Source: an uncultured Maribacter sp. (GTDB taxonomy: Bacteria; Bacteroidota; Bacteroidia; Flavobacteriales; Flavobacteriaceae). Taken from it: a stretch of DNA of 64,000 nt. Positions 1-64,000 of the stretch are shown here, piece after piece; position 1 is the first letter of the stretch, and each line of letters opens with the position of its first letter. Both the position numbers and the translations under genes were made by a program. The notes under the pieces are model-generated. The model worked only from the letters and a program-made list of their open reading frames with translations, was not told the origin of the DNA and did no database searches. Location of the stretch: contig CANMKG010000003.1 in the NCBI GenBank assembly GCA_947498505.1, forward strand, positions 434,001 through 498,000, written 5' to 3'.

Positions 1-36
1 TGTTTTGTTTACGTAATTAAAAAAGTAAGCCGTAAG

Positions 37-66
37 ACCGATATTCGTATCGGTTTTGTCTTTTTG
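37..66 (+). terminator. Intrinsic terminator of an upstream plus-strand gene
   Basis: A perfect 7-bp stem (ACCGATA at 37-43, TATCGGT at 48-54) closed by a TTCG tetraloop is followed by a T-rich run up to 66. It reads as a rho-independent terminator for a plus-strand transcript that enters from outside the window. It lies against the 3' end of the convergent PhzF-family gene. Confidence 0.75.
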
Positions 67-67
67 G

Positions 68-874
68 CTATATTCTCAACACACCTTCTAAAACAATTTG
101 AGCAGAACTTTTGATGCTTATTTTATTCTTTTGTAAAAGTTCAACCTCCATAAAACCAGTTCTGGGTGAGCATTGAAAAGAATTCATTTTATCTTTTTTA
201 AGAATAGCTCCCCAATATGGCGCTAAAAAAGTATGTGTAGCTCCAGTTACAGGGTCTTCATTGGTACCACTCCAAGGCCAAAAATATCTAGATTCAAAGT
301 CAAAATTACTTTTATTGGATAATGCGGTAACCAGAACTCCATTTATGGAATCTTGAGATTGGTATAAAGCTTCAAAATTTGGAGTTAAGTTTTGTAAAAC
401 AATACAATCTTTTATATGAAGCAACATAATTTTGGTTTCTTCATTATAAACACAATTAATTACTTCTTCTATTCCTAAAGCACTTAATAAATTGTTAGAA
501 ACCTTAATTGGAATTGTAGCATACTTGGGAAATTCCATTTGGATAGTATTGTCGTCTTTTTTTTCAATTTTTAGCTTTAAATTTTGAATATTGGTAAACT
601 GAATGATATTAAGACTTTGGTTTTGTTCAAAAATAACTTTTGATGCTGCTAAACTGGCATGACCACATAAAGGAATTTCCATTTTTGGAGAAAAAAAACG
701 AATTAAAAATTCGTTTTCGTTTTGCTGAAATACAAAAGTGGTTTCTGAATGTCCTAACTCTTTAGCTATAGATAACATTATATCAGCTTCTAGTTCTTCG
801 GTTGTAATACATACTCCAGCTGGGTTGCCCTTAAAGGGTTCATTTGTAAATGAATTAACAATATAGGTTTTCAT
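68..874 (-). CDS. PhzF family isomerase/epimerase-like protein
   Basis: A 268-residue member of the PhzF / diaminopimelate-epimerase-fold family, close to the usual length. Visible family marks are the N-terminal NSFTNEPFKGNPAGV, the catalytic-type Glu in GHSETTFVF (Glu44, matching Glu45 of phenazine PhzF), CGHASLAA, and NEDPVTGATHTFLAP in the second half. Family members isomerise small amino-acid-derived substrates, and the substrate cannot be read here. The start lies 2 nt after the stop of the upstream PLP decarboxylase-like gene, so both are probably one transcript controlled by the divergent MocR-type regulator. No phenazine genes are near, so a phenazine role is unlikely. Confidence 0.85.
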   Translation of the reverse strand: MKTYIVNSFTNEPFKGNPAGVCITTEELEADIMLSIAKELGHSETTFVFQQNENEFLIRFFSPKMEIPLCGHASLAASKVIFEQNQSLNIIQFTNIQNLKLKIEKKDDNTIQMEFPKYATIPIKVSNNLLSALGIEEVINCVYNEETKIMLLHIKDCIVLQNLTPNFEALYQSQDSINGVLVTALSNKSNFDFESRYFWPWSGTNEDPVTGATHTFLAPYWGAILKKDKMNSFQCSPRTGFMEVELLQKNKISIKSSAQIVLEGVLRI

Positions 875-876
875 GT

Positions 877-2298
877 TTATTTGGCTATAAGTGTGTTTTT
901 TTGAACTTCTCGTAATGCCTGCTTAAAAGAATTTACAGATCTAGTTACATCTTCTTTTGTTGTTGCCCAAGAACAAACACTAATACGAATTACCTGTTTT
1001 CCTTTCCATTGCGATCCACCAACCCAACACGTTCTTAATTTTTGAATACGATTTAAGGTTTTTAAGGTTAACTCATCGGTATTACAGCGTACCAGTATTT
1101 GGTTAAAAACAACATCATTTAGTATGGTAAAATCGTTTTCGTTTTTTAATTCGTTTGCGAATTGCTGAGCTCTTTTATGCATTCCTAAAATCATTTCATC
1201 TACACCACTTTTTCCTAAATATTTTAGAATGGCCCAAAGCTCCACAATTCTGGCTCGTCTAGACATTTCTGGCGTGTAAAAAGTACCATCTCTCTCTTTA
1301 CTTGTTATAATATAACTTCCAGACATATGTAAAGCACTCATTAGAGCTTCTTTGTCTTCACATAATACAACACCGCTATCATAAGGCGTGTTTAAAGTTT
1401 TATGTCCGTCTACTGCCCAAGAATTTGCTTTTTCTGCTCCTTTGGTTAAATGTTTTAATTGGTTAACCGCCCCAACCCAAAAACCAAAGGCGCCATCAAT
1501 ATGCACCCAAGCGCCTGCTTTATTTGCTTTTTCGCAAATGCTTTCAAAATCATCAAACGAGCCACTATTTACGTTACCCGCTTGTAGTATTAATAAAGTG
1601 GTGTTATCTAGTTCTGGTATTAATTCAGGTACTATTTTTCCTTGATTATCAACATCTACCCACTCAATGGTATTTTTTCCAAAACCTAAAAGACTAATGG
1701 CTTTTAAAACCGTAGAGTGCGCTTGTTTTCCAGTGACTACTCTTATTTTTGGAGCATTAAAAAAGCCATTCTCGTTGATATTCCAATTTTGATTTGCCAG
1801 TAGTCGATATCTTGCAGCGGCAAGTCCACAAAATGTTGCCATTGATGTTCCACTAACAAAACCTGCCGCCGTGCGTTTTGGAAGATTAAATATATTTTTC
1901 AGCCAATTTTCAACTACGGTTTCTAGTTTTGAACCAATAGGAGATAGCACATTCATTGTTGGCGATTGATCCCAATAAGTAGCTAAGTTTTTGGCAGCTA
2001 ACCCAACTGGTACAGAACTACCGCATACAAAACCAAAATACCTGCCTCCCATGTTAGCCACTGTAGCAGGGGAACCGTAGGTATGTAAATGTTCTAGTAC
2101 AGTATGTGCATTAGAACTATTTTCTGGCATTTCTTCATCAAAATTTGTTAAATCTGTTAATGCTTTTTCCGTAGGAAAAACATTTCGGTCAAATATTTCT
2201 GTTAGGTAATTGTATCCGTTTGTTTGGGCAGAGGTGAAAATACTTTCATCTTGGATATCAGAATACATTTTATCTTGGATTGTACTTTTTTTAGTCAT
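877..2298 (-). CDS. PLP-dependent group II decarboxylase-like protein
   Basis: A 473-residue fold-type I PLP enzyme of the aromatic amino acid / glutamate decarboxylase family. It has a stacking His in GKQAHST (His194), a pyridine-ring Asp in VHIDGAFG (Asp268) and a Schiff-base Lys in WAVDGHKTLNTPYD (Lys300). The C-terminal RISVCSWATT is also typical of this group. The substrate is unknown, and some members of this subgroup act as aldehyde-forming or non-decarboxylating enzymes. It is the first gene of a two-gene unit with the PhzF-family gene. The 91-bp divergent spacer holds repeats likely bound by the MocR-type regulator, so induction by an amine or amino acid is a reasonable inference. 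Confidence 0.85.
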   Translation of the reverse strand: MTKKSTIQDKMYSDIQDESIFTSAQTNGYNYLTEIFDRNVFPTEKALTDLTNFDEEMPENSSNAHTVLEHLHTYGSPATVANMGGRYFGFVCGSSVPVGLAAKNLATYWDQSPTMNVLSPIGSKLETVVENWLKNIFNLPKRTAAGFVSGTSMATFCGLAAARYRLLANQNWNINENGFFNAPKIRVVTGKQAHSTVLKAISLLGFGKNTIEWVDVDNQGKIVPELIPELDNTTLLILQAGNVNSGSFDDFESICEKANKAGAWVHIDGAFGFWVGAVNQLKHLTKGAEKANSWAVDGHKTLNTPYDSGVVLCEDKEALMSALHMSGSYIITSKERDGTFYTPEMSRRARIVELWAILKYLGKSGVDEMILGMHKRAQQFANELKNENDFTILNDVVFNQILVRCNTDELTLKTLNRIQKLRTCWVGGSQWKGKQVIRISVCSWATTKEDVTRSVNSFKQALREVQKNTLIAK

Positions 2299-2345
2299 GG
2301 GTAATTATGATTATGTTTCTTTTTCAAAATTCAACATAAATTTGA

Positions 2346-2388
2346 AACCATAACAGATTCAGTTTTTGTATTTTTAACCAGTACAGAT
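2346..2388 (+). promoter_or_regulatory. Direct-repeat operator for the MocR/GabR-type regulator
   Basis: Two direct copies of AACCAnnACAGAT lie at 2346-2358 and 2376-2388, exactly 30 bp apart (about three helical turns), between the divergent decarboxylase and MocR-type genes. MocR/GabR proteins are known to bind widely spaced direct repeats, the GabR repeat containing ACCA. The downstream copy abuts the first possible start codon at 2390, which favours the second start at 2402. Confidence 0.5.
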
Positions 2389-2401
2389 AATGGTTTTTAA
2401 A

Positions 2402-3835
2402 ATGAAAAGCGCGACTAAAAGTTTTTTATATAATAATATAGCTCATGCTATAGAGGAGCAAATAAATCAAGGTTTATTAAAGTTTGGGGATAAATTGCCT
2501 TCGGTAAGGATACTTAAAAAAGAGTACGGTGTAAGTGTGAGTACAGTACTTGAAGCATATTATAGATTAGAAGCGAAGAGTTTAATAGAATCAAGACCAC
2601 GCTCAGGATATTATGTTGTGTATTCCGAAAATAAATCGCTTCAAAAGCCTGCGAAAACAGCCCCAAAAGCGGAACCTGTATTACGTGAGGTAACTGATAT
2701 TATTATTGATTTTTATGAAAGAATAAATGATAAAAGTATTGTAAATCTGTCTTTAGGTATACCATCACCAGAGTTAATGCCAGTTGCAAAATTGAATAAA
2801 ACGGTTAACGAAACTGTTGCAAAACTTCCAGCAGGAGGAACGTATTATGACAGTATTCAGGGAAGCGAAAACTTAAGAAGGCAAATTGCACAACGAACAC
2901 TTTTATGGGGAGGTAACCTTAAAGAACAAGATATTATAACCACTACAGGGTGCACAAGTGCATTGTCTTTAGCACTAATGGCTGTTACTAAGGCTGGAGA
3001 TACTATCGCAGTAGAGAGTCCTGTTTTTTTTGGAATACTGCAATTAGCAAATGCATTACAACTTAGAGTATTAGAATTACCAACCGATGTAGATTTGGGA
3101 ATAGATTTAGCTCTGCTGGAAAAATCAATCAAAAAACAAAAGCTTAAAGCAGTTGTTATAATATCAAATTTTAATAACCCTTTAGGAAGTATTATGCCAG
3201 ATGAGAACAAAAAAGGCATTGTAAAAATTATTGAAAAGTATGAGATACCTTTAATAGAAGATGATATTTACGGAGAAATTTACTTTGAAAAGAAACGCCC
3301 AAATACTTGTAAAACTTATGATGCTAAAGGATTAGTAATGTGGCTGGGGTCTTTTTCAAAAACCATTGCTGGAGGATACAGAGTAGGGTGGATTGCTCCA
3401 GGAAAATTTTTGCAAGAGGTTTTAAAGTTAAAACTATGTCTTTCATCATCTACCCCAACAATTACGCAAGAGGCTATTGCTAATTTCTTAGCAAAAGGTA
3501 GATATGACTATCATTTGAGAAAACTCCGCCAAACTTTATATGCTAATAGTTTAAAGTATATGGCAGCAGTTGTGGATTATTTTCCCGCAGATACCAGAGT
3601 TAGTAAACCCAAGGGCAGTTTTTTATTGTGGATAGAATTGAATGAAAATATTGATGTAAATAAGCTATATAAAAAAGCACTAGAGTATGGTATTGTTTTT
3701 ACTCCTGGGAATATTTTCACCCTTCAAAATCAATATAAAAATTGTATGCGACTTAGCTATGGAATGCCTTGGAGTACCAAAATAGAAAAGGCTTTGAAAG
3801 AATTAGGAGAACTTTTAAAAAATAGTAGTCTTTAA
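2402..3835 (+). CDS. MocR/GabR-type transcriptional regulator (GntR HTH + aminotransferase domain)
   Basis: A 477-residue fusion of an N-terminal GntR winged helix (about residues 1-75, with KFGDKLPSVRILKKEYGVS and the wing RPRSGYYVV) to a fold-type I aminotransferase domain (about 110-475). The domain keeps NFNNPLGS, EDDIYGEI, the PLP-lysine motif WLGSFSKTIAGGYRVGW and the C-terminal RLSYGMPW. In such proteins the PLP domain senses an effector rather than acting as an enzyme. It is divergent from the decarboxylase/PhzF pair, its probable target. The ATG at 2402 is preferred because the ATG at 2390 directly abuts an operator repeat. Its 3' end overlaps the convergent YwqK gene by 21 nt. Confidence 0.85.
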   Translation: MKSATKSFLYNNIAHAIEEQINQGLLKFGDKLPSVRILKKEYGVSVSTVLEAYYRLEAKSLIESRPRSGYYVVYSENKSLQKPAKTAPKAEPVLREVTDIIIDFYERINDKSIVNLSLGIPSPELMPVAKLNKTVNETVAKLPAGGTYYDSIQGSENLRRQIAQRTLLWGGNLKEQDIITTTGCTSALSLALMAVTKAGDTIAVESPVFFGILQLANALQLRVLELPTDVDLGIDLALLEKSIKKQKLKAVVIISNFNNPLGSIMPDENKKGIVKIIEKYEIPLIEDDIYGEIYFEKKRPNTCKTYDAKGLVMWLGSFSKTIAGGYRVGWIAPGKFLQEVLKLKLCLSSSTPTITQEAIANFLAKGRYDYHLRKLRQTLYANSLKYMAAVVDYFPADTRVSKPKGSFLLWIELNENIDVNKLYKKALEYGIVFTPGNIFTLQNQYKNCMRLSYGMPWSTKIEKALKELGELLKNSSL

Positions 3836-4411
3836 TAAATGACCTTTGTGGTCATAAATTTTCCAAACACCTATTTTTTTACCATTTTTATAATCACCTT
3901 TATCATGAATTTGACCATTTTTAAAGTAAGAAATCCATCTACCGTTAGGTTTTCCGTTTTCATAATTTTCAATATTGGATATTTCCCCTGAATCGTAGTA
4001 ATATTTCCATTCCCCAGTATTCCCCTCTGGATTATAAATTCGTACATATTTTAGGGTACCATCCTTTGCGTAATGTTTCCAAGTACCATCTTTGTAGTTG
4101 TTTTTATGATTTCCACCAAAATATAATTGCCCGTTAAAATGATAGACTTTCCATTCGCCTTCTAAAACATCATCTTTAAAAGTTTCTATTTTAAATATTT
4201 TGCCATTGCTGTAATAGCGTACCCATTTGCCATTTTTTTTGTTATTAATAAGTTTACCAGTTAACAATACATCGCCGTTTTCAAAAAAATCGGTTACTTC
4301 TATTACTTCTTTTTCATAAGAAATGGTAATACCAGTTTTTTCTTTGTTTGAGGTATTGCAGCCTTGAATTAACTGAAAAGCTATTAAAAATAAGAATATG
4401 TTTTTTTTCAA
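3815..4411 (-). CDS. YwqK-type (MORN-like) repeat lipoprotein
   Basis: A 198-residue protein with a lipoprotein signal (lipobox LIQGC near residue 18). About six YwqK-type repeats of 22-24 residues follow, each built like NGKWVRYYSNGKIFKIETF. Such repeats form beta-hairpin stacks. The family is often annotated as 'toxin-antitoxin YwqK antitoxin', but nothing here supports a toxin partner and a lipoprotein cannot be a cytoplasmic antitoxin. It lies 12 nt downstream of a small membrane protein gene, probably in the same transcript. A second YwqK-repeat protein occurs at 53.5-54.0 kb. Confidence 0.75.
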   Translation of the reverse strand: MKKNIFLFLIAFQLIQGCNTSNKEKTGITISYEKEVIEVTDFFENGDVLLTGKLINNKKNGKWVRYYSNGKIFKIETFKDDVLEGEWKVYHFNGQLYFGGNHKNNYKDGTWKHYAKDGTLKYVRIYNPEGNTGEWKYYYDSGEISNIENYENGKPNGRWISYFKNGQIHDKGDYKNGKKIGVWKIYDHKGHLLKTTIF

Positions 4412-4423
4412 TGTAAAAGAGTA

Positions 4424-4963
4424 TTAGTTAGCATTCCATTTTTCCCAATTGTGAGGTTCTTTTCTACCATCCCAAAAATACTTAAAAGGCAGTGGTTTTT
4501 TTTGCCAAGGAGCAAGAGGGTATATATCGTAATTATCATCATAGTCATAAAGACCATAGGTAGGATTTTCTCCCCAGAAAAACTCAAATTTTACGGTTTC
4601 CTTTAGCTCGCTGATATAAACTTTTCCAAGTACAATGTGATGTGTGGAGCCACTAACTGCCGTTGTGAATGCTTTTGTTTTTTCTATTTTTAAAGTAGTA
4701 CCAATGGGGAGCTTATATATCGGCTCTGTGGTCTCATAAAAATTGGTATTAGTTATATCTAGGATATATGGATTTTCTAAAGCGTGTTTGTGTATGGTTA
4801 TAAAACATTCTTGTTTGGTTTTTAAGGTTTTTTCAACAATAGTATTATAGGGATACTTATCGGACAAATCCTTAGTTTTTGTTCTAAATACAAAATAAAA
4901 AGACCCTAAAATAATAATTGCGCCAAGTGTAAGTAAACTGAGTATTATATTTTTTAAGGTCAT
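4424..4963 (-). CDS. Membrane-anchored hypothetical protein
   Basis: I do not recognise this 179-residue protein. Residues 5-27 form one hydrophobic segment (IILSLLTLGAIIILGSFYFV) and act as an anchor or uncleaved signal. The rest is soluble and rich in aromatic residues, ending in a Trp/Pro-rich tail (PLAPWQKKPLPFKYFW). It probably faces the periplasm. It is 12 nt from the YwqK lipoprotein downstream, which suggests cotranscription and an envelope role. Confidence 0.6.
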   Translation of the reverse strand: MTLKNIILSLLTLGAIIILGSFYFVFRTKTKDLSDKYPYNTIVEKTLKTKQECFITIHKHALENPYILDITNTNFYETTEPIYKLPIGTTLKIEKTKAFTTAVSGSTHHIVLGKVYISELKETVKFEFFWGENPTYGLYDYDDNYDIYPLAPWQKKPLPFKYFWDGRKEPHNWEKWNAN

Positions 4964-4988
4964 AGTAATAGTTTAATGTTGTTTATTG

Positions 4989-5195
4989 CTACTGTAATTT
5001 TCTAAAAGAATCTTTGTCTTTCTCGTAAGCAACAATAATTAATCTCGGTTGAACTGTGATTAGTTCTTTTCTTACAATTTCTGAAAATAGATTATGGTTA
5101 GATATATCTTCCAATGTGTTACTAAAACATATCAAATTACAAACTATAGAAGTCCGCACATGATAACTAAAACTACCACTAAATTGTAAAGTACA
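4989..5195 (-). pseudogene. Possible C-terminal gene remnant with no start codon
   Basis: The minus-strand frame is open for 68 codons and ends with TAG at 4989-4991. Its conceptual product has ordinary soluble-protein composition, for example LFSEIVRKELITVQPRLIIV, with hydrophobic and charged residues alternating as in a beta strand plus helix. No ATG lies in frame, and an in-frame TGA (5196-5198) closes it just after the WG-repeat gene. It could be the tail of a deleted or frame-shifted gene, or chance. Confidence 0.3.
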
Positions 5196-5202
5196 TCATG
5201 AA

Positions 5203-7005
5203 TTAGTAATCTGTAATAAGATTTCCATAAGAATCATACCTTCTTTCATCAAATTGTAAATTAGTATTTTCACCTGTTCCATCAATGGTATATGAATCTG
5301 CTTTTTCCGTAATTAGGACTTTACCATCTTTGTTAATGAGCTGATACGTATCCTCTGTGGAAATCCATGTAAGACCATTTTTATGGAATATAATTTTGTG
5401 GTAAATTAATGGAACTATAGTTTTCCCTGTACGATCGATCACCCCGTATTTGTATGCTTCATTCTGCACAAAGGCGACCCCATTTTTGAAATTTTCAACA
5501 GCTCTAAATTCAAAAGGTATGGCAACTTCTCCCGAAGTAGTTATAAAGCCATACTTTCCGTTTTTTCTTGCAACAATTCGGTCATCGAAAGGAGTTCCAA
5601 TATCAGTGATGCCCTCTAGTTTTTTAATGGCACCCGTGGCACTTAAAATGTAGTTTTCTTTTGCAGTACCAATGCCATATACATAGTGATCATCAAGGGC
5701 GTAAAGTTTTGCAAAGGGAATATCTGACAGTAACTTATACTCGGCATTGTACATAAGTAAGTGATCATTCCCTGCTTGTTGTATAAACGCAAGTCCGTTA
5801 GTGGCTTCCCATATATAAGTTACATTGAGTTGGTCAAGGTTTTTGGTTTTTAAATTTAAATGATAGTAGACACTATCGTTTGTAAAATAACGTGAACCTA
5901 GACTTTTAATGGGAGTAAAAGGAATCCTGAAAAGTTCTTTGGCATTTGCATCTAAAAAGATATTCTCCTTTTTATTTTGCATCAGAATAATATCACCAAA
6001 AGTACTGTCGTTTTTAGCGAAAAAGGTAATTGTTTTAGATCTCTCCTCGGTTTCAAAAAATAGTCGAAGACTCTCAATATTTCCTTCAAAAAAATATTGT
6101 AGATGGTAAACACCGTCATTATCTTTGATAGCTTTAAACTTGTCTATTTTTTTAAGGAGGTATTTTTTAAAGGATTTGGTATCCTCGAACTTATTACTCT
6201 TAAATTTTGTTTTTAAGTCTTCTAAAAAACCTTGCAACGCACTGAATTCATTATCAGATGTATGAGAAAAAGAACTATGATTTTGGTTTAAGAACTTTCC
6301 TTTGGTGTTAAGAGCACGAATTGTTAATTGGTCTTTGTATTCGTCGCTTATGGTTAAATACAGATAATTTTTCTCCAGTTTTTTTACCGTAATAATCGCA
6401 TCTTTATACTTTATTCTTTTGGTATTTTTGGCTGCTTCTAAAGAATCGTAAGCAGTGGTATAGCGGATATTATAGTCGATTTGAACACTGTCTATGGTGG
6501 CTATTTTACCCCAAGGTTTTTCAAAAAAGAAACTAATTTTGTTATCGTGTATACCTTCAGTAACTCTGGAGCCATCTTTATAAAAAATAGTTTTAGGGGT
6601 GAGTTTTTCTTTCATGCCTTCACCCATCCAAACGGTATGCCAATACTCGTCTCCTATTTTCTTGAATTTTAAAAATGATTTGTTTTCACGAAAACTCTGT
6701 TGAATACCAATAGTATTAAATTGATGCAAGGCTTTATACACGTTCAAAGTATCTATCTTAAACGGCTTTTCAAATTTCTCTTCTTCTAAAGTATAATTTT
6801 TGATTTGATCTTCACCTGGACTTTCAAAAAAACCGGAAAAGATTCTGGCCACTTCAATACGTTCATCTAACTCCTGTTCTAGTTCGTCTAAATTGGCATC
6901 ATCTATACGTGCTAATAAAGCATCCATTTCAGCAAGCGTTTCCTGTGCTGACAGGGAATGAAAATGGATTATAATGAAGAGGCCTAAAACTAGAATTTTT
7001 TTCAT
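5203..7005 (-). CDS. WG-repeat protein, secreted
   Basis: About 600 residues. The ATG at 7005 is preferred over one six codons earlier because it gives a clean signal peptide (MKKILVLGLFIIIHFHSLSAQ). The middle is an unrecognised beta-rich region. The C-terminal quarter carries WG repeats such as NGKYGFITTSGEVAIPFEF and YKYGVIDRTGKTIVPLIYH, which form beta-propeller-like or stacked hairpin units. It lies 36 nt downstream of the PorP/SprF gene in the same direction and may belong to the same surface-protein unit. No enzymatic motif is visible. Confidence 0.65.
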   Translation of the reverse strand: MKKILVLGLFIIIHFHSLSAQETLAEMDALLARIDDANLDELEQELDERIEVARIFSGFFESPGEDQIKNYTLEEEKFEKPFKIDTLNVYKALHQFNTIGIQQSFRENKSFLKFKKIGDEYWHTVWMGEGMKEKLTPKTIFYKDGSRVTEGIHDNKISFFFEKPWGKIATIDSVQIDYNIRYTTAYDSLEAAKNTKRIKYKDAIITVKKLEKNYLYLTISDEYKDQLTIRALNTKGKFLNQNHSSFSHTSDNEFSALQGFLEDLKTKFKSNKFEDTKSFKKYLLKKIDKFKAIKDNDGVYHLQYFFEGNIESLRLFFETEERSKTITFFAKNDSTFGDIILMQNKKENIFLDANAKELFRIPFTPIKSLGSRYFTNDSVYYHLNLKTKNLDQLNVTYIWEATNGLAFIQQAGNDHLLMYNAEYKLLSDIPFAKLYALDDHYVYGIGTAKENYILSATGAIKKLEGITDIGTPFDDRIVARKNGKYGFITTSGEVAIPFEFRAVENFKNGVAFVQNEAYKYGVIDRTGKTIVPLIYHKIIFHKNGLTWISTEDTYQLINKDGKVLITEKADSYTIDGTGENTNLQFDERRYDSYGNLITDY

Positions 7006-7041
7006 GATAGTATTTGTAAACATAATACCTACTACATTTAA

Positions 7042-7962
7042 TTACTTTATCGAGTAACCATCTCCAAATTGGTAGCTTAAAATAAAACCATGAGTATTGC
7101 CTAAAGGAGAATCATTGGTTGCTAGGTTATAATTATAAATAGCTCTAACATTATCAAACAGGTAAATACCAGCTAAAAGATTTATAGCACTACTGGTTCT
7201 GTAACCTGTTCCAATTTCAAATTTGTTTCTAAAGCTTATGGCTATGTTTAAATCGACCTGTAATGGGGCACCATTTTCATATTTTAATAATGCGTTGGGT
7301 TTTATCATTAAATCTTTAAATCTATTATTAAAAAAACGGTATCCCAAATAACCGTAATATGGACTTTTTAGTTCAATGTTATCTTCAGTTGCTAATGCAT
7401 CACCTAAAACATTTGGAGAAGAAAAACCAGCGTAAAAAGAGGCGTGGTTGAATAGAAAACCTATACCAACTGTTGGTATTGAGGCGTTAATATCCTGAGA
7501 AAAATTAGGGTCTCCAATAATTCCTAATTGAGTTAAGTTATTTTGATATTGCTGTAAACCAGCAGTAATACTAAAAGATAAAACACCAGCATCATACAGT
7601 TGCCAGTATGGTCTGTTACTTTTAAAATCAAAAAATATCTTATAGGAATATGCAGCAAAAAAACTTGTGGATTTGGTAACTCCAATTTCATCTCTAAGAA
7701 TACCTGCACCTATACCTACTTTTTTTCTGTTTAAAGAACCGTGCCCGCTAAGGGAAAAACTTCTTGGGCTACCTTCGAATTGATTAAAAAAACCAGAATT
7801 ACTAATGGAAAATTCAGGACTTTTAGTCATACCTGCATAAGCACTATTAATTATAAACGGATTGTAGTTGTATTCTGTAAATATTGGCGTTTGTTGCCCG
7901 TTAGAAAAGGCTATGCATAGTAAGGCGATAGCTATAAAAGCTGAGAATTTGTTTTTAGTCAT
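7042..7962 (-). CDS. PorP/SprF family type IX secretion outer-membrane protein
   Basis: A 306-residue protein with a signal peptide (cut near SNGQQ). It has the hallmark PorP/SprF opening PIFTEYNYNPFIINSAYAG, the NRKKVGIGAGI strand and a C-terminal YQFGDGY. The family forms outer-membrane barrels that hold or help secrete partner proteins with type B type IX C-terminal domains, such as SprF for SprB. Its start is 10 nt after the stop of the 1516-residue adhesin, a standard adhesin-SprF pairing. The central gliding and secretion genes are not in this window. Confidence 0.9.
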   Translation of the reverse strand: MTKNKFSAFIAIALLCIAFSNGQQTPIFTEYNYNPFIINSAYAGMTKSPEFSISNSGFFNQFEGSPRSFSLSGHGSLNRKKVGIGAGILRDEIGVTKSTSFFAAYSYKIFFDFKSNRPYWQLYDAGVLSFSITAGLQQYQNNLTQLGIIGDPNFSQDINASIPTVGIGFLFNHASFYAGFSSPNVLGDALATEDNIELKSPYYGYLGYRFFNNRFKDLMIKPNALLKYENGAPLQVDLNIAISFRNKFEIGTGYRTSSAINLLAGIYLFDNVRAIYNYNLATNDSPLGNTHGFILSYQFGDGYSIK

Positions 7963-7972
7963 GATTATTATG

Positions 7973-10900
7973 TTATCGCTGAATTACTAGGTATCCTTTA
8001 GTTTTTCTAAGATTGTGTTGACCTGAAATTTTTATATTAAAGAAGTATGTGCCAGATGGGAGTGTATTTGCTCCCAAACGGGATAATTTGTTTGCAGAAC
8101 CATGGAATACTTTTGAGTTATTATCATACCCTTTCGTTTCAAAAACAATATCTCCCCATCTGTTATAAATATATACCTCGTTGTCGGGGTAATTTTCAAT
8201 ACCGTCTATTATCCAGTAATCATTTATGCCATCTCCATTTGGTGAAAAACCGTATTTGGTTTCATCTTCGGTCAACTCAATAGTTGTAAAACTTTGTTCA
8301 TCACAGTTTATTGCATCAGTACTTCCATTATAAGCAATAATTGTAGTATAAATAGTACTGTTATTTGGTAAATTCTCAAGAAGACTATATGATGTAAGCA
8401 GTCCAACATCTTGATTGTTTACAATGTCAGTTCCCCTCGAAGTCGTTCCAATAGAAATTCTATATCCAGTGGCATTGGTTATAGCATTCCAACTAAAATT
8501 TGTATTTACCTCAACATTAGTGTCGCCATTGGTAGGATTGATTAGTGATGTACAGTCAGGTGTTTCTGGCATTAAGTTTTCAATAGTAAAACTTTCAGTA
8601 GAACATCCAGTTGCTTCGTCAGTTGCATTAAATGGAATAATAGTTACAGTAGCAGTTTCACCATTTATAAAAGTTCCAGGAAAAGTATATGAGTTTGTAG
8701 TTACCTCGGCATCGACAATATTATTATTTGCGGTACCTGTAATTATTATTCTATATCCTGTAGCATTAGTAACTGCATTCCAAGTCATTTGAGTAGTTCC
8801 AATAGCAACATTAGTATCTCCATTAGAAGGACTGTTTAATGTTGTGCAGTTAGGAGTTACAGCTGCAGCGGCTTCAATCGTAAAACTTTCAGAGGAACAT
8901 CCAGTAGCTGGGTCAGTTGCATTAAATGGAATAATAGTTACAGTAGCAGTTTCACCATTTATAAAAGTTCCAGGAAAAGTATATGAGTTTGTAGTTACCT
9001 CGGCATCGACAATATTATTATTTGCGGTACCTGTAATCGTTATTCTATATCCCGTAGCATCAGTAACTGCATTCCAAGTCATTTGAGTGGTTCCAATAGC
9101 AACATTGGTATCTCCATTAGAAGGACTGTTTAACGTTGTACAAACAGGAGTTACAGTTGTAGCGGCTTCAATAGTAAAACTTTCAGAGGAGCATCCAGTA
9201 GCATCGTCAGTTGCGTTAAATGGGATAATAGTTACGTTAGCAGTTTCACTATTTATAAAAGTCCCAGGAAAAGTATATGAATTTGTGGTTACTTCAGCAT
9301 TGGTAATATTATTATTTCCGGTACCTGTAATCGTTATTCTATATCCAGTAGCATTGGTAATTGCATTCCAAGTCATTTGTGAAGTTCCAACAACAACATT
9401 GGTGTCTCCATTAGAAGGGCTGTTTAATGTTGTGCAAGCAGGAGTTACAGCTGCGCCGGCTTCGATAGTAAAAGTTTCAGTGGAACATCCAGTAGCATCG
9501 TCAGTTGCGTTAAATGGGATAATAGTTACGTTAGCAGTTTCACTATTTATAAAAGTCCCAGGAAAAGTATATGAATTTGTAGTTACCTCGGCGTTGGTAA
9601 TATTATTATTTAAGGTACCCGTAATCGTTATTCTATATCCAGTTGCATTAGCGACTGCATTCCAAGTCATTTGAGTAGTTCCTACAGTAACGTTAGTATC
9701 TCCGTTAGAAGGATTGTTTAATGTTGTGCATGAAAGAGAAGGCGGAGGTGCGGATTCTATTGTAAAACTTTCTGCAAAGCACCCGGTTGCATCGGTAGAA
9801 CCGTTAAATGGAATAATGCTTACTACGGCAGTATCTTCATAGATAAAATTACCAGGAAGGATAAATGAATTAGTACCTACTTCAACATCAGTAACATTGT
9901 TGTTGGTGGTACCCGTAATTGTTATTCTATATCCTGTTGCATTAGCAACTGCATTCCATGTAATTTGAGTTGTTGCAATGTTAACATTTGATTCGCCATT
10001 CGTAGGACTACTTAAACTTGTACATACTGGAGCTATTGGAGCGCCTGATTGCACTGTAAAGCTTTGTTCCGTGCATCCAGAAGCTGATCCAATTGTGTTT
10101 TCAGGAATAATTGTAACATATATTGTTGAGCCGGCTGTAAAATTGGAAATAGGATCATATAAAAGTGTGTTTCCTACATTGCCAGTAAATATTTCAGTTC
10201 CACCAGATGTTGTTCCAACTAAAATTTCATAGGTGTCTGCCCCATTTGCAGGCTCCCATTCAATGTTTGCATCAAGGGCTATATTGTTTTGCCCAGCAAG
10301 AGAACTTACTAAAGAAGTACAACTAGGCGCCACCTCGGTTGCGTTTGTTCTAAAAGATTGTTCGGAACATCCACTAAAATCACCATCATCGAAATAAGGA
10401 GTTATCGTTACAAAAATATCTTGGTTAGGAGGGAAATTAGTTGGGTGATTGTAGACAGTTACGTTATTTACGTCTAAATTGTTTACCAAATCGGTTGCTC
10501 CAGATGAAGTTCCGACACTAATTTTATAGCCGCAAGCACCTAGATTGTCATTCCATTGAATACCACTATTAATGGGTACATTTGTCAAGGGCATATCTAG
10601 AGTAACACAGGCTTTGGTGGCGTTTACGGTTAATGTAATGTCATTACGAACTAATAAAAGGTTTCTTCCGTCGGTACCTGGTGGGTTAGCGTTTTCAAAA
10701 GGAATTAAATCGCTTGTAATTTCAGAGTGATAAACCCCGGCATCGCAGGTATTCAAATCTGTGATAGTATATTCGGGCGCATCAGGTGCATCGGTTATCT
10801 CGACTCCATCTTTAAACCATTTGTAATGATTTTGAGTGCCGCGAACCGTTGTTGTTAAAGTAATACTCTCGCCTGCATTTCGAATCGGGTTATCTATAGT

Positions 10901-12523
10901 ATTTACTTTTGTCTGTGGAGCATAAGTATATTGGTCAATAACCCAATCTGGTGAAGGACCTAATGACATTGTTGTTGTTAAACCAAGTAGATCTAAGTGC
11001 TGGTCTTCTAAATCACCAAAATGAAATCTATTTTCACTGAGGTGCAAACGAAATCTACGGGTTTGGATAGCTGGATCATAGAGACTATAAAAATCTGGAA
11101 TAGGCCCAGATAGAAGGTTGTTATTTGCAATTAATGCACCATAAAGTCTATTTCTTGCAATAGTTAAATCGCCAAATTGTTGGAGGATATCAACTCCTGG
11201 AAAAAGATTAAAGGAAATATCTAAATATGATAATTCTAGATTTTGTGTAATGTTTAAGGATTCAATCTGGTTATTGTTTGCAATTAAAGACATTAATATT
11301 GTGTTTTGACTTAAATCAAGACCTGTAGTTGTAAAAAGGTTATTATCAATATATAAACTAGTGAGTAAAGTGTTTTGTGTGATATCTAATATAGGCAATT
11401 GATTATGACTAAGCGTAGCTCGTTCTAATAAAGTATTTTGGGTCAAATCTAGCGATGGCAATTGATTATATCCAGCTCTTAAATTTTCTAAATTTATATT
11501 TTGAGTAAGATTCAAGAGGGTTAATTCATTTCCCGTCACATCTAAATCTGTTAACTTTACATTTTGAGATATATCAACACTGGCCATATCATTGTAGGCC
11601 AAATCGACATCTTCAAGTTCAAGATTAGATGAAATGTCTACTAATAAAGGTATAGCATCATTATAGTTTATTTTGAGGTCGGTTAAATTTGGCGCAAGTG
11701 CTAAAGAAAACGGAATGTCGGATAGGTTGTGATGCTGTACATCGATTGATCGTAAGGTGCCAGTTGGAGGTAGAAGTAGGGTTTCGACATCGGTAGATCC
11801 GAATGTTACATCAACAAGAGAAGTGTACTCCGAAACATCAATTGTCGGTATAGTTATTCCTTGAATCTCAAATTCTTCTATAACTGTTTTTTCATCAGGT
11901 AAAGTGATTACTGTAGAGACTTCACTATAGCGTATTCTTAAATCAATCAATCCATCAAGGTCAGAAAAGTCTAGAGTTGGGTCCGCGAGTCTATAAATAT
12001 CTATTTCTGTAAGGGTATTTGTCACTGGCAAAACCAAAGAACTCATGTTCACAAAGAAAAAAATATCTAGAGTTTCTAAATTTATGTTTTGTGAAAGGTC
12101 TAAATTGGTAATCGGAGGGTGTGGTACAAAACCAGAAAACCGAGAGCCTATATCCAAGACCCTTAGCGCGGTATTTTGAGTTAAATCTAATGAGTTAAGC
12201 GCATCATTATTACTAAATTCTAACTCTTCAAGAACTGATAATGTTGCTAGAGGTAAGCTCGCAAATTGGTTTTGCCCCAGATTCAGTGTTACAAGATTAG
12301 TGAAAGCCTCTAAGCCAGTAAAAACAGTAATATCATTTCTAGTAATATTTAGAGTAGTTACCGCTTGAGCGTCTGTATCTAAAATGTTACCATTAATACC
12401 ATTAGTGTCAATTCCTAAATCTACGAGTTGTTGTTCAAAGTTGGCGTCGGGTATTGGTGTGGTTTGTGCAGCTAAGGTGAAACTAAAAAATAAAAAGATT
12501 GTGGTAAATAAATATTTTATCAT
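7973..12523 (-). CDS. Giant leucine-rich-repeat adhesin with type IX (type B) C-terminal domain
   Basis: 1516 residues. From the N-terminus there is a signal peptide (to about residue 19), then about 450 residues of leucine-rich repeats of the LDLTQNTLLERATL type, then an Ig-like domain (about 540-630; KWFKDGVEITD). Eight fibronectin-like repeats follow, each opening with CTxL and PxNGxTNV and carrying WNAVTNATGYRITI. The last about 90 residues are a gliding-motility/CHU_C type B sorting domain (YGFSPNGDGINDYWIIDGIE, then YNRWGDIVFE and GTYFFNI). It should be exported by Sec and the type IX system, then displayed through the adjacent PorP/SprF protein. Four fibronectin-like repeats are almost identical at DNA level. 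The ligand cannot be predicted. Confidence 0.9.
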   Translation of the reverse strand: MIKYLFTTIFLFFSFTLAAQTTPIPDANFEQQLVDLGIDTNGINGNILDTDAQAVTTLNITRNDITVFTGLEAFTNLVTLNLGQNQFASLPLATLSVLEELEFSNNDALNSLDLTQNTALRVLDIGSRFSGFVPHPPITNLDLSQNINLETLDIFFFVNMSSLVLPVTNTLTEIDIYRLADPTLDFSDLDGLIDLRIRYSEVSTVITLPDEKTVIEEFEIQGITIPTIDVSEYTSLVDVTFGSTDVETLLLPPTGTLRSIDVQHHNLSDIPFSLALAPNLTDLKINYNDAIPLLVDISSNLELEDVDLAYNDMASVDISQNVKLTDLDVTGNELTLLNLTQNINLENLRAGYNQLPSLDLTQNTLLERATLSHNQLPILDITQNTLLTSLYIDNNLFTTTGLDLSQNTILMSLIANNNQIESLNITQNLELSYLDISFNLFPGVDILQQFGDLTIARNRLYGALIANNNLLSGPIPDFYSLYDPAIQTRRFRLHLSENRFHFGDLEDQHLDLLGLTTTMSLGPSPDWVIDQYTYAPQTKVNTIDNPIRNAGESITLTTTVRGTQNHYKWFKDGVEITDAPDAPEYTITDLNTCDAGVYHSEITSDLIPFENANPPGTDGRNLLLVRNDITLTVNATKACVTLDMPLTNVPINSGIQWNDNLGACGYKISVGTSSGATDLVNNLDVNNVTVYNHPTNFPPNQDIFVTITPYFDDGDFSGCSEQSFRTNATEVAPSCTSLVSSLAGQNNIALDANIEWEPANGADTYEILVGTTSGGTEIFTGNVGNTLLYDPISNFTAGSTIYVTIIPENTIGSASGCTEQSFTVQSGAPIAPVCTSLSSPTNGESNVNIATTQITWNAVANATGYRITITGTTNNNVTDVEVGTNSFILPGNFIYEDTAVVSIIPFNGSTDATGCFAESFTIESAPPPSLSCTTLNNPSNGDTNVTVGTTQMTWNAVANATGYRITITGTLNNNITNAEVTTNSYTFPGTFINSETANVTIIPFNATDDATGCSTETFTIEAGAAVTPACTTLNSPSNGDTNVVVGTSQMTWNAITNATGYRITITGTGNNNITNAEVTTNSYTFPGTFINSETANVTIIPFNATDDATGCSSESFTIEAATTVTPVCTTLNSPSNGDTNVAIGTTQMTWNAVTDATGYRITITGTANNNIVDAEVTTNSYTFPGTFINGETATVTIIPFNATDPATGCSSESFTIEAAAAVTPNCTTLNSPSNGDTNVAIGTTQMTWNAVTNATGYRIIITGTANNNIVDAEVTTNSYTFPGTFINGETATVTIIPFNATDEATGCSTESFTIENLMPETPDCTSLINPTNGDTNVEVNTNFSWNAITNATGYRISIGTTSRGTDIVNNQDVGLLTSYSLLENLPNNSTIYTTIIAYNGSTDAINCDEQSFTTIELTEDETKYGFSPNGDGINDYWIIDGIENYPDNEVYIYNRWGDIVFETKGYDNNSKVFHGSANKLSRLGANTLPSGTYFFNIKISGQHNLRKTKGYLVIQR
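8561..9738. repeat. Four near-identical 294-bp tandem repeats inside the adhesin gene
   Basis: The anchor TCTCCnTTAGAAG recurs at about 8817, 9111, 9405 and 9699, an exact 294-bp (98-codon) spacing. Long stretches between the anchors differ by only scattered bases. Flanking units at about 8.3-8.55 kb and 9.75-10.6 kb are clearly more diverged. This is the pattern left by recent duplication or gene conversion. Confidence 0.85.
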
Positions 12524-12632
12524 GGTTAGTTTGGCTATTTAGAGGTAACGAGGTATTTTTTTAAATATGATAAAGAATAACTTTGATAATTAATTTTTGT
12601 TGTGAACCTTACGTTTTGTTTGGCGAACAATA

Positions 12633-12640
12633 CAAAAGTA
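12633..12640 (-). promoter_or_regulatory. -7 promoter element upstream of the adhesin gene
   Basis: On the minus strand this reads TACTTTTG, an exact match to the Bacteroidota -7 element TAnnTTTG. It lies about 110 nt upstream of the adhesin start and leaves a leader of roughly 105 nt. The -33 region is not a clear match. It is the only good candidate in the 265-bp gap between argH and the adhesin. Confidence 0.45.
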
Positions 12641-12721
12641 GTTGCTATATTATCTGAGAAACACACGGAAAACAGTGAAGATTATTTGGCTGTAAATAAC
12701 CTTTCATTTTTTTTAAATAAA

Positions 12722-12766
12722 AAAAGCATTAATTAAGCAGTTGTTTACCACTTAATTAATGCTTTT
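12722..12766 (-). terminator. Terminator of the arg/pro operon
   Basis: A perfect 16-bp inverted repeat (12722-12737 with 12751-12766, arm AAAAGCATTAATTAAG on the plus strand) surrounds a 13-nt loop. On the minus strand it is followed by a T-rich tail. It starts 23 nt past the argH stop, so it ends the long minus-strand operon. Confidence 0.85.
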
Positions 12767-12788
12767 ACAGACAAGGATATAAGGTGTT

Positions 12789-14066
12789 TTACATTTTATT
12801 CATCTTCTCACGAATTTCGTTTAAACATAAATTACCTAAACTACCGTCATGCGTATGCTTAATATCTTTTTTAGGAGAAAACGTACCCTCGTTTATTTCT
12901 ATACCCATTTTTTTATAGGCATCTCTAAAAGGCATTCCACTTAGTACTAATTCGTTTAGCGTATCAACACTAAATAAGTAATCGTATTTAGGGTCTTTTA
13001 AAATGTCTACATTGACTTTAACTTCTTTTAAACTAAATGTCAAAATGTCCAAGCATGATTTTAACTCCTGAATAGCGGGGACAATAACTTCTTTTACCAA
13101 CTGTAAATCTCTGTGATAACCACTGGGTAAATTATTGGTTATCAGTATGAGTTGATTTGGTACTGCCTGTATTTTGTTACACTTACCTCTAACCAATTCA
13201 AAAACATCTGGATTTTTTTTATGAGGCATTATACTGCTACCTGTAGTAAGCTCATCTGGGAATGAAATAAAATCAAAATTTTGACTCATGTACAAACAAA
13301 TATCCATTGCCATTTTGGATAGGGTTGCTGCAATACTGCTCATACCAAAAGCAGTTGCTTTTTCAACCTTTCCTCTTCCCATTTGTGCGGCTACAACATT
13401 ATATTTTTGTGTAGCAAAATCCATTTCTTTTGTGGTAAAACTACGGTCTATAGGAAAAGAACTTCCGTAACCGGCAGCACTACCTAGAGGGTTTTGATCT
13501 GCTATTTTATATGCGGCATCAATAAAATGTAAATCATCTATTAAACTTTCTGCGTAAGCTGAAAACCATAACCCAAATGATGATGGCATTGCAATTTGCA
13601 AATGCGTATAACCAGGTAACAATACGGTTTTATACTTATCGGCCAGATTTATTAATAAACTAAAAAACGATTTAGTTAGGTCTTTTATTTCGTTTAATTC
13701 ATTTTTTAAATACAAATGCATAGCCACTAAAACTTGATCGTTTCTTGAGCGCGCAGTATGTATTTTTTTACCAGTATCGCCTAGTTTTTCTATTAATAAA
13801 AACTCTATTTTTGAGTGCATATCTTCAAAAGAATCTTCAATAGTAAAAGAGCCTTTTTCGATAGTTTTACCAATGGTATCCAATTCGTTTACCAAATCAT
13901 TGGTTTCTTGTTGTGAAAGTAAACCTATTTTACCCAACATTTTAGCGTGAGCAGTAGATGCAATTACATCATATTTTGCTAGCTGTAAATCTAACTCTCT
14001 ATCATTACCAACGGTAAAGTGGTCTATTTTTTTATCCGTACTAAATCCTTTATCCCAGAGTTTCAT
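12789..14066 (-). CDS. argH: Argininosuccinate lyase
   Basis: A 425-residue member of the fumarase/aspartase superfamily. It splits argininosuccinate into arginine and fumarate in the cytoplasm, the last step of arginine synthesis. The family signature GSSIMPHKKNPDVFELVRG is intact, including the flexible catalytic Ser loop. HTARSRNDQV, GYTHLQIAMP and the N-terminal DKGFSTDKKIDHFTVGND are also typical. It is the last gene of the operon, separated from argE by 61 bp of AT-rich near-repeats (variants of AACAATTAAC and TTATCAATTATC), and is followed by the hairpin terminator. Confidence 0.97.
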   Translation of the reverse strand: MKLWDKGFSTDKKIDHFTVGNDRELDLQLAKYDVIASTAHAKMLGKIGLLSQQETNDLVNELDTIGKTIEKGSFTIEDSFEDMHSKIEFLLIEKLGDTGKKIHTARSRNDQVLVAMHLYLKNELNEIKDLTKSFFSLLINLADKYKTVLLPGYTHLQIAMPSSFGLWFSAYAESLIDDLHFIDAAYKIADQNPLGSAAGYGSSFPIDRSFTTKEMDFATQKYNVVAAQMGRGKVEKATAFGMSSIAATLSKMAMDICLYMSQNFDFISFPDELTTGSSIMPHKKNPDVFELVRGKCNKIQAVPNQLILITNNLPSGYHRDLQLVKEVIVPAIQELKSCLDILTFSLKEVKVNVDILKDPKYDYLFSVDTLNELVLSGMPFRDAYKKMGIEINEGTFSPKKDIKHTHDGSLGNLCLNEIREKMNKM

Positions 14067-14127
14067 ATTCTTTCAGTTATCAATTATCAGAGAACAATTA
14101 ACAATGTCCACTGTTAATAGGTTATTA

Positions 14128-15201
14128 TTAATTGTCGGTTAAAAAAAATCCGTTTAATATTTTAATATACAGGTCTATTCCTTCTTCAATTTCGTTAACA
14201 TAAATAAATTCGTCAGCGGAGTGCGAACGTGTGCTATCTCCGGGTCCAAGTTTTACAGACTGACAGCTTAACGCTGCTTGATCTGATAAAGTGGGAGAAC
14301 CATAAGTTTCTCTTCCTAAAGCTACACCGCTTTGTACTAAAGCATGGTTTTTATCTATTTTAGAAGAGTTTAACTTAAGGCCACGTTCTTGAATGGTACA
14401 AGGGGCTTCGGATTTTAGTAAATCTGCAATTTCTTTATTGGTATAGCAATCATTTACTCTAACATCTATGACCAAATCTACTTGCGCTGGAACTACATTA
14501 TGTTGACTACCTGCATTTATTTGGGTTACAGTAAGCTTTACATCGCCTAAAGCTTCAGACGATTTTTTGAATGTGTAGTTTTTAAACCATTCTAAAACTT
14601 CAATAGTGTTGTATATAGCATTGTTATCATTTGGATGCGCTGCATGAGATGGAGTGCCTTTTACAACAGCGTCAAAAACGACTAACCCTTTTTCTGCAAT
14701 TGCTAAATTCATCAGTGTTGGCTCTCCAACAATGGCGACATCTATTTTTGGCAATTTTGGTAATAAACCTCTCAAGCTATTTTCCCCAGCATTTTCTTCT
14801 TCTGCAGAGGCAACCATTAATATATTATGATTTAAATTTTCTTCATTATAAAAATGAACAAATGTTGCAAGAAGAGACACCAAACAACCGCCAGCATCAT
14901 TGCTGCCTAATCCATATAATTTACCATCTATTACTTCAGGTAAAAAAGGATCTCTTGTATAGGCTTTATTTGGTTTAACAGTATCGTGATGCGAGTTTAA
15001 AAGTAAGGTTGGTTTAGCGTCGGACCAATGTTTGTTTTTAGCATACACATTATTGTTTTTTCTTGTAAAAGGAATGCTAAAGGACGTTAACCAAGCTTCA
15101 ATTGCATCTGCTGTTTTGTCTTCTTCCTTTGAAAAAGACTCAATGCTAATAAGCTGTTTTAATAAGTTGATAGCCTTTTCTGTAAGTTGCTTTTGTTCCA
15201 T
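14128..15201 (-). CDS. argE: M20-family N-acyl-citrulline/ornithine deacylase (ArgE-like)
   Basis: A 357-residue zinc amidohydrolase. Metal and catalytic motifs are LLNSHHDTVKPN (His, Asp), GLGSNDAGGCLVS (bridging Asp), ASAEEENAG (Glu pair), VGEPT and a C-terminal SHSADEFIYV (His). Because the neighbouring carbamoyltransferase works on an acylornithine, this enzyme most likely removes the acyl group from N-acylcitrulline, not N-acetylornithine. The carbamoyltransferase specificity residue suggests the acyl group is succinyl. The stop of argB and the start of this gene abut, so translation is probably coupled. Confidence 0.9.
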   Translation of the reverse strand: MEQKQLTEKAINLLKQLISIESFSKEEDKTADAIEAWLTSFSIPFTRKNNNVYAKNKHWSDAKPTLLLNSHHDTVKPNKAYTRDPFLPEVIDGKLYGLGSNDAGGCLVSLLATFVHFYNEENLNHNILMVASAEEENAGENSLRGLLPKLPKIDVAIVGEPTLMNLAIAEKGLVVFDAVVKGTPSHAAHPNDNNAIYNTIEVLEWFKNYTFKKSSEALGDVKLTVTQINAGSQHNVVPAQVDLVIDVRVNDCYTNKEIADLLKSEAPCTIQERGLKLNSSKIDKNHALVQSGVALGRETYGSPTLSDQAALSCQSVKLGPGDSTRSHSADEFIYVNEIEEGIDLYIKILNGFFLTDN

Positions 15202-16029
15202 TTACAATGTTATTGAGGTAAAGAGTTTTGTATTTGGTTTAATCATTTCAATGTCACCCAAACAAACTTTGGTTACCTTATTTTTTAATGCATGAAAGCA
15301 ATTTTCCAATTTTGGAAGCATACCGTCTGCAATTATTTTTTGTTCTAAAAGTTCTTTGTACTTATCAGTGTTTATGTCGGTAACTACCGAATTTTCATCA
15401 GTAATGTCTAGCAAAACACCCTTTTTTTCAAAGCAATAATACAGTGTAGTGTCATACAAATTGCTCATTCCAATTGCTATTTCAGAAGCTATGGTGTCTG
15501 CATTTGTATTTAAAATACTTCCTTTTCCGTCATGCGAAAGCGCACAAAAAACAGGAGTAACTCCAGAAGAAAGTAAAGTATTTAAAAAAGGAGAATTAAC
15601 ACCGTCTATATCGCCTACGAAACCATAATCTATTTCTTTAACAGGTCTCTTATGAGCTTGAATGGCATTACCATCTGCACCACTTAACCCAATAGCATTG
15701 GTACCATTAGCCTGTAAATTTGCTACTATGTTTTTGTTGGTTAACCCTCCATAAACCATAGTAATAATTTCCAAACTTTTTGCATCGGTAATGCGCCTTC
15801 CATTAATCATTTGCGATTTAATACCAAGTTTGCTAGCGAGTTGGGTAGCTAGTTTTCCTCCTCCGTGAACTAAAATTTTAGGTTCGGGAAGTTCAGAAAA
15901 ATGTGTTAAGAATTTCTGTAATTCAGCCTTATTCTCAATTACATTCCCTCCTATTTTTACTATGGATAATCCCCTCTTAGTCTCCCCAGAGGGGAGAATA
16001 GTATTTTTTTTATCACTTGATTTAATCAT
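15202..16029 (-). CDS. argB: N-acylglutamate kinase (ArgB)
   Basis: A 275-residue amino-acid kinase that phosphorylates N-acetyl- or N-succinyl-glutamate. Motifs are VKIGGNVIE at the start of the fold, LVHGGGKLATQLASKLG, NGRRIT and ILNTNADTIASEIA. The fold normally begins within a few residues of the start, but here about 21 residues precede it. Much of that extension (around TILPSGETKRGLS) is encoded by a palindromic repeat at 15971-15997. A short repeat seems to have inserted in frame and replaced the original start region. The kinase core looks intact. Confidence 0.93.
   Translation of the reverse strand: MIKSSDKKNTILPSGETKRGLSIVKIGGNVIENKAELQKFLTHFSELPEPKILVHGGGKLATQLASKLGIKSQMINGRRITDAKSLEIITMVYGGLTNKNIVANLQANGTNAIGLSGADGNAIQAHKRPVKEIDYGFVGDIDGVNSPFLNTLLSSGVTPVFCALSHDGKGSILNTNADTIASEIAIGMSNLYDTTLYYCFEKKGVLLDITDENSVVTDINTDKYKELLEQKIIADGMLPKLENCFHALKNKVTKVCLGDIEMIKPNTKLFTSITL
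15971..15997. repeat. Palindromic interspersed repeat inside the argB 5' end
   Basis: TCTCCCC (15981-15987) and GGGGAGA (15991-15997) form a 7-bp stem with an AGA loop, preceded by CCCCTCTTAG. It is G+C-rich against A+T-rich surroundings and lies inside coding sequence. It resembles the short imperfect element at 16057-16073 in the 3' end of the neighbouring gene, and both are followed by a similar ATA(G/T)TATTTTTTT-like stretch. Confidence 0.6.
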
Positions 16030-16051
16030 ACGTCTTTAAAATTAGAACTAG

Positions 16052-17014
16052 TTATTCCTTTCCTTTGGAGAGGTTAGGAGAGGATTCTAATATTTTTTTA
16101 AGCACTATTTGGGCCGAATATGTTCTATTATTAGCTTGTTCTATAACAATGGATTGGTTGCTGTCCAACACATCATCGCCAACCACAACATTTCTTCTAA
16201 CAGGCAGACAATGCATAAACTTAGCAGCACCAAGTTTCTTTTTAGTCATCATCCATGAAGCGTCTTTATTTAGGACTTTACCGTAATCAGAATAACTACT
16301 CCAGTTTTTGACTGAAACAAAATCGGCATTTTCTAATGCTTTTTCCTGATCGTGTTCTATAGTAATCCCCTTTGTAAGTTCTGGATTTAATTCATAACCT
16401 TTAGGGTGTGTAACTACAAATTCTGCGTCTTGCAATTTCATCATTTCTATAAATGAATTTGCAACAGCATGGGGTAGTGCTTTAGGGTGTGGAGCCCATG
16501 ACAAAACTACTTTTGGTCTTTTTTTAGTTTTGTTTTCGTCAATAGTTATAGCATCTGCCAAACCTTGAAGCGGGTGTCCTACGGAGCTTTCCATGTTTAA
16601 AATAGGAACAGAGGCATATTTTTGAAAACCAGTTAAAACTACTTCGGCTTCATCTTTTTCTTTGTCTTCCAAACCTGCAAAAGCTCTTATGCCTATAACA
16701 TCGCAGTATTGAGAAATTACTTGGGCGGCCTCTTTAATATGCTCAGAAGTGCCTTGATTCATTATTGTTCCATCTTCATATTCAAGAGCCCAACCTTCGC
16801 TACCAAAATTCATAACAATAACCTCCATACCTAGGTTTATAGCAGCCTTTTGTGTGCTTAAGCGAGTTCTAAGTGAATTATTAAAGAATAATAAGCCTAT
16901 GGTTTTTCCTTTCCCTAAATTCTCATACTTTTTAGGGTTGCTTTTTAAAGCTCTAGCTTCTTCTACCCAATCTTGTAAAGTATCAATATCGTTTATAGAT
17001 AAGTAATTTTTCAT
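16052..17014 (-). CDS. argF': N-acylornithine carbamoyltransferase, probably N-succinylornithine type
   Basis: A 320-residue transcarbamylase of the AOTCase/SOTCase subfamily, not classical ArgF. It has the carbamoyl-phosphate loop FNNSLRTRLSTQ, the subfamily pattern WAPHPKALPHAV and the MHCLPVRRNV motif. The residue known to separate acetyl- from succinyl-ornithine enzymes (Glu92 in Xanthomonas AOTCase, Pro90 in Bacteroides fragilis SOTCase) aligns here with Ser90, in MNQGTSEHIKEA. A Ser at this position gives succinyl specificity in the published swaps as I recall them. The last residues (SSPNLSKGKE) come from a palindromic repeat. It is 1 nt downstream of proB. Confidence 0.93.
   Translation of the reverse strand: MKNYLSINDIDTLQDWVEEARALKSNPKKYENLGKGKTIGLLFFNNSLRTRLSTQKAAINLGMEVIVMNFGSEGWALEYEDGTIMNQGTSEHIKEAAQVISQYCDVIGIRAFAGLEDKEKDEAEVVLTGFQKYASVPILNMESSVGHPLQGLADAITIDENKTKKRPKVVLSWAPHPKALPHAVANSFIEMMKLQDAEFVVTHPKGYELNPELTKGITIEHDQEKALENADFVSVKNWSSYSDYGKVLNKDASWMMTKKKLGAAKFMHCLPVRRNVVVGDDVLDSNQSIVIEQANNRTYSAQIVLKKILESSPNLSKGKE
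16057..16073. repeat. Palindromic repeat at the 3' end of argF'
   Basis: CCTTTCC and GGAGAGG (one G-T wobble) surround a TTT loop, followed by TTAGGAGAGG. It encodes the SSPNLSKGKE tail of the carbamoyltransferase and looks like a diverged relative of the element 60-90 bp away in argB. Confidence 0.55.
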
Positions 17015-17015
17015 G

Positions 17016-17777
17016 CTATTGTATTTTGGTAAATTGGCTATTATTATTTAAAGCATCAACAATAAAATTATCGTTGATACCATTTACAATCCAAGTTTCT
17101 ATGTTTGCCTTTTGAGCAATGGTAGCTGCATCTATTTTAGATTGCATTCCTCCGGTTCCATGTGTTGACTTTTCATTGCTTATTTCTTTAGCCAGGTTTG
17201 TTAGGTTGTTTACAGATTTTATGGTCTCTGGAACGTTATGTTCAATAGATGTTTTAGTGTAAATGCCATCAGTATTGGTAGCTATCATAAGTAAATCTGC
17301 CTGCAACAGTGTAGCAGTGAGTGCTGCTAATTTGTCGTTATCCCCAAATTTAATTTCATCGGTAGAAACCGTATCGTTTTCGTTAATTATAGGAATAAAG
17401 TTATTCGTTACTAAAACGTTTATGGTGTTTTTTATATTGATTTTGGATTCTTCTTTTTCAAAATCTGAATACGATAGTAAACATTGAGAGGTGAATAAGC
17501 CAAGCTCTCTAAAGTTTTCTTGAAAAATTCGCATTAGGTGTGGTTGCCCAATAGAAGCCAAAGCCTGTTTGACATTTATTTCTTCACCGTTATGCTCCAA
17601 TTTTACAAATTGTTTTGCAGCAGCAATAGCACCAGAGCTTACGATAATAAATTCGTATTTGTCTTGTAAACCAGCGATTTGCCTTCCGATATCCTCTACC
17701 TTACCCCTAGAAATATGGTTGGTTTCTTTGGTTAGCGTATTGGAACCAATTTTTAATAAAATTCTTTTTTTACTCAT
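17016..17777 (-). CDS. proB: Glutamate 5-kinase without PUA domain
   Basis: A 253-residue amino-acid kinase that makes glutamyl-5-phosphate, the first step of proline synthesis. Visible motifs are LLKIGSNTLTKE, FIIVSSGAIAA, INENDTVSTDEIKFGDND (substrate and feedback loop) and GTGGMQSKIDAA. Many bacterial ProB proteins carry a C-terminal PUA domain of about 100 residues; this one stops after the kinase domain. It sits between proA and argF', so proline and arginine genes share one transcript. Confidence 0.95.
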   Translation of the reverse strand: MSKKRILLKIGSNTLTKETNHISRGKVEDIGRQIAGLQDKYEFIIVSSGAIAAAKQFVKLEHNGEEINVKQALASIGQPHLMRIFQENFRELGLFTSQCLLSYSDFEKEESKINIKNTINVLVTNNFIPIINENDTVSTDEIKFGDNDKLAALTATLLQADLLMIATNTDGIYTKTSIEHNVPETIKSVNNLTNLAKEISNEKSTHGTGGMQSKIDAATIAQKANIETWIVNGINDNFIVDALNNNSQFTKIQ

Positions 17778-17818
17778 TATCGCACTGCTTCAAAATCATT
17801 TTTTTACTTCCTACGATA

Positions 17819-19015
17819 TTATCTTACCTGCCCATTTCCTTGTATATACCATTTATTGGTAACTAAATGTTGCAATCCTATAGGTCCTCTTTGATGTAAT
17901 TTATCTGTACTTATTGCCAACTCACCCCCAAGCCCAAATTGACCACCATCAGTAAATCTTGTTGATGCATTGTGATAAACTGCTGCGGTATCAACCAATT
18001 GCATAAAAGTATTTGCTTTTTCTTTGTTAGCAGTAATTATAGCAGCGGAATGACCACCACCATAGGTATTTATTTTAGCAATAGCCTCTTCAATAGAAGG
18101 TACTTGGCCAAATACTATTTTATAGTCAAGAAACTCCTCGTACCAAACGTTTTCATCCTGAATGAGGTTGGTTTCTTCTAGGGAAGAGAGCGCTTCATCT
18201 GTTAAGATTTCTACACTGCTCTTTTTTAATTCTTGAATTAAGCGTTGAAGAAATTGCTGTTTTCTTGGTAAATCTGCATCTATTAATACTTTATCTAGAG
18301 CATTGCATGCAGAGATTTTGGTGGTTTTGGCATTTATAATAATATCCAATGCCATTTCTAAATCGGCTTCAGCATCAACGTAAACAAAATTGTTACCTCT
18401 ACCACTTACAATTACAGGGCATGTAGCATGTTGTTTTACAAAAGCAATTAATTTTTCACCACCACGAGGAACAATTAAATCTAATTTTTGAGTGGGTTTT
18501 TCTAAAAACTCCTGAGTTTGTTTTCTGTCAAACTGTAGGTAAGTAACCCAATCTTTGGTACAATTGTGTGTTTCAAGTGCTTTATGCCATAAAGTTACAA
18601 GAACAAGGTTGCTGTTAAGAGATTCTTTACCACCTTTTAGTAATATTTTGTTGCCAGATTTAAAGGCTATACCTGCGGCTTCAATTGTAACATCTGGCCT
18701 AGATTCGTAAATAATTAAAATTGTTCCAAAAGGAGCAGTTTTATTGCTTACGTTAATACCATTAGCATGCGTAAAATTAAAACGTTCAATACCTAATGGA
18801 TCTTCTTCATTTGCTAATTGCTTTAAAGATAGAACCATACCATCTATTTTGGACTGGTCCACTTTTAGGCGGTCTCCCATAGCTAAATCCTCGCCAGAAT
18901 ACCCCTCTAAATCCTTTTTGTTTGCAGCTAATATTTCAGATTGATTTTCAACAATCAACTCCGCCATAGTAAGTAATACCGCGTTACGTTCTTGTATGTT
19001 TAATAAGATGCTCAC
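17819..19015 (-). CDS. proA: Gamma-glutamyl phosphate reductase
   Basis: A 398-residue aldehyde-dehydrogenase-superfamily enzyme that reduces glutamyl phosphate to glutamate semialdehyde with NADPH. Motifs are YESRPDVTIEAAGIAFKSGN, PRGGEKLIAFV and the catalytic Cys in KTTKISACNALDK. The conserved tail includes STRFTDGGQFGLGGELAIST. The likely start is GTG at 19015-19013, overlapping the argD stop by one base, and the next ATG would cut into the conserved N-terminus. A 41-bp gap separates it from proB. Confidence 0.96.
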   Translation of the reverse strand: MSILLNIQERNAVLLTMAELIVENQSEILAANKKDLEGYSGEDLAMGDRLKVDQSKIDGMVLSLKQLANEEDPLGIERFNFTHANGINVSNKTAPFGTILIIYESRPDVTIEAAGIAFKSGNKILLKGGKESLNSNLVLVTLWHKALETHNCTKDWVTYLQFDRKQTQEFLEKPTQKLDLIVPRGGEKLIAFVKQHATCPVIVSGRGNNFVYVDAEADLEMALDIIINAKTTKISACNALDKVLIDADLPRKQQFLQRLIQELKKSSVEILTDEALSSLEETNLIQDENVWYEEFLDYKIVFGQVPSIEEAIAKINTYGGGHSAAIITANKEKANTFMQLVDTAAVYHNASTRFTDGGQFGLGGELAISTDKLHQRGPIGLQHLVTNKWYIQGNGQVR

Positions 19016-20157
19016 TATAATTCTTTTTTAAGGGCATTAAAAAATAAATCGATATGTTCCTTAGTACAATTTAAAGCTGGTAAAAAACGTAGTAGTCTTT
19101 TGTTCATAGCTCCGCCTGTAAAAATATGCTGATTGTAAATCATTTTTTTGCGTAGTTCTCCTACTTCAAAATCAAACTCAATACCTAGCATAAGGCCCTT
19201 TCCTTTAATTTGTTTTATTGCAGGAATTTCTTTTGCTTTTTCAACAAAATAAGCTCCAACCTCTTCGGTATTTTTGATAAGGTTTTCGTTTTCTATTACC
19301 TCTAAAACTGCCAAAGTAGCTGCACATGCTAAATGATTTCCTCCAAAAGTAGTTCCCAACATACCATATGAAGCTTCAATACTTTCATGAATTAGCACTC
19401 CACCAACAGGAAAACCATTACCCATACCTTTCGCTATGCTAATAATGTCTGGTTTAATACTTTTACCTTGCTCCGTAATATGATGTTGAAATCCAAAGAA
19501 TTTGCCGCTTCTTCCGAAACCACATTGTACCTCATCGGCTATTAGTAACGCTCCGTTTTGTTTACATTGCAAAGCTACTTGCTGAAAAAAATCGTTGTTT
19601 GGCTCATCTAAACCACCAACACCTTGTATAGCTTCTAATATTACACCACAAACATCTCCTTTTTCTATTTCAGTGGTAAAAGCATCTAAATCATTAAAAG
19701 GTAAAATTGTTACTTTTTGTTGCTTGTTTAAAGGAGCATTTATTTTTTCGTTATCGGTAGCAGCAACGGCAGCAGAAGTTCTTCCATGGAACCCATTTTT
19801 AAATGCTATTACACGGGCTTTTCCGGTTTGAAAAGATGCTAATTTTAATGCATTTTCATTCGCTTCAGCACCAGAATTACATAGAAACAAATTGTAATCT
19901 TCGCAAGAAGAAAGCTGGCCTAATTTAGTGGCAAGTTCTTTTTGCAAAGGGTTTTGAACCGCGTTACTATAAAAACCAATATTATCTAGTTGATTCTTTA
20001 GCTTTTTTACATAATGATTATGACCATGACCAATAGAAATTACTGCATGACCTCCATAAAAATCTAAATATTCTTGACCTTTATCATCGATAACCACCAT
20101 GCCCTTTGCAGAAACCGGGGTTACATCATATAGGGGATATACATCAAATAAATTCAT
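19015..20157 (-). CDS. argD: N-acylornithine aminotransferase (class III)
   Basis: A 380-residue class III PLP aminotransferase that interconverts N-acylglutamate semialdehyde and N-acylornithine with glutamate. Motifs are YLDFYGGHAVISIGH, LFLCNSGAEANENALKLA, LLIADEVQCGFGRSGKFF and the PLP lysine in IISIAKGMGNGFPVGG. The chain includes TTFGGNHLACAA. It overlaps proC by 4 nt upstream and proA by 1 nt downstream. Given the predicted succinyl specificity of the carbamoyltransferase, its substrate is probably the succinylated form. Confidence 0.95.
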   Translation of the reverse strand: MNLFDVYPLYDVTPVSAKGMVVIDDKGQEYLDFYGGHAVISIGHGHNHYVKKLKNQLDNIGFYSNAVQNPLQKELATKLGQLSSCEDYNLFLCNSGAEANENALKLASFQTGKARVIAFKNGFHGRTSAAVAATDNEKINAPLNKQQKVTILPFNDLDAFTTEIEKGDVCGVILEAIQGVGGLDEPNNDFFQQVALQCKQNGALLIADEVQCGFGRSGKFFGFQHHITEQGKSIKPDIISIAKGMGNGFPVGGVLIHESIEASYGMLGTTFGGNHLACAATLAVLEVIENENLIKNTEEVGAYFVEKAKEIPAIKQIKGKGLMLGIEFDFEVGELRKKMIYNQHIFTGGAMNKRLLRFLPALNCTKEHIDLFFNALKKEL

Positions 20158-20954
20158 AGTTGGCCTTTTTTAATTCTACTAATTTTTTCATAGGAAGCAA
20201 CAATACCTTGAATTAACGATGAGCTTAATCCTTGATGTTCCATTTCGTTTAAACCTTGTATGGTACATCCTTTTGGTGTTGTTACTTTATCAATTTCAGA
20301 TTCTGGGTGACTGCCAGATTCAATTAAAAGACCTGCTGCTCCGTTACAAGTATGCATTGCTAGTTCTTGGGCCTCTTTAGCATCAAAACCTAATTGTATT
20401 GCACCTTGCGTAGTAGCTCGTATTAAGCGCATCCAAAATGCAATACCACTAGCGCATATTACTGTTGCAGCTTGCATTTGATTTTCAGGAATTTCTAAAC
20501 TGTGTCCCATTCTATTGAAAATAGCTTTTGCCAAATCTATTCTAGACTTTCCTTTGCCATTACCACAAATACAAGTCATAGACTTCCCAACAGAAATAGC
20601 TGTGTTTGGCATACTTCTGATAATATTTTTATCCGCGCCAATTACCGCTTCCATTTGCGCAATACTAAATCCGGTTATTGTTGAAATTACAACATGATTT
20701 TCGGTTAGTAAATCTTTGCAGTTTTCTAAAATAGCTTCGAACTGACTAGGTTGAATGGCAAAAATTAAAATATCAGAATTTTTAATGGCTTCACGATTAT
20801 CAGAAGTGATAGTCACATTGCCATATTTTGTATAGTCTTCTATTTCGGCAGTGTTCCTTTTGGTTAAGTACATACTTGTTGCACCATTAGAATTTAAAAT
20901 TCCTTTGGCGATGGATAGCCCCAAGTTACCTGCTCCTATTATTGCTATTTTCAT
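20154..20954 (-). CDS. proC: Pyrroline-5-carboxylate reductase
   Basis: A 266-residue NAD(P)H enzyme that reduces pyrroline-5-carboxylate to proline. It starts with the Rossmann loop IAIIGAGNLGLSIAKG and has RSMPNTAISVGKSMT and the C-terminal signature VTTPKGCTIQGLNEME. It overlaps argD by 4 nt. Upstream, a 73-bp spacer to argC holds six tandem copies of a 7-bp repeat. Confidence 0.95.
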   Translation of the reverse strand: MKIAIIGAGNLGLSIAKGILNSNGATSMYLTKRNTAEIEDYTKYGNVTITSDNREAIKNSDILIFAIQPSQFEAILENCKDLLTENHVVISTITGFSIAQMEAVIGADKNIIRSMPNTAISVGKSMTCICGNGKGKSRIDLAKAIFNRMGHSLEIPENQMQAATVICASGIAFWMRLIRATTQGAIQLGFDAKEAQELAMHTCNGAAGLLIESGSHPESEIDKVTTPKGCTIQGLNEMEHQGLSSSLIQGIVASYEKISRIKKGQL

Positions 20955-20968
20955 TGTTATTATTTTTG

Positions 20969-21010
20969 TCTAATGTCTAATGTCTAATGTCTAATGTCTA
21001 ATGTCTAATG
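20969..21010. repeat. Heptanucleotide tandem repeat (TCTAATG)6
   Basis: Six exact copies of TCTAATG run from 20969 to 21010; on the coding strand they read CATTAGA. They fill most of the spacer between argC and proC, 14 nt upstream of the proC start. Copy-number change by slippage would alter spacing in the middle of the operon. Confidence 0.95.
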
Positions 21011-21027
21011 TTTTTTCTCATTCAATA

Positions 21028-22002
21028 TTAAAATACTCCTGCTTTTAAATTAAGCCCTTCATTTTCGTTATACCCAAACATTAAATTCATGTTTTGAACT
21101 GCTTGACCAGATGCCCCTTTTAAAAGGTTGTCTATAGCCGAAGTAATTAATAAAGTATCGCCATGTTTATGTAAATGAATATGGCATTGATTTGTATTTA
21201 CTACTTGCTTTAAACTAATTGGGTCATCTGAAACATGCGTATAATGTGCATCTTTATAAAAATTTGTAAAGATGGCTTTTGCATTTTCTAAATCACCATC
21301 AAATTTGGTATATGCTGTAGCTAAAATTCCACGAGTAAAGTTTCCTCTATTTGGAAGAAAGAAAAGTTCGCCTACATTTTCTTGCAAGCTTTCTAGACTT
21401 TCGCCTATTTCTCCCAAATGTTGATGTGTAAAAGGTTTGTACCATGATACATTATTGTTTCTCCAACTAAAATGAGATGTTGCAGAAGGGCTAACACCCG
21501 CACCAGTACTACCAGTAACAGCATTTATGTGTACATCATTTTGTAATTTATTTTCTTTTGCCAGAGGTAATAGGGCTAACTGAATAGCTGTGGCGAAACA
21601 ACCTGGGTTTGCAATATAATTTGCTGCTTTAATTTCCGATTTTAAAAGTTCAGGCAATCCATAAACAAATTCTTTGTTCTGAAAAACAGCATCGTCATTT
21701 AGTCTAAAATCATTACTTAAATCAATGATTTTGGTAGTTGAAGAAAACGGGTTTTCGTTCAAAAATTTTGTTGAATTTCCGTGACCTAGACAAAGAAAAA
21801 CCAAATCTACATTTAGATTAACATCTCCTGTAAATGTCAAATTGGTTACTCCTAATAAATCGGGGTGCGCAGAAGTTATTTTTTTCCCTGCTCTTGTAGT
21901 ACTAAACACAAAGTCTATAGCTACTTTGGAGTGATTAAGTAAAAGCCTTATAAGTTCTCCACCGGTATAACCCGAACCACCTATGATACCAACTTTAATC
22001 AT
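21028..22002 (-). CDS. argC: N-acyl-gamma-glutamyl-phosphate reductase
   Basis: A 324-residue dehydrogenase that reduces N-acylglutamyl phosphate to the semialdehyde. It has the nucleotide loop VGIIGGSGYTGGELIRLL, the catalytic Cys in YIANPGCFATAIQLAL, and HQHLGEIGE with the active-site His. It overlaps the 3' end of argG by 8 nt. Length and motif order are normal. Confidence 0.96.
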   Translation of the reverse strand: MIKVGIIGGSGYTGGELIRLLLNHSKVAIDFVFSTTRAGKKITSAHPDLLGVTNLTFTGDVNLNVDLVFLCLGHGNSTKFLNENPFSSTTKIIDLSNDFRLNDDAVFQNKEFVYGLPELLKSEIKAANYIANPGCFATAIQLALLPLAKENKLQNDVHINAVTGSTGAGVSPSATSHFSWRNNNVSWYKPFTHQHLGEIGESLESLQENVGELFFLPNRGNFTRGILATAYTKFDGDLENAKAIFTNFYKDAHYTHVSDDPISLKQVVNTNQCHIHLHKHGDTLLITSAIDNLLKGASGQAVQNMNLMFGYNENEGLNLKAGVF

Positions 22003-23185
22003 GATTTTGATTTACGTGATTTGATATTTTACTTGCATTGGATAGAATTTTTATAAATCCTTTAGCGTCATCTGCCGTCCATCCTTTGTTCATTTCTCCA
22101 TAACTACCAAATGAAGCGTTCATAAGGTCATGTTTAGATGAAATTCCGTTTAGTCTAAACTGGAAAGGATATAGACTTAAGAATACATCTCCAGAAACAT
22201 TTTTCTGCGTATCGCTTAAAAAGGCTTCAATGTTTCTCATTACTTCGTCTAAATAATTTCCTTCATGTAATAACATTCCGTAAAAATTACCTTGTTGTTC
22301 TTTTTGGTATTGTTGCCATTTGCTTAAGGTATGTTTTTCTAACAAATGGTGCGCTTTTATAATAATTAAAGCAGCTGCAGCTTCAAAACCAACTCTACCT
22401 TTTATACCTATAATGGTATCTCCTACATGAATATCTCTTCCAATAGCGTATTTAGAAGCTAAAGCCTCAAGTTTTTCAATGTTCGCAACGGGATTATTTT
22501 TTTCGCCATTAATAGCTACTAATTCTCCTTTTTCAAAAGTTAGCGTTACATCGCTAGGTTCTTTTTCTTGTAGTTGACTAGGGTAGGCGCTGTCAGGTAA
22601 GGGTTTTTCAGAAGTTAAGGTTTCTTCTCCACCTACAGATGTTCCCCAAAGACCACGGTTAATAGAGTATTTTGCCTTTTCCCAAGAGTAATCTACACCA
22701 TTCTCTTTTAGGTATTCAATTTCGGCTTCTCTTGATAGTTTGTTATCTCTAATTGGTGTAATGATTTCAATTTCTGGAGCAATGATTTGAAAAATCATAT
22801 CAAATCTTACTTGGTCATTACCGGCCCCTGTACTTCCATGCGCAATATGTTCTGCACCAATTTTTTTCGCATAGTTTACAATTTCAATGGCTTGAACAAT
22901 TCTTTCTGCACTAACCGAAAGTGGGTAGGTATTATTTTTAAGAACATTTCCAAAAATTAGATACTTCACTACTTTGTCGTAAAAAGTTTGAACAGCGTCA
23001 ATTGAAGTATATGAGGATGCTCCTAAGTCTATAGCTTTTTCTTTTATGGTTGCAATTTCTTCAGTTGAAAAACCACCAGTATTTACACTTACAGCATGTA
23101 CTTCAAACCCTTTTTCTTTTGATAAATACTTTGCACAGTACGATGTGTCTAAACCGCCACTATAGGCTAAAACTAATTTTTTCAT
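21995..23185 (-). CDS. argG: Argininosuccinate synthase
   Basis: About 396 residues. It joins citrulline and aspartate with ATP. The ATP pyrophosphatase loop LVLAYSGGLDTSYCAKYL starts at residue 4, and GSTGAGNDQVRFD, YSINRGLWGTSVGGE and IGRDIHVGDTIIGIKGRVG follow. The ATG at 23185 is chosen; an upstream GTG at 23206 would add seven residues, but the ATG has an A-rich leader and fits the family N-terminus. The gene follows the acyltransferase gene by 33 nt and overlaps argC by 8 nt. Confidence 0.97.
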   Translation of the reverse strand: MKKLVLAYSGGLDTSYCAKYLSKEKGFEVHAVSVNTGGFSTEEIATIKEKAIDLGASSYTSIDAVQTFYDKVVKYLIFGNVLKNNTYPLSVSAERIVQAIEIVNYAKKIGAEHIAHGSTGAGNDQVRFDMIFQIIAPEIEIITPIRDNKLSREAEIEYLKENGVDYSWEKAKYSINRGLWGTSVGGEETLTSEKPLPDSAYPSQLQEKEPSDVTLTFEKGELVAINGEKNNPVANIEKLEALASKYAIGRDIHVGDTIIGIKGRVGFEAAAALIIIKAHHLLEKHTLSKWQQYQKEQQGNFYGMLLHEGNYLDEVMRNIEAFLSDTQKNVSGDVFLSLYPFQFRLNGISSKHDLMNASFGSYGEMNKGWTADDAKGFIKILSNASKISNHVNQNHD

Positions 23186-23218
23186 GTTTACTTTTTTTAC
23201 TTCCACAGTATTGGAAAT

Positions 23219-23842
23219 CTATTTTTGTTTCTTTTTTAGGAACAACTGTTCTTTTATACTTTTTAATCTTTTAAAAGCTTTGCCATTCACTTTTTCTTTT
23301 TGCTCTTCTACTTTACTTACAGCGGTAGGGTCATACAGCATTCCGGTACAGAGACACATTTTTCTTTCGGTTCTTGTTAAAATATCAAAGTTTTTACACG
23401 TTTGGCATCCTTTCCAAAACTCTGGGTCATCGGTAAGTTCAGAGAACGTTACTGGCTTGTATCCAAGTTCGTAGTTAATTTTCATTACAGCTAAACCAGT
23501 TGTAATTCCAAAAATCTTTGCGTTAGGGAACTTTTCTTTAGAAAGTTCAAAAACTGCTTTTTTAATTTTTTTAGCTAACCCTTGATTTCTATAGTCAGGA
23601 TGAACAATAAGACCAGAATTGGCTACAAATTTTTCGTGTCCCCAAACTTCTATATAGCAGAAACCGGCAAACTTATCACCATCTAATGCAATAACAGCAT
23701 TACCTTTTTCCAACTTTTGTTGAATATATTCTGGTGTACGTTTTGCAATTCCGGTACCTCTAACTTTAGCGGAATCCGTAATGGTATCACTAATAATTTG
23801 AGCGAACTTATAATGTGTTGTATTAGCAATTACAATTTTCAT
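23219..23842 (-). CDS. GNAT acyltransferase, probable N-acylglutamate synthase
   Basis: A 207-residue GNAT protein. The acyl-CoA loop is in VHPDYRNQGLAKKIKKAVFE, followed by GITTGLAVMKINYELGYKP. An unusual C-terminal cysteine group (WKGCQTCKNFDILTRTER, then KMCLCTGML) could bind a metal or form a disulfide. It is the first gene of the arg/pro operon, which has no argA, argJ or other acylglutamate synthase. It is therefore the natural candidate for the first step, acylating glutamate from acetyl-CoA or, more likely here, succinyl-CoA. Similar GNAT genes are found with arg genes in Bacteroidota, as far as I recall. Confidence 0.75.
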   Translation of the reverse strand: MKIVIANTTHYKFAQIISDTITDSAKVRGTGIAKRTPEYIQQKLEKGNAVIALDGDKFAGFCYIEVWGHEKFVANSGLIVHPDYRNQGLAKKIKKAVFELSKEKFPNAKIFGITTGLAVMKINYELGYKPVTFSELTDDPEFWKGCQTCKNFDILTRTERKMCLCTGMLYDPTAVSKVEEQKEKVNGKAFKRLKSIKEQLFLKKKQK

Positions 23843-24059
23843 TGAATGCTTATTTAATTTAAAAAATGAATGACTTTATTTTTGAGAAGGGAAATGGACT
23901 CACCTATTTCCATAACTATAACACACCCCTACGGGCGGCGGCGAGTGGGAACAAAAGAACGTACTGGAGTAGTTGTCCAGATGTTATGATATGTATGTGC
24001 TTTTGCTTTCATTATAGGTCAAATGTACAAATTATAATGAATTGACCCTATGCAAGTGT
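23843..24059 (-). promoter_or_regulatory. Leader of the arg/pro operon with a GC-rich island
   Basis: This 217-bp gap precedes the first operon gene. A weak promoter match lies at 24028-24055 on the minus strand (TTG, then TATAATTTG). About 35 bp around 23924-23958 (ACCCCTACGGGCGGCGGCGAG) is very G+C-rich for this genome. CATAAC (23911-23916) and GTTATG (23983-23988) form an inverted pair around it. Small hairpins are possible at 23890-23911 (GGAAAT/ATTTCC) and 23964-23980 (CTGGA/TCCAG). It could be a structured leader or a mobile-element scar. No clear ARG box was seen. Confidence 0.4.
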
Positions 24060-25421
24060 TTAATTTTTACAAAAAAGACGCTTTTTGTTATGTAGTGTTA
24101 TTAATTCATAAATAAGAAAGCCATATACTGCAATATATTCAACAAAAAGAAAGCCCATATGCTCTTTAAAATCAGATTGGCCATACGCCCAATAGCTTAA
24201 AACAATAGAAGCAGACCAAATAAGCGGGAATTTAAAATCGGTAAAAATGGTGAGTAAAATCAAGAAAATTACATACCACGGATGCACGGTTGGTGAAATA
24301 AAATAGTAGATGGTTAAAACAAAAAGCATGGCTGTAATTAGTGTTCCCAGTTTTTTATTTTTTTGAATGAAGGTGAAAAGTAGGACAACTATTATTGTTA
24401 TTGTAGGTGTTATTTTTCCATAAGTTTTTATAAGCTCCCAAGGTTTTGCATCGAACTGAATGGCAATATGCTTTATTAAATTATACAGTCCAGCATTAAA
24501 CTCAAAATTAGAAAACCAAAGACCAACGGTTTCGGAGTAATTGACAAAGAATTCTGGGGTGTAAAACGGAGCTAAAAGCGCAACAATAGTTACTCCAACC
24601 ACACTATAGAAAGCGATACTTTTTTTAAACTTAAAATGGGTTAGAAAAAGGGGTAGAAAAAGTATTGGAACAAGTTTTACCATTATGGAAAACGCGTAAA
24701 TAATGGCGCCAGATTTCCATTTATTGATGGAAAGTAAATATAATGACCACACAAAAAAGAAGAGCATTACCCCTTCAAAATGAAGATTTCCTGTTAGTTC
24801 TACTAAAACGAGAGGATTTAAAAAATACCAGAAAATTAAATGTGTAGAACGGTTAAGGTTTTTTAACAGTTTTCGTCCAAAATACACAATTCCGATATCA
24901 GCTAAAATAATTACAATTCGCATTACAATTACGGAGCCTAGAACTGTTTTTCCTCCTAAAAGAGCTGCTAACGCAAAAATTAACTGGTTTAGCGGCGGAT
25001 AGTTACTATAAAATTTAGGGCTTAAATCTCCCATGCCATTGTACAATTCTTGAGCATTGGCGATAAACAAATCTTTTTGCTCAATAAGCACATTGGGTAA
25101 ATAGATATACGGATTTTTAAGGTTACATATGAGTTCTCCATCCCAAATAAAACGGTAAAAATCTTGTGATAAATTAGGTTCAGCTATTAAAAAGACAAGC
25201 CTGAAAAGTACGCCTGCTATAAACAGAAATTTAAAGTTCCATTTTTGGAATTGAACTAATTTAAAGCAGAGAATTACAAGGGCAACAAGAAGCGTAAGGA
25301 GTTTAATAAAATCTGTTCGCACTAAATCATATGCAAATGAAGCATAAAATAGCATGCTAATAAGCACCATCAAAATAGAGAACTTATGTAGTTTCCAGCT
25401 TGAGATTAAGCGTTTCAGCAT
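24060..25421 (-). CDS. GT-C type polytopic mannosyl/glycosyltransferase
   Basis: A 453-residue protein with about 11-13 membrane segments. An early loop carries NLSQDFYRFIWDGELICN, the acidic motif of polyprenyl-phosphate-sugar-dependent GT-C enzymes, and NPYIYLP follows. The chain ends in a short basic tail. Such enzymes add mannose or another sugar from a lipid-linked donor on the outer face of the inner membrane. The VOC gene lies 66 nt upstream in the same direction, and a 14-bp palindrome sits between them. The acceptor is unknown. Confidence 0.75.
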   Translation of the reverse strand: MLKRLISSWKLHKFSILMVLISMLFYASFAYDLVRTDFIKLLTLLVALVILCFKLVQFQKWNFKFLFIAGVLFRLVFLIAEPNLSQDFYRFIWDGELICNLKNPYIYLPNVLIEQKDLFIANAQELYNGMGDLSPKFYSNYPPLNQLIFALAALLGGKTVLGSVIVMRIVIILADIGIVYFGRKLLKNLNRSTHLIFWYFLNPLVLVELTGNLHFEGVMLFFFVWSLYLLSINKWKSGAIIYAFSIMVKLVPILFLPLFLTHFKFKKSIAFYSVVGVTIVALLAPFYTPEFFVNYSETVGLWFSNFEFNAGLYNLIKHIAIQFDAKPWELIKTYGKITPTITIIVVLLFTFIQKNKKLGTLITAMLFVLTIYYFISPTVHPWYVIFLILLTIFTDFKFPLIWSASIVLSYWAYGQSDFKEHMGFLFVEYIAVYGFLIYELITLHNKKRLFCKN

Positions 25422-25433
25422 TTTAAGGTTGGT

Positions 25434-25447
25434 TATATTGCAATATA
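25434..25447. promoter_or_regulatory. Perfect 14-bp palindrome upstream of the GT-C gene
   Basis: TATATTG/CAATATA with no spacer, 13 bp upstream of the GT-C start. Its symmetry and position fit an operator, but AT-rich palindromes also arise by chance and no regulator is assigned. Confidence 0.25.
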
Positions 25448-25487
25448 CAAATAAGCTTAATTTTTTGAAATAAAACCTACATGCAAT

Positions 25488-25862
25488 TTAAATTCTCCAA
25501 GGAGGATTAAGACGATTTTTACCTGCGAAGTAAAGTATTATTTGGTTTCCATCGGGGTCTTTTAAGCGTGCTTCTCTCCATAACCAGGTTTGGTCTTTTG
25601 GTGGGTGCTCAAAAGAAACGCCTTTGGCAATTAAATCCGTAACAATATCATCTAAATTTTCACATTCAAAATATACATAAATTCCATCTCCATTTGGTAA
25701 AGTACTTACTTCATGAACAGAAAAAGTGGATGTTCCATCTGGGCATTCAAATCTTGCATAATGAGGAAGGGCTTCAACAATAAGCTTTAGTCCTAATTTT
25801 TTATAGAACGAAATTGATTTTGATACATCTAAAGACGGAACTGTAATTTGATTAAGATTCAT
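25488..25862 (-). CDS. VOC (glyoxalase/bleomycin resistance) family protein
   Basis: A 124-residue vicinal-oxygen-chelate protein with two beta-alpha-beta-beta-beta halves. It opens with NLNQITVPSLDVSKSISFYKKLGL and ends with WREARLKDPDGNQIILYFAGKNR, where the last Glu-type metal ligand seems replaced (NQIILY). This suggests a binding protein or a variant enzyme. It starts 3 nt after the stop of the CocE/NonD hydrolase gene, so the two are cotranscribed. Confidence 0.8.
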   Translation of the reverse strand: MNLNQITVPSLDVSKSISFYKKLGLKLIVEALPHYARFECPDGTSTFSVHEVSTLPNGDGIYVYFECENLDDIVTDLIAKGVSFEHPPKDQTWLWREARLKDPDGNQIILYFAGKNRLNPPWRI

Positions 25863-25865
25863 TTT

Positions 25866-27653
25866 TTAACGAGATGTATTTTTTGCTTGCTTCTTGTCTT
25901 GTTTGTATGGCACTATAATTCTACTCGGATATTTTGTATTATGATACAGTTTAATGTTTGCCTTTTTAGAATTTTTTTCAACCTGTTTAGAAGTATCAAT
26001 CCAATAGTTGTAATTTTTTTGAAGACTTGGAGAATCAATAGTAGAGAATACCAATCGTATTCTACTCCCTTTTTTTATCGTCCTGCTAAAAAGATTTCTT
26101 CCGCTAAACATGTATTTCACAATTTTGTCTTTAGGCACTTTTTTAGGCGCTTCAAGCCCATCTCTATATCTAGCTCTTAGAAAATCATTTTGTAAAAAAA
26201 TGGAGGTATTGTCCTTTGTTATTTCGTATGCCGAAAACCTTAAATCGGTATCTTCAACATCCATTGAAATGTAGGCTTCCAGTTTTATACTACCGTTTAC
26301 TGTAATGTCCTTTTCCAAAGGAAGAGAGTGATATATTAAAATGTTAGCGTCGTTTAAATAACTCTGATTTGTAAAAGAGTATTCACTAGTATAACTAGGA
26401 TTAGAAATTCCTTCTTTAAGAGAAGGGTTGTAAACAATTTGGTCGGCTGAAAGGTCTTTTTTTAAAGGAGTTTTGAGCAAATTACCTGATGAGAAAACGC
26501 TTTTGGCTTCTGAATTTTGTGAGCTCAAATATAGGTGCATGTTACTATCAGAAATAGCATCTAGATTAGATGCATACCTCCATAGGTTGTTTCCCATTTC
26601 ATAAAACATTACTCGATCTTTTAATAAAGCTGGTTTTTCCTTGTTTTTTAGAGTCCAATTAAACCAATTTAGATATAACGAATTCATGTCTATTACAGCA
26701 TTTTCACCAAAAGTTAAACCGCTAAGTTTGCTTTTAGGGTTACGCGTACCTCCATGATTCCAGGGGCCAATAATTAAATAATGATTTTTTTTAGCATTTT
26801 CATTACCGTAGGTGTCGTGATCTTTGTAATACTGCAATGCTCCAAACTGATCACCATCAAAATGCCCGGTAATAGACAAAATAGGAATGTTTATTCGTTT
26901 GTTTTCGTCTGGACTTAGATAAAATGCTTTCCAAAATTCGTCTTGACTGGGGTGACTTAGCCATTTTTGAAAGGTTTTGTTGGAAGCGCCAACAATGCTA
27001 TCATATTTATTAAATGCTATTCCGTTGGTGTACATTTTTTCTCTTTTAACAGCCCAGAAGTCTTCGCCAAAGAGTTCTCCATTATACGTTTTGCCACCCG
27101 TAAACATTAACCATCGTAATGAATATACAGAAAAAATATTATTGTATTTTGGGAAGTCTCTTCCCGGACGAACAGAAGCAATAGGAATTATTGTTTTTAG
27201 GTTTTCTGGCAAATGTTTTAAAGTTAGCCATTGTGCCGTTCCACGGTAAGATCCACCTAACATTCCTACTTTTCCATTACTCCATTTTTGTTTGGCAATC
27301 CAATTAACAATATCAAAGCCGTCTTTAGCATCGTTTTCAAAAGGAACAAATTCCCCTTCAGAATTTCCTCTTCCTCTTGAATCTACTGTAATAAAAACAT
27401 AGCCGTTTCTAGAAAAGAACAAACCTCTGGAGTGATTTTCATCTGAAATATAAGGTGTTATAATTAGTATGGTAGGATACTTTTTTTCAACTCCAGTAGG
27501 GATGTAAATGTTTGATGATAAGTTAATACCATCTGACATTTTAATTTTTTGATATAAGTTGAGTTTTACATCAAGGGAATCTGATGTTTTGGCGTGCGCG
27601 TAGTTTATAGATACTATTATAGCAATAAATAGCAAGAAAAACTTTTTTTTCAT
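25866..27653 (-). CDS. CocE/NonD family serine hydrolase, exported
   Basis: A 595-residue alpha/beta hydrolase of the X-Pro dipeptidyl-peptidase/CocE family. It has a signal peptide (cut near NYAHA-K), an N-terminal hydrolase domain with the nucleophile elbow GMLGGSYRGTAQW, oxyanion-type DSRGRGNSEG, a Glu/Asp region in TGHFDGDQFGALQYY and the catalytic His in IIGPWNHGGT. A jelly-roll C-terminal domain follows (about 350-570). Members cleave amides or esters, including acylated beta-lactams and cocaine-like esters. The natural substrate here is unknown; periplasmic location is inferred from the signal. Confidence 0.85.
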   Translation of the reverse strand: MKKKFFLLFIAIIVSINYAHAKTSDSLDVKLNLYQKIKMSDGINLSSNIYIPTGVEKKYPTILIITPYISDENHSRGLFFSRNGYVFITVDSRGRGNSEGEFVPFENDAKDGFDIVNWIAKQKWSNGKVGMLGGSYRGTAQWLTLKHLPENLKTIIPIASVRPGRDFPKYNNIFSVYSLRWLMFTGGKTYNGELFGEDFWAVKREKMYTNGIAFNKYDSIVGASNKTFQKWLSHPSQDEFWKAFYLSPDENKRINIPILSITGHFDGDQFGALQYYKDHDTYGNENAKKNHYLIIGPWNHGGTRNPKSKLSGLTFGENAVIDMNSLYLNWFNWTLKNKEKPALLKDRVMFYEMGNNLWRYASNLDAISDSNMHLYLSSQNSEAKSVFSSGNLLKTPLKKDLSADQIVYNPSLKEGISNPSYTSEYSFTNQSYLNDANILIYHSLPLEKDITVNGSIKLEAYISMDVEDTDLRFSAYEITKDNTSIFLQNDFLRARYRDGLEAPKKVPKDKIVKYMFSGRNLFSRTIKKGSRIRLVFSTIDSPSLQKNYNYWIDTSKQVEKNSKKANIKLYHNTKYPSRIIVPYKQDKKQAKNTSR

Positions 27654-27761
27654 TTGTGTTTTTAAGGGAGATTAGTGGTATGATACTTAAATTTATGAAA
27701 CAAATGTTGCATAAAAATCTATCTAAAAATAAGGTTTTTTCTGGCGTTATGTGTCGTTTTA

Positions 27762-29009
27762 TTAGTTCGTGTATTTTTTTAATAAAACGCAGGCGCAATG
27801 ACTGCCAAACCCGAAGCTATTGCTAATTGCATAATTTACCGTTTTTGTTGTTTTTTTTCCTAGAGAAAGGTTAAGTGTAGAAGGAATTTGTTCATCGATT
27901 TTAGTAGTGTTGATGGTTGGGGGTATTTCATTGGTTTGTACTGTTAAGGCTGTGGCAATAGCTTCAATAGCACCTGTGCCGCCAAGTAAATGACCTGTCA
28001 TTGATTTTGTTCCACTAATTTGAAGCTTATCTAAATTACTTGCAAACAACTTTTTTATGGCTTTAATTTCTGATAAATCACCCAAACCTGTTGAGGTGGC
28101 GTGCGCATTTATATAATCTATATGGCTAGGATTTACTTGTCCCTCCGAAATAGCATTTTTCATTGCGAGATAAGCACCATAACCTTCAGGGTGAGTTCCA
28201 GTAATGTGGTACGCATCAGAAGATTCGCCACCACCAATTATTTCGGTATAAATAGGTGCATTTCGTTTTATTGCAGAATCTAAACTTTCAACTATTAATG
28301 CTCCTGCTCCTTCGCCAACAACAAACCCATCTCTAGACACATCAAAAGGACGAGAAGCAGTAGTATAATTCTCGTTATTGGTGGACATAGCTTTCATGGC
28401 ATTAAAACCACCAATAGAGGATTCTGTTATTGGAGCTTCAGAACCGCCAGTAATAAAGATGTCTGCTTTTCCCATTCGTATATAGTTGAAGGCATGAATA
28501 ATACTTTGAGTGGATGATGCGCAGGCGGTAACAGGACAATAGTTTATTCCATGTAATTTGTTTTTTATAGCTATAGTTCCAGAAAGGCTATTTGAGATTA
28601 TTTTTGGAATAAAAAAAGGATTAAATCTTGGAGTGAAATTGTTTTTGGTATGTTCTACTACTTCTTTTTCAAAGGTTTCAAAGCCTCCAATTCCGCTGGC
28701 AAAAATTACGCCGATTCTTGTGGTATCTAATTGCGAGAAGTCTAACTGAGCATCTGCAATTGCTTCCTCAGAAGCAACTAAGCCATATTGAGCATATTTA
28801 TCTAATTTACGAGCTTCTTTTCTATCGAAATAGTCTAAGGGATTGTAATTTTTAACCTCACACGCAAATTGAGTTTTGAATTTGCTTGCATCGAACTGAG
28901 TTATTTTGTTTGCCCCAGATACCCCGTTGAGAAGGTTACTCCAGTAGGTTTTTACATTATTCCCAATTGGAGTAATTGCTCCCAATCCAGTAATTACTAC
29001 TCTTTTCAT
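27762..29009 (-). CDS. Beta-ketoacyl-ACP synthase (FabF-like paralog)
   Basis: A 415-residue condensing enzyme with the complete Cys-His-His set: Cys in PVTACASSTQS, His in INAHATSTGLGDLSE and His in KSMTGHLLGGTGAIEA. The start MKRVVITGLGAITPIGN is classical. No acyl carrier protein or other fatty-acid genes are adjacent, so this may be an accessory copy. A TetR gene lies 47 nt upstream in the same direction, and an inverted repeat matching the one before the TetR gene sits directly before this start. Regulated use, for example in changing membrane lipid length, is inferred. Confidence 0.9.
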   Translation of the reverse strand: MKRVVITGLGAITPIGNNVKTYWSNLLNGVSGANKITQFDASKFKTQFACEVKNYNPLDYFDRKEARKLDKYAQYGLVASEEAIADAQLDFSQLDTTRIGVIFASGIGGFETFEKEVVEHTKNNFTPRFNPFFIPKIISNSLSGTIAIKNKLHGINYCPVTACASSTQSIIHAFNYIRMGKADIFITGGSEAPITESSIGGFNAMKAMSTNNENYTTASRPFDVSRDGFVVGEGAGALIVESLDSAIKRNAPIYTEIIGGGESSDAYHITGTHPEGYGAYLAMKNAISEGQVNPSHIDYINAHATSTGLGDLSEIKAIKKLFASNLDKLQISGTKSMTGHLLGGTGAIEAIATALTVQTNEIPPTINTTKIDEQIPSTLNLSLGKKTTKTVNYAISNSFGFGSHCACVLLKKYTN

Positions 29010-29023
29010 AAGTTATTTTTTCG

Positions 29024-29039
29024 TATACCGTAAGGTATA
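29024..29039. promoter_or_regulatory. TetR-type operator before the ketoacyl synthase gene
   Basis: TATACC-GTAA-GGTATA is a perfect 6+6 inverted repeat with a 4-nt spacer, 15 bp upstream of the ketoacyl synthase start. The same architecture with one mismatch recurs at 29655-29670 upstream of the TetR gene. Confidence 0.65.
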
Positions 29040-29056
29040 TGTTTGTGTAAATTTTT

Positions 29057-29647
29057 TTACTCTTTTTTTATGGATAAAATTTCTTTTTCTAACGTCTCAA
29101 GGTTTTTTAGTAAAATATCAGGTTGATTAAGTGTTTTAGAAAGTAAAATGCTTCCTTCAATTTGCGCAATTATTTTATGAGAAAACTCCAGAGTGTTTAT
29201 GGTTATAATTTCATTATTTTCTATACCAAGGTCTAGTATGGTTTTAACTCTTTTTATCCAATCATTAATGGTATTTATAACTTCATTTTTTAATATTTCA
29301 TCACCATCATCGGTGTCAACAGCAGTATTTAATATTGCACACCCTCCATTGTTAAAAACGTTTCTGTAATTGTTTTTAAAATGTTCGAAAAAGAGTTGTA
29401 ACTTTTTAATTGCCGAGGGTTCACTGTCTATTAAATTAGAAATTTCTTTAGTTTGAAATTTATAATTGTAGCGAAAGGCCTCAAGAGCTACCTCATTTTT
29501 GTTTTTAAAATTACCATAAATACTTCCTTTGGTTAGACCAGTAGCTTCCGTTAAATCAGAAAGGTAAGTGCCAACATAACCTTTTTTATTAAAGATTGAC
29601 GCTGTCTTTTCGATTATAAATTGTCTTGTTTTTTCAGATCTAACCAT
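29057..29647 (-). CDS. TetR family transcriptional regulator
   Basis: A 196-residue regulator with a TetR HTH at about residues 8-54 (TASIFNKKGYVGTYLSDLTE, then GLTKGSIYGNFKNKNEVA). A helical ligand domain follows. It lies directly upstream of the FabF-like gene in the same orientation. Matched inverted repeats in front of both genes suggest that it represses itself and the synthase. The effector is unknown; acyl-CoA is a family precedent. Confidence 0.9.
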   Translation of the reverse strand: MVRSEKTRQFIIEKTASIFNKKGYVGTYLSDLTEATGLTKGSIYGNFKNKNEVALEAFRYNYKFQTKEISNLIDSEPSAIKKLQLFFEHFKNNYRNVFNNGGCAILNTAVDTDDGDEILKNEVINTINDWIKRVKTILDLGIENNEIITINTLEFSHKIIAQIEGSILLSKTLNQPDILLKNLETLEKEILSIKKE

Positions 29648-29654
29648 GGTGCAA

Positions 29655-29670
29655 TATACTTCACGGTATA
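29655..29670. promoter_or_regulatory. TetR-type operator before the TetR gene
   Basis: TATACT-TCAC-GGTATA, five of six symmetric pairs, lies 8 bp upstream of the TetR start and overlaps a TATATTGC promoter-like element on the minus strand. It matches the perfect repeat at 29024-29039. Confidence 0.6.
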
Positions 29671-29713
29671 TGAAATAACAAAATATTTTCGTTTTTAATA
29701 GTAAGGGATTAAT

Positions 29714-30886
29714 CTATTGCTTTTTATGAAATAGCCAAGTAGCCCTATGCCATATGGTTTCTAAAGGGCCTCTTTTATATCTATTTAACCACCAAGAAGA
29801 AAAAAGTCCCATAATAATTGCTAAGGCTATACCAATTAGTAAACTATATGTAGCTCCGGTATGTTGATACATGCCTAGCCCAAAACCATAATATATTGAC
29901 GAACCTAAAATGGATTGTATTACATAATTGGAAAGGCTCATGCGTCCTATGGGTGATAGTATATTTAAAATTTTACCGCCAATTTTAGTGTAAAACGTTA
30001 GTAAAAAGCCCGAAATTAAGACAAACATAAACGCGATATTGGTCAAAGAGGTTTCAATAGTGGTTAAAGCTCTTTTAATACCTTCACTAGTAATTTCAGG
30101 TACTATATTTTTTTTAATAAAGTATAAAGGAATAAAAATCAGAAAAGAAACTAAGAGTGTTCTAATCCAGATTTTTTTGTTTTTAAGGGAGTAGTTAAAA
30201 ATTTGAAGACGACCACCTAACATACCCAATAAGAAAAGAGCAAGTATGTGAGGGTATCTTCCATTTTCATGACTCCATAGTACCACCGCTTTTTTTCCAT
30301 TTATTAGATTACCATACGCAGTGTTAATGAAGGAATCTCCTTTTATGTAGTCTTCCATTTTGCCAAAATATGCCCATGAATTTGGGTCTGCGATTTTTGC
30401 ACTTGGATTTTGAGCAGCTATAAATAAATTAATCCACTCAAAAGGTTGTGCTAATAAAATAACTGAGACTATGAATACAAGTTTATTTCCTAGCTTACTA
30501 AACGGAATTAATAAAAACCCAATAATGGCGTAAATAAACAATATATCTCCTTGGTAAAACGCAGAGTTTAGTATCCCAAATCCTAATAACAATACAAGTC
30601 TCCAGGCAAATACAAGTCTAAAGTCGTTTCCTTTTCTTTCTTGATTGTTAAACTGAATAAAATAGGTTAATCCAAATAGTAGAGCAAATATTCCATAAGA
30701 CTTTCCTCCGAATAAAAAGAACCCTGCATCCCATATTTTTTTATCTAGTTGTACCATCCAGTCAGGAAGATTTGGAGGCAAAAAGTAAACATCAAAATGC
30801 TCTATGTTATGTAAAAGCATTATAGAAACTATGGCAAATCCTCTTAAAGCATCTACAGCATGAATTCTGGTATTGGTAATTGACAT
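29714..30886 (-). CDS. DUF418 / YeiB-like membrane protein
   Basis: A 390-residue polytopic membrane protein of the YeiB/DUF418 family. It begins IHAVDALRGFAIVSIMLLHNI, the acyltransferase-3-like opening with an Asp/Arg pair and an Asn/His in the first helix. About ten membrane segments follow, and the C-terminal part (GRMSLSNYVIQSILGSSIYY, ending NRYKRGPLETIWHRATW) is the DUF418 signature. Its biochemical role is not established. It lies 96 bp downstream of the DOPA-dioxygenase-like gene. Confidence 0.8.
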   Translation of the reverse strand: MSITNTRIHAVDALRGFAIVSIMLLHNIEHFDVYFLPPNLPDWMVQLDKKIWDAGFFLFGGKSYGIFALLFGLTYFIQFNNQERKGNDFRLVFAWRLVLLLGFGILNSAFYQGDILFIYAIIGFLLIPFSKLGNKLVFIVSVILLAQPFEWINLFIAAQNPSAKIADPNSWAYFGKMEDYIKGDSFINTAYGNLINGKKAVVLWSHENGRYPHILALFLLGMLGGRLQIFNYSLKNKKIWIRTLLVSFLIFIPLYFIKKNIVPEITSEGIKRALTTIETSLTNIAFMFVLISGFLLTFYTKIGGKILNILSPIGRMSLSNYVIQSILGSSIYYGFGLGMYQHTGATYSLLIGIALAIIMGLFSSWWLNRYKRGPLETIWHRATWLFHKKQ

Positions 30887-30982
30887 TAGAAACTGATATT
30901 TTGTAGTAAAATAAGACTTTCTATTGTTTTAATTATTAACTGATGATTTTTTTGTGTTTATCGAAGTGCTTAACAGGTATTG

Positions 30983-31858
30983 TTATTGAAACAATAATGA
31001 ACGCATTGAAATAGCTCCCAAATCAAAACTATCGTTAAAATATGTGATTTCATCTTTTTTGTCCATTGCCCCAAGCGTATAAAGTAAAGGCAAAAAATGA
31101 TCATAAGTTGGATGAGCTATTTTAGCTAAATGTCCAAGTTTTTGGAAGTTAACGACGCCATTAAAATTTCTGTCGTCAATGTATTTCGCAATAATGGAAT
31201 CAAATTCTTTTGTCCAATCGTAGGCAGGTATTCCATTACGAAGTTTAGAAAGATTATGTACAATGTTTCCGCTACCAATAATTAATACTCCTTTTTTTCT
31301 AAGTTTGTTGAGTTCCTTTCCTAATTCGTAATGAAATGTTGCAGGCTGTGAATAGTCAACACTTAGTTGATAAACCGGAACATCTGCTTTTGGAAACATT
31401 GGTTTTAATATTGCCCAAGTTCCGTGGTCCAAACCCCATTCAAAATCTTCCACAACTGCGGTTTTGTGTTGCAAGATATCAGCTGTAATTTTTGACATTT
31501 CCGGCGCGCCTGGAGCAGGATATTGTTGTTGAAATAACTCATCAGGAAAGCCGCCAAAATCATGAATGGTTTTTGGGCTTTTCATAGCTGTAACTTTGGT
31601 TACTTTGTTTGTAATCCAATGAGCAGAAATTACTAAAATTGCCTGAGGCGTTTCTAGTTGATTTCCGAGTTCTTTCCACTTTCTGCTAAAATTGTTGTCT
31701 AAAATGGCATTTAAAGGAGTACCATGTCCAACGAACATCATTGGCATTTTATGCGTAGTTTTTAATTCTTTATTTAATTTACCCAAGGCGTTTAATTGCA
31801 TAAACGGTAATGATGTTGATGCCATGGCAGTAGTTTTTAAAAAATCAATTCGTTTCAT
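30983..31858 (-). CDS. 4,5-DOPA-dioxygenase-extradiol (YgiD)-like protein with export signal
   Basis: A 291-residue member of the class III extradiol dioxygenase family. Metal and active-site motifs are MFVGHGTPLNAI, VISAHWITNKV, DFGGFPDELFQQQYPAPG and WGLDHGTWAIL. An N-terminal extension of about 37 residues (MKRIDFLKTTAMASTSLPFM) resembles a Tat leader in which the twin Arg has become Arg-Ile. Cytoplasmic homologues start near the MPMMFVGHG stretch. The native substrate could be a catechol, but many homologues are uncharacterised. A hairpin terminator separates it from the upstream yceI gene. Confidence 0.8.
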   Translation of the reverse strand: MKRIDFLKTTAMASTSLPFMQLNALGKLNKELKTTHKMPMMFVGHGTPLNAILDNNFSRKWKELGNQLETPQAILVISAHWITNKVTKVTAMKSPKTIHDFGGFPDELFQQQYPAPGAPEMSKITADILQHKTAVVEDFEWGLDHGTWAILKPMFPKADVPVYQLSVDYSQPATFHYELGKELNKLRKKGVLIIGSGNIVHNLSKLRNGIPAYDWTKEFDSIIAKYIDDRNFNGVVNFQKLGHLAKIAHPTYDHFLPLLYTLGAMDKKDEITYFNDSFDLGAISMRSLLFQ

Positions 31859-31874
31859 AATAATTGAAAATTAA

Positions 31875-31906
31875 GCCAGCTTATTTAAAACTTTAAATAA
31901 ACTGGC
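31875..31906 (-). terminator. Terminator after the YceI gene
   Basis: GCCAG (31875-31879) pairs with CTGGC (31902-31906), and the TTATTTAAA/TTTAAATAA arms inside extend the stem with one mismatched pair. A T-rich stretch follows on the minus strand. It lies 12 bp past the YceI stop. Confidence 0.65.
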
Positions 31907-31917
31907 ATATTAATAAA

Positions 31918-32502
31918 CTACTTAGACTTAATTAGTTCTAATTTAATGATGAAGGATACATCTTCACCCAACGTCCAACTACCATGTTCTGTCTTTGCGT
32001 TCCATGCAATGCCGTAATCTATTCTGTTAACTTCACCTGTGACTGTAAAGCCAGCTCTGGTATTTCCATAGCCATCTATTGCTATTCCACCATGTTTAAC
32101 ATTTAGAGTAACAAGCTTAGTTACACCGCGCATAGTTAAGTTTCCTTTAAGTAAATATTTGTTGCCTTTTACTTTTTTAAAAGAGGTACTTTTAAAAGTT
32201 ATCTTGGGGTGCTTTTTAGTATGAAAAAAGTCTTCAGATTTTAAATGACCATCTCTTTTTTCGTTATCCGTATTGATAGAGTTAGCATCTATCTCAAAGT
32301 TTATTTTGGAGTTCGAAAAATCTTTAGACTTGCTAGAAAAATTACCGTTAAATGTTTTAAAAGTTCCATCAACTTCGGAGATAACTAAATGGGTTATTGA
32401 AAAATTTACTTTTGAATGACTTGGGTCTATATTCCAAGTTGTTTGTGCGTAGGTTGATATTGTAAAAACAACTGCGATTACTGATGTGATTAACTGTTTC
32501 AT
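31918..32502 (-). CDS. YceI family periplasmic lipid-binding-like protein
   Basis: A 194-residue YceI protein with a signal peptide (cut near STYAQ-T). Family motifs are WNIDPSHSKVNFSITHLVIS, FEIDANSINTDNEKRDGHLK and FFHTKKHPKITFKSTSFKKV, with a C-terminal GSWTLGEDVSFIIKLELI. YceI proteins are lipocalin-like barrels that bind isoprenoid lipids and are often induced by stress. It lies downstream of a Crp/Fnr-type gene and has a candidate regulator site centred about 40 bp upstream of its probable transcription start. Confidence 0.92.
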   Translation of the reverse strand: MKQLITSVIAVVFTISTYAQTTWNIDPSHSKVNFSITHLVISEVDGTFKTFNGNFSSKSKDFSNSKINFEIDANSINTDNEKRDGHLKSEDFFHTKKHPKITFKSTSFKKVKGNKYLLKGNLTMRGVTKLVTLNVKHGGIAIDGYGNTRAGFTVTGEVNRIDYGIAWNAKTEHGSWTLGEDVSFIIKLELIKSK

Positions 32503-32538
32503 TTTTTTAAATTTTATAATGATTAATAATTTACACTA

Positions 32539-32583
32539 CAAAGATTTAGCTAAATGAAAAGCTACACATTCACATATGTTAAT
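32539..32583 (-). promoter_or_regulatory. YceI promoter with Crp/Fnr-like site
   Basis: On the minus strand AATCTTTG (32539-32546) is one base off the -7 element TAnnTTTG. The plus-strand 16-mer ATTCACATATGTTAAT (32568-32583), with core palindrome ACATATGT, is centred 29.5 bp beyond the -7 box, about -40 from the start point. It matches 11 of 16 bases of the site at 34460-34475, which has the same spacing. Confidence 0.5.
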
Positions 32584-32601
32584 AAATGTAAGATGATAAA
32601 G

Positions 32602-33174
32602 TTATTCGAGAATAGTTTTACGAATTCTACTTAAGGACTGAGGTTTAATACCTAAATATGATGCGATGTAATGTTGAGGTACGCGCTGTACAATTTGCGG
32701 ATGAGATTGTACAAGCTTTAAGTAACGTTCTTTTGCTGAAGCACCATAAATTTTTGAAATTCGTCGTTGTGAGTTTATGTAGGCATTTTGTATTAGTAAT
32801 CTAAAAAAACGTTCCATTTTGGGAATGGTATCACATGCTTTCTCAAAACTTTGTTTACTAATAATAGTGATTTCTGAGTTTTCTATAGCTTGAACATTAA
32901 AAATAGCTTCTTCATTAGATAGAAAACTAAATAAGTCCGAAATCCAATAATTTTCTAAGGCTATTTGTATAACATGTTTGTTTCCTTTGTCATCTATGTA
33001 ATAAGAATATAAAACACCAGTATTTACAAAAGCAATATACTTTGCAACATCTCCTTCATTGATGAAGAAATCATTTTTTTTAATATTTGTTGGTTTAGTT
33101 AATGCTAAGAATTCATTAAAATCTTGTTCAGATATTTCTACCTTTTCGTTTATACTTTTGTGAAGTTGATTCAT
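32602..33174 (-). CDS. Crp/Fnr family transcriptional regulator (copy 1)
   Basis: A 190-residue regulator with an N-terminal cyclic-nucleotide-binding-like barrel (NEGDVAKYIAFVNTGVLYSY) and a short C-terminal helix-turn-helix (QHYIASYLGIKPQSLSRIRK). The usual phosphate-binding Arg-containing loop of cAMP-binding CRP is not obvious, so the signal may not be cAMP. It lies upstream of yceI in the same direction. Two further paralogs are at 34.5-35.1 and 38.8-39.4 kb. Confidence 0.9.
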   Translation of the reverse strand: MNQLHKSINEKVEISEQDFNEFLALTKPTNIKKNDFFINEGDVAKYIAFVNTGVLYSYYIDDKGNKHVIQIALENYWISDLFSFLSNEEAIFNVQAIENSEITIISKQSFEKACDTIPKMERFFRLLIQNAYINSQRRISKIYGASAKERYLKLVQSHPQIVQRVPQHYIASYLGIKPQSLSRIRKTILE

Positions 33175-33219
33175 TTTTTATAGCAAACAATAACCAAGCA
33201 ATAGCTTTTAAGACTTAAA

Positions 33220-33263
33220 CAAAGATAACAGAAATGAATAAGCGTAAAAATTCTACAGAATTT
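33220..33263 (-). promoter_or_regulatory. Promoter of Crp/Fnr copy 1 with inverted repeat
   Basis: TATCTTTG on the minus strand (33220-33227) matches the -7 element exactly and lies 46 bp before the start codon. A perfect 7+7 inverted repeat AAATTCT-AC-AGAATTT (33248-33263) is centred 28.5 bp beyond it, near -40. Its sequence differs from the other Crp/Fnr-like sites. Confidence 0.45.
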
Positions 33264-33277
33264 ACTAAAAGGTAAAA

Positions 33278-33300
33278 CGGCTTAGATGTAGTCTAAGCCG
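33278..33300 (-). terminator. Terminator after the DUF2214-like gene
   Basis: CGGCTTAGA (33278-33286) and TCTAAGCCG (33292-33300) form a perfect 9-bp stem with a 5-nt loop, followed on the minus strand by TTTTACCTTTT. It lies 26 bp past the stop of the membrane protein gene. Confidence 0.8.
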
Positions 33301-33325
33301 ATATTTGGTTTTATGTTTAGTATAG

Positions 33326-33760
33326 TTAAATTCCTCTTGCCACGGCTACTCCCAATAAAGGAATTATCAAAAGCAATGCGAGTTCTATTTTGAGGATAAG
33401 CTGGATTAACTTAAAATTTTCAACTTCAATGATTTCTTCTTTTGATTTACGCATTTTTAAAAAATGAGCTGTTGGTAAAATAGAGCAAATACCTACCAAA
33501 ATGAATAAGGTTATTTTAGTAATAAATACGGGGTTTGATAAATAATAATCAACACCTTTTCCGAAAAAAAATAATCGTAACACTCCTGTTGCAACCGCGG
33601 TTATTGCAAAAATCCCAAAGCTTAAATCGGCTTTTACTAATAATAACAAACTTTTACGCACCATTTTTTCTTTTAAAGTAATTAGAGATAATAGCAATGT
33701 GGAGAATAAAAGAAAAATGGAAATAAAGTGTATATAACTTACCAGAATATGTAACCACAT
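33326..33760 (-). CDS. DUF2214-like four-helix membrane protein
   Basis: A 144-residue membrane protein with four hydrophobic segments and the pattern GVLRLFFFGKGVDYYLSNPVF between helices 2 and 3, which recalls the DUF2214 family. Function unknown. Its start lies 3 nt after the stop of the upstream lipoprotein gene and a terminator follows, so the two form a small operon. Confidence 0.7.
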   Translation of the reverse strand: MWLHILVSYIHFISIFLLFSTLLLSLITLKEKMVRKSLLLLVKADLSFGIFAITAVATGVLRLFFFGKGVDYYLSNPVFITKITLFILVGICSILPTAHFLKMRKSKEEIIEVENFKLIQLILKIELALLLIIPLLGVAVARGI

Positions 33761-33763
33761 TAT

Positions 33764-34393
33764 TTATTCAAATTTAGTTGGTGCACTATCTAATTTAGTT
33801 GGTCTAAAAATCACTGCTTTTTCCTCAATTTTTGCAAAAGGTGTTTCTTCTCCATTTTTAAGTTTAAAAAGCTCTACGGTTTCTAATAACTTTCCTTCTT
33901 CGTATTTATAATGCTGTGTAATTCTCATGGTATTGTAAGGTGCAAGAGAGCTAATATCAGCTATAGCAAATTGAATTACTTGCTCTCTAAACTCCTCATC
34001 TGAAGTGCCTTTTCCGTTACCCAGGGATGAATTAATGGTTGAAACAATGGCATTGTTTTGCTTTATATAATCTATTGCAAAAAACATTGTTTGTTCTCGA
34101 GGGCCAGCTTTTCCGTCATAATCAGGATGAATACGATGCATGTTTTTAATGGATTTCCAAGAGTTTTTGTAACGTCTTTGAACAACTTCAAAAGAATAGT
34201 CGTTTGGCTGATTACGCTGATATTTTCCATCAATATATATGTACGATTCTCCTTGTCCAGACCAAAGAATACTATAATTGTCATTGGTTGACGGAAGTGT
34301 TTTACTTGTTGGAATAATGATGGTATTAGACGAACCACAGCTCGTTAAAATTATTGCAATTGTTATAGTTAAATAAAGAGATAATTTTTTCAT
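33764..34393 (-). CDS. Lipoprotein of unknown function
   Basis: A 209-residue lipoprotein (lipobox LTSC near residue 19). I do not recognise the family. Visible stretches include HRIHPDYDGKAGPREQTMFF and YKYEEGKLLETVELFKLKNG, suggesting a mostly beta fold. It is first in a two-gene unit with the DUF2214-like gene, downstream of Crp/Fnr copy 2. An exact TAnnTTTG promoter element precedes it together with a Crp/Fnr-like site. Confidence 0.65.
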   Translation of the reverse strand: MKKLSLYLTITIAIILTSCGSSNTIIIPTSKTLPSTNDNYSILWSGQGESYIYIDGKYQRNQPNDYSFEVVQRRYKNSWKSIKNMHRIHPDYDGKAGPREQTMFFAIDYIKQNNAIVSTINSSLGNGKGTSDEEFREQVIQFAIADISSLAPYNTMRITQHYKYEEGKLLETVELFKLKNGEETPFAKIEEKAVIFRPTKLDSAPTKFE

Positions 34394-34430
34394 GACAATC
34401 TACTTTTTGTGTTATGTTTAATTTACATGA

Positions 34431-34475
34431 CAAAGGTAGATGCCCAATGTTTTTTAAAAATTGATGTATGTTACA
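34431..34475 (-). promoter_or_regulatory. Lipoprotein-operon promoter with Crp/Fnr-like site
   Basis: TACCTTTG on the minus strand (34431-34438) is an exact -7 element. The plus-strand 16-mer ATTGATGTATGTTACA (34460-34475) is centred 29.5 bp beyond it, the same spacing as at the YceI promoter. It shares 12 of 16 bases with the site at 38787-38802. Confidence 0.55.
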
Positions 34476-34483
34476 ATCGTAAA

Positions 34484-35059
34484 TTACTTGTAAATTTCTT
34501 TACGAATACGACTAAGACTCTCGCGCTCAATTCCTAGATAGGAAGCAAGGTGATACATTGGAATACGTTGAGCGAACTTAGGATAATCTTTTAGCATTTG
34601 TAAGTACCTTTCTTTTGCAGATAAAAACAAAAAGGATTCAAATCTGTTGGTGGCGGTAGCATACACACTTTCGGCAATAATTCTCCCGAACCGTTCCCAA
34701 TTTTTAGAGGCATCGTATGCTTTTTGAAGTGATTGCGAATTAAACGTATACAACTCACAATCTTCAAGAGCTTGAATGTAATATCTGCTGGTAGTACCTC
34801 TTAAAAAATCTAGATAAGAAACCGCATAATCATTTTCTAAAAAAAAGTGATTATTGATTTCTTTTTTATCGGATAAGTAATAAAATCTTAGTGCTCCTTT
34901 TTCAACAAAGGCTATCTCATTAACTCGTTGTCCCTCTTGTAAAAGAAAATCACCTTTTTTAATTATTTTTTTGGTAATATGAGAAACAAACATGGTGCAC
35001 TCGTCCTCTGAAAAATCGGTTATTTTTCTGATTTGTATTTTAAAATTATCTAGATTCAT
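34484..35059 (-). CDS. Crp/Fnr family transcriptional regulator (copy 2)
   Basis: A 191-residue regulator. The barrel part carries LLQEGQRVNEIAFVEKGALR and the HTH is YHLASYLGIERESLSRIRKE. It lies upstream of the lipoprotein/DUF2214 unit and downstream of the reductase gene, all on the minus strand. The 90-bp gap to the lipoprotein gene holds a candidate binding site that this protein or a paralog could use. Confidence 0.9.
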   Translation of the reverse strand: MNLDNFKIQIRKITDFSEDECTMFVSHITKKIIKKGDFLLQEGQRVNEIAFVEKGALRFYYLSDKKEINNHFFLENDYAVSYLDFLRGTTSRYYIQALEDCELYTFNSQSLQKAYDASKNWERFGRIIAESVYATATNRFESFLFLSAKERYLQMLKDYPKFAQRIPMYHLASYLGIERESLSRIRKEIYK

Positions 35060-35115
35060 GTATTAAAGGAGGACTTTGTATTTGGGTACTAATAATGAGA
35101 TATTAATTGTAATAT

Positions 35116-35123
35116 CAAATATA
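35116..35123 (-). promoter_or_regulatory. -7 element of Crp/Fnr copy 2
   Basis: TATATTTG on the minus strand matches TAnnTTTG exactly, 57 bp upstream of the start codon. The -33 element is not clear. Confidence 0.4.
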
Positions 35124-35152
35124 CATGTTTTAGCAATAAAGCGATGTTTACA

Positions 35153-36115
35153 CTAATTAACGGTTATAATTACGTTGCCTTTTTTATGCCCTTTGCCAAC
35201 ATATTCGTGAGCATCAACAATTTGTTCAATAGGATAAGTTTTATCAATAACACTCCTTATTTTTTCTGATTCACATAATTGTCTTAACTGGGCAAGATAT
35301 TTTGGGTGCAGCCAGAGTAAACCATCATCTACGGATATATAATTACCATTTGTTGCAAGTGATTTTTTTAATTTCCTTTTTAAATCTGAAGTTTTGTTTT
35401 TTCCAACAGCATCAAAAATATAGTCGTATTCTTCTAGTTCATTGGAAGCGTTTTCTTTGGTGTAATCAATTACTTTATCAGCACCTAATGACTTTACCAA
35501 TTCTAAATTAGAAGGGCCACATACAGCGGTAATTTCTGAACCATAAGATTTAGCTATTTGAATAGCAATAGTTCCTATTGCGCCAGAGGCACCATAAATG
35601 AGTATTTTTTTTGTATTTGTGAGCGTCATTTTTTGCATAAAGTGCAAAGCCAGAACACCTCCGTAAGTAATAGAAACGGTTTCAGCATGGGACATGTTGT
35701 CAGGTTTAAGAGCCACTTTTCCTTTGAGCACATTATTTTGAGATAAACATATGTATTCTGCATACGTGCTAAAACTTTCTCCAGTAAATCCAAATACATT
35801 TTCACCTTTTTTAAACTGATCGAATCCTGCACCAATAGATTCAATAGTTCCAGAGAAAACAAGTCCAAGAACAGGATTTCGTGGTTTAGAAAAACCTAAA
35901 AACAATCGCATTACGAACTTTAAAAGTTGTTTTTTAGGAAATTTAGGATTCCCAGGCACTTTTAGTTTTCTAATAAATATGTCGCTTGCAGTTACTGCAG
36001 TGTTTTCTATTTTAATCAGTACTTCATTTTCTTTGGGAATAGGTTTTTTTATTTCTGCGAGTTTAAGAACATCGGGAGCCCCGTATTTAGTACATATAAC
36101 AGCTTTCATTTTCAT
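35153..36115 (-). CDS. Zinc-independent MDR / quinone-oxidoreductase-like protein
   Basis: A 320-residue medium-chain dehydrogenase/reductase. An N-terminal GroES-like domain (MKAVICTKYGAPDVLKLAEI, VLGLVFSGTIESIGAGFDQF) is followed by a Rossmann domain (ILIYGASGAIGTIAIQIAKS). The structural and catalytic zinc cysteines of alcohol dehydrogenases are absent, so it belongs with NADPH:quinone or enone reductases. The next upstream gene ends 2 nt before it starts, so the two are cotranscribed. An electrophile-detoxifying role is inferred. Confidence 0.85.
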   Translation of the reverse strand: MKMKAVICTKYGAPDVLKLAEIKKPIPKENEVLIKIENTAVTASDIFIRKLKVPGNPKFPKKQLLKFVMRLFLGFSKPRNPVLGLVFSGTIESIGAGFDQFKKGENVFGFTGESFSTYAEYICLSQNNVLKGKVALKPDNMSHAETVSITYGGVLALHFMQKMTLTNTKKILIYGASGAIGTIAIQIAKSYGSEITAVCGPSNLELVKSLGADKVIDYTKENASNELEEYDYIFDAVGKNKTSDLKRKLKKSLATNGNYISVDDGLLWLHPKYLAQLRQLCESEKIRSVIDKTYPIEQIVDAHEYVGKGHKKGNVIITVN

Positions 36116-36117
36116 GG

Positions 36118-36492
36118 TTAAAGCGATTTAATTTTATATACAGCAAAAACAATTATAAGAAGTGCTGTAGCAATAAAGTCTATTCTCATAACTTTTTCTA
36201 GGTTTTGATTAATACCTTCCAAAGAAAAATATAGCACAATGAACGAGATCATACTTACCAGACCTACAGTTACCGAAAGGGAGTAATGTTTTTTTAGTAT
36301 TGCAGCGTACAGCATTAAGCCACCTACAATTCCAAACAAAACAGCACGATGTCTTAACAGTAGTTCAAAATTGGGATTTGGAATTTCGATTCCGTACGAT
36401 TTTGAGAGTTTTTCAGAGGAGAAAACAAGTATCGCTGGTAATACATTAATTGCTCCAGTAATGAAAAGTAGTATTCTAAAAAGAAGTTCCAT
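36118..36492 (-). CDS. Four-helix hypothetical membrane protein
   Basis: A 124-residue protein with four membrane segments, one starting LLFRILLFITGAINVLPAIL. The loop LLRHRAVLFGIVGGLMLYAA holds a conserved-looking HRA and resembles small 'phosphopantetheine adenylyltransferase'-misannotated membrane proteins of Proteobacteria. Function unknown. It precedes the reductase gene by 2 nt and is divergent from the methyltransferase. Confidence 0.65.
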   Translation of the reverse strand: MELLFRILLFITGAINVLPAILVFSSEKLSKSYGIEIPNPNFELLLRHRAVLFGIVGGLMLYAAILKKHYSLSVTVGLVSMISFIVLYFSLEGINQNLEKVMRIDFIATALLIIVFAVYKIKSL

Positions 36493-36515
36493 TGTAATAA
36501 AATAGTTTGAGGTAT

Positions 36516-36535
36516 ATATTTGTTTTCACAAATAT
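36516..36535. promoter_or_regulatory. Perfect 8+8 inverted repeat in a divergent promoter region
   Basis: ATATTTGT (36516-36523) and ACAAATAT (36528-36535) are separated by TTTC. It lies 24 bp upstream of the membrane protein start, in the 135-bp spacer between the divergent membrane protein and methyltransferase genes. An operator is possible, and the regulator is unknown. Confidence 0.3.
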
Positions 36536-36627
36536 CGTTGTGAGATATAAAGGTAATTAAATTGCAAGAATTGTACTACGTTAAAGAGCTGTTGATTAGT
36601 TAAATATAATTTTTAGGTTTGTTTGAT

Positions 36628-37305
36628 ATGAATTTGGAAGAAAAAACCTCAAAAAAAATAAAAAAGCCATGGCCTACAAAAGCAGCTATGAAGCAGATTT
36701 ATGAAGAAAAACTTTGGGGAGGTGGTGGTGATTTCGATTTTTATTCTGGTGACGGTTCACATAAAGCAGAGATAATTGAGCCATACATAGGTGCAGTATC
36801 GTCATTCTTGAGGTCTTTTGAGAACCCTTTAGTTGTATGTGATTTAGGGTGTGGAGATTTTAATGTTGGTAAAGAGTTTGTAAAGCATTCCAAAAAATAT
36901 ATTGGAGTAGATATTGTACCTGACTTAATAAAATATAACGTTGAAAAGTTTAAAGCTCCAAATTTAGAATTTAGGTGTTTGGATATTGCTGTGGATGATT
37001 TACCAACTGGAGATTGTGTTATTTTAAGACAAGTATTACAGCATTTGTCAAATGCAGAAGTAGAAAACATCATTGGTAAATTGGCTAATTTTAAATACGC
37101 AATAGTAACTGAGCATATACCGGAGGGAGATTTTACACCTAACAAAGATATTATTTCTGGACAGGGGATTAGACTCAAAAAGCAAAGTGGAGTAAACCTT
37201 TTAGCTCCTCCATTTAATTTTAAAATAAAAGCCGAAAAGCAACTAGTAAAATTTAGTTTGAATGCTGGTAAAGGTGTTATTACAACAACGCTTTATACGA
37301 TTTAA
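36628..37305 (+). CDS. Class I SAM-dependent methyltransferase
   Basis: About 225 residues. The ATG at 36628 is chosen over a TTG nine bases upstream. SAM-binding motifs are VVCDLGCGDFNVGKEFV (motif I), YIGVDIVPDLI (motif II acidic residue) and DCVILRQVLQHLSNAEV (motif IV/post). The N-terminal segment has KLWGGGGDFDFYSGDGSH. The family is common and the substrate cannot be assigned. It is transcribed alone and ends in its own terminator. Confidence 0.85.
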   Translation: MNLEEKTSKKIKKPWPTKAAMKQIYEEKLWGGGGDFDFYSGDGSHKAEIIEPYIGAVSSFLRSFENPLVVCDLGCGDFNVGKEFVKHSKKYIGVDIVPDLIKYNVEKFKAPNLEFRCLDIAVDDLPTGDCVILRQVLQHLSNAEVENIIGKLANFKYAIVTEHIPEGDFTPNKDIISGQGIRLKKQSGVNLLAPPFNFKIKAEKQLVKFSLNAGKGVITTTLYTI

Positions 37306-37335
37306 ATTAGGTCGTAATGGTTTAAACAATCAAAC

Positions 37336-37363
37336 AACGGTTTGAAGTTAATCTCAAACCGTT
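37336..37363 (+). terminator. Terminator of the methyltransferase gene
   Basis: AACGGTTTGA (37336-37345) and TCAAACCGTT (37354-37363) form a perfect 10-bp stem with an 8-nt loop, followed by ATTATTTTAATT. It lies 30 bp past the methyltransferase stop. Confidence 0.8.
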
Positions 37364-37384
37364 ATTATTTTAATTGTCCTTTAC

Positions 37385-37753
37385 TTACTCTACGTGAGTG
37401 AATATTTTGTTTACAATTTTCCAATTATCACCAATCTTACTTAAGGATAGATAATCATAGTAATTATAACCTAGCATTGGTACATGTAATTTCACCATGG
37501 CAATTTTACCCATAATATCAATTCCAATAGTTTCCATTTTAAAGGTTTCATTTAAATCTTTTGGGCTCTGTCTACTTTTCACTCCATTTAAATATTCATT
37601 TATGTTTTTTAGGTAGTCAGTATTTTTGATATCTCCGTAGATATGTGCTTTTTCATCAAAACAGATTTCAAGTTTTTTTATATCCCCTTCAAAAATTCCC
37701 TCGAAATAATTTGTAATTAGGGTGTTGATTTCTTTTACGTTTTTTGTGTACAT
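37385..37753 (-). CDS. NTF2/SnoaL-like small protein
   Basis: About 122 residues from the ATG at 37753; earlier TTG and ATG codons would run into the SDR gene. The fold pattern is that of NTF2-like 'lumazine-binding/SnoaL' proteins: an N-terminal helix (INTLITNYFEGIFEGDIKKL), then beta strands ending WKIVNKIFTHVE. Such proteins act as small-molecule isomerases or as binding partners. It is the last gene of the tautomerase-SDR-NTF2 unit. Confidence 0.75.
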   Translation of the reverse strand: MYTKNVKEINTLITNYFEGIFEGDIKKLEICFDEKAHIYGDIKNTDYLKNINEYLNGVKSRQSPKDLNETFKMETIGIDIMGKIAMVKLHVPMLGYNYYDYLSLSKIGDNWKIVNKIFTHVE

Positions 37754-37763
37754 ATTTTTTGTT

Positions 37764-38507
37764 TTAAATAGCATGACCAATGGTGTGCCCTCCAGCTACG
37801 TTAATAGTTTCTCCAGTGATAAAATTTGATGATGCCAAGTAGTAAGCGGCTTCTGCAATATCATTTGTTTCTCCAATTCTATTAAGTAAGTGTAGACCAG
37901 CTAAGCTATCAGCATTTTCAATACCAATTTTTTCTTGTAACGGACTTCGTATTATTCCTGGAGCAATAGTGTTAACTTTTATGTTGTTTTTACCGTATTC
38001 GGCAGCTAATTGTCGGGTTAAACTATGTATTGCGCCTTTACTCGTGAGCGGAGCGGTTGCTGGAAAGCCATCAATGGCGTGATCTACTAATACCGTACCT
38101 ATGTTTATTATGGAGCCCTTTTGTTGCTTTAGCATATGTGGAATAACCGCTTGAGTAGTAAAGTAAGTTCCCTTTAGGTTCACATTCCAATAGCGATCTA
38201 AATCCTCTTCTTCAACTTCTAGAAAAGGCTTAGGCGAAAATACACCTGCATTATTAATTAAAACATCAGCAGTTTTGTATTTTTCTAATGCTAAGTTAAT
38301 GAGTTGTTGTCCAGTTTCTTTTTTACTGATATCGCCAGCAAAGTAAACGGCGTTTGGTGGAGCTCCTAGCTCATCATACGCTTTTTTTAAATTTTCTTCA
38401 TTTGAAGAATTCATTACAACGCTGCTTTTTCTTGCAATAAAATATTTTGCAATTTCTTTTCCAATTCCAGTAGACGTACCTGTAATAATTACGGTTTTGT
38501 TTTCCAT
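37764..38507 (-). CDS. SDR family protein lacking the catalytic tyrosine
   Basis: A 247-residue short-chain dehydrogenase. The cofactor loop is TGTSTGIGKEIAKYF, followed by INNAG and NIGTVLVDHAIDG. Where classical SDRs have Tyr-x-x-x-Lys, the sequence reads APLTSKGAIHSLTRQ: the Lys stays but the Tyr position is Pro. VNTIAPGIIRSPL and the C-terminal GETINVAGGHTIG are normal. A subgroup of SDRs with this altered motif exists as far as I recall, so catalysis may use another residue or be lost. It lies between a tautomerase gene and an NTF2-like gene. Confidence 0.85.
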   Translation of the reverse strand: MENKTVIITGTSTGIGKEIAKYFIARKSSVVMNSSNEENLKKAYDELGAPPNAVYFAGDISKKETGQQLINLALEKYKTADVLINNAGVFSPKPFLEVEEEDLDRYWNVNLKGTYFTTQAVIPHMLKQQKGSIINIGTVLVDHAIDGFPATAPLTSKGAIHSLTRQLAAEYGKNNIKVNTIAPGIIRSPLQEKIGIENADSLAGLHLLNRIGETNDIAEAAYYLASSNFITGETINVAGGHTIGHAI

Positions 38508-38512
38508 TTTTT

Positions 38513-38707
38513 TTATTTTTTAGTTCCTAAATACTGTTTTCCATCTACACCCCAATTAGATATAGGAACCTCGTCTATAACTACATGAGTTGTTTTCGGA
38601 TTTTTGTCTAGAACGTCTACCACAAGTTGTGTAGCTCCTTCTATTAACTTACGTTTTTGTTGTTGCGTTACCTGTTCATCGGTAATCCTGATGTTGATGT
38701 ATGGCAT
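38513..38707 (-). CDS. 4-oxalocrotonate tautomerase-like protein
   Basis: A 64-residue protein of the usual 4-OT length. Pro follows the initiator Met (MPYINIRITDEQVTQQQKRK) and would be the catalytic N-terminal base once Met is removed. TTHVVIDEVPISNWGVDGKQ matches the family C-terminal half. It starts 5 nt before the SDR gene and leads this small operon. Substrates are probably small keto acids or enols. Confidence 0.88.
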   Translation of the reverse strand: MPYINIRITDEQVTQQQKRKLIEGATQLVVDVLDKNPKTTHVVIDEVPISNWGVDGKQYLGTKK

Positions 38708-38734
38708 GTTTTTTTTATTAAATTAATTGCCTTA

Positions 38735-38802
38735 CAAAGGTGTTGAGAACTGATTATTTTGGAAAGGAGGTACATCACTTCTTTGGAGTGATGTAAATCA
38801 CA
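38735..38802 (-). promoter_or_regulatory. Tautomerase-operon promoter with Crp/Fnr-like palindrome
   Basis: CACCTTTG on the minus strand (38735-38742) is one base off the -7 element. The plus-strand 16-mer AGTGATGTAAATCACA (38787-38802) fits the CRP/FNR pattern GTGA-N6-TCAC and is centred about 64 bp upstream of the inferred start point. ACATCACT (38772-38779) also pairs with AGTGATGT (38787-38794), a perfect 8-bp inverted repeat. Confidence 0.55.
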
Positions 38803-38828
38803 TTACATGATGAATGGAAGAAATAAAA

Positions 38829-39389
38829 TTATGAGTTTAAGCGGCTTAGCGTTTCTCTAGAGACTCCTAGATAAGCAGCAATCATTTTTTTAGGTACACG
38901 TTGAAAAAGCTTTGGATATTCATTAAGCAATAACTCATATCGTTCTTTTGAAGAATTTTTTAGAAGGGATAAAATTCTATTTTGAAGTGCAATACGACCT
39001 ATTTTGCTTTTTTTCGCCCAAAAACGCTCCATTTTACGCATTTTGGCGGTAAGTTTTTCTCTGTTTTCAAAAGTAATATATAGTAATTCACAGTCTTCAA
39101 TACAGTCTATAGCCGTTTTAGAATGGGTTTGTTTTACGAAAGATTCGTAATCCGTAATCCACCAGTTTTCCATTCCAAATTGCAGTATGTGTTCTTTTCC
39201 TGTATTGTCAACAAAATAACTTTTTAAGCAACCTTTAATTATCCAATACTCTTTATTGACAATTTCTCCTTCTTGAACAATATATTGGTGTTTTCTTTTT
39301 TTTACATGCTCAAAATGACTCAAAACAAAATCAAATTCCTCATCAGTTAGACTAATGATTTCTTCAATATGTTTTTTAAGTGGATGCAT
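38829..39389 (-). CDS. Crp/Fnr family transcriptional regulator (copy 3)
   Basis: About 186 residues from the ATG at 39389. The longer reading from 39419 is rejected because its codons contain the TATCTTTG promoter element. The barrel part carries IVQEGEIVNKEYWIIKGCLK and the HTH is KKMIAAYLGVSRETLSRLNS at the very C-terminus. It lies upstream of the tautomerase/SDR/NTF2 unit in the same direction, with a CRP/FNR-type palindrome in the gap. Confidence 0.9.
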   Translation of the reverse strand: MHPLKKHIEEIISLTDEEFDFVLSHFEHVKKRKHQYIVQEGEIVNKEYWIIKGCLKSYFVDNTGKEHILQFGMENWWITDYESFVKQTHSKTAIDCIEDCELLYITFENREKLTAKMRKMERFWAKKSKIGRIALQNRILSLLKNSSKERYELLLNEYPKLFQRVPKKMIAAYLGVSRETLSRLNS

Positions 39390-39407
39390 TGTTTTAGTAT
39401 GTACTAT

Positions 39408-39415
39408 CAAAGATA
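39408..39415 (-). promoter_or_regulatory. -7 element of Crp/Fnr copy 3
   Basis: TATCTTTG on the minus strand matches TAnnTTTG exactly and lies 19 bp upstream of the chosen start, which it helps to fix. Confidence 0.5.
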
Positions 39416-39440
39416 ACATCTTTTTATATGATGCTTACAT

Positions 39441-39908
39441 CTAGTCAATAGTCATCCTCATTTCTATAAGGTGCTTTTGAAAACCTGTTTTTTCATAAGC
39501 TTTTATAGCTGGAATATTGGTTTCGTATACGTGCAAACGTAGTTCTTTAATACTTTTTTCTTTAGACCATAGTTTAATGGCTTCCATAACTTTTTTATTT
39601 ACGCCTTTACCTCTATATTCAGGTTTTACGTACATAAAGCCTAGAAATCCAAAATAGGTATGCTTAAAATAGGGTTTGGCTTTTTTAATAGTAATGTACG
39701 CAGAGCCTATAGGTTCATCTCCGGCAACAGCCACTAGCACTTCGGTATCCTCTGAAAGAATCATAGCTTTTATATCGTAGTACGAAATGTGTTCTTCTTG
39801 TTTTAAGGTTTCATCAAGGGGTCTTTCTGCGCGAATAATGCCTTGTTCAAATTCAAGAAGTATAGGCAAGTCATCTAAAATAGCGGCTCTAATTTGTATT
39901 AATTCCAT
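39441..39908 (-). CDS. GNAT family N-acetyltransferase
   Basis: A 155-residue GNAT protein. It begins IRAAILDDLPILLEFEQGI, has the acetyl-CoA loop in VKPEYRGKGVNKKVMEAI and ends with ELRLHVYETNIPAIKAYEKTGF. The acceptor is unknown. It lies on its own between the DNA alkylation repair gene and Crp/Fnr copy 3. Confidence 0.88.
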   Translation of the reverse strand: MELIQIRAAILDDLPILLEFEQGIIRAERPLDETLKQEEHISYYDIKAMILSEDTEVLVAVAGDEPIGSAYITIKKAKPYFKHTYFGFLGFMYVKPEYRGKGVNKKVMEAIKLWSKEKSIKELRLHVYETNIPAIKAYEKTGFQKHLIEMRMTID

Positions 39909-40021
39909 TGGCGATATCTAAAAAGAAATTCTATAATTAAAACTACATTATTTTGGGAGAATATATACTATAAAATCAGCTGGTTAAAGAAAATTTAAGA
40001 GCGAATTTTGGTTGACTAAAA

Positions 40022-41128
40022 TTAAGATAGTAACTCAAAATCTAGTTTATTAAGCTCATGACCATTAATTATTATGGAAACTTGGTGTTTTCCAATATGA
40101 AATTTTCTTGTAGTTATTATTTTAAATGATTGTTTACGGGTTATTAATGTTGTGGAGTTTTGAGTATATTCTTTCTCACTTATTTTAAAAACCTTTTTAG
40201 ATAAAGTACCGTTGGCTTTTTGATAATACAATCCGTATTCCAACCGTATTTTTGATGAAACCTTACCTGTGTTTTTAAGTTGAAACGAAAATTCAAGGTA
40301 GTTACCAATGGTAACTTTTGGAGTAAGAATTTTAAAGTCCGTAATTTGAATATTGTTGATACTTCCAAATCCAAAAAGTGTCATTATTTCAGGGTTACCT
40401 TGTTTTAATAGCGTTCTGGAAGCATGCTTTGTAAGCCAATGACTTTCTTTTGTTTGGCCCTTCCAATTTTTTACAAGTGATATCACTGTAGTAGGATTAT
40501 CTTTTGAAATATCATTTAGGTTGTTGGCAACACTTCGTCTGACCGTTTCGGAAACGTCGTCCTTTAAATTTTCAAGAATAGGAATTATAGAACTAGGATC
40601 TTTTTTTAATGAAGGTAGAGCCATTGCCCAAGGTAATCTTGGTCTACAGCCTTCGCTTGCCAATCTGCGTACAGCTTCATGTTCATGATTGGACCATTCT
40701 AGCATTTGAGGTATCATTTTATCTGGATAGGAAATTATGAAAGGTCTAACGCCGAATTCGCAACTGGTAAATTGCGTTATTTTTTCAAATGCGACAATGG
40801 ATGCGTCATAATGTTCTATGCCAAAAACCTCAATAAAATCAGGAAAAAACATGTATTCAATATTTGTTTCTTTAATTCCGTTTTTTGATAATTCCTCAAT
40901 GACTTTGACTATAATATTAGCGTTTTTTATAAAATCATTGGTTAGGTGTTTTTGCAGAGTAATAGTAGTGTGACGCATACGCTGCTTTAGTTCCTTGTCG
41001 TTCCACTCAGTGTCAAAAATTTTAGAAATAAACGAATTAGTTTTAAAATTAGGGAACACCGTTTTAACATGGGTTGTAAAACTGTTGAAAAAGTCTTGAT
41101 TGTACACGTTTTTGAATAATTCCGCCAT
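40022..41128 (-). CDS. DNA alkylation repair protein (AlkC/AlkD-like HEAT repeats)
   Basis: A 368-residue protein. The first about 230 residues are helical HEAT-like repeats, with KELKQRMRHTTITLQ and HEAVRRLASEGCRPRLPWAM followed by VSETVRRSVANNLNDISKDN, as in AlkC/AlkD alkylpurine glycosylases. A C-terminal beta-rich domain (about 255-368, ISFQ/KLDFELLS-like) resembles the Ig-like tail found on some AlkC proteins. It should remove alkylated purines from DNA. Its start is 1 nt from the stop of the GyrI-like gene, so both are one transcript. Confidence 0.88.
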   Translation of the reverse strand: MAELFKNVYNQDFFNSFTTHVKTVFPNFKTNSFISKIFDTEWNDKELKQRMRHTTITLQKHLTNDFIKNANIIVKVIEELSKNGIKETNIEYMFFPDFIEVFGIEHYDASIVAFEKITQFTSCEFGVRPFIISYPDKMIPQMLEWSNHEHEAVRRLASEGCRPRLPWAMALPSLKKDPSSIIPILENLKDDVSETVRRSVANNLNDISKDNPTTVISLVKNWKGQTKESHWLTKHASRTLLKQGNPEIMTLFGFGSINNIQITDFKILTPKVTIGNYLEFSFQLKNTGKVSSKIRLEYGLYYQKANGTLSKKVFKISEKEYTQNSTTLITRKQSFKIITTRKFHIGKHQVSIIINGHELNKLDFELLS

Positions 41129-41129
41129 A

Positions 41130-41753
41130 TTAATCTACTTTAAATCTAAGCACTGTTTTTAATTTTTCGGGGGCTACTTTTCTAAAATCTGAAAGGTAAA
41201 TTTCTCGGTGTTTTTTTGATTTACGTTTTAGACTTAAATCTGATGCAAATATCTCCATTTTTTGAAAGCTTTCCGGTTCGCTATCATAACTGCCCATGTG
41301 CATCATTTGAATGCATTTACCTTCGGTAATTTTTTCAAACCTTATTTCTTTAAGTAACCGATGTGGTTTTTTGGTTTGTGTAAGTGCAATCATTTTAGAA
41401 ACATAAGCAGCATCAACAAAATGGGGCTGACGAATCATTAATTTAAAAACTAAATCGTTCTTATTAATTGTTCCGGTATAATTCTGTTTTGCTATATCAT
41501 TAATATCCCATACGCCTTCTAATGGGTAAACAGTATAGTCGTAGTACCCTTTTAGCGGAATGCCTTTTTTTGGACTCATTTTTATTGCATAAGAAACTGC
41601 ATAAAGTACCTGTATGTATTCAAAAAATGAGTCATTGTTTGGATTACCTTCACCGTTAATAGTTAAAAATTGATATTCGGGAATATCAATTACCTCAGGT
41701 TGATTTTTTGGGAGATAAATTCCTTTTTCTTTTTTTCTCCATTCGTGTTTCAT
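41130..41753 (-). CDS. GyrI-like small-molecule-binding domain protein
   Basis: A 207-residue protein of the GyrI-like/SbmC fold. It has VIDIPEYQFLTINGEGNPNN near the N-terminus, GKCIQMMHMGSYDSEPESFQ in the second half and the tail IYLSDFRKVAPEKLKTVLR. Members bind, and some hydrolyse, cationic or toxic small molecules. It is cotranscribed with the DNA alkylation repair gene, which fits a chemical-damage response. Confidence 0.85.
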   Translation of the reverse strand: MKHEWRKKEKGIYLPKNQPEVIDIPEYQFLTINGEGNPNNDSFFEYIQVLYAVSYAIKMSPKKGIPLKGYYDYTVYPLEGVWDINDIAKQNYTGTINKNDLVFKLMIRQPHFVDAAYVSKMIALTQTKKPHRLLKEIRFEKITEGKCIQMMHMGSYDSEPESFQKMEIFASDLSLKRKSKKHREIYLSDFRKVAPEKLKTVLRFKVD

Positions 41754-41858
41754 CTTAAATCAAGGTTCAATTGAGGAAACAAAAATAGACAGGGGGTATG
41801 ACAGATGTATGTCAGTGGGTAAAAGTATTTGCTTTTAAAAAATGTTTACGTAAGCATG

Positions 41859-42251
41859 TTATTTGACACTCTCTAATGCATTTTTTCCTTGTTCAAGTTG
41901 CGCAATAATTTCTTCTATATCTGAAAGCGCACCACCGTTATAGACTTTTTTGAACCCTTTTTCTTTAAGAATAGATTCGGCTTTTACACTTCGTAATCCA
42001 TGAGAACAATAAGTAATATAGGTTTTAGAAGTATCAAGTTCAACGTAACGTTCTCTAATGGTTCCTAAAGATATATTTACTGAGCCTTTAATATGACCTG
42101 TACTGTATTCTGATTCCGTTCTAACATCTAAAATTACTGCCCCTTTCGCTATTTTTTTGTCGAGACCTTCATCTATAGTTACATGCCTAAAAATTCTGTA
42201 AGAGATATAGATTAGTAATAAAATGCCTATTATTATAAGAAAGTTTTTCAT
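41859..42251 (-). CDS. Membrane-anchored rhodanese-like protein
   Basis: 130 residues. One N-terminal membrane helix (MKNFLIIIGILLLIYISYRI) is followed by a single rhodanese domain with ILDVRTESEYSTGHIKGSVN and the active-site Cys loop TYCSHGLRSVKAE. It probably handles sulfane sulfur at the outer face of the inner membrane or at the cytoplasmic face. It overlaps the DUF3817 gene by 4 nt and is the last gene of a three-gene unit downstream of a TetR gene. Confidence 0.9.
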   Translation of the reverse strand: MKNFLIIIGILLLIYISYRIFRHVTIDEGLDKKIAKGAVILDVRTESEYSTGHIKGSVNISLGTIRERYVELDTSKTYITYCSHGLRSVKAESILKEKGFKKVYNGGALSDIEEIIAQLEQGKNALESVK

Positions 42252-42550
42252 AGTTTGCTTAGAATTTTTCTATCAATATAAAATGTTCCAAAAGGAATAA
42301 GACAGGCTAGTATTACCTTCCAGGTTGTGGTTTTAAATTTCCATTGATATTCAATAGCAACACTTAACGTATTGAATATGAATAACAGGAATAATGCACC
42401 ATGTATTGGTCCTAATAATTTAGTTACGCTAGGATTATTAAAATAATGTTTAAGTGGCATTGCAATAAAAATAAGAACAAGTAATGACACTCCTTCTAGA
42501 AACCCTATTACTCGTAAACGTCCAATTTTTGTTTTAATGAATTTTGTCAT
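42248..42550 (-). CDS. DUF3817 membrane protein
   Basis: About 100 residues from the ATG at 42550, just past the stop of the upstream gene; a longer frame would lie inside that gene. It has three membrane segments and the DUF3817 pattern GRLRVIGFLEGVSLLVLIFI, LGPIHGALFLLFIF and LIPFGTFYIDRK. Function unknown. It is cotranscribed with the rhodanese gene. Confidence 0.85.
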   Translation of the reverse strand: MTKFIKTKIGRLRVIGFLEGVSLLVLIFIAMPLKHYFNNPSVTKLLGPIHGALFLLFIFNTLSVAIEYQWKFKTTTWKVILACLIPFGTFYIDRKILSKL

Positions 42551-42551
42551 A

Positions 42552-43013
42552 CTATCTAAAATATGGTCTACTGGCCAATGGCGAAAACGGCCAAGGAATT
42601 GCAATTAAAATTATTAGTAAGGCTATAGAAAACCATACTAACATGGTTTTAAATTTTTGAGTATCACTACGTTTTCTTTTGGCCATTGCAGAGCCAATGG
42701 TTATTACAATTATAGCGATTAACATTAAAGTAATATGTAGTACGCTAAAGAAAAAGCCATCTGCATTTGGTGCGTCTAAGTGTGTGTTTTTCCAATAATA
42801 TTTAATAACGGGACTTTGAGTATATAAGACCATTCCAATAATTAATTGTACATGCGCTATTGTACAGGTCCAATGACGAACAAGGTTATCAACCCTAGAA
42901 AAACTTGAATGGTTAAAATATCCTTTAAAAGCTCTAAAAATGGCATAAAATAGACTTAATAAAACTAACCAACGAAAGAACGAATGACAAAGGGTAAGCG
43001 GCAGGTACATCAC
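42552..43013 (-). CDS. Four-helix hypothetical membrane protein
   Basis: A 153-residue membrane protein with about four segments, starting MYLPLTLCHSFFRWLVLLSL. Histidines occur in the first and second helices (HSFFRW, HWTCTIAHVQLIIG) and in the third (HITLMLIAIIV). The His pattern recalls cytochrome b561-like or DUF4405-like proteins but is not proof of haem binding. It starts the TetR-linked unit with DUF3817 and rhodanese. Confidence 0.7.
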   Translation of the reverse strand: MMYLPLTLCHSFFRWLVLLSLFYAIFRAFKGYFNHSSFSRVDNLVRHWTCTIAHVQLIIGMVLYTQSPVIKYYWKNTHLDAPNADGFFFSVLHITLMLIAIIVITIGSAMAKRKRSDTQKFKTMLVWFSIALLIILIAIPWPFSPLASRPYFR

Positions 43014-43040
43014 AAAAACATTTATGATGTAAAAATACTA

Positions 43041-43064
43041 AAAACATACTACATAGTATGTTTT
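43041..43064. promoter_or_regulatory. TetR operator before the membrane protein/DUF3817/rhodanese unit
   Basis: AAAACATACTA (43041-43051) and TAGTATGTTTT (43054-43064) form a perfect 11+11 inverted repeat around a 2-nt spacer. The core ATACTA-N2-TAGTAT is identical to the repeat at 43659-43672 before the TetR gene. It touches the TetR stop codon and lies 28 bp upstream of the membrane protein start. It could also act as a terminator for the TetR gene. Confidence 0.65.
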
Positions 43065-43653
43065 ACTTTAAATTATTTAAATACAATTTAAGCTCCTCTA
43101 AATAAGAGTGATAACAGTCTGGGCTATTATAAACTTTGCCGAAATGTCTTATGCCCCAATAGCCAGACATTACAAAATGAGCGGTTCGTTTTGCATTTAC
43201 ATTATGGCGTATAACTTTTGTATCAATTCCATTTTGAATGCTCTTTTCTAGAGCTAGTTGCCATTCGGTAACAAGTTGATTTAATACTTTAGAAAATTCA
43301 ATATTCCAAGGAGTCATTTCCTGCACAAAGTTGCCAGTAGGGCATCCGTACTCTATTTTTAGGAAAGGGTTTTCTAAAAGCAGTCCCTTGGTCATGGTGT
43401 AGATATCCTCAACAGGGTTTTTAGAATTTTGCATTGGTACAATAAATGCTTTTTGAATTGTAGGCTTAACAATTTCGTTAATTATTGCTACACCCATTTC
43501 GTCTTTGGTTTTAAAATGATAATAAAAAGCGCCTTTGGTAACTTTGGTTGTTGCTATTATTTCATCAATACTAGTAGTTTGGTAGCCTTTTTTGTAGATA
43601 ATATCAAAAGCCTTTTCAAGAATTGTAAGCCGAGTTTTAGATGCCTTCTTCAT
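43063..43653 (-). CDS. TetR/AcrR family transcriptional regulator
   Basis: A 196-residue TetR protein with the HTH at about residues 8-52 (LEKAFDIIYKKGYQTTSIDE, VTKGAFYYHFKTKDEMG). The ligand domain has YGCPTGNFVQEMTPW and GYWGIRHFGKVYNSPDCYHS. It is upstream of the membrane protein/DUF3817/rhodanese unit, and matched palindromes before it and before that unit suggest that it represses both. Confidence 0.9.
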   Translation of the reverse strand: MKKASKTRLTILEKAFDIIYKKGYQTTSIDEIIATTKVTKGAFYYHFKTKDEMGVAIINEIVKPTIQKAFIVPMQNSKNPVEDIYTMTKGLLLENPFLKIEYGCPTGNFVQEMTPWNIEFSKVLNQLVTEWQLALEKSIQNGIDTKVIRHNVNAKRTAHFVMSGYWGIRHFGKVYNSPDCYHSYLEELKLYLNNLK

Positions 43654-43658
43654 AATAA

Positions 43659-43672
43659 ATACTAGTTAGTAT
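43659..43672. promoter_or_regulatory. TetR operator before its own gene
   Basis: ATACTA-GT-TAGTAT is a perfect 6+6 inverted repeat 6 bp upstream of the TetR start. Its core is identical to the core of the repeat at 43041-43064. Confidence 0.65.
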
Positions 43673-43796
43673 GCTATTACAAAGTACGTATTATTAGTGT
43701 GCCCGAACAAAGTCTATGTGAAATATCTTAGGGTTCTTTTTGAGAGTTTACTTATTTTTAACTATACTCAAGAGCTGCAAATATTGTTCTATGAAG

Positions 43797-44708
43797 TTAA
43801 TTTTTAATTTTTATTTTATAGTTAAACCTAAGAACTACTTGATGCCATAGGGTTAATGTTTGTTTAGCTAAAATATTTTCATTTTCAGAGTTTACAGCTA
43901 ATTGGTCGCGAAAAGAACTTATAAATTGTGACCAATAGTTTCCTTTAGAATCATTTAACATAAAATAAAAACCAGCGTCTCCGAATTTTTCTCCTGAAGA
44001 GTCTAAAACTAATTCACCATTCGCGGCAACGCTTGGAGACATTATGACCGTTGCATTACCCTTCGGTAAAGGGAATACAGCTTTAATGCATGTTTTACCC
44101 GAAGGTAATTTGCACGTGCCATAAATCCCAGAATAAATAACCTTACCACTAGATTTAAATGTTCTAAACCAGATTGTATATTTAACTTTTTTGGATTCAG
44201 GATAAGAAAGTGTAATTATTTCACTTTTTATGGATTCAGAGTCCTTCGCATTGTTACTTGGGATGTTTAATTGATTTATTCTGCTGCTAAATAACTTGTT
44301 TACTAAAATTCCAAATACTTTAAATAAAGGATTCCATTTTACCGTAAATGTTAAGTCATACCTAGCTGTATTTTCATAGAAATCAATAACGTTTTTGTCT
44401 AAATTAGATAACTCAGAATTGGATAAGTTTAACTCGCTAATTGAAGGAATTAAGCCATGTGATTTTGTGTTTCTATCAATAACTAAATTTTCTTTTTTGG
44501 CTAATTGATTTATAAAGTCATCACCAATTCCGTTTAAGTTTCCAAATGGTCCCATTAGCCATGGTACATCTTTAGGGTTAATTTTTTTACCCCAAAGAAT
44601 TACCCATTGTTGAGTAAGCCAATCTTGAAATTTTTGAATTGGATATGCTAATGACACTTTAATTATTTTTTGTTCAGGGTGGGTATTATGTTCACTCGTC
44701 CGTTCCAT
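43797..44708 (-). CDS. Conserved hypothetical protein next to a CrtA-like gene
   Basis: I do not recognise this 303-residue protein. It has no signal peptide or membrane helix. Visible stretches are PWLMGPFGNLNGIGDDFINQ near residue 50, VKWNPLFKVFGILVNKLFSS, CKLPSGKTCIKAVFPLPKGN, SPSVAANGELVLDSSG and a C-terminal TLTLWHQVVLRFNYKI. The regular Gly-rich turns suggest a soluble beta-rich protein. Its start overlaps the upstream CrtA-like gene by 46 nt, so translation is probably coupled and the two products may act together. Confidence 0.65.
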   Translation of the reverse strand: MERTSEHNTHPEQKIIKVSLAYPIQKFQDWLTQQWVILWGKKINPKDVPWLMGPFGNLNGIGDDFINQLAKKENLVIDRNTKSHGLIPSISELNLSNSELSNLDKNVIDFYENTARYDLTFTVKWNPLFKVFGILVNKLFSSRINQLNIPSNNAKDSESIKSEIITLSYPESKKVKYTIWFRTFKSSGKVIYSGIYGTCKLPSGKTCIKAVFPLPKGNATVIMSPSVAANGELVLDSSGEKFGDAGFYFMLNDSKGNYWSQFISSFRDQLAVNSENENILAKQTLTLWHQVVLRFNYKIKIKN

Positions 44709-45373
44709 TCTCCAAATTCAGAAATTGGTTTGAATCGCAATGTTGTGAACTCAAAATGAAAATCTTTTCGTTCCCTTTCCTTCATTGCGTTAGAATGTCT
44801 TTTCGGATGAGAAACAGAGCTTCTACCATGAACCATATTTGTCATTTCATTTAGAGATTTCCAAATTGAAAAAGTAGAAACTGTTCTAGGAAGTCTAATT
44901 GAAGCTAATGATAATGTTGTACCCGGATGATCTCGAACTAATTTTTCTACTGGTCTTCCCCAACGAATAAACCGAGGAACTTCAAGCAATTTCATACGAG
45001 CTATTGTAACTGCTACAACTGGAGAATCATCAGTGTTAAACTCAAAGGTTTCATTGGGAATTTCAAAATCGTTTATTTTTCCCCATTGCCTTATGAAGGT
45101 TAATCGCGTATGCCATCCTTTTGCCAATATTTTACCAAAATTATTATGCTGTAAAAAATTATCAATTGCCATTTCGTTTTCCCATTGCGCAAACACAGCT
45201 ATCTGTTTAATTAACATGCGAGAAGGAGAAAAAATAGCTAAACCTAGCGTCATTGAGGTCATGCATTCTGCATGAATCAACCCTGATACATTTTTTGCTT
45301 TTGGAGGAAAGAGCATTGCTTTAAGAGCAGAAGAATGAGATGTTTTTACCAAATGGTAGGTGAATATACTCAT
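44663..45373 (-). CDS. Spheroidene monooxygenase (CrtA)-like protein
   Basis: A 236-residue protein with CrtA-like features: repeated dimeric alpha-beta-barrel-type strands, RMKLLEVPRFIRWGRPVEKL, then RTVSTFSIWKSLNEMTNMVH and a C-terminal FHFEFTTLRFKPISEFGEWN. CrtA oxygenates carotenoids in phototrophs, but no carotenoid genes are nearby, so the substrate may differ. It overlaps the unknown 303-residue gene by 46 nt. Confidence 0.7.
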   Translation of the reverse strand: MSIFTYHLVKTSHSSALKAMLFPPKAKNVSGLIHAECMTSMTLGLAIFSPSRMLIKQIAVFAQWENEMAIDNFLQHNNFGKILAKGWHTRLTFIRQWGKINDFEIPNETFEFNTDDSPVVAVTIARMKLLEVPRFIRWGRPVEKLVRDHPGTTLSLASIRLPRTVSTFSIWKSLNEMTNMVHGRSSVSHPKRHSNAMKERERKDFHFEFTTLRFKPISEFGEWNGRVNIIPTLNKK

Positions 45374-45471
45374 GTTTAATTATTAATAAATTCTCTTATT
45401 AATTGGCAACAATTGTAGACAGTATTGAAATTTTATAAATCGCCAACATTGCCTATAGTTTTATTATATAT

Positions 45472-45900
45472 TTATTTTTCAGTTAATCGCTTAATCTTTA
45501 TAAGAGTTTCTTTCCAAAATTCATCTGAACGTTTTTTTTGTTTTTCAGTTGGTATATTGTTTTCACTTATGGTTAATAGAGTTGTTTCATTCTTTTCTGC
45601 TATTTCAAAAGTCCAGGTGCGATAGTTTTCCGGTTGGTCGGGTAGTCCATCAAAATGGCTCCAATGTGTATATTGAAGTTGACTGTTGGGTTTAAAGTTT
45701 AAAAGTATTCCTTTTTCTTCATATTTATTTCCATTAAATTCACCCTTAAATATGATGGGGCTTCCTTCCTTCCAGTCCGTTGTGATTTCTGCTCCGAAAA
45801 AATATTCTTTAGCTAGTTCTGGTTTAGTTAAGGCTTCCCATATTTTTGTAGGAGATGTGTTAAGTTCTATGGAGGATTTAGATGTTAGTTGTTTCTTCAA
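45472..45900 (-). CDS. SRPBCC/AHSA1 domain protein
   Basis: A 142-residue START-like protein. It opens SSIELNTSPTKIWEALTKPE and has YFFGAEITTDWKEGSPIIFK, YTHWSHFDGLPDQPENYRTW and a C-terminal helix FWKETLIKIKRLTEK. This is the AHSA1-type SRPBCC fold, which binds hydrophobic ligands in a central cavity. It is probably transcribed alone. Ligand unknown. Confidence 0.85.
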   Translation of the reverse strand: MKKQLTSKSSIELNTSPTKIWEALTKPELAKEYFFGAEITTDWKEGSPIIFKGEFNGNKYEEKGILLNFKPNSQLQYTHWSHFDGLPDQPENYRTWTFEIAEKNETTLLTISENNIPTEKQKKRSDEFWKETLIKIKRLTEK

Positions 45901-46018
45901 AAGAATTTATTTTACTATGTGACAAGATTTATGTAGTCATAAAATTAACCATATATAGTAAATAGAGTTACCAGATTGGCTATATATTAATTTATATTGC
46001 AATTATAATTAATTGTGC

Positions 46019-46606
46019 ATGAAAAACGGTGAAGTAAAAAATATTGAAACCAAAATACTATCAAATGATTGGTATACTTTAAATAAAATAACCTTTGATT
46101 ATCATAGGGAAGACGGCAAATGGGAAAAACAGTCACGCGAAGCATATGACCGCGGTAATGGAGCCGCAATTTTACTGTATAACTCCGATAAAAATACGGT
46201 GATACTGACACGACAGTTTAGAATGCCAACTTATGTTAATGGTAATACAGATGGTATGATGATTGAAGTTTGCGCTGGTATTTTGGATGGGGACTCACCA
46301 GAAGTTTGTATTAAAAAAGAATGTGAAGAAGAAACGGGATTTGTAATTAGTGATGTAAAAAAGGTTTTTGAATCTTATATGTCCCCAGGTTCGGTAACTG
46401 AAATTTTGCATTTTTTTATTGGTCAATATACAGATCAAATGAGAACAGCCAAAGGTGGTGGAGCAGATGATGAAACCGAAAATATTGAAGTTTTAGAAAT
46501 AGAATTCTCCGAAGCAATGCATATGATTGCTTCAGGAGAAATTAAAGATGCCAAAACTATAATGCTTTTACAGTATGCCTTGATTAAAAAAATAGTAAGT
46601 GCCTAA
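46019..46606 (+). CDS. NUDIX hydrolase, NudK-like (GDP-mannose/nucleoside-diphosphate sugar)
   Basis: About 195 residues from the ATG at 46019 (an upstream TTG is not needed). The NUDIX box spans [20 protein letters not shown] followed by ETGF, matching Gx5Ex7REUxEExGU with Lys for Arg. [30 protein letters not shown] and [16 protein letters not shown] are features of the GDP-mannose pyrophosphatase NudK group. It should cut a nucleotide sugar into a nucleotide and a sugar phosphate. It converges on the histidine kinase gene with a 1-nt gap. Confidence 0.88.
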
Positions 46607-46607
46607 T

Positions 46608-48623
46608 TTAATGAAGCTCTTGTAATGCTTTGTTTAAATATGAAATTAACTGCTGTGCAAATTCTTTAGTTTTTTTGTTATCACCTTTTTTGGCATATTT
46701 TTCAGTTGAAAGTGAAAGTTCACGTCCTTTGTTAAAACCAAAAACGCTCAGAGTTCCAGTAAGCAAATGCGATTTTTTCATTAACAGGTCTAGGTCGTTA
46801 TCATTAATCGCAGCTTCTATTTCAGAAATATCCGTAGGTGTTCTTTTTAAAAAATGAACTTTAAGCTCATCTGCCAACTCTAAGCCCTGTTGTGCTTTTA
46901 AAGTATTCATTAACGTTTCAAAGTCATCATAAACGGTATCACTTAACTCTACGGCCTCAGTCTTATTTTTAGTTTTTTTAAGTTTTTTACCATTATTGGT
47001 ATAATTCAAGGTAGTTTGTATTAAATCTTCCTCGGTATACGGTTTAGCAATGTAGTCGTTCATTCCGACAGCTAAGCATTTTTCTTTTTCTCCAACTAAA
47101 GAATGTGCCGAACAGCCTATTATAGGAATATCTAATTTTAATTTTTTTCTAATATGTTCTGTCGCCATAAAACCATCCATGATAGGCATTTGTAAGTCCA
47201 TTAGAACTACATCATACGTATCTTTTTCAAGAGCATTAACACCTTCTTTACCATTTTCTGCAATAACAATTTCCGTACCCCAACGTTTAAAATAGTTTTT
47301 GGCTAAAAGTTGATTATGAATATTGTCTTCGACCAGTAAAACTTTAACGTCCTTAAAAGCTTCTGGGTTAGCATTATTTTTTTGAGGAATTAAAACATTG
47401 TTTTCTTCTTTTTCAGTAACTGTAAAAGTTATTTCAAATTTAAATTCAGAACCTTTTTCTCGTTCACTTTCTACAGTAATTTTTCCATCATGAAGGTTCA
47501 CCAGCATATTTACAATACTAAGTCCAAGTCCAGTTCCTCCATAAAGTCTTGTGGTGCTAGTTTCAGCTTGTGAGAAACGTTCAAAAATAGTTTCGAGCTT
47601 TTCCTCTGGAATTCCAATACCAGTATCTTTTACTGAAAACATCACCGTAACCTGGTCGTTAAAATGTTTTGATGCGAGTATACGTAACTCTACAAAACCT
47701 TCACTAGTAAATTTAATAGCATTACCAACCAGATTTATTAAAATTTGAGTTAAGCGAGTTTCATCACCAATAACATATGAAGGTATCTCATGGTCAAAAC
47801 TAGAAAGAAGTTTAATTCCCTTTTGTTTAGCCGAAGGAGATTGTAGTAAAACCACATGTTGAATTAAATCACTTAACGAGATTGCTTTTTTCTCTAAGGA
47901 GATGTTGCCACTTTCTAATTTGGCAACATCTAAAATGTCATTTATAATTACTTTTAAATTTTGAGACGATACTTGAATGGTGTTAAGGTAATCAGACTGC
48001 TCTTTGGTTAAACTTGTCTTTTTCAATAAATCGTTAAAACCAATAATAGCGTTTAAAGGTGTTCTAATTTCATGACTCATATTGGATAAAAACTCATCCT
48101 TTACAAGTGATAGTTTTTCAGCTTCAATTTTTTCTCTTCGCAATTTTATAAGTTGCATTGCTGTTTTGGAAAGGAGTTTTAAATGTTCCCTCTGCGTATC
48201 GGTAATATCTCTGGGTTTGGTGTCTTTTGCGCAGAACGACCCTAAAACATTCCCATCATCATCCACTAACGGTGCGCCAACATAAAACCTGATTTTTGGA
48301 CCACCAAGAACCAAAGGGCTATCTTTAAAACGGTCATCTTCAAGAGAGTCTGTAACTTCAAAAAGATCTTCGGACATTATAGCGTATTGACAGAATGAAA
48401 TATCTCTTGGGGTTTGGGAATCTTCTATTCCAAATTTTGATTTAAACCATTGGCGGTCTTCATCTATTAAACTAATTAACGAGATTGGAACCTCCAAAAG
48501 CTCAGAAGCAAGCTTTGTTAAGTTATCAAACATTTCTTCCGATTCGGTGTCTAGAATGCTGTAATGGTTTAATTTTTCTAAACGTGTTTTTTCGTTGGAC
48601 GGAATAGGTGGGTTGGTATTCAT
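46608..48623 (-). CDS. Hybrid sensor histidine kinase: GAF-HisKA-HATPase-REC-HPt
   Basis: 671 residues. Domains in order are a GAF domain (about 20-160; FYVGAPLVDDDGNVLGSFCA), a dimerisation/phosphoacceptor helix with His184 in FLSNMSHEIRTPLNAIIGF, a HATPase (NLVGNAIKFT, VKDTGIGIPEEKLETIFERF, YGGTGLGLSI), a receiver domain (VKVLLVEDNIHNQLLAKNYF, Asp in VVLMDLQMPIMDG) and a C-terminal HPt helix with His in KKSHLLTGTLSVFG. There is no membrane segment, so it senses in the cytoplasm. The phosphorelay output is not in the window. Confidence 0.93.
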   Translation of the reverse strand: MNTNPPIPSNEKTRLEKLNHYSILDTESEEMFDNLTKLASELLEVPISLISLIDEDRQWFKSKFGIEDSQTPRDISFCQYAIMSEDLFEVTDSLEDDRFKDSPLVLGGPKIRFYVGAPLVDDDGNVLGSFCAKDTKPRDITDTQREHLKLLSKTAMQLIKLRREKIEAEKLSLVKDEFLSNMSHEIRTPLNAIIGFNDLLKKTSLTKEQSDYLNTIQVSSQNLKVIINDILDVAKLESGNISLEKKAISLSDLIQHVVLLQSPSAKQKGIKLLSSFDHEIPSYVIGDETRLTQILINLVGNAIKFTSEGFVELRILASKHFNDQVTVMFSVKDTGIGIPEEKLETIFERFSQAETSTTRLYGGTGLGLSIVNMLVNLHDGKITVESEREKGSEFKFEITFTVTEKEENNVLIPQKNNANPEAFKDVKVLLVEDNIHNQLLAKNYFKRWGTEIVIAENGKEGVNALEKDTYDVVLMDLQMPIMDGFMATEHIRKKLKLDIPIIGCSAHSLVGEKEKCLAVGMNDYIAKPYTEEDLIQTTLNYTNNGKKLKKTKNKTEAVELSDTVYDDFETLMNTLKAQQGLELADELKVHFLKRTPTDISEIEAAINDNDLDLLMKKSHLLTGTLSVFGFNKGRELSLSTEKYAKKGDNKKTKEFAQQLISYLNKALQELH

Positions 48624-48780
48624 ATCTCGTTTGTTTTTTACATTTAACGAGTTTTTTCCTACAATATTACATATTTTAACACCTAGTCAATTTTTCTCCC
48701 TTAAAAGGGGTTAACTATCTTGTATTTAGTTGTTTAATATATTTTAATATGATAACATGCCTTATTGTTAAGTATCTTGC

Positions 48781-48788
48781 TAATTTTG
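48781..48788 (+). promoter_or_regulatory. -7 element of the Fur-family gene
   Basis: TAATTTTG matches TAnnTTTG exactly, 42 bp upstream of the start codon, in the 207-bp divergent spacer with the histidine kinase gene. The -33 match is weak, and I saw no convincing Fur/Zur box. Confidence 0.45.
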
Positions 48789-48830
48789 TAGTTACCCAGT
48801 TATATTTCTTGCAACAAAAATGTTTTAAGT

Positions 48831-49211
48831 ATGAGGAGGAGAAAGACTCAATCTAAGACCGAAATTTTAAATGCGTTAAAAACAGCCAAATCTGCCTTAA
48901 GTCATGAAATGCTTCAGTCGGAATTAGGAGAAAGTATGGATAGGGCCACCATATATAGAGTTTTAAATAGGTTTTGTGAAGACGGTCAAGTACATAAAAT
49001 TGTAGGAGATGATGGAAAACAATATTTTGCGTTATGTCTAAACTGTGATACCGCTGGTGAGGAGCACAACCATAATCACTTTCATTTTAGATGTATTGAA
49101 TGTGGAAAAGTAGAATGTTTGCAAGATGAAATAGATATTCAGCTACCTAAAGGTTATAGGGCGGAGCGCTTAAATGGATTAATTTCTGGGTTATGTGACA
49201 ATTGCTCTTGA
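48831..49211 (+). CDS. Fur family transcriptional regulator
   Basis: A 126-residue Fur-family protein. The winged helix is at about residues 5-65 (SHEMLQSELGESMDRATIYR, then VLNRFCEDGQVHKI). Metal sites are suggested by the His-rich EEHNHNHFHFRCIECGKVEC and the C-terminal CDNCS, giving two CxxC pairs for a structural zinc. Its short length and His cluster resemble Zur-type members as well as Fur, so the sensed metal is uncertain. It abuts the convergent RidA-like gene. Confidence 0.9.
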   Translation: MRRRKTQSKTEILNALKTAKSALSHEMLQSELGESMDRATIYRVLNRFCEDGQVHKIVGDDGKQYFALCLNCDTAGEEHNHNHFHFRCIECGKVECLQDEIDIQLPKGYRAERLNGLISGLCDNCS

Positions 49212-49778
49212 TTATTCTCTTATTTGAACAATCATTTCTATTTCACAAGCCATATTTCCCGGTAAAGACGCCATTCCAACGGCGGAGCGTGCATGTTTAC
49301 CCCTTTCCCCAAATACTTCAATTAATAGGTTAGTACAACCATTTATCACAAGCGGTTGTTTTGTAAACTCAGGAGAAGCGTTTACCATTCCAAATACCTT
49401 CACAATTTTTTCTACTTTATTTAAATCTCCAAGGTATTCTTTTAAAACCGCAAGTTGATTTATTCCAGTAATTCTGGCCGCTTCCGCTCCTTGTTCTATG
49501 GTTAAATCTTTTCCAACTTTACCTGTAATAAGTTCGCCATCATAAGTTAATGGGCCATTTCCTGATAAGTAGAGCAAATTACCACTTTTTATTACCCTTT
49601 CAATTTGAACAGTTGGAGGTAGTTTACGTACGGGTTTTAGTTTTATATTTAAATCAGCCAATCGCTCTTCGATATCGTAACTGTAAAGAGCTTCTGGCTC
49701 TTGCTGAGTAGGCTCATTATTTGTTTGAGTGTTACACGCAAATAATAAAGTTAGCAGTAGGAACAGTATTGGTTTCAT
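49212..49778 (-). CDS. RidA/YjgF family lipoprotein
   Basis: About 189 residues from the ATG at 49778; a longer frame would lack a signal. The N-terminus is a lipoprotein signal (KPILFLLLTLLFACNTQTN, Cys of the lipobox). The RidA core (about 60-185) has SGNLLYLSGNGPLTYDGEL and the Arg-containing HARSAVGMASLPGNMACEIE; this Arg is the imine-binding residue of active RidA. Classical RidA is cytoplasmic, so an exported lipidated copy is unusual. It is 34 nt downstream of the sulfatase gene and probably cotranscribed. Confidence 0.85.
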   Translation of the reverse strand: MKPILFLLLTLLFACNTQTNNEPTQQEPEALYSYDIEERLADLNIKLKPVRKLPPTVQIERVIKSGNLLYLSGNGPLTYDGELITGKVGKDLTIEQGAEAARITGINQLAVLKEYLGDLNKVEKIVKVFGMVNASPEFTKQPLVINGCTNLLIEVFGERGKHARSAVGMASLPGNMACEIEMIVQIRE

Positions 49779-49812
49779 AAGTAACGATTTATAATTTGCA
49801 ATATACTGAAAA

Positions 49813-51246
49813 TTAGCGGTTTTGATTCTTTTGAATTGTTGGTTGATGGTATTTGTCCATTCTTTCCATAGCTTTTCCTTCATATTTTCGTTGTAATTGC
49901 CATAACGGACGGGTTAACGTTAGTTCCCATTCAAAGAGTTTTTTGTAAAGAGATTTCACTTTTTCAGGGTATTGCAGTGCAAGGTTATTTTGTTCCGAAA
50001 TGTCATTAAGAATATGATATAATTCAGCCGGACGGTCAGGAAACCTTAGAAGCTTCCAATCTCCATCTCGTATAGCGCCACGATTTTCTTTTTTCCAGTA
50101 TAAGGTACTATGCGGACGGTTTTTACTTTTGTTTGTGAGGTGAGGAATTAAATTTACACCATCCAAGTCTGTATTGATTTTTCCGTTAGCAATATGTAAA
50201 AAAGTAGGTAGTAAATCTAAAGAACTAACAGGGTATTCATAGCTTGTGTTCGAAGAAATGTTTCCGTTAGGCCAACGCATTAGCATAGGAACTCTAATAC
50301 CACCTTCAAGATGATTGGCTTTGGTGCCACTGAGCGGATTATTTAAAGAAGCATTTGTATCTGACGGTCCACCGTTATCATTCGTGTAGACAACCATAGT
50401 ATTATTTTTTAGACCAAGTGCATCTAACTTATTAAGGACTTTACCACAAGCACGATCCATTGAAAGCGTCATTGCTGCTAGTTTTTTGCGTTTACCAATA
50501 AGATTAGGAAACTCCCGCATGTCTTTTTCTTCGGCTTCCATGGGAGTGTGTACAGCATTAAATGCTAATACGATAAAAAATGGTTTTTCTCCAACCTCAT
50601 CTAGAAAAGAAACTGTTTTATTTGCCAAAGCGTCTGTTAAATATAATTCGGACTCTTTAAAGGAGGCAAAATCTTCTTCGAGAAAATCTTCTGGTTTGCT
50701 ATTAATGTTTTCATTATTATACTCAAAATAACTTCTAGCGCCTCCTCTAAATCCGTAAAAAGTGTCGAATCCTCTTTTGGTAGGGTGAAATTTATCTGCA
50801 TTGCCTAAATGCCATTTCCCAAAATATGCCGTACGATATCCAAGTGATTTCATGTAATCCCCCATTGTAATTTCGTTTAATGGGAGCCCCATTTCATCAT
50901 CACTTAAGCATGATTTACTCATATAACCGGGAACATTATTTTCTTCATAACCAAAACGTTGCTGATATTTTCCTGTTATTAAGCCAGCCCTTGAAGGACC
51001 GCAGACTGCCGCTGTTACATAGGCCTGATTAAATGTAGTTCCTTCAGAAGCCAGTTTATCTAAATTAGGAGTTTTAAAGGTGTCACTTCCTTGAAAACCA
51101 AAATCAGCATAACCAGCATCATCAGAAAGTATTAAGATGATATTTGGAGATTTTTGGGCAAAAAGCGTAGACGTCGTCAAGGTAAAAATGAAGACGAAAT
51201 AACTAAGAACAATGCTTTTTACAATTAGAACAGTTTTTTTTGACAT
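49813..51246 (-). CDS. Type I sulfatase (arylsulfatase-like), exported
   Basis: A 477-residue alkaline-phosphatase-superfamily enzyme with a signal peptide (cut near TLFAQ-K). The active-site motif is [18 protein letters not shown], with Cys as the residue converted to formylglycine. Metal ligands are in [18 protein letters not shown] and [13 protein letters not shown], with [14 protein letters not shown] between. It removes sulfate esters, probably from algal polysaccharides or glycans. The formylglycine-generating enzyme it needs is not in the window, and no polysaccharide-utilisation SusC/D pair is adjacent. Confidence 0.93.
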
Positions 51247-51367
51247 GATTTTGTTATAAACACATGGTATAATATAAAATTTTTATACCTAATCTCCATA
51301 TATTTATAATACAACTTCACGTGCATCAATAATCTAGCACAATTTTGAATGTAAAAAACGAATTATG

Positions 51368-52852
51368 TTAAGCTTTGGCAGTTAACGATTTAAAAAATAC
51401 ATAGCCAAAACCTAGAAATAACATAAAATGAAAAGGGAATAATCCAAAATCATTTAAAGGAATTGCACTGTACATTCCAAATAGAAAATAAATCATTAGT
51501 GCTGCTTCAATAATCATATTTGGAGATAATTTTTTGGCAAGATATTTATTGCCTTTCCAACTATCAGAAATATTATTAATATTGAATTTTGGAGTACGAA
51601 CAAATTCGCTTCGTTTTCCGATATGGCCTTCTAAAACTGCCATTGAGTTGTGTAATGAAAACCCAAGAGCTACCGAAAAGAAGGTGAAAAACAATTTTAT
51701 GTAATCTACAAAGTTATCAAAACTACTGCCTTGAATACTTTTATAAGTAAACCAATAACAGATAAATAGAATTATAGTACTAACTATAAAAAAGCTTGTC
51801 ATTTCAAAAACCCAACCTAGGTGACCGTACATATTTTTTATGTATAGCATTGGAATACTTAAAATAGCAACTAAAAACACACATAAAAACATGGAGCTAT
51901 TTAGCAAATGCATTACTCCATGAAATTTAGTTTTTATGGAGATATTTTTGGCGGTAATAACGCTCCATACCGTTTTTCTAAAATTTTCTGCGCCACCTTT
52001 GTTCCAACGAAATTGTTGAGAACGTGCAGCACTAATTACTACAGGTAATTCGGCAGGTGTTTCAACGTCTTCTAAATATTTAAACTTCCAATTTTTTAAT
52101 TGCGCTCTATAGCTTAAATCTAAATCTTCAGTTAAAGTGTCACCTTCCCAGTTTCCAGCATCAATAATGCACTTTTTACGCCAAATACCAGCGGTACCAT
52201 TAAAGTTGATAAAATGACCTTTTGCGTTACGACCAACTTGTTCTAAGGTGAAATGAGCATCTAAAGCAAACGCCTGAATGCGGGTAAGTGTAGAGTAATC
52301 TCTATTAATATGCCCCCAACGCGTTTGTACAACACCAATTTCTTCATCTTTAAAATAGATGACTGTTTTTTTAAGCCAATCTGGGTCTGGTAAAAAGTCG
52401 GCATCAAAAATGGCAATAAAATCACCCTTAGCAATTTTTAATCCTTCTTTAAGAGCCCCTGCTTTGAATCCTTCGCGATTTTCACGACGAATATGCTGGA
52501 TATCTAAACCTGTTTCTTGTAATGCCTTTATTTGAGCTGATGTATCATTTACAGAATCATCAGTAGAATCATCTAAAACTTGAATTTCAAGTTTGCTTAA
52601 CGGATACTCAATTTTGGCAATATTTTCGAGCAATCGCTCCATCACGTATTCTTCATTATAAACAGGAAGTTGTATGGTTACGTATGGGATTTCTTTAGGA
52701 TCTAGTAAGTTGAATTTAGGAGCGGTTTGGTTTCGCTTTTTATAGCCTAAATAGTTAATGAGAAGGTTTAGTTGAGCTAAACTATAAAAGAAAATCAGCA
52801 TCAAGGCAACACTGTATATGGCAATGATGATGTAAGCTATTGTTAGTCCCAT
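51368..52852 (-). CDS. GT2 processive-type glycosyltransferase (cellulose-synthase-like)
   Basis: A 494-residue membrane enzyme. One N-terminal helix is followed by a cytoplasmic GT-A domain with VQVLDDSTDDS-type (IQVLDDSTDDS), GDFIAIFDADFLPDPDWLKK, TLTEDLDLSYRAQ and QQFRWNKGGAENFRK (QxxRW). Four C-terminal helices follow. This D,D,D,QxxRW arrangement is found in cellulose synthase, glucomannan synthase and glycolipid synthases. It is the last gene of the redox-glycosyltransferase operon, 5 nt after the smaller GT2 gene. The product may be a surface glycan or glycolipid. Confidence 0.88.
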   Translation of the reverse strand: MGLTIAYIIIAIYSVALMLIFFYSLAQLNLLINYLGYKKRNQTAPKFNLLDPKEIPYVTIQLPVYNEEYVMERLLENIAKIEYPLSKLEIQVLDDSTDDSVNDTSAQIKALQETGLDIQHIRRENREGFKAGALKEGLKIAKGDFIAIFDADFLPDPDWLKKTVIYFKDEEIGVVQTRWGHINRDYSTLTRIQAFALDAHFTLEQVGRNAKGHFINFNGTAGIWRKKCIIDAGNWEGDTLTEDLDLSYRAQLKNWKFKYLEDVETPAELPVVISAARSQQFRWNKGGAENFRKTVWSVITAKNISIKTKFHGVMHLLNSSMFLCVFLVAILSIPMLYIKNMYGHLGWVFEMTSFFIVSTIILFICYWFTYKSIQGSSFDNFVDYIKLFFTFFSVALGFSLHNSMAVLEGHIGKRSEFVRTPKFNINNISDSWKGNKYLAKKLSPNMIIEAALMIYFLFGMYSAIPLNDFGLFPFHFMLFLGFGYVFFKSLTAKA

Positions 52853-52857
52853 TTTGT

Positions 52858-53547
52858 TTATTTAAAACTATATTTAAAAATCCAACCAAGTATTTTTATG
52901 CCTGCAAATATACTACCTTTTACCGTTCCTGAAACTTTTGATACTCCAATTCTTTTTTTGTAACGTACTGGTATTTCGGTATATCTTAGTTTTTGTTTTA
53001 GTGCTTTAAGCTGCATTTCAACTGTCCAACCATAAGTTTTGTCAACCATATTCATGGCCAGTAACTTATCATACTTTATTGCTCTAAACGGACCTAAGTC
53101 TGTATATGTTGCCCTAAAAAAGAGTTTCATTAAAAAAGTTGCTAACCAATTACCAAAAACCTGTTGTGGTGTCATGGATCCTTCTTCTCTTAAATTTTTA
53201 TCTCTTGAGCCAATTACAAAATCTACTTTACCATCAACAATTGGTTGAATAATTTTAGAGAGTTCTTCTGGGTAATCAGAATAGTCTCCGTCAATAAATA
53301 CTATAATATCGGGCTTTTCGGATTGTTTTGCAACATAATCCATACCTTTTAAACAGGCATAACCATAACCCATATTGTTTTCTTGTAATACTGTAGCGCC
53401 TGCTGCTTCTGCATTTTGCTGGGTGTTATCCGTTGAGTTGTTGTTTACCACAATAATTTCTGAAACTATTTTTGGAATTTCGCCAATCACATGAGCAATG
53501 GAATCACCTTCGTTATAGGCGGGAATAATTACTTTAATAGTATTCAT
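52858..53547 (-). CDS. GT2 glycosyltransferase, DPM1-like
   Basis: A 229-residue GT2 enzyme with VIIPAYNEGDSIAHVIGEIP, VVNNNSTDNTQQNAEAAGA, IVFIDGDYSDYPEELSKII and GSRDKNLREEGSMTPQQVFG. It has only a short hydrophobic segment near the middle. The layout is that of dolichyl/polyprenyl-phosphate hexose synthases, which load a sugar onto a lipid carrier. Its stop and start overlap or abut neighbours on both sides, so it is cotranscribed with the YwqK gene and the larger GT2 gene. Confidence 0.88.
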   Translation of the reverse strand: MNTIKVIIPAYNEGDSIAHVIGEIPKIVSEIIVVNNNSTDNTQQNAEAAGATVLQENNMGYGYACLKGMDYVAKQSEKPDIIVFIDGDYSDYPEELSKIIQPIVDGKVDFVIGSRDKNLREEGSMTPQQVFGNWLATFLMKLFFRATYTDLGPFRAIKYDKLLAMNMVDKTYGWTVEMQLKALKQKLRYTEIPVRYKKRIGVSKVSGTVKGSIFAGIKILGWIFKYSFK

Positions 53548-54032
53548 TATTGTAAGTCAGATAGTTTGTTTTCTTTTCTAAAACTTGAGAAACTTGTCCA
53601 CTCTTTTATTCTTTTTCCTTTAGAATATTTAACAGCGGCAGTTAGTTTTTCGTTTTTATACTTTAAACAATACCCATTTTTTATATTATTTTCGAGCTGG
53701 CATTTGTGATTTAAAACTCCTTTGTCATCATAAAAATGCCACCAGCTAATCATTTTATCGTTCTTAAAATTTCCCTCTCGAGTAGGAATATTATTTGTGG
53801 TGTAAAAGTACCAATAGTTTTCTCTTTTTCCGTTTTTGTAATGTCCTTGTTCTGATATTACACCATTTTTATAATAATACTTCCAATATCCAGTTTTTAT
53901 GTTGTTTTTTAACCAGCCTTCTGCTTTTAAGACTCCAGTTTTATAGAATTCTTTATGATATTTTGTTGTTGTTTTAACTTCTGAATGAAGAAATGAAACA
54001 AAAAACAGTAGCATAGATAATTTGTAAATCAT
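53547..54032 (-). CDS. YwqK-type repeat protein, secreted
   Basis: 161 residues with a signal-like N-terminus (MIYKLSMLLFFVSFLHSEV). About five YwqK-type repeats follow, such as KTGYWKYYYKNGVISEQGHY and NYWYFYTTNNIPTREGNFKN. It has no lipobox, unlike the paralog at 3.8 kb. It sits inside a tight operon between the Fe-S protein gene (1-nt gap) and the GT2 gene (1-nt overlap). A scaffold or substrate-binding role in the same pathway is inferred. Confidence 0.75.
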   Translation of the reverse strand: MIYKLSMLLFFVSFLHSEVKTTTKYHKEFYKTGVLKAEGWLKNNIKTGYWKYYYKNGVISEQGHYKNGKRENYWYFYTTNNIPTREGNFKNDKMISWWHFYDDKGVLNHKCQLENNIKNGYCLKYKNEKLTAAVKYSKGKRIKEWTSFSSFRKENKLSDLQ

Positions 54033-54033
54033 G

Positions 54034-55626
54034 TTATTTTTTGTTTACCAATTCCATTAAATCTACATCATTTCCTAAAAGAACATCTGTTGGGTTTATT
54101 CTACCTTCAAGTGGACCATTTTCTAATTTTAAAACCCCACGCGGACAAACAGCTGAGCATACTCCGCAACCAACGCAGCTAGAACGCACAATGTTTTCTC
54201 CTTTTTGAGCATACGCTCTAACATCAATACCTTGTTCGCAGTATGTAGAACAGTTTCCACAAGAAATACATTGCCCTCCGTTAGTTGTAATTCTGAATCT
54301 AGATTTAAAGCGTTGAACAAAGCCTAAGTATGCTGCTAATGGACATCCAAATCTACACCAAACTCTATTTCCGAAAATTGGATAAAAACCTGTTCCAATT
54401 ACACCAGCGAAAATAGCACCAATTAAAAAACTATAAGTATTCATTATGCTTTGAACTTTTATACCAAGTACAGTTCCAGTTTCGGCAAAAAAGCCATACA
54501 ATGTAAATCCGGTCATAACCAAAGCAAAAAGTAATACACCATGAATTAACCAACGTTCAACTTTCCATGAAAACAACGATTTACTTGAATGCTGACGGTA
54601 TGGGTCACCAAGAGTTTCAGCTAATCCACCACAACCACATACCCATGAGCAATACCATCTTTTTCCAAAAAAGTATACCATTACTGGAACAATCACCACA
54701 GTTAATAAAATTCCCCAAACAAGAATAAACAAACCTAAACCACCACTGGATATGAGTTCTTTTAAATTCCAATTGAAAAAGAAATCATAATCTAATGGGA
54801 ATGCATTTTTAAAATCATATCCTTTTGAATAGGATAATTGCAACCTTACCATGATTTCTGGAATTAGAAAAGCAAACACAATTTGAAAGAACAAAACGGA
54901 CGTTGTTCTTACCATTTGATACATGTTATGGCGATATTTTATGTACATGCGAATTGCCATAACGACCATTACAACACAATACATAAAACCATATACAAAC
55001 CAATGTCCAGCTAAATTTCCACTTAATGATTGGCTAATTGAATCTACTAAATATGTCCAGTTTACTGCATATTCTGATTTGAAGTATAAAACCAGGTAAA
55101 AGCTTACTAGAAATATAAATACCAACCAAGCAATCCACCCTTTGTTGGTAGAACTTTGATGATAAATATGGTCGTTTTTAATTCCTTTTTTACCTAACGT
55201 AATTACTTGTGGTAGAATAAACATTAGAGCACCAATAATACCTAACCCAAATGTTATTAACCACATTAAGCCTTTATTTTCAGGAATAAAACCGTAACCA
55301 GATTTTTTTCGGATAGCAGTAGCAAAATCATCACTCCCTGCATAAACTTTTTTACCCCACTCTTTGTTTTTTGAGTGTACGGCGTTAGCATCATTAATAG
55401 CAGTTTCTACTATTGGGGCAAGTGAAGTTATTCCAGAAAAATCTTTATCAACAATTTTGCTTTTAAGGTTTTCTATAAACAGCTCGCTTTTTATACCTTG
55501 ACTAGTTATTAACTCATCAAAGCTTTTTTCATTGAGTTTAAAATTGCCTAAAAATGGGAGTGCGGCAAAAATTCCAAATCCTACCAAAAAGATGGTTATC
55601 CCTATGTTTTGTATTGCTTTCATCAT
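54034..55626 (-). CDS. NapH/NosR-like polytopic 4Fe-4S membrane protein
   Basis: 530 residues. An N-terminal helix, a periplasmic domain of about 90 residues and a bundle of about seven further helices are followed by a C-terminal ferredoxin-like part. Cys motifs lie in the membrane-domain loops (WYCSWVCGCGGLAETLGDPY, WCRFGCPLAAYLGF). Two classical 4Fe-4S sets follow: CISCGNCSTYCEQGID and CVGCGVCSAVCPRG. This architecture passes electrons across the membrane in NapH, NosR and CcoG. It abuts the FAD oxidoreductase gene, its likely electron donor. No nap or nos genes are here. Confidence 0.85.
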   Translation of the reverse strand: MMKAIQNIGITIFLVGFGIFAALPFLGNFKLNEKSFDELITSQGIKSELFIENLKSKIVDKDFSGITSLAPIVETAINDANAVHSKNKEWGKKVYAGSDDFATAIRKKSGYGFIPENKGLMWLITFGLGIIGALMFILPQVITLGKKGIKNDHIYHQSSTNKGWIAWLVFIFLVSFYLVLYFKSEYAVNWTYLVDSISQSLSGNLAGHWFVYGFMYCVVMVVMAIRMYIKYRHNMYQMVRTTSVLFFQIVFAFLIPEIMVRLQLSYSKGYDFKNAFPLDYDFFFNWNLKELISSGGLGLFILVWGILLTVVIVPVMVYFFGKRWYCSWVCGCGGLAETLGDPYRQHSSKSLFSWKVERWLIHGVLLFALVMTGFTLYGFFAETGTVLGIKVQSIMNTYSFLIGAIFAGVIGTGFYPIFGNRVWCRFGCPLAAYLGFVQRFKSRFRITTNGGQCISCGNCSTYCEQGIDVRAYAQKGENIVRSSCVGCGVCSAVCPRGVLKLENGPLEGRINPTDVLLGNDVDLMELVNKK

Positions 55627-56984
55627 TATACGCTTGCCTTAGTTTTAGTAAAAATTCGTTTCCAGCTTTTCTTCTTTGGAATTATGTTTGAGTTGAATTC
55701 TCGATTAAATTTTGCAACAATCTCTTTTTCGTATTGTGTATAAAACTCAGGGTCAAAATTGGCATCTTTTAAGTATTCTAAAACATATTCAATTGTTCTG
55801 TTTTCTGTTAACCAACGGTCAAAAATTTCATGTCGCATTCGAATTCCAAAAGTATTTATACCTAAAAATTTCTTGGTTTCTTTATGAAAAGCAATGGTTA
55901 CACATATTTTTTCGGAAGAGTGCCTCCAATGAAAATGTTGTTCGTACTCTTTTTTTCCTTTATTACTAAAGACCCATCCGTAAGTTTGGTATTCTAAGTC
56001 CAAAAATTTGGCAGAGTTAAACCAATGTCCGGGTTTGTATTCAGTTGGATTGCCACAAATGGTTTGGGCAACGGTTTCGCCCATCATTCTTCCAGTGTAC
56101 CAAACCGCCTCAATTGGACGTCTATTTCCTATGGCTTCATGCTGCTCTGCGCAGTCACCAATAGCATATATATCTTTTATATTGGTTTCTAGAAGTCTGT
56201 TTACTTTTACTCCTCGACCTATTTCAATACCAGATTCTTTCAAAAAATTTACATTTGGAGATACTCCAGCGGTGAGCCCCACAATATCACAATCAATAGT
56301 GTCGCCTTTATCAGTAGTTACTGCTCTGGCTTTGCCGTTTTCATCTGCTAAAATTTCAACAAGATTAGTTTCTAACCTTAAATCAATATGATGTTCAAGA
56401 ATATGTTCATTAATAAGTTGCGATTCACCATCAGGTAAAACCCCATTCCAAAAACTACTTTCTCGAACTAAAAAAGTTACAGGGATATTCCTACTTCGTA
56501 ACATTTCAGCCATTTCAATACCAATAAGACCTCCGCCAACAATTACTGCACGTTTACAAACTTTATTGTTTGGAGCGTTTGCTTCTAAAGCATCTAAATC
56601 TTGTTTGGAATAAAGTCCTTGTACATGGTTTAAATCTTGACCAGGCCATCCAAATTTATTTGGTTTAGATCCCGTAGCAATTATCAGTTTGTCATATTGT
56701 ATTTCCTCTGAATTACTTAAAAGTAATGTTTTTGTATTATGCTTAATTTGTTCAACAAAACCCTTGACTAAATTAATTCTGTTTTTTTTCCAAAACCAAT
56801 TTTCATAGGGCTGTGTATGTTCAAATTTCATATGACCCATATAGACATACATTAATGCAGTTCTAGAGAAAAAATAATCGGTTTCTGCCGAAATAATCGT
56901 AATTTTTTTATCTGATAATTTTCTGATATGACGGGCGGCTGTAACCCCTGAAATACCATTTCCGATAATGACTATATGTTCCAT
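55626..56984 (-). CDS. NAD(P)/FAD-dependent oxidoreductase with C-terminal extension
   Basis: A 452-residue pyridine-nucleotide-disulfide-type oxidoreductase. The FAD loop is IVIIGNGISGVTAARHIRKL, followed by IIATGSKPN, the NAD(P) loop RAVIVGGGLIGIEMAEMLRS and the FAD-binding DIYAIGDCAE. Residues about 310-452 (including KYQTYG-like YQTYGWVFSNKGKKEYEQHF and GINTFGIRMRHEIFDRWL) are an added domain not seen in simple reductases. No redox disulfide CxxxxC is present. It leads the operon, with a 1-nt overlap to the Fe-S membrane protein gene. Confidence 0.88.
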   Translation of the reverse strand: MEHIVIIGNGISGVTAARHIRKLSDKKITIISAETDYFFSRTALMYVYMGHMKFEHTQPYENWFWKKNRINLVKGFVEQIKHNTKTLLLSNSEEIQYDKLIIATGSKPNKFGWPGQDLNHVQGLYSKQDLDALEANAPNNKVCKRAVIVGGGLIGIEMAEMLRSRNIPVTFLVRESSFWNGVLPDGESQLINEHILEHHIDLRLETNLVEILADENGKARAVTTDKGDTIDCDIVGLTAGVSPNVNFLKESGIEIGRGVKVNRLLETNIKDIYAIGDCAEQHEAIGNRRPIEAVWYTGRMMGETVAQTICGNPTEYKPGHWFNSAKFLDLEYQTYGWVFSNKGKKEYEQHFHWRHSSEKICVTIAFHKETKKFLGINTFGIRMRHEIFDRWLTENRTIEYVLEYLKDANFDPEFYTQYEKEIVAKFNREFNSNIIPKKKSWKRIFTKTKASV

Positions 56985-57247
56985 GTAGAATATTGATTAT
57001 TGGGTTTATGTCGAAGTTAATCATAAAAACTTAACCAAATTTTGAAATTTATTTTTGTGATAATTGTGTGATATTTTTATTCTTCCTTTGACCCCAGAAA
57101 GAAAAAATTATGCCTTGTTAAGTTTTAAAAAATTATCCGACAGAGCTTAAACAAGTTATAAGGGATAAGCAATATTATAAATAAATAATCGATTACATAA
57201 ATAAGAATTTTCTTTCAAAAAAATAATTTAAACAAAATAAAAATAAG

Positions 57248-57964
57248 ATGAAGAAATTAATGATTGTAGCTTTTTTTGGCCTTATATATGGTCAGACTAT
57301 TGCTCAAGATACAGACATGTTTTTTGCAAAAGCTGATACTTTTTTTGGTAAACATGTAGAAAATGGTAGAGTTTCCTATACCGATATTAAAAAGGACACC
57401 AAAGAATTGGATGAACTTTTAAGTTTAGCTAAAAACATTTCCATAGCAAAGAGCGATGCAAAAACGTATCAAGCCTTTTGGATAAACGGATATAACTTAA
57501 CGGTTATAAAAAGTATAATAGATAATTATCCTATTAAATCGCCTCTAGATAAAGCAGGCTTTTTTGATAAAATTAAGCATGACATTGGCGGAAAAAGTAT
57601 TACGCTAAATGATATTGAAAACAAATTGTTGCGTGGCAATTTTGGAGAAGAATCTCGCTTTCATTTTGTGTTAGTATGTGCAGGATTGGGTTGTCCTCCT
57701 ATTATTAACAAAGCATATAAGCCAGGTGCTTTGGAGTCACAGTTACAAGAACAAACAGTAAAAGCCTTGAACGATAAAAAATTTATTCGAGTGAATAAAA
57801 ACAAAGTTCAAATTTCTCAAATTTTTGAATGGTATAAAGGTGATTTTACACAAAATGGAATGAGTTTAGTAGACTACATTAACAAGTATAAAACCGAAAA
57901 ACTTCCTGCGAAAGCTAGAGTGTCTTATTACCAATATGATTGGACATTAAACGAAAAAAAATAA
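57248..57964 (+). CDS. DUF547 domain protein, secreted
   Basis: A 238-residue protein with a signal peptide (MKKLMIVAFFGLIYGQTIAQ). The DUF547 core has AFWINGYNLTVIKSIIDNYP, SITLNDIENKLLRGNFGEES and HFVLVCAGLGCPPIINKAYK, with the conserved Cys-x5-Cys. The family may be a transglutaminase-like fold, but its activity is unknown. It is divergent from the redox-glycosyltransferase operon across a 263-bp AT-rich spacer with no recognised motif, and is followed by an outer-membrane protein gene 22 nt later. Confidence 0.85.
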   Translation: MKKLMIVAFFGLIYGQTIAQDTDMFFAKADTFFGKHVENGRVSYTDIKKDTKELDELLSLAKNISIAKSDAKTYQAFWINGYNLTVIKSIIDNYPIKSPLDKAGFFDKIKHDIGGKSITLNDIENKLLRGNFGEESRFHFVLVCAGLGCPPIINKAYKPGALESQLQEQTVKALNDKKFIRVNKNKVQISQIFEWYKGDFTQNGMSLVDYINKYKTEKLPAKARVSYYQYDWTLNEKK

Positions 57965-57986
57965 TTATAAATTTTATAGAAAAAAC

Positions 57987-58892
57987 ATGAAATCAATAAA
58001 AATAATACCAGCCATTCTTGCAGCCTTACTCATTGCTGTAACAACATTTGCGCAGGATGATGAACAAGAAAAGAGTAATATTCAACAGTATACACCATCT
58101 AAATTAATAGGTAAAGGTCAGGTGGATTTAAAATGGTTTAACAATCTTTATACCCAGACGAAGAGTACTTTTCCTGCCGACGGCATTGTTATTCCGGGTA
58201 AGGACACGTATACGGTACCGAGGGAAACTTTTTTTACATCAACCTTAGAAGTATACACCGGAGTTGGAGAAAACAAAAGATGGAATATTGGAGCAATATT
58301 TGAATTCCGATCAAATGTTGTTGGAGGCAGAGATGCCTTAGATGTTTTTAAGTTTGATGGAGAAGGTAACACTGCTCGTTCAGGATTTACATCTATTGCA
58401 CCTTCAGTTAAATTTGTACCATTTAAATCGGTAAGCAATTTTAGTATTCAAAGTTCACTTTTTATTCCGTTAGTAGATAATGAAGAGGAAAATGGTGTTT
58501 TCTTAGATCAAAAAGGGTTTACTTGGCAAAATAGATTATTTTACGATTATACCTTTCCTGGAGATAAGTGGCAGATTTTTACAGAACTAAATGGAGAACT
58601 TCATTTTGGAGATAAGCAAGACAGTTTTGCAAATAACAGTTTGAGCCTTACACCTGGGGTGTTTTTAAGCTTTTTTCCAACTTCTAAATTTACGGTCTTA
58701 GGTTTAGTACAACATTCTCAACGAATAGATCTTGGAAACAATTTTGCACAGGACTTTACTGCTGTTGGGGGAGGAGCTAAGTATCAACTTACAAAAGCAC
58801 TTAACGTTGAAGTACTTTATACAAATTTTGTAAGAGGAAATGATACAGGACTTGGACAAACATATAATTTAGGACTTAGAGCTATTTTATAA
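57987..58892 (+). CDS. Outer-membrane beta-barrel protein of unknown function
   Basis: 301 residues with a signal peptide (cut near TTFAQ-D). The rest alternates hydrophobic and polar residues in long strands: FFTSTLEVYTGVGENKRWNI, FIPLVDNEEENGVFLDQKGF, WQIFTELNGELHFGDKQDSF. It ends in strands typical of outer-membrane barrels (LNVEVLYTNFVRGND, YNLGLRAIL). It resembles the 'transporter' or phenol-MetA-like barrels by pattern only. It is cotranscribed with the DUF547 gene. Confidence 0.7.
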   Translation: MKSIKIIPAILAALLIAVTTFAQDDEQEKSNIQQYTPSKLIGKGQVDLKWFNNLYTQTKSTFPADGIVIPGKDTYTVPRETFFTSTLEVYTGVGENKRWNIGAIFEFRSNVVGGRDALDVFKFDGEGNTARSGFTSIAPSVKFVPFKSVSNFSIQSSLFIPLVDNEEENGVFLDQKGFTWQNRLFYDYTFPGDKWQIFTELNGELHFGDKQDSFANNSLSLTPGVFLSFFPTSKFTVLGLVQHSQRIDLGNNFAQDFTAVGGGAKYQLTKALNVEVLYTNFVRGNDTGLGQTYNLGLRAIL

Positions 58893-58915
58893 AGAAATAA
58901 TAAATACCGTATTTT

Positions 58916-58955
58916 AGAAGCCTTAATCATTTTAAATGAAAAAATTAGGGCTTCT
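58916..58955 (+). promoter_or_regulatory. Hairpin enclosing the GH113-like start codon, terminator-like
   Basis: AGAAGCCTTAAT (58916-58927) pairs with ATTAGGGCTTCT (58944-58955), 12 bp with one T-G wobble, and a TTTTACTTTT run follows. The loop of 16 nt contains the ATG at 58936. It reads both as an intrinsic terminator for the upstream barrel gene and as a structure that could gate translation of the downstream gene. Confidence 0.6.
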
Positions 58956-59934
58956 TTTACTTTTATGTCAATTATCTTGTACGAGTCAGGCACCAGAAAA
59001 AATTAATGGAGTTAGTTTTGTTGCTGCCCCGGAAAAAGTTACACAAAAACAGGTAAATTATGTGTTAAACATTAATGCTAATCATGCAGCGGTAATGCCC
59101 TTTGGTTTTGTTAAAAATGTGAATTCTCCAGAAGTAATTTATAATACAGAACGACAGTGGTTTGGAGAAACTTTTGAGGGAGCAAAGCAATATATTCAAA
59201 TGTTGCATAAAAATAAGATTCAGGTAATGCTAAAACCTCAAATATGGGTTTGGAGGGGCGAGTTTACCGGAACAATAAAAATGAACTCTGAAAAGGATTG
59301 GAAAAAATTAGAAGATTCTTATGAAAATTTTATTCTTAGTTATGCCAAATTAGCAGAGGAAACTAAGGTGAATATATTCTGTATTGGAACAGAATTGGAA
59401 TTGTTTGTAAAAAACAGACCGAATTATTGGCAAAATTTAATTAAAAAAATACGTTATATATATAAAGGAAAGCTGACATATGCTGCCAATTGGGATGAGT
59501 ATACTAGAACTCCCTTTTGGAAACAACTAGATTACATTGGAGTAGATGCGTATTTTCCTTTATCGGATACTGAAACTCCAACGGTAGTGGAGTTAGAAGA
59601 CGCTTGGATGAAATGGAAGCCTAAATTAAAGCAGTTTTCTCAAACATATGATAAGCCTGTTTTATTTACTGAGTTTGGGTATCGAAGTATGAATTATACT
59701 GCGAAAAAACCATGGTTGGTAGATCGTAATGACGAAAAGGTTAATTTGCAAGCGCAGTCTAACGCGACGCAGGCCATTTTTAACTCATTTTGGAAAGAAG
59801 AATGGTTTAAAGGAGGATATATATGGAAGTGGTTTATTAATCATGATAAACGAGGAGGTATAAACGACAATAGATTTACACCTCAAAATAAACCAACGGA
59901 GCAGATAATTAAGGATTTTTATAGTCTAAATTAA
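58936..59934 (+). CDS. GH113-like glycoside hydrolase lipoprotein
   Basis: A 332-residue TIM-barrel protein with a lipoprotein signal (LLLLCQLSCTSQ, lipobox Cys near residue 15). The barrel has MLKPQIWVWRGEFTG near residue 110, the acid/base Glu in IFCIGTELELFVKNRP, the DYIGVDAYFPLSD strand and the nucleophile-type Glu in KPVLFTEFGYRSM. This matches GH113 (beta-mannanase-like) enzymes. It should act at the outer membrane surface. The next lipoprotein gene starts 1 nt after its stop. Confidence 0.82.
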   Translation: MKKLGLLLLLCQLSCTSQAPEKINGVSFVAAPEKVTQKQVNYVLNINANHAAVMPFGFVKNVNSPEVIYNTERQWFGETFEGAKQYIQMLHKNKIQVMLKPQIWVWRGEFTGTIKMNSEKDWKKLEDSYENFILSYAKLAEETKVNIFCIGTELELFVKNRPNYWQNLIKKIRYIYKGKLTYAANWDEYTRTPFWKQLDYIGVDAYFPLSDTETPTVVELEDAWMKWKPKLKQFSQTYDKPVLFTEFGYRSMNYTAKKPWLVDRNDEKVNLQAQSNATQAIFNSFWKEEWFKGGYIWKWFINHDKRGGINDNRFTPQNKPTEQIIKDFYSLN

Positions 59935-59935
59935 A

Positions 59936-60640
59936 ATGAAGAAGATATTTATATTGATTACTTGCTTTATTGTTGGATGTTCCACTGATAAAATTGAAAG
60001 TGAAACTTCATTAGCGGGAATTTTAGTGGATAATCAGTTTGAAGTGGATAATGTTATTGCATGCGCGGCCAATAATGAAAATTCAGAATTAATAAGTGTT
60101 TTTTTCTACCCTAGACCTGGAGCGAAAAATTTTCAGTGTTTTGAAACCTCTGGTGATGATAAAAATAATTTTAAAAATTATTCTAAAATAAACGCTACTC
60201 TATTTGATGTATTTAATGGGTTTTTAATGGGGTTTGAGGCTTCTTTTGATTCAGAAAAATGGGTGATTGTAACTTTTGAAGAAGCAGGGAAAGTGCATTT
60301 GTCCAATCCAATAAGGTTGAAACATCTTAGCAAGCCAACAGAATATTTAGCAGATAATAGTACTATTAACGCTCCAATGTTTTCATGGCAAGATGGTAAT
60401 TACTTAGATACCGCTATCTATTTTCAAGTAATTTCAGATAAACAAAACAATCTCCTTTCCGGAACCTATACCTATGATAAATTCTTTACATTTTATGAAC
60501 TTGATAATGTCGTTTTAAACATTACTCAAAAAACTCCAGCAAATTTAATTAAAGGAGGCTCTTATAATTATACTTTAATGGCAGTGAGTGAAGATAATTG
60601 GGTAAATATGATTTCAGCAAAACCATTTATGGTAGACTAA
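59936..60640 (+). CDS. Lipoprotein of unknown function
   Basis: A 234-residue lipoprotein (lipobox FIVGC near residue 15). I do not recognise the family. The sequence is beta-rich with many aromatic residues, for example VITFEEAGKVHLSNPIRL-type strands (FEEAGKVHLSNPIRLKHL) and SWQDGNYLDTAIYFQVISDK. A carbohydrate-binding or adhesive role is possible. Its start is 1 nt after the GH113-like stop, so the two are translationally coupled. Confidence 0.65.
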   Translation: MKKIFILITCFIVGCSTDKIESETSLAGILVDNQFEVDNVIACAANNENSELISVFFYPRPGAKNFQCFETSGDDKNNFKNYSKINATLFDVFNGFLMGFEASFDSEKWVIVTFEEAGKVHLSNPIRLKHLSKPTEYLADNSTINAPMFSWQDGNYLDTAIYFQVISDKQNNLLSGTYTYDKFFTFYELDNVVLNITQKTPANLIKGGSYNYTLMAVSEDNWVNMISAKPFMVD

Positions 60641-60675
60641 TAATTGTTTGTGATTTTTTTGTTACAAATATGTTT

Positions 60676-60683
60676 TACTTTCG
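60676..60683 (+). promoter_or_regulatory. -7 promoter element of the Omp85-like gene
   Basis: TACTTTCG differs from TAnnTTTG at one base and lies 29 bp upstream of the start codon, in a 71-bp gap. The -33 region is T-rich with no clear TTTG at the right distance. Confidence 0.4.
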
Positions 60684-60711
60684 TGCCTAAGGATATACAG
60701 ATACATAAATT

Positions 60712-61974
60712 ATGGTAAGGGTTTACCTATCTTTTTTCTTTTTTTTAGCAGTTGCTGCAGGTTTTTCTCAGCAGCAAATTATTGCTGATATTCAAATCAA
60801 AGGGGCTAAAAAATTAAAAAAATCTTTTGTTGCTAGACTTATTAATGTCGAAAAAGAAACTATACTAGATTCCTTGGTATTGAATGAAGATATTAATCGT
60901 TTAAAACGATTACCTTCTGTTGCTCATGCATATTATAACGTAAAAGCTTTAGAAGGGGATAATGTAAATGTTATTTACGTTATCGAGGAGAATTTCACGA
61001 TAATTCCCTTTGCCAGTTTGTATACTTCATCAAATGATGCTTTTGCTTTTAGAGTTGGATTGCAAGAGTTTAATTTTTTAGGAAGAAATATGACACTTGG
61101 TGGCTTCTATCAATATGACGTGTTCAATTCTTATGGGATTAATTTTCGAGCTCCTAATTTGTTTTCTCGAAAATTAGGCTTGGCGGTTGAGTATAAAGAT
61201 TTAACAACGCAAGAACCTGTCTTTTTTGCAAATTCCGAAGCCGATTACAGGTATAATAATAAAGGTATTGAAGTTTTGGGTTTATATGAGTTTAATTTTA
61301 AAAACCGTATAGAACTTGGTTTTAGTTTTTTTGAAGAGGATTATAAGTATTTATCCGGCATAACCAGTCCAGATGTACCTCAACAATTAAATGTACAAAA
61401 GCATTTATTAAAACTCATATATAATTATGATAATGTACGTTATTTTTATCAATATTTAGAAGGCTTTAGAAGTACTTTAAACTTTCAATATGTGGGAAGT
61501 GCGAATAAAAATCTATCCAATTTTTTAATAGGATTTAATGATTTTTTATACTTCCATAGAATTGGTAAAAAAGGGAATTGGGCAAATCGGGTTCGCTTAG
61601 GTTTAGCGAGTAATCAAGTAACACCTTTTGCGCCTTTTACCGTTGATAATAATTTAAATATTCGAGGCGTAGGTAATACTATAGATAGAGGTTCTGGAGC
61701 TATTGTTTTTAATACGGAGTACAGACATACAATAGTAGATAAAGACTGGTTTGTGTTACAGGGAAATGTATTTGTAGACGGCGGTACATGGCGTAACCCA
61801 GGAGGGGATTTTAGCGATTTTACAAATAGCGATAATATTAGAATTTTTCCTGGGATAGGACTGCGCTTTATACATAAACGAATTTTCAATGCAATATTCA
61901 GAATAGATTATGGTCACGGAGTAACAAATGACAAGTCTAGAGGATTAGTTTTTGGAATTGGACAGTATTTTTGA
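60712..61974 (+). CDS. Omp85-family outer-membrane protein with one POTRA domain
   Basis: 420 residues with a signal peptide (cut near GFSQQ). A single POTRA domain (about 25-95; IIADIQIKGAKKLKKSFVAR, INRLKRLPSVAHAYYNVKAL) precedes a barrel of about 320 residues. The barrel carries the Omp85 motif NLNIRGVGNTIDRGSGAIVF and ends in an outer-membrane-type terminal Phe (FGIGQYF). BamA has five POTRA domains, so this is a small specialised member, possibly a translocator or lipid-handling protein. The amidase-like gene follows at once. Confidence 0.85.
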   Translation: MVRVYLSFFFFLAVAAGFSQQQIIADIQIKGAKKLKKSFVARLINVEKETILDSLVLNEDINRLKRLPSVAHAYYNVKALEGDNVNVIYVIEENFTIIPFASLYTSSNDAFAFRVGLQEFNFLGRNMTLGGFYQYDVFNSYGINFRAPNLFSRKLGLAVEYKDLTTQEPVFFANSEADYRYNNKGIEVLGLYEFNFKNRIELGFSFFEEDYKYLSGITSPDVPQQLNVQKHLLKLIYNYDNVRYFYQYLEGFRSTLNFQYVGSANKNLSNFLIGFNDFLYFHRIGKKGNWANRVRLGLASNQVTPFAPFTVDNNLNIRGVGNTIDRGSGAIVFNTEYRHTIVDKDWFVLQGNVFVDGGTWRNPGGDFSDFTNSDNIRIFPGIGLRFIHKRIFNAIFRIDYGHGVTNDKSRGLVFGIGQYF

Positions 61975-61999
61975 TATTATTGAATACAAATTCAAAAAT

Positions 62000-62899
62000 G
62001 TGACTTTAAAAATCTATCTCTCTTCTATTATTGTTAGTTTATTGTTCGTTGTAAACGTGCAATCTCAAAAAAAAGTTACCGCAAAAAAAGGAGATGGAAT
62101 ATATTCTTTGCTGAGAAGAGAAGGTATTAATCCTGTTAAGTATTATGTTGATTTTGTTGAGCTTAACAAGGAAAGTTTAGTGTCTGGAAGCAACTTAAAA
62201 GAAGGAGTCGCTTATATTCTTCCGGAAGCAAAAGATTCTTTTAAAAGTTTAGGAGTAGAAATACAATTTCCTGAAGCAACTGAAAAACCCATTTTTGATG
62301 AGGTAGCTAAGTTTGTTGCTAAAGACAGTACCCTTAAAAATACAGTATACTATTTAATTTCAAATAATATATTAAGCCCTTATATAAAAACCTTAACAAA
62401 ACGTCTAATATTAAAGGGTGCTAAAGTATATACGCTTTACCAAAACGCAGATAATACTTTAGAAAATTCTGAAAAGGAAAATTTAGGCACGTATGTTGAT
62501 GTTATTAATAAAAAATACTTAATGCATAGAGGACGGTACCAACGTGTGTTAGTAATTAATGGTAATAGTAGTCTTGCCAAATCAAACCCTCAAGTAACCA
62601 TTCATCATCATGAAGGGAGTGAAGATGGGGAAAAATTGGCAGAGAGTATTCAAAAATCAATAAAGGCAACAAGCGTTACACAAAGACAATTGAAAAATAG
62701 TAAAGTTTTGGCAGATGGAGATAAACAATATTTTGCTAAAAATATTTTACCAACTGTTACTTTTGTTGAAATAGGAAAAACTCCAGGCAATTCTGAAAAC
62801 ACAATTAAGTCTCGGGTTAATAAAAAGAATTTCACTTCGTTAATTACTAAAGCTATTTTAACCGATTATTCTAATGCAAATTTTGAGGATGAAGATTAA
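62000..62899 (+). CDS. Catalytically degenerate amidase-like protein, secreted
   Basis: About 300 residues from GTG at 62000, which gives a signal peptide (TLKIYLSSIIVSLLFVVNVQ); a TTG at 61952 would add 16 residues overlapping the Omp85-like gene. The N-terminal part shares KGDGIYSLLRREGINPVKYY and the following segment with the next gene. The second half aligns with its amidase domain, but the Zn-ligand GHGG has become ISNNILSP and the THVD His has become INGNSSL. Only the FVEIGKTPGN stretch remains. It is predicted to bind peptidoglycan or regulate the active paralog rather than cut. Confidence 0.75.
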   Translation: MTLKIYLSSIIVSLLFVVNVQSQKKVTAKKGDGIYSLLRREGINPVKYYVDFVELNKESLVSGSNLKEGVAYILPEAKDSFKSLGVEIQFPEATEKPIFDEVAKFVAKDSTLKNTVYYLISNNILSPYIKTLTKRLILKGAKVYTLYQNADNTLENSEKENLGTYVDVINKKYLMHRGRYQRVLVINGNSSLAKSNPQVTIHHHEGSEDGEKLAESIQKSIKATSVTQRQLKNSKVLADGDKQYFAKNILPTVTFVEIGKTPGNSENTIKSRVNKKNFTSLITKAILTDYSNANFEDED

Positions 62900-62950
62900 A
62901 ATTTAAATCTTTGCCCATATTATTAAATAACGGTTGATAATACTTTTAAG

Positions 62951-63991
62951 GTGAATAAACTTTTTTATACTTTTTTTTTAGTTTTTATAAGCATTTCACA
63001 ATTTAGTTGGAGCCAAGACTCTCTGGTTAGTGTAATGGCAGAACAAGGGGATGGAATATACTCTTTGTTAAGAAAACAAGGGCTAAATCCATACACCCAT
63101 TTTGATGATTTTGTAAAACTTAATATCACTAACATTAGAGATAGTGTTCATATTTATGAGGGTCGTTCATATAAGATACCTGTTAAAATAAATGATGTTG
63201 AAGAGCAAACCTCTTCAACAACTGCCGCCACCAACATTGTTAAACCAAAAATAAAAGGCAAAAAGTTTCCAATTTTTGGAAAAAAACATGAAACAGTATC
63301 TCCTAAAAGCAATCGATTAAAGGGTACAGTTTTCTATGTGGTTTCTGGACATGGAGGACCAGATCCTGGTGCAATGACAAATTACAAATCTAAACCCATT
63401 TGTGAAGACGAATATGCATACGATATTTCGTTGCGATTAGCAAAGGAGTTGTTATCTCATGGTGCTATGGTTTACATAATAATCAGAGATGAAAATGATG
63501 GAATTAGAGATGAACGAATTCTAAAAATTGACCATGATGAAGTTGCCTATCAAGATGAAATTATTCCTTTAAATCAAGTAAAAAGATTAAAACAGCGTGC
63601 AAACATTGTAAATAAGTTGTATAAAAAACACAGAGGAAAACACCAACGTTTAATAGTTACTCATGTAGATAGCAGAAGTAAGGGGCAAAATATTGATGCC
63701 TTTTTCTATCATCATGAAAAAAGTAAAAGTGGAAAAAAATTAGCGGAAAACATTCATGCTACATTTCAAAAAAAATATAAAAAATACCAGCCCAATAGAG
63801 TTTATGACGGAACTTTTTCGGATAGAACTGGGCTATATATGGTTAAGAATACGCTACCTGCTACCGTATATATAGAAATTGGGAATATTAGAAATAAAAA
63901 AGATCAGCGTCGAATTTTAGAGTATGATAACCGACAAGCTCTTGCCAAATGGATTAGCGAAGGCGCTATCTTGGACTATGAGAGCAAATAG
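62951..63991 (+). CDS. N-acetylmuramoyl-L-alanine amidase (Amidase_3), secreted
   Basis: 346 residues from a GTG start with a signal peptide (cut near FSWSQ-D). An N-terminal module (EQGDGIYSLLRKQGLNPYTH, about 30-80) matches the preceding gene and may be a LysM-like binding unit. The Amidase_3 domain (about 125-343) has the zinc set His134 (VSGHGGPDPGAMTN), Glu154 and His238 (VTHVD), and the catalytic Glu309 in TVYIEIGNIRN. It should cut the amide bond between N-acetylmuramic acid and the peptide stem. Both this gene and its degenerate neighbour use GTG starts. Confidence 0.88.
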   Translation: MNKLFYTFFLVFISISQFSWSQDSLVSVMAEQGDGIYSLLRKQGLNPYTHFDDFVKLNITNIRDSVHIYEGRSYKIPVKINDVEEQTSSTTAATNIVKPKIKGKKFPIFGKKHETVSPKSNRLKGTVFYVVSGHGGPDPGAMTNYKSKPICEDEYAYDISLRLAKELLSHGAMVYIIIRDENDGIRDERILKIDHDEVAYQDEIIPLNQVKRLKQRANIVNKLYKKHRGKHQRLIVTHVDSRSKGQNIDAFFYHHEKSKSGKKLAENIHATFQKKYKKYQPNRVYDGTFSDRTGLYMVKNTLPATVYIEIGNIRNKKDQRRILEYDNRQALAKWISEGAILDYESK

Positions 63992-64000
63992 TTAGTTCCA

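Follow-up and report, generated by a model that had tools for sequence, protein, structure and literature searches.

Predicted catalytic death and conservation of an Amidase_3 paralogue encoded mostly beside its active-type counterpart in Flavobacteriaceae

Two amidase-like genes lie in tandem in the stretch of DNA analyzed here (the window, 64,000 nucleotides from the 4.08-Mb genome of a Maribacter sp., a genus of Flavobacteriaceae), the first of them apparently stripped of the residues that mark the second as an enzyme. What such a protein is kept for, and whether it serves its neighbor, is the question that this locus raises. A previous reading made from the sequence alone had proposed that the first protein may regulate or target the second at the envelope, in connection with a small Omp85 protein encoded upstream. 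The pseudo-amidase gene (the dead copy) occupies positions 62000..62899 (+) and encodes 299 amino acids from a GTG codon, comprising a signal-like N-terminus (read by eye), a LysM-like module, and an Amidase_3-type domain without an active site. The active-type amidase gene (the active copy) occupies 62951..63991 (+) and encodes an Amidase_3 protein of 346 amino acids, also from GTG; both start codons, at 62000 and 62951, were as previously read. Upstream of 62000, the frame of the dead copy is also open back to a TTG at 61952. The GTG at 62000 follows the stop codon of the Omp85 gene after 25 nt, and a GTG was found at an equal distance in the genomes of two other species, G002 and G054.

The description of the second protein as carrying the full His/Glu/His/Glu set of an amidase was borne out. 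The protein matched Amidase_3 (PF01520) with an E value of 4.6e-19 and 69.6 bits, compared with a cut-off of 27, over residues 125-345 (63323..63985, +), and contains H134 (codon 63350-63352, +), E152 (63404-63406), H238 (63662-63664), D240, and E309 (63875-63877). In a profile search of the PDB, the active family matched the germination amidase 7rag and LytH 7tj4, and H134, E152, H238, and E309 aligned with the His, Glu, His, and Glu of 7rag. H238 and D240 correspond by spacing to His133 and Asp135 of the AmiA site (PMC10268282).

The two window proteins showed 27% identity over 316 columns, with a BLASTP E value of 7e-30, and their relation is thus not due to chance. No Amidase_3 match was reported by Pfam for the window dead copy; of the 11 dead-copy members scanned, 4 matched PF01520 at E<=1 (best E value, 4.4e-6), and the profile search of the PDB with the dead family yielded only two matches, both at chance level (E values of 0.22 and 0.5). 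An Amidase_3 ancestry of the dead copy is supported by its identity to the active copy, by the PF01520 matches of its members, and by its nested position in the tree (see below). Its degenerate domain (residues 113-299; 62336..62896, +) retains YQR, H254, and the last Glu, and lacks the equivalents of H134, E152, H238, and D240 together with the DGIR...DxDE segment. The proposed loss of the first His and of the THVD His was confirmed, with Asn occupying the H134 and H238 slots; there is a gap at the E152 slot, and a Glu remains only at position 309. The losses of the first Glu and of the DGIR...DxDE segment go beyond those noticed previously. Judged by these residues, the first copy is catalytically dead. 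AlphaFold2 models (four sequences) had a mean pLDDT of 43.0 for the dead copy and 58.8 for the active one and were too poor for use.

The active-site residues were then surveyed over the family. Sixteen intact dead copies were aligned, 15 from a sample of 397 Flavobacteriaceae genomes plus that of G002/L027, which is outside the sample. H238 was kept in none of them, H134 and D240 in one each, E152 in two, and E309 in six, and each copy retained at most two of the main four; gaps occupied the positions of D194, D196, and E197 in 12 of the 16. For their part, all 82 full-length active copies (77 from the 81 genomes with an active copy and 5 from congeners outside the 397), including that of the window, conserved all five residues. 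Four genomes (G059, G073, G228, and G352) rendered only pieces of the active gene, and the residues covered by these pieces were all kept. That of G228 (L168) is a 228-aa frame short of H134 inside a long contig, possibly a truncated gene. The counts omit a truncated duplicate of the G197 copy and a 61-aa fragment in G151; the latter (L077, 9621-9806) resembles the C-terminus of the active amidase and lies approximately 2.3 kb downstream of an intact copy.

Alternative metal ligands, the presence of which would have spoken against a dead site, were looked for across the 16 aligned dead copies, and none was seen. The sole invariant His, Asp, Glu, or Cys residues were D34, located in the LysM-like module, H254, and D342, while D88, E105, and E112 of the linker were kept in 14 of the 16. 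Y231, Q232, R233, and H254 were invariant among the dead copies; Q232 and R233 were also kept in 56 of 56 active copies and H254 in 52 of 56.

To establish the distribution of both genes, the 397 genomes were searched with a profile of 11 dead copies. Matches were obtained in 85 genomes, from which G288 (E value, 4.3e-4) was dropped. Since score alone fails to separate the two kinds (the active copies of G124, G125, G130, G324, and G328 reached 299 to 310 bits with the dead profile, and the dead copy of G390 reached 276), copies were assigned as dead or active by their residues and position. A dead copy was found in 16 genomes (intact in 15 and split in G172), an active copy in 81, and both in 13. 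The split copy of G172 (L075, 6986-7971) consists of two overlapping frames, due to a frameshift or a sequencing error, and was counted for presence and left out of the alignment. Six of the eight genomes of the window's genus contained the active copy only. Outside Flavobacteriaceae, 294 genomes of the same class were searched with the active profile: 23 contained an active-type match, and no dead copy was recognized in any. This profile, which was not built for dead copies, did detect that of the window.

In a phylogenetic tree, which also comprised 19 relatives of other families in the class, a single clade (support of 1.0) on a long stem (0.92) united the dead copies inside the active copies of Flavobacteriaceae, and both the single dead clade and its nesting were recovered in 30 of 30 column bootstraps. 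The active copy of G361 was left out of this tree and is also absent from the comparison of domain identities given below. As judged from this topology, the active site is shown to have been lost once, before the known dead-copy members diverged. The exact sister of the dead clade is less sure than its monophyly and nesting: the active copies standing beside it in the 30 bootstraps were those of G124 (22), G125 (17), G324 (17), G130 (13), and G328 (12). The genomes G142 (L072), with a dead copy only, and G124 (L141), with an active copy only, were sisters in the trees of the neighboring GH113 (0.92) and Omp85 (0.99) proteins; this pattern, along with the position of the G124 active copy near the dead clade, could reflect paralogue sorting, transfer, or a tree artifact.

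Selection was estimated from one species pair, the window genome and L027, with dS values of about 0.5 to 1.0. By the NG86 method, the dead copy had a dN/dS of 0.115 and the active copy one of 0.065, with 0.048 for the Omp85 gene and 0.064 for the GH113 gene; by YN00, the values were 0.055 for the dead copy and 0.035 for the active one. These values show that, in the pair measured, the dead copy is kept under purifying selection. Within the dead copy, dN/dS was 0.098 for the LysM-like part and 0.107 for the amidase part, so both halves are under similar constraint at this short distance. That the gene might be a recent pseudogene was ruled out by its single old origin, its intact frames, and its dN/dS.

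The conserved N-terminal part, the GDGIYSLLR module, extends over residues 24-78 of the dead copy (GDGIYSLLRREG...; 62069..62233, +) and residues 25-78 of the active copy (63023..63184, +), and is supported in the former by profile-profile matching to LysM and by conservation. Aligned by hhalign with nine LysM domains of the window genome, the module rendered probabilities of 63% for the active set, 83% for the dead set, 94% for the outside set, and 90% for all sets (score of 29.9), compared with 4% or less for 20 column shuffles (scores of 14.3 or less) and 0.4% for a reversed alignment. The module is thus well supported as a divergent LysM. This assignment is not certain, because Pfam reported no LysM (PF01476) at E<=1 in any of the 25 members scanned. 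Its mean identity among 12 genomes with both copies (66 pairs) was similar in dead and active proteins (0.527 versus 0.516), whereas that of the amidase domain was 0.354 among dead copies versus 0.744 among active ones. Accordingly, the presumed wall-binding part has held its old level of conservation family-wide and the amidase part has not.

The tandem order of the two genes also proved frequent. Of the 14 genomes with both genes, counting G002, 12 have the dead copy immediately before the active one; the two others are G361, which is rearranged, with the genes some 4 kb apart, and G172, whose active copy is elsewhere in the genome. The distances between them, which depend on uncertain start codons, were -4 nt in G222 and G389, 0 in G054 and G404, 51 in the window, and 490 in G197, and two further tandem genomes showed a longer overlap when the start of the longest frame was taken. 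A joint role is reasonable, given that the dead copy is preserved and lies mostly directly upstream of the active copy, with some overlapping. An active copy was present in 13 of the 16 genomes with a dead copy versus 68 of the 381 others (odds ratio of 19.9; Fisher p of 1.5e-7, kinship ignored).

The pairing is nevertheless one-sided. Whole-genome searches of G108, G142, and G185 (99% complete) found the dead copy without an active one, which rules out a strict regulator-target pair, and 68 of the 81 genomes with an active copy had no dead copy. Those three genomes each encode one further Amidase_3 protein or two, among them always one of 408-455 aa, similar to that of 439-457 aa in the four other genomes searched, so a different amidase could act as the partner. 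Thus, from the proposal that the dead copy regulates or targets the active one, the dead site, the preservation, and the tandem order stood, but the active copy is missing from 3 of the 16 dead-copy genomes. The sequence-only reading had itself named failure of the pair to co-occur in relatives as an argument against it, and the absence of the dead copy from most active-copy genomes and from six of the eight congeners goes far towards that outcome.

The NlpD activator is a degenerate LytM protein, and the animal peptidoglycan recognition proteins (PGRPs) have an Amidase_2-type fold. In contrast to EnvC, NlpD, and DipM, which have the M23/LytM fold, the dead protein and the amidase are here paralogues of each other, and Pfam scans (E<=1) of 11 dead-copy members detected no M23/LytM domain. 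EnvC (PMC10268282, PMC4946905) and DipM (PMC10336132) are degenerate LytM proteins, dead relatives of hydrolases, that control amidases. Control of Amidase_3 enzymes by a partner has precedents in EnvC-AmiA/AmiB (PMC10268282) and in the GerS-CwlD and ActH-LytH pairs, where the enzyme needs its partner (PMC8496864); neither the lipoprotein GerS nor the transmembrane protein ActH is called an amidase relative in the available passages of that paper (PMC8496864). Noncatalytic PGRPs are amidase-type proteins that bind peptidoglycan (PMC8124813), but they belong to animal immunity and are not encoded in an operon with an active copy beside them.

The nearest known system, as likened by description, is the mycobacterial CwlM, which, like the dead copy, derives from Amidase_3 and has lost zinc ligands; its peptidoglycan-binding domains and nonenzymatic role (PMC4946905) would have counterparts in the LysM-like module and the presumed role of the dead copy. 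Degeneration of the zinc ligands of an Amidase_3 domain, a feature of this type of regulator, was found in the dead copies; other features of the type are the lack of a secretion signal and a phosphorylation motif behind the amidase domain. CwlM is cytoplasmic, is a kinase substrate, and stimulates MurA (PMC4946905), whereas the dead copy looks secreted (by eye), has a single LysM-like module, stands mostly in tandem with an active paralogue, and comes from Bacteroidota. Among the literature matches listed, all open-licence papers, CwlM alone fitted a described dead Amidase_3 paralogue; little was found on amidase control in Bacteroidota, a name absent from all papers listed in the search for it. 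Such a pseudo-enzyme, of the known kind derived from a wall hydrolase, would, if confirmed, constitute the second case, after CwlM, in the literature searched of an Amidase_3 turned nonenzyme. Together, the live amidase and its conserved dead paralogue offer a compact, testable two-gene system, with the genomes that carry both, the live copy only, or the dead copy only as a ready-made natural experiment.

The preservation of the protein despite its dead site suggests that its task is now to bind the wall or to steer the enzymes that cut it, rather than to cut. The best reading, to which we give an even chance, is that the pseudo-amidase is secreted, binds the wall, and modulates amidases. The sequences show that an active Amidase_3 gene with a LysM-like module was duplicated within Flavobacteriaceae and that one duplicate had lost zinc binding and catalysis before the known members diverged. 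Secreted to the periplasm, as the signal-like N-termini read by eye suggest, the dead copy may bind peptidoglycan as a noncatalytic partner or placeholder and activate, position, or restrain the action of an amidase on the wall, in the first place the tandem enzyme where present and a general wall amidase elsewhere. Cleavage of the N-acetylmuramoyl-L-alanine bond by the usual zinc-dependent mechanism is presumably the task of the active copy. Omp85 may take a direct part as well, which this reading does not require. A more specific version, which we hold at somewhat below even, is that of a periplasmic, peptidoglycan-binding cofactor born by killing the site of an amidase paralogue, which would place a hydrolase under its own dead twin and make this twin a bacterial counterpart of the noncatalytic animal PGRPs, able to work also without the live one.

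Alternatively, the pseudo-amidase could bind peptidoglycan through its LysM-like module and dock on the Omp85 protein, anchoring or guiding it as a tether between outer membrane and peptidoglycan, with amidase regulation being secondary. The Omp85 gene is directly upstream in the three genomes with a dead and no active copy, and it is the presumed wall-binding module that has retained its former degree of conservation. However, an Omp85 gene at E<=1e-20 was found in 156 of the 397 genomes and in only 11 of the 16 with a dead copy, in one of them (G389) off the locus; it is missing from the other 5, which rules it out as an obligate partner, and 145 of the 156 Omp85-positive genomes lack a dead copy. 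The association of the Omp85 gene with the dead copy had an odds ratio of 3.6 (p of 0.018) and that with the active copy one of 6.1 (p of 8e-12), kinship being ignored in both. The link to the small Omp85 protein proposed from the sequence alone is thus weak, and we consider this tethering unlikely. Slightly less probable still is that the dead copy, in the manner of the noncatalytic animal PGRPs, occupies peptidoglycan or its turnover fragments and signals or shields sites without touching an amidase: the LysM-like module is kept, catalysis is lost, and the protein occurs alone in 3 of 16 genomes, but Pfam detected no signaling domain in it, its gene is in tandem and partly overlapping with that of the amidase in most genomes with both, and its amidase domain is poorly conserved (35% identity).

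The example of CwlM, a degenerate Amidase_3 protein with an essential role in activating MurA (PMC4946905), raises the further option that the enzyme regulated by the pseudo-amidase is another one of the wall, active in synthesis and not in hydrolysis. Given that CwlM homologues have no secretion signal (PMC4946905) and the dead copies have a signal-like N-terminus (by eye), we regard such a diversion as improbable. As for a dying duplicate without function, its absence from most relatives and the split copy of G172 would fit, but 15 of the 16 copies from the 397 genomes have intact frames, their origin is single and old, dN/dS is about 0.1 in the one pair, and YQR, H254, and residues of the LysM-like module are invariant; purifying selection makes this explanation scarcely credible.

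Regarding the neighbors of the pseudo-amidase and its amidase, the Omp85/BamA-like outer-membrane protein (60712..61974, +; 420 aa) contains a single POTRA, as had been read (PF07244, residues 23-93; 22.3 bits, cut-off of 21.3). It matched TIGR03303 (NCBIfam) over residues 23-387 with an E value of 9.8e-11 and 40.7 bits, far under the equivalog cut-off of 297, and therefore is not BamA itself. It fits the description of a BamA-like subfamily with 1-3 POTRA domains (PMC4104836), for which the available passages of that paper mention no linkage to amidases. Upstream of it, a 234-aa protein (59936..60640, +) without Pfam matches above the cut-off lies between the GH113 and Omp85 genes at some loci only. 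The GH113-like glycosidase gene (58936..59934, +) was the only neighbor present at every mapped dead-copy locus (17 of 17, with G002 and the split copy of G172 counted); a GH113 gene was found in 264 of the 397 genomes and in all 16 with a dead copy. As a guess, this protein may act on the wall and not on mannan. It also matched the GTA TIM-barrel family PF13547 (E value, 2.3e-9).
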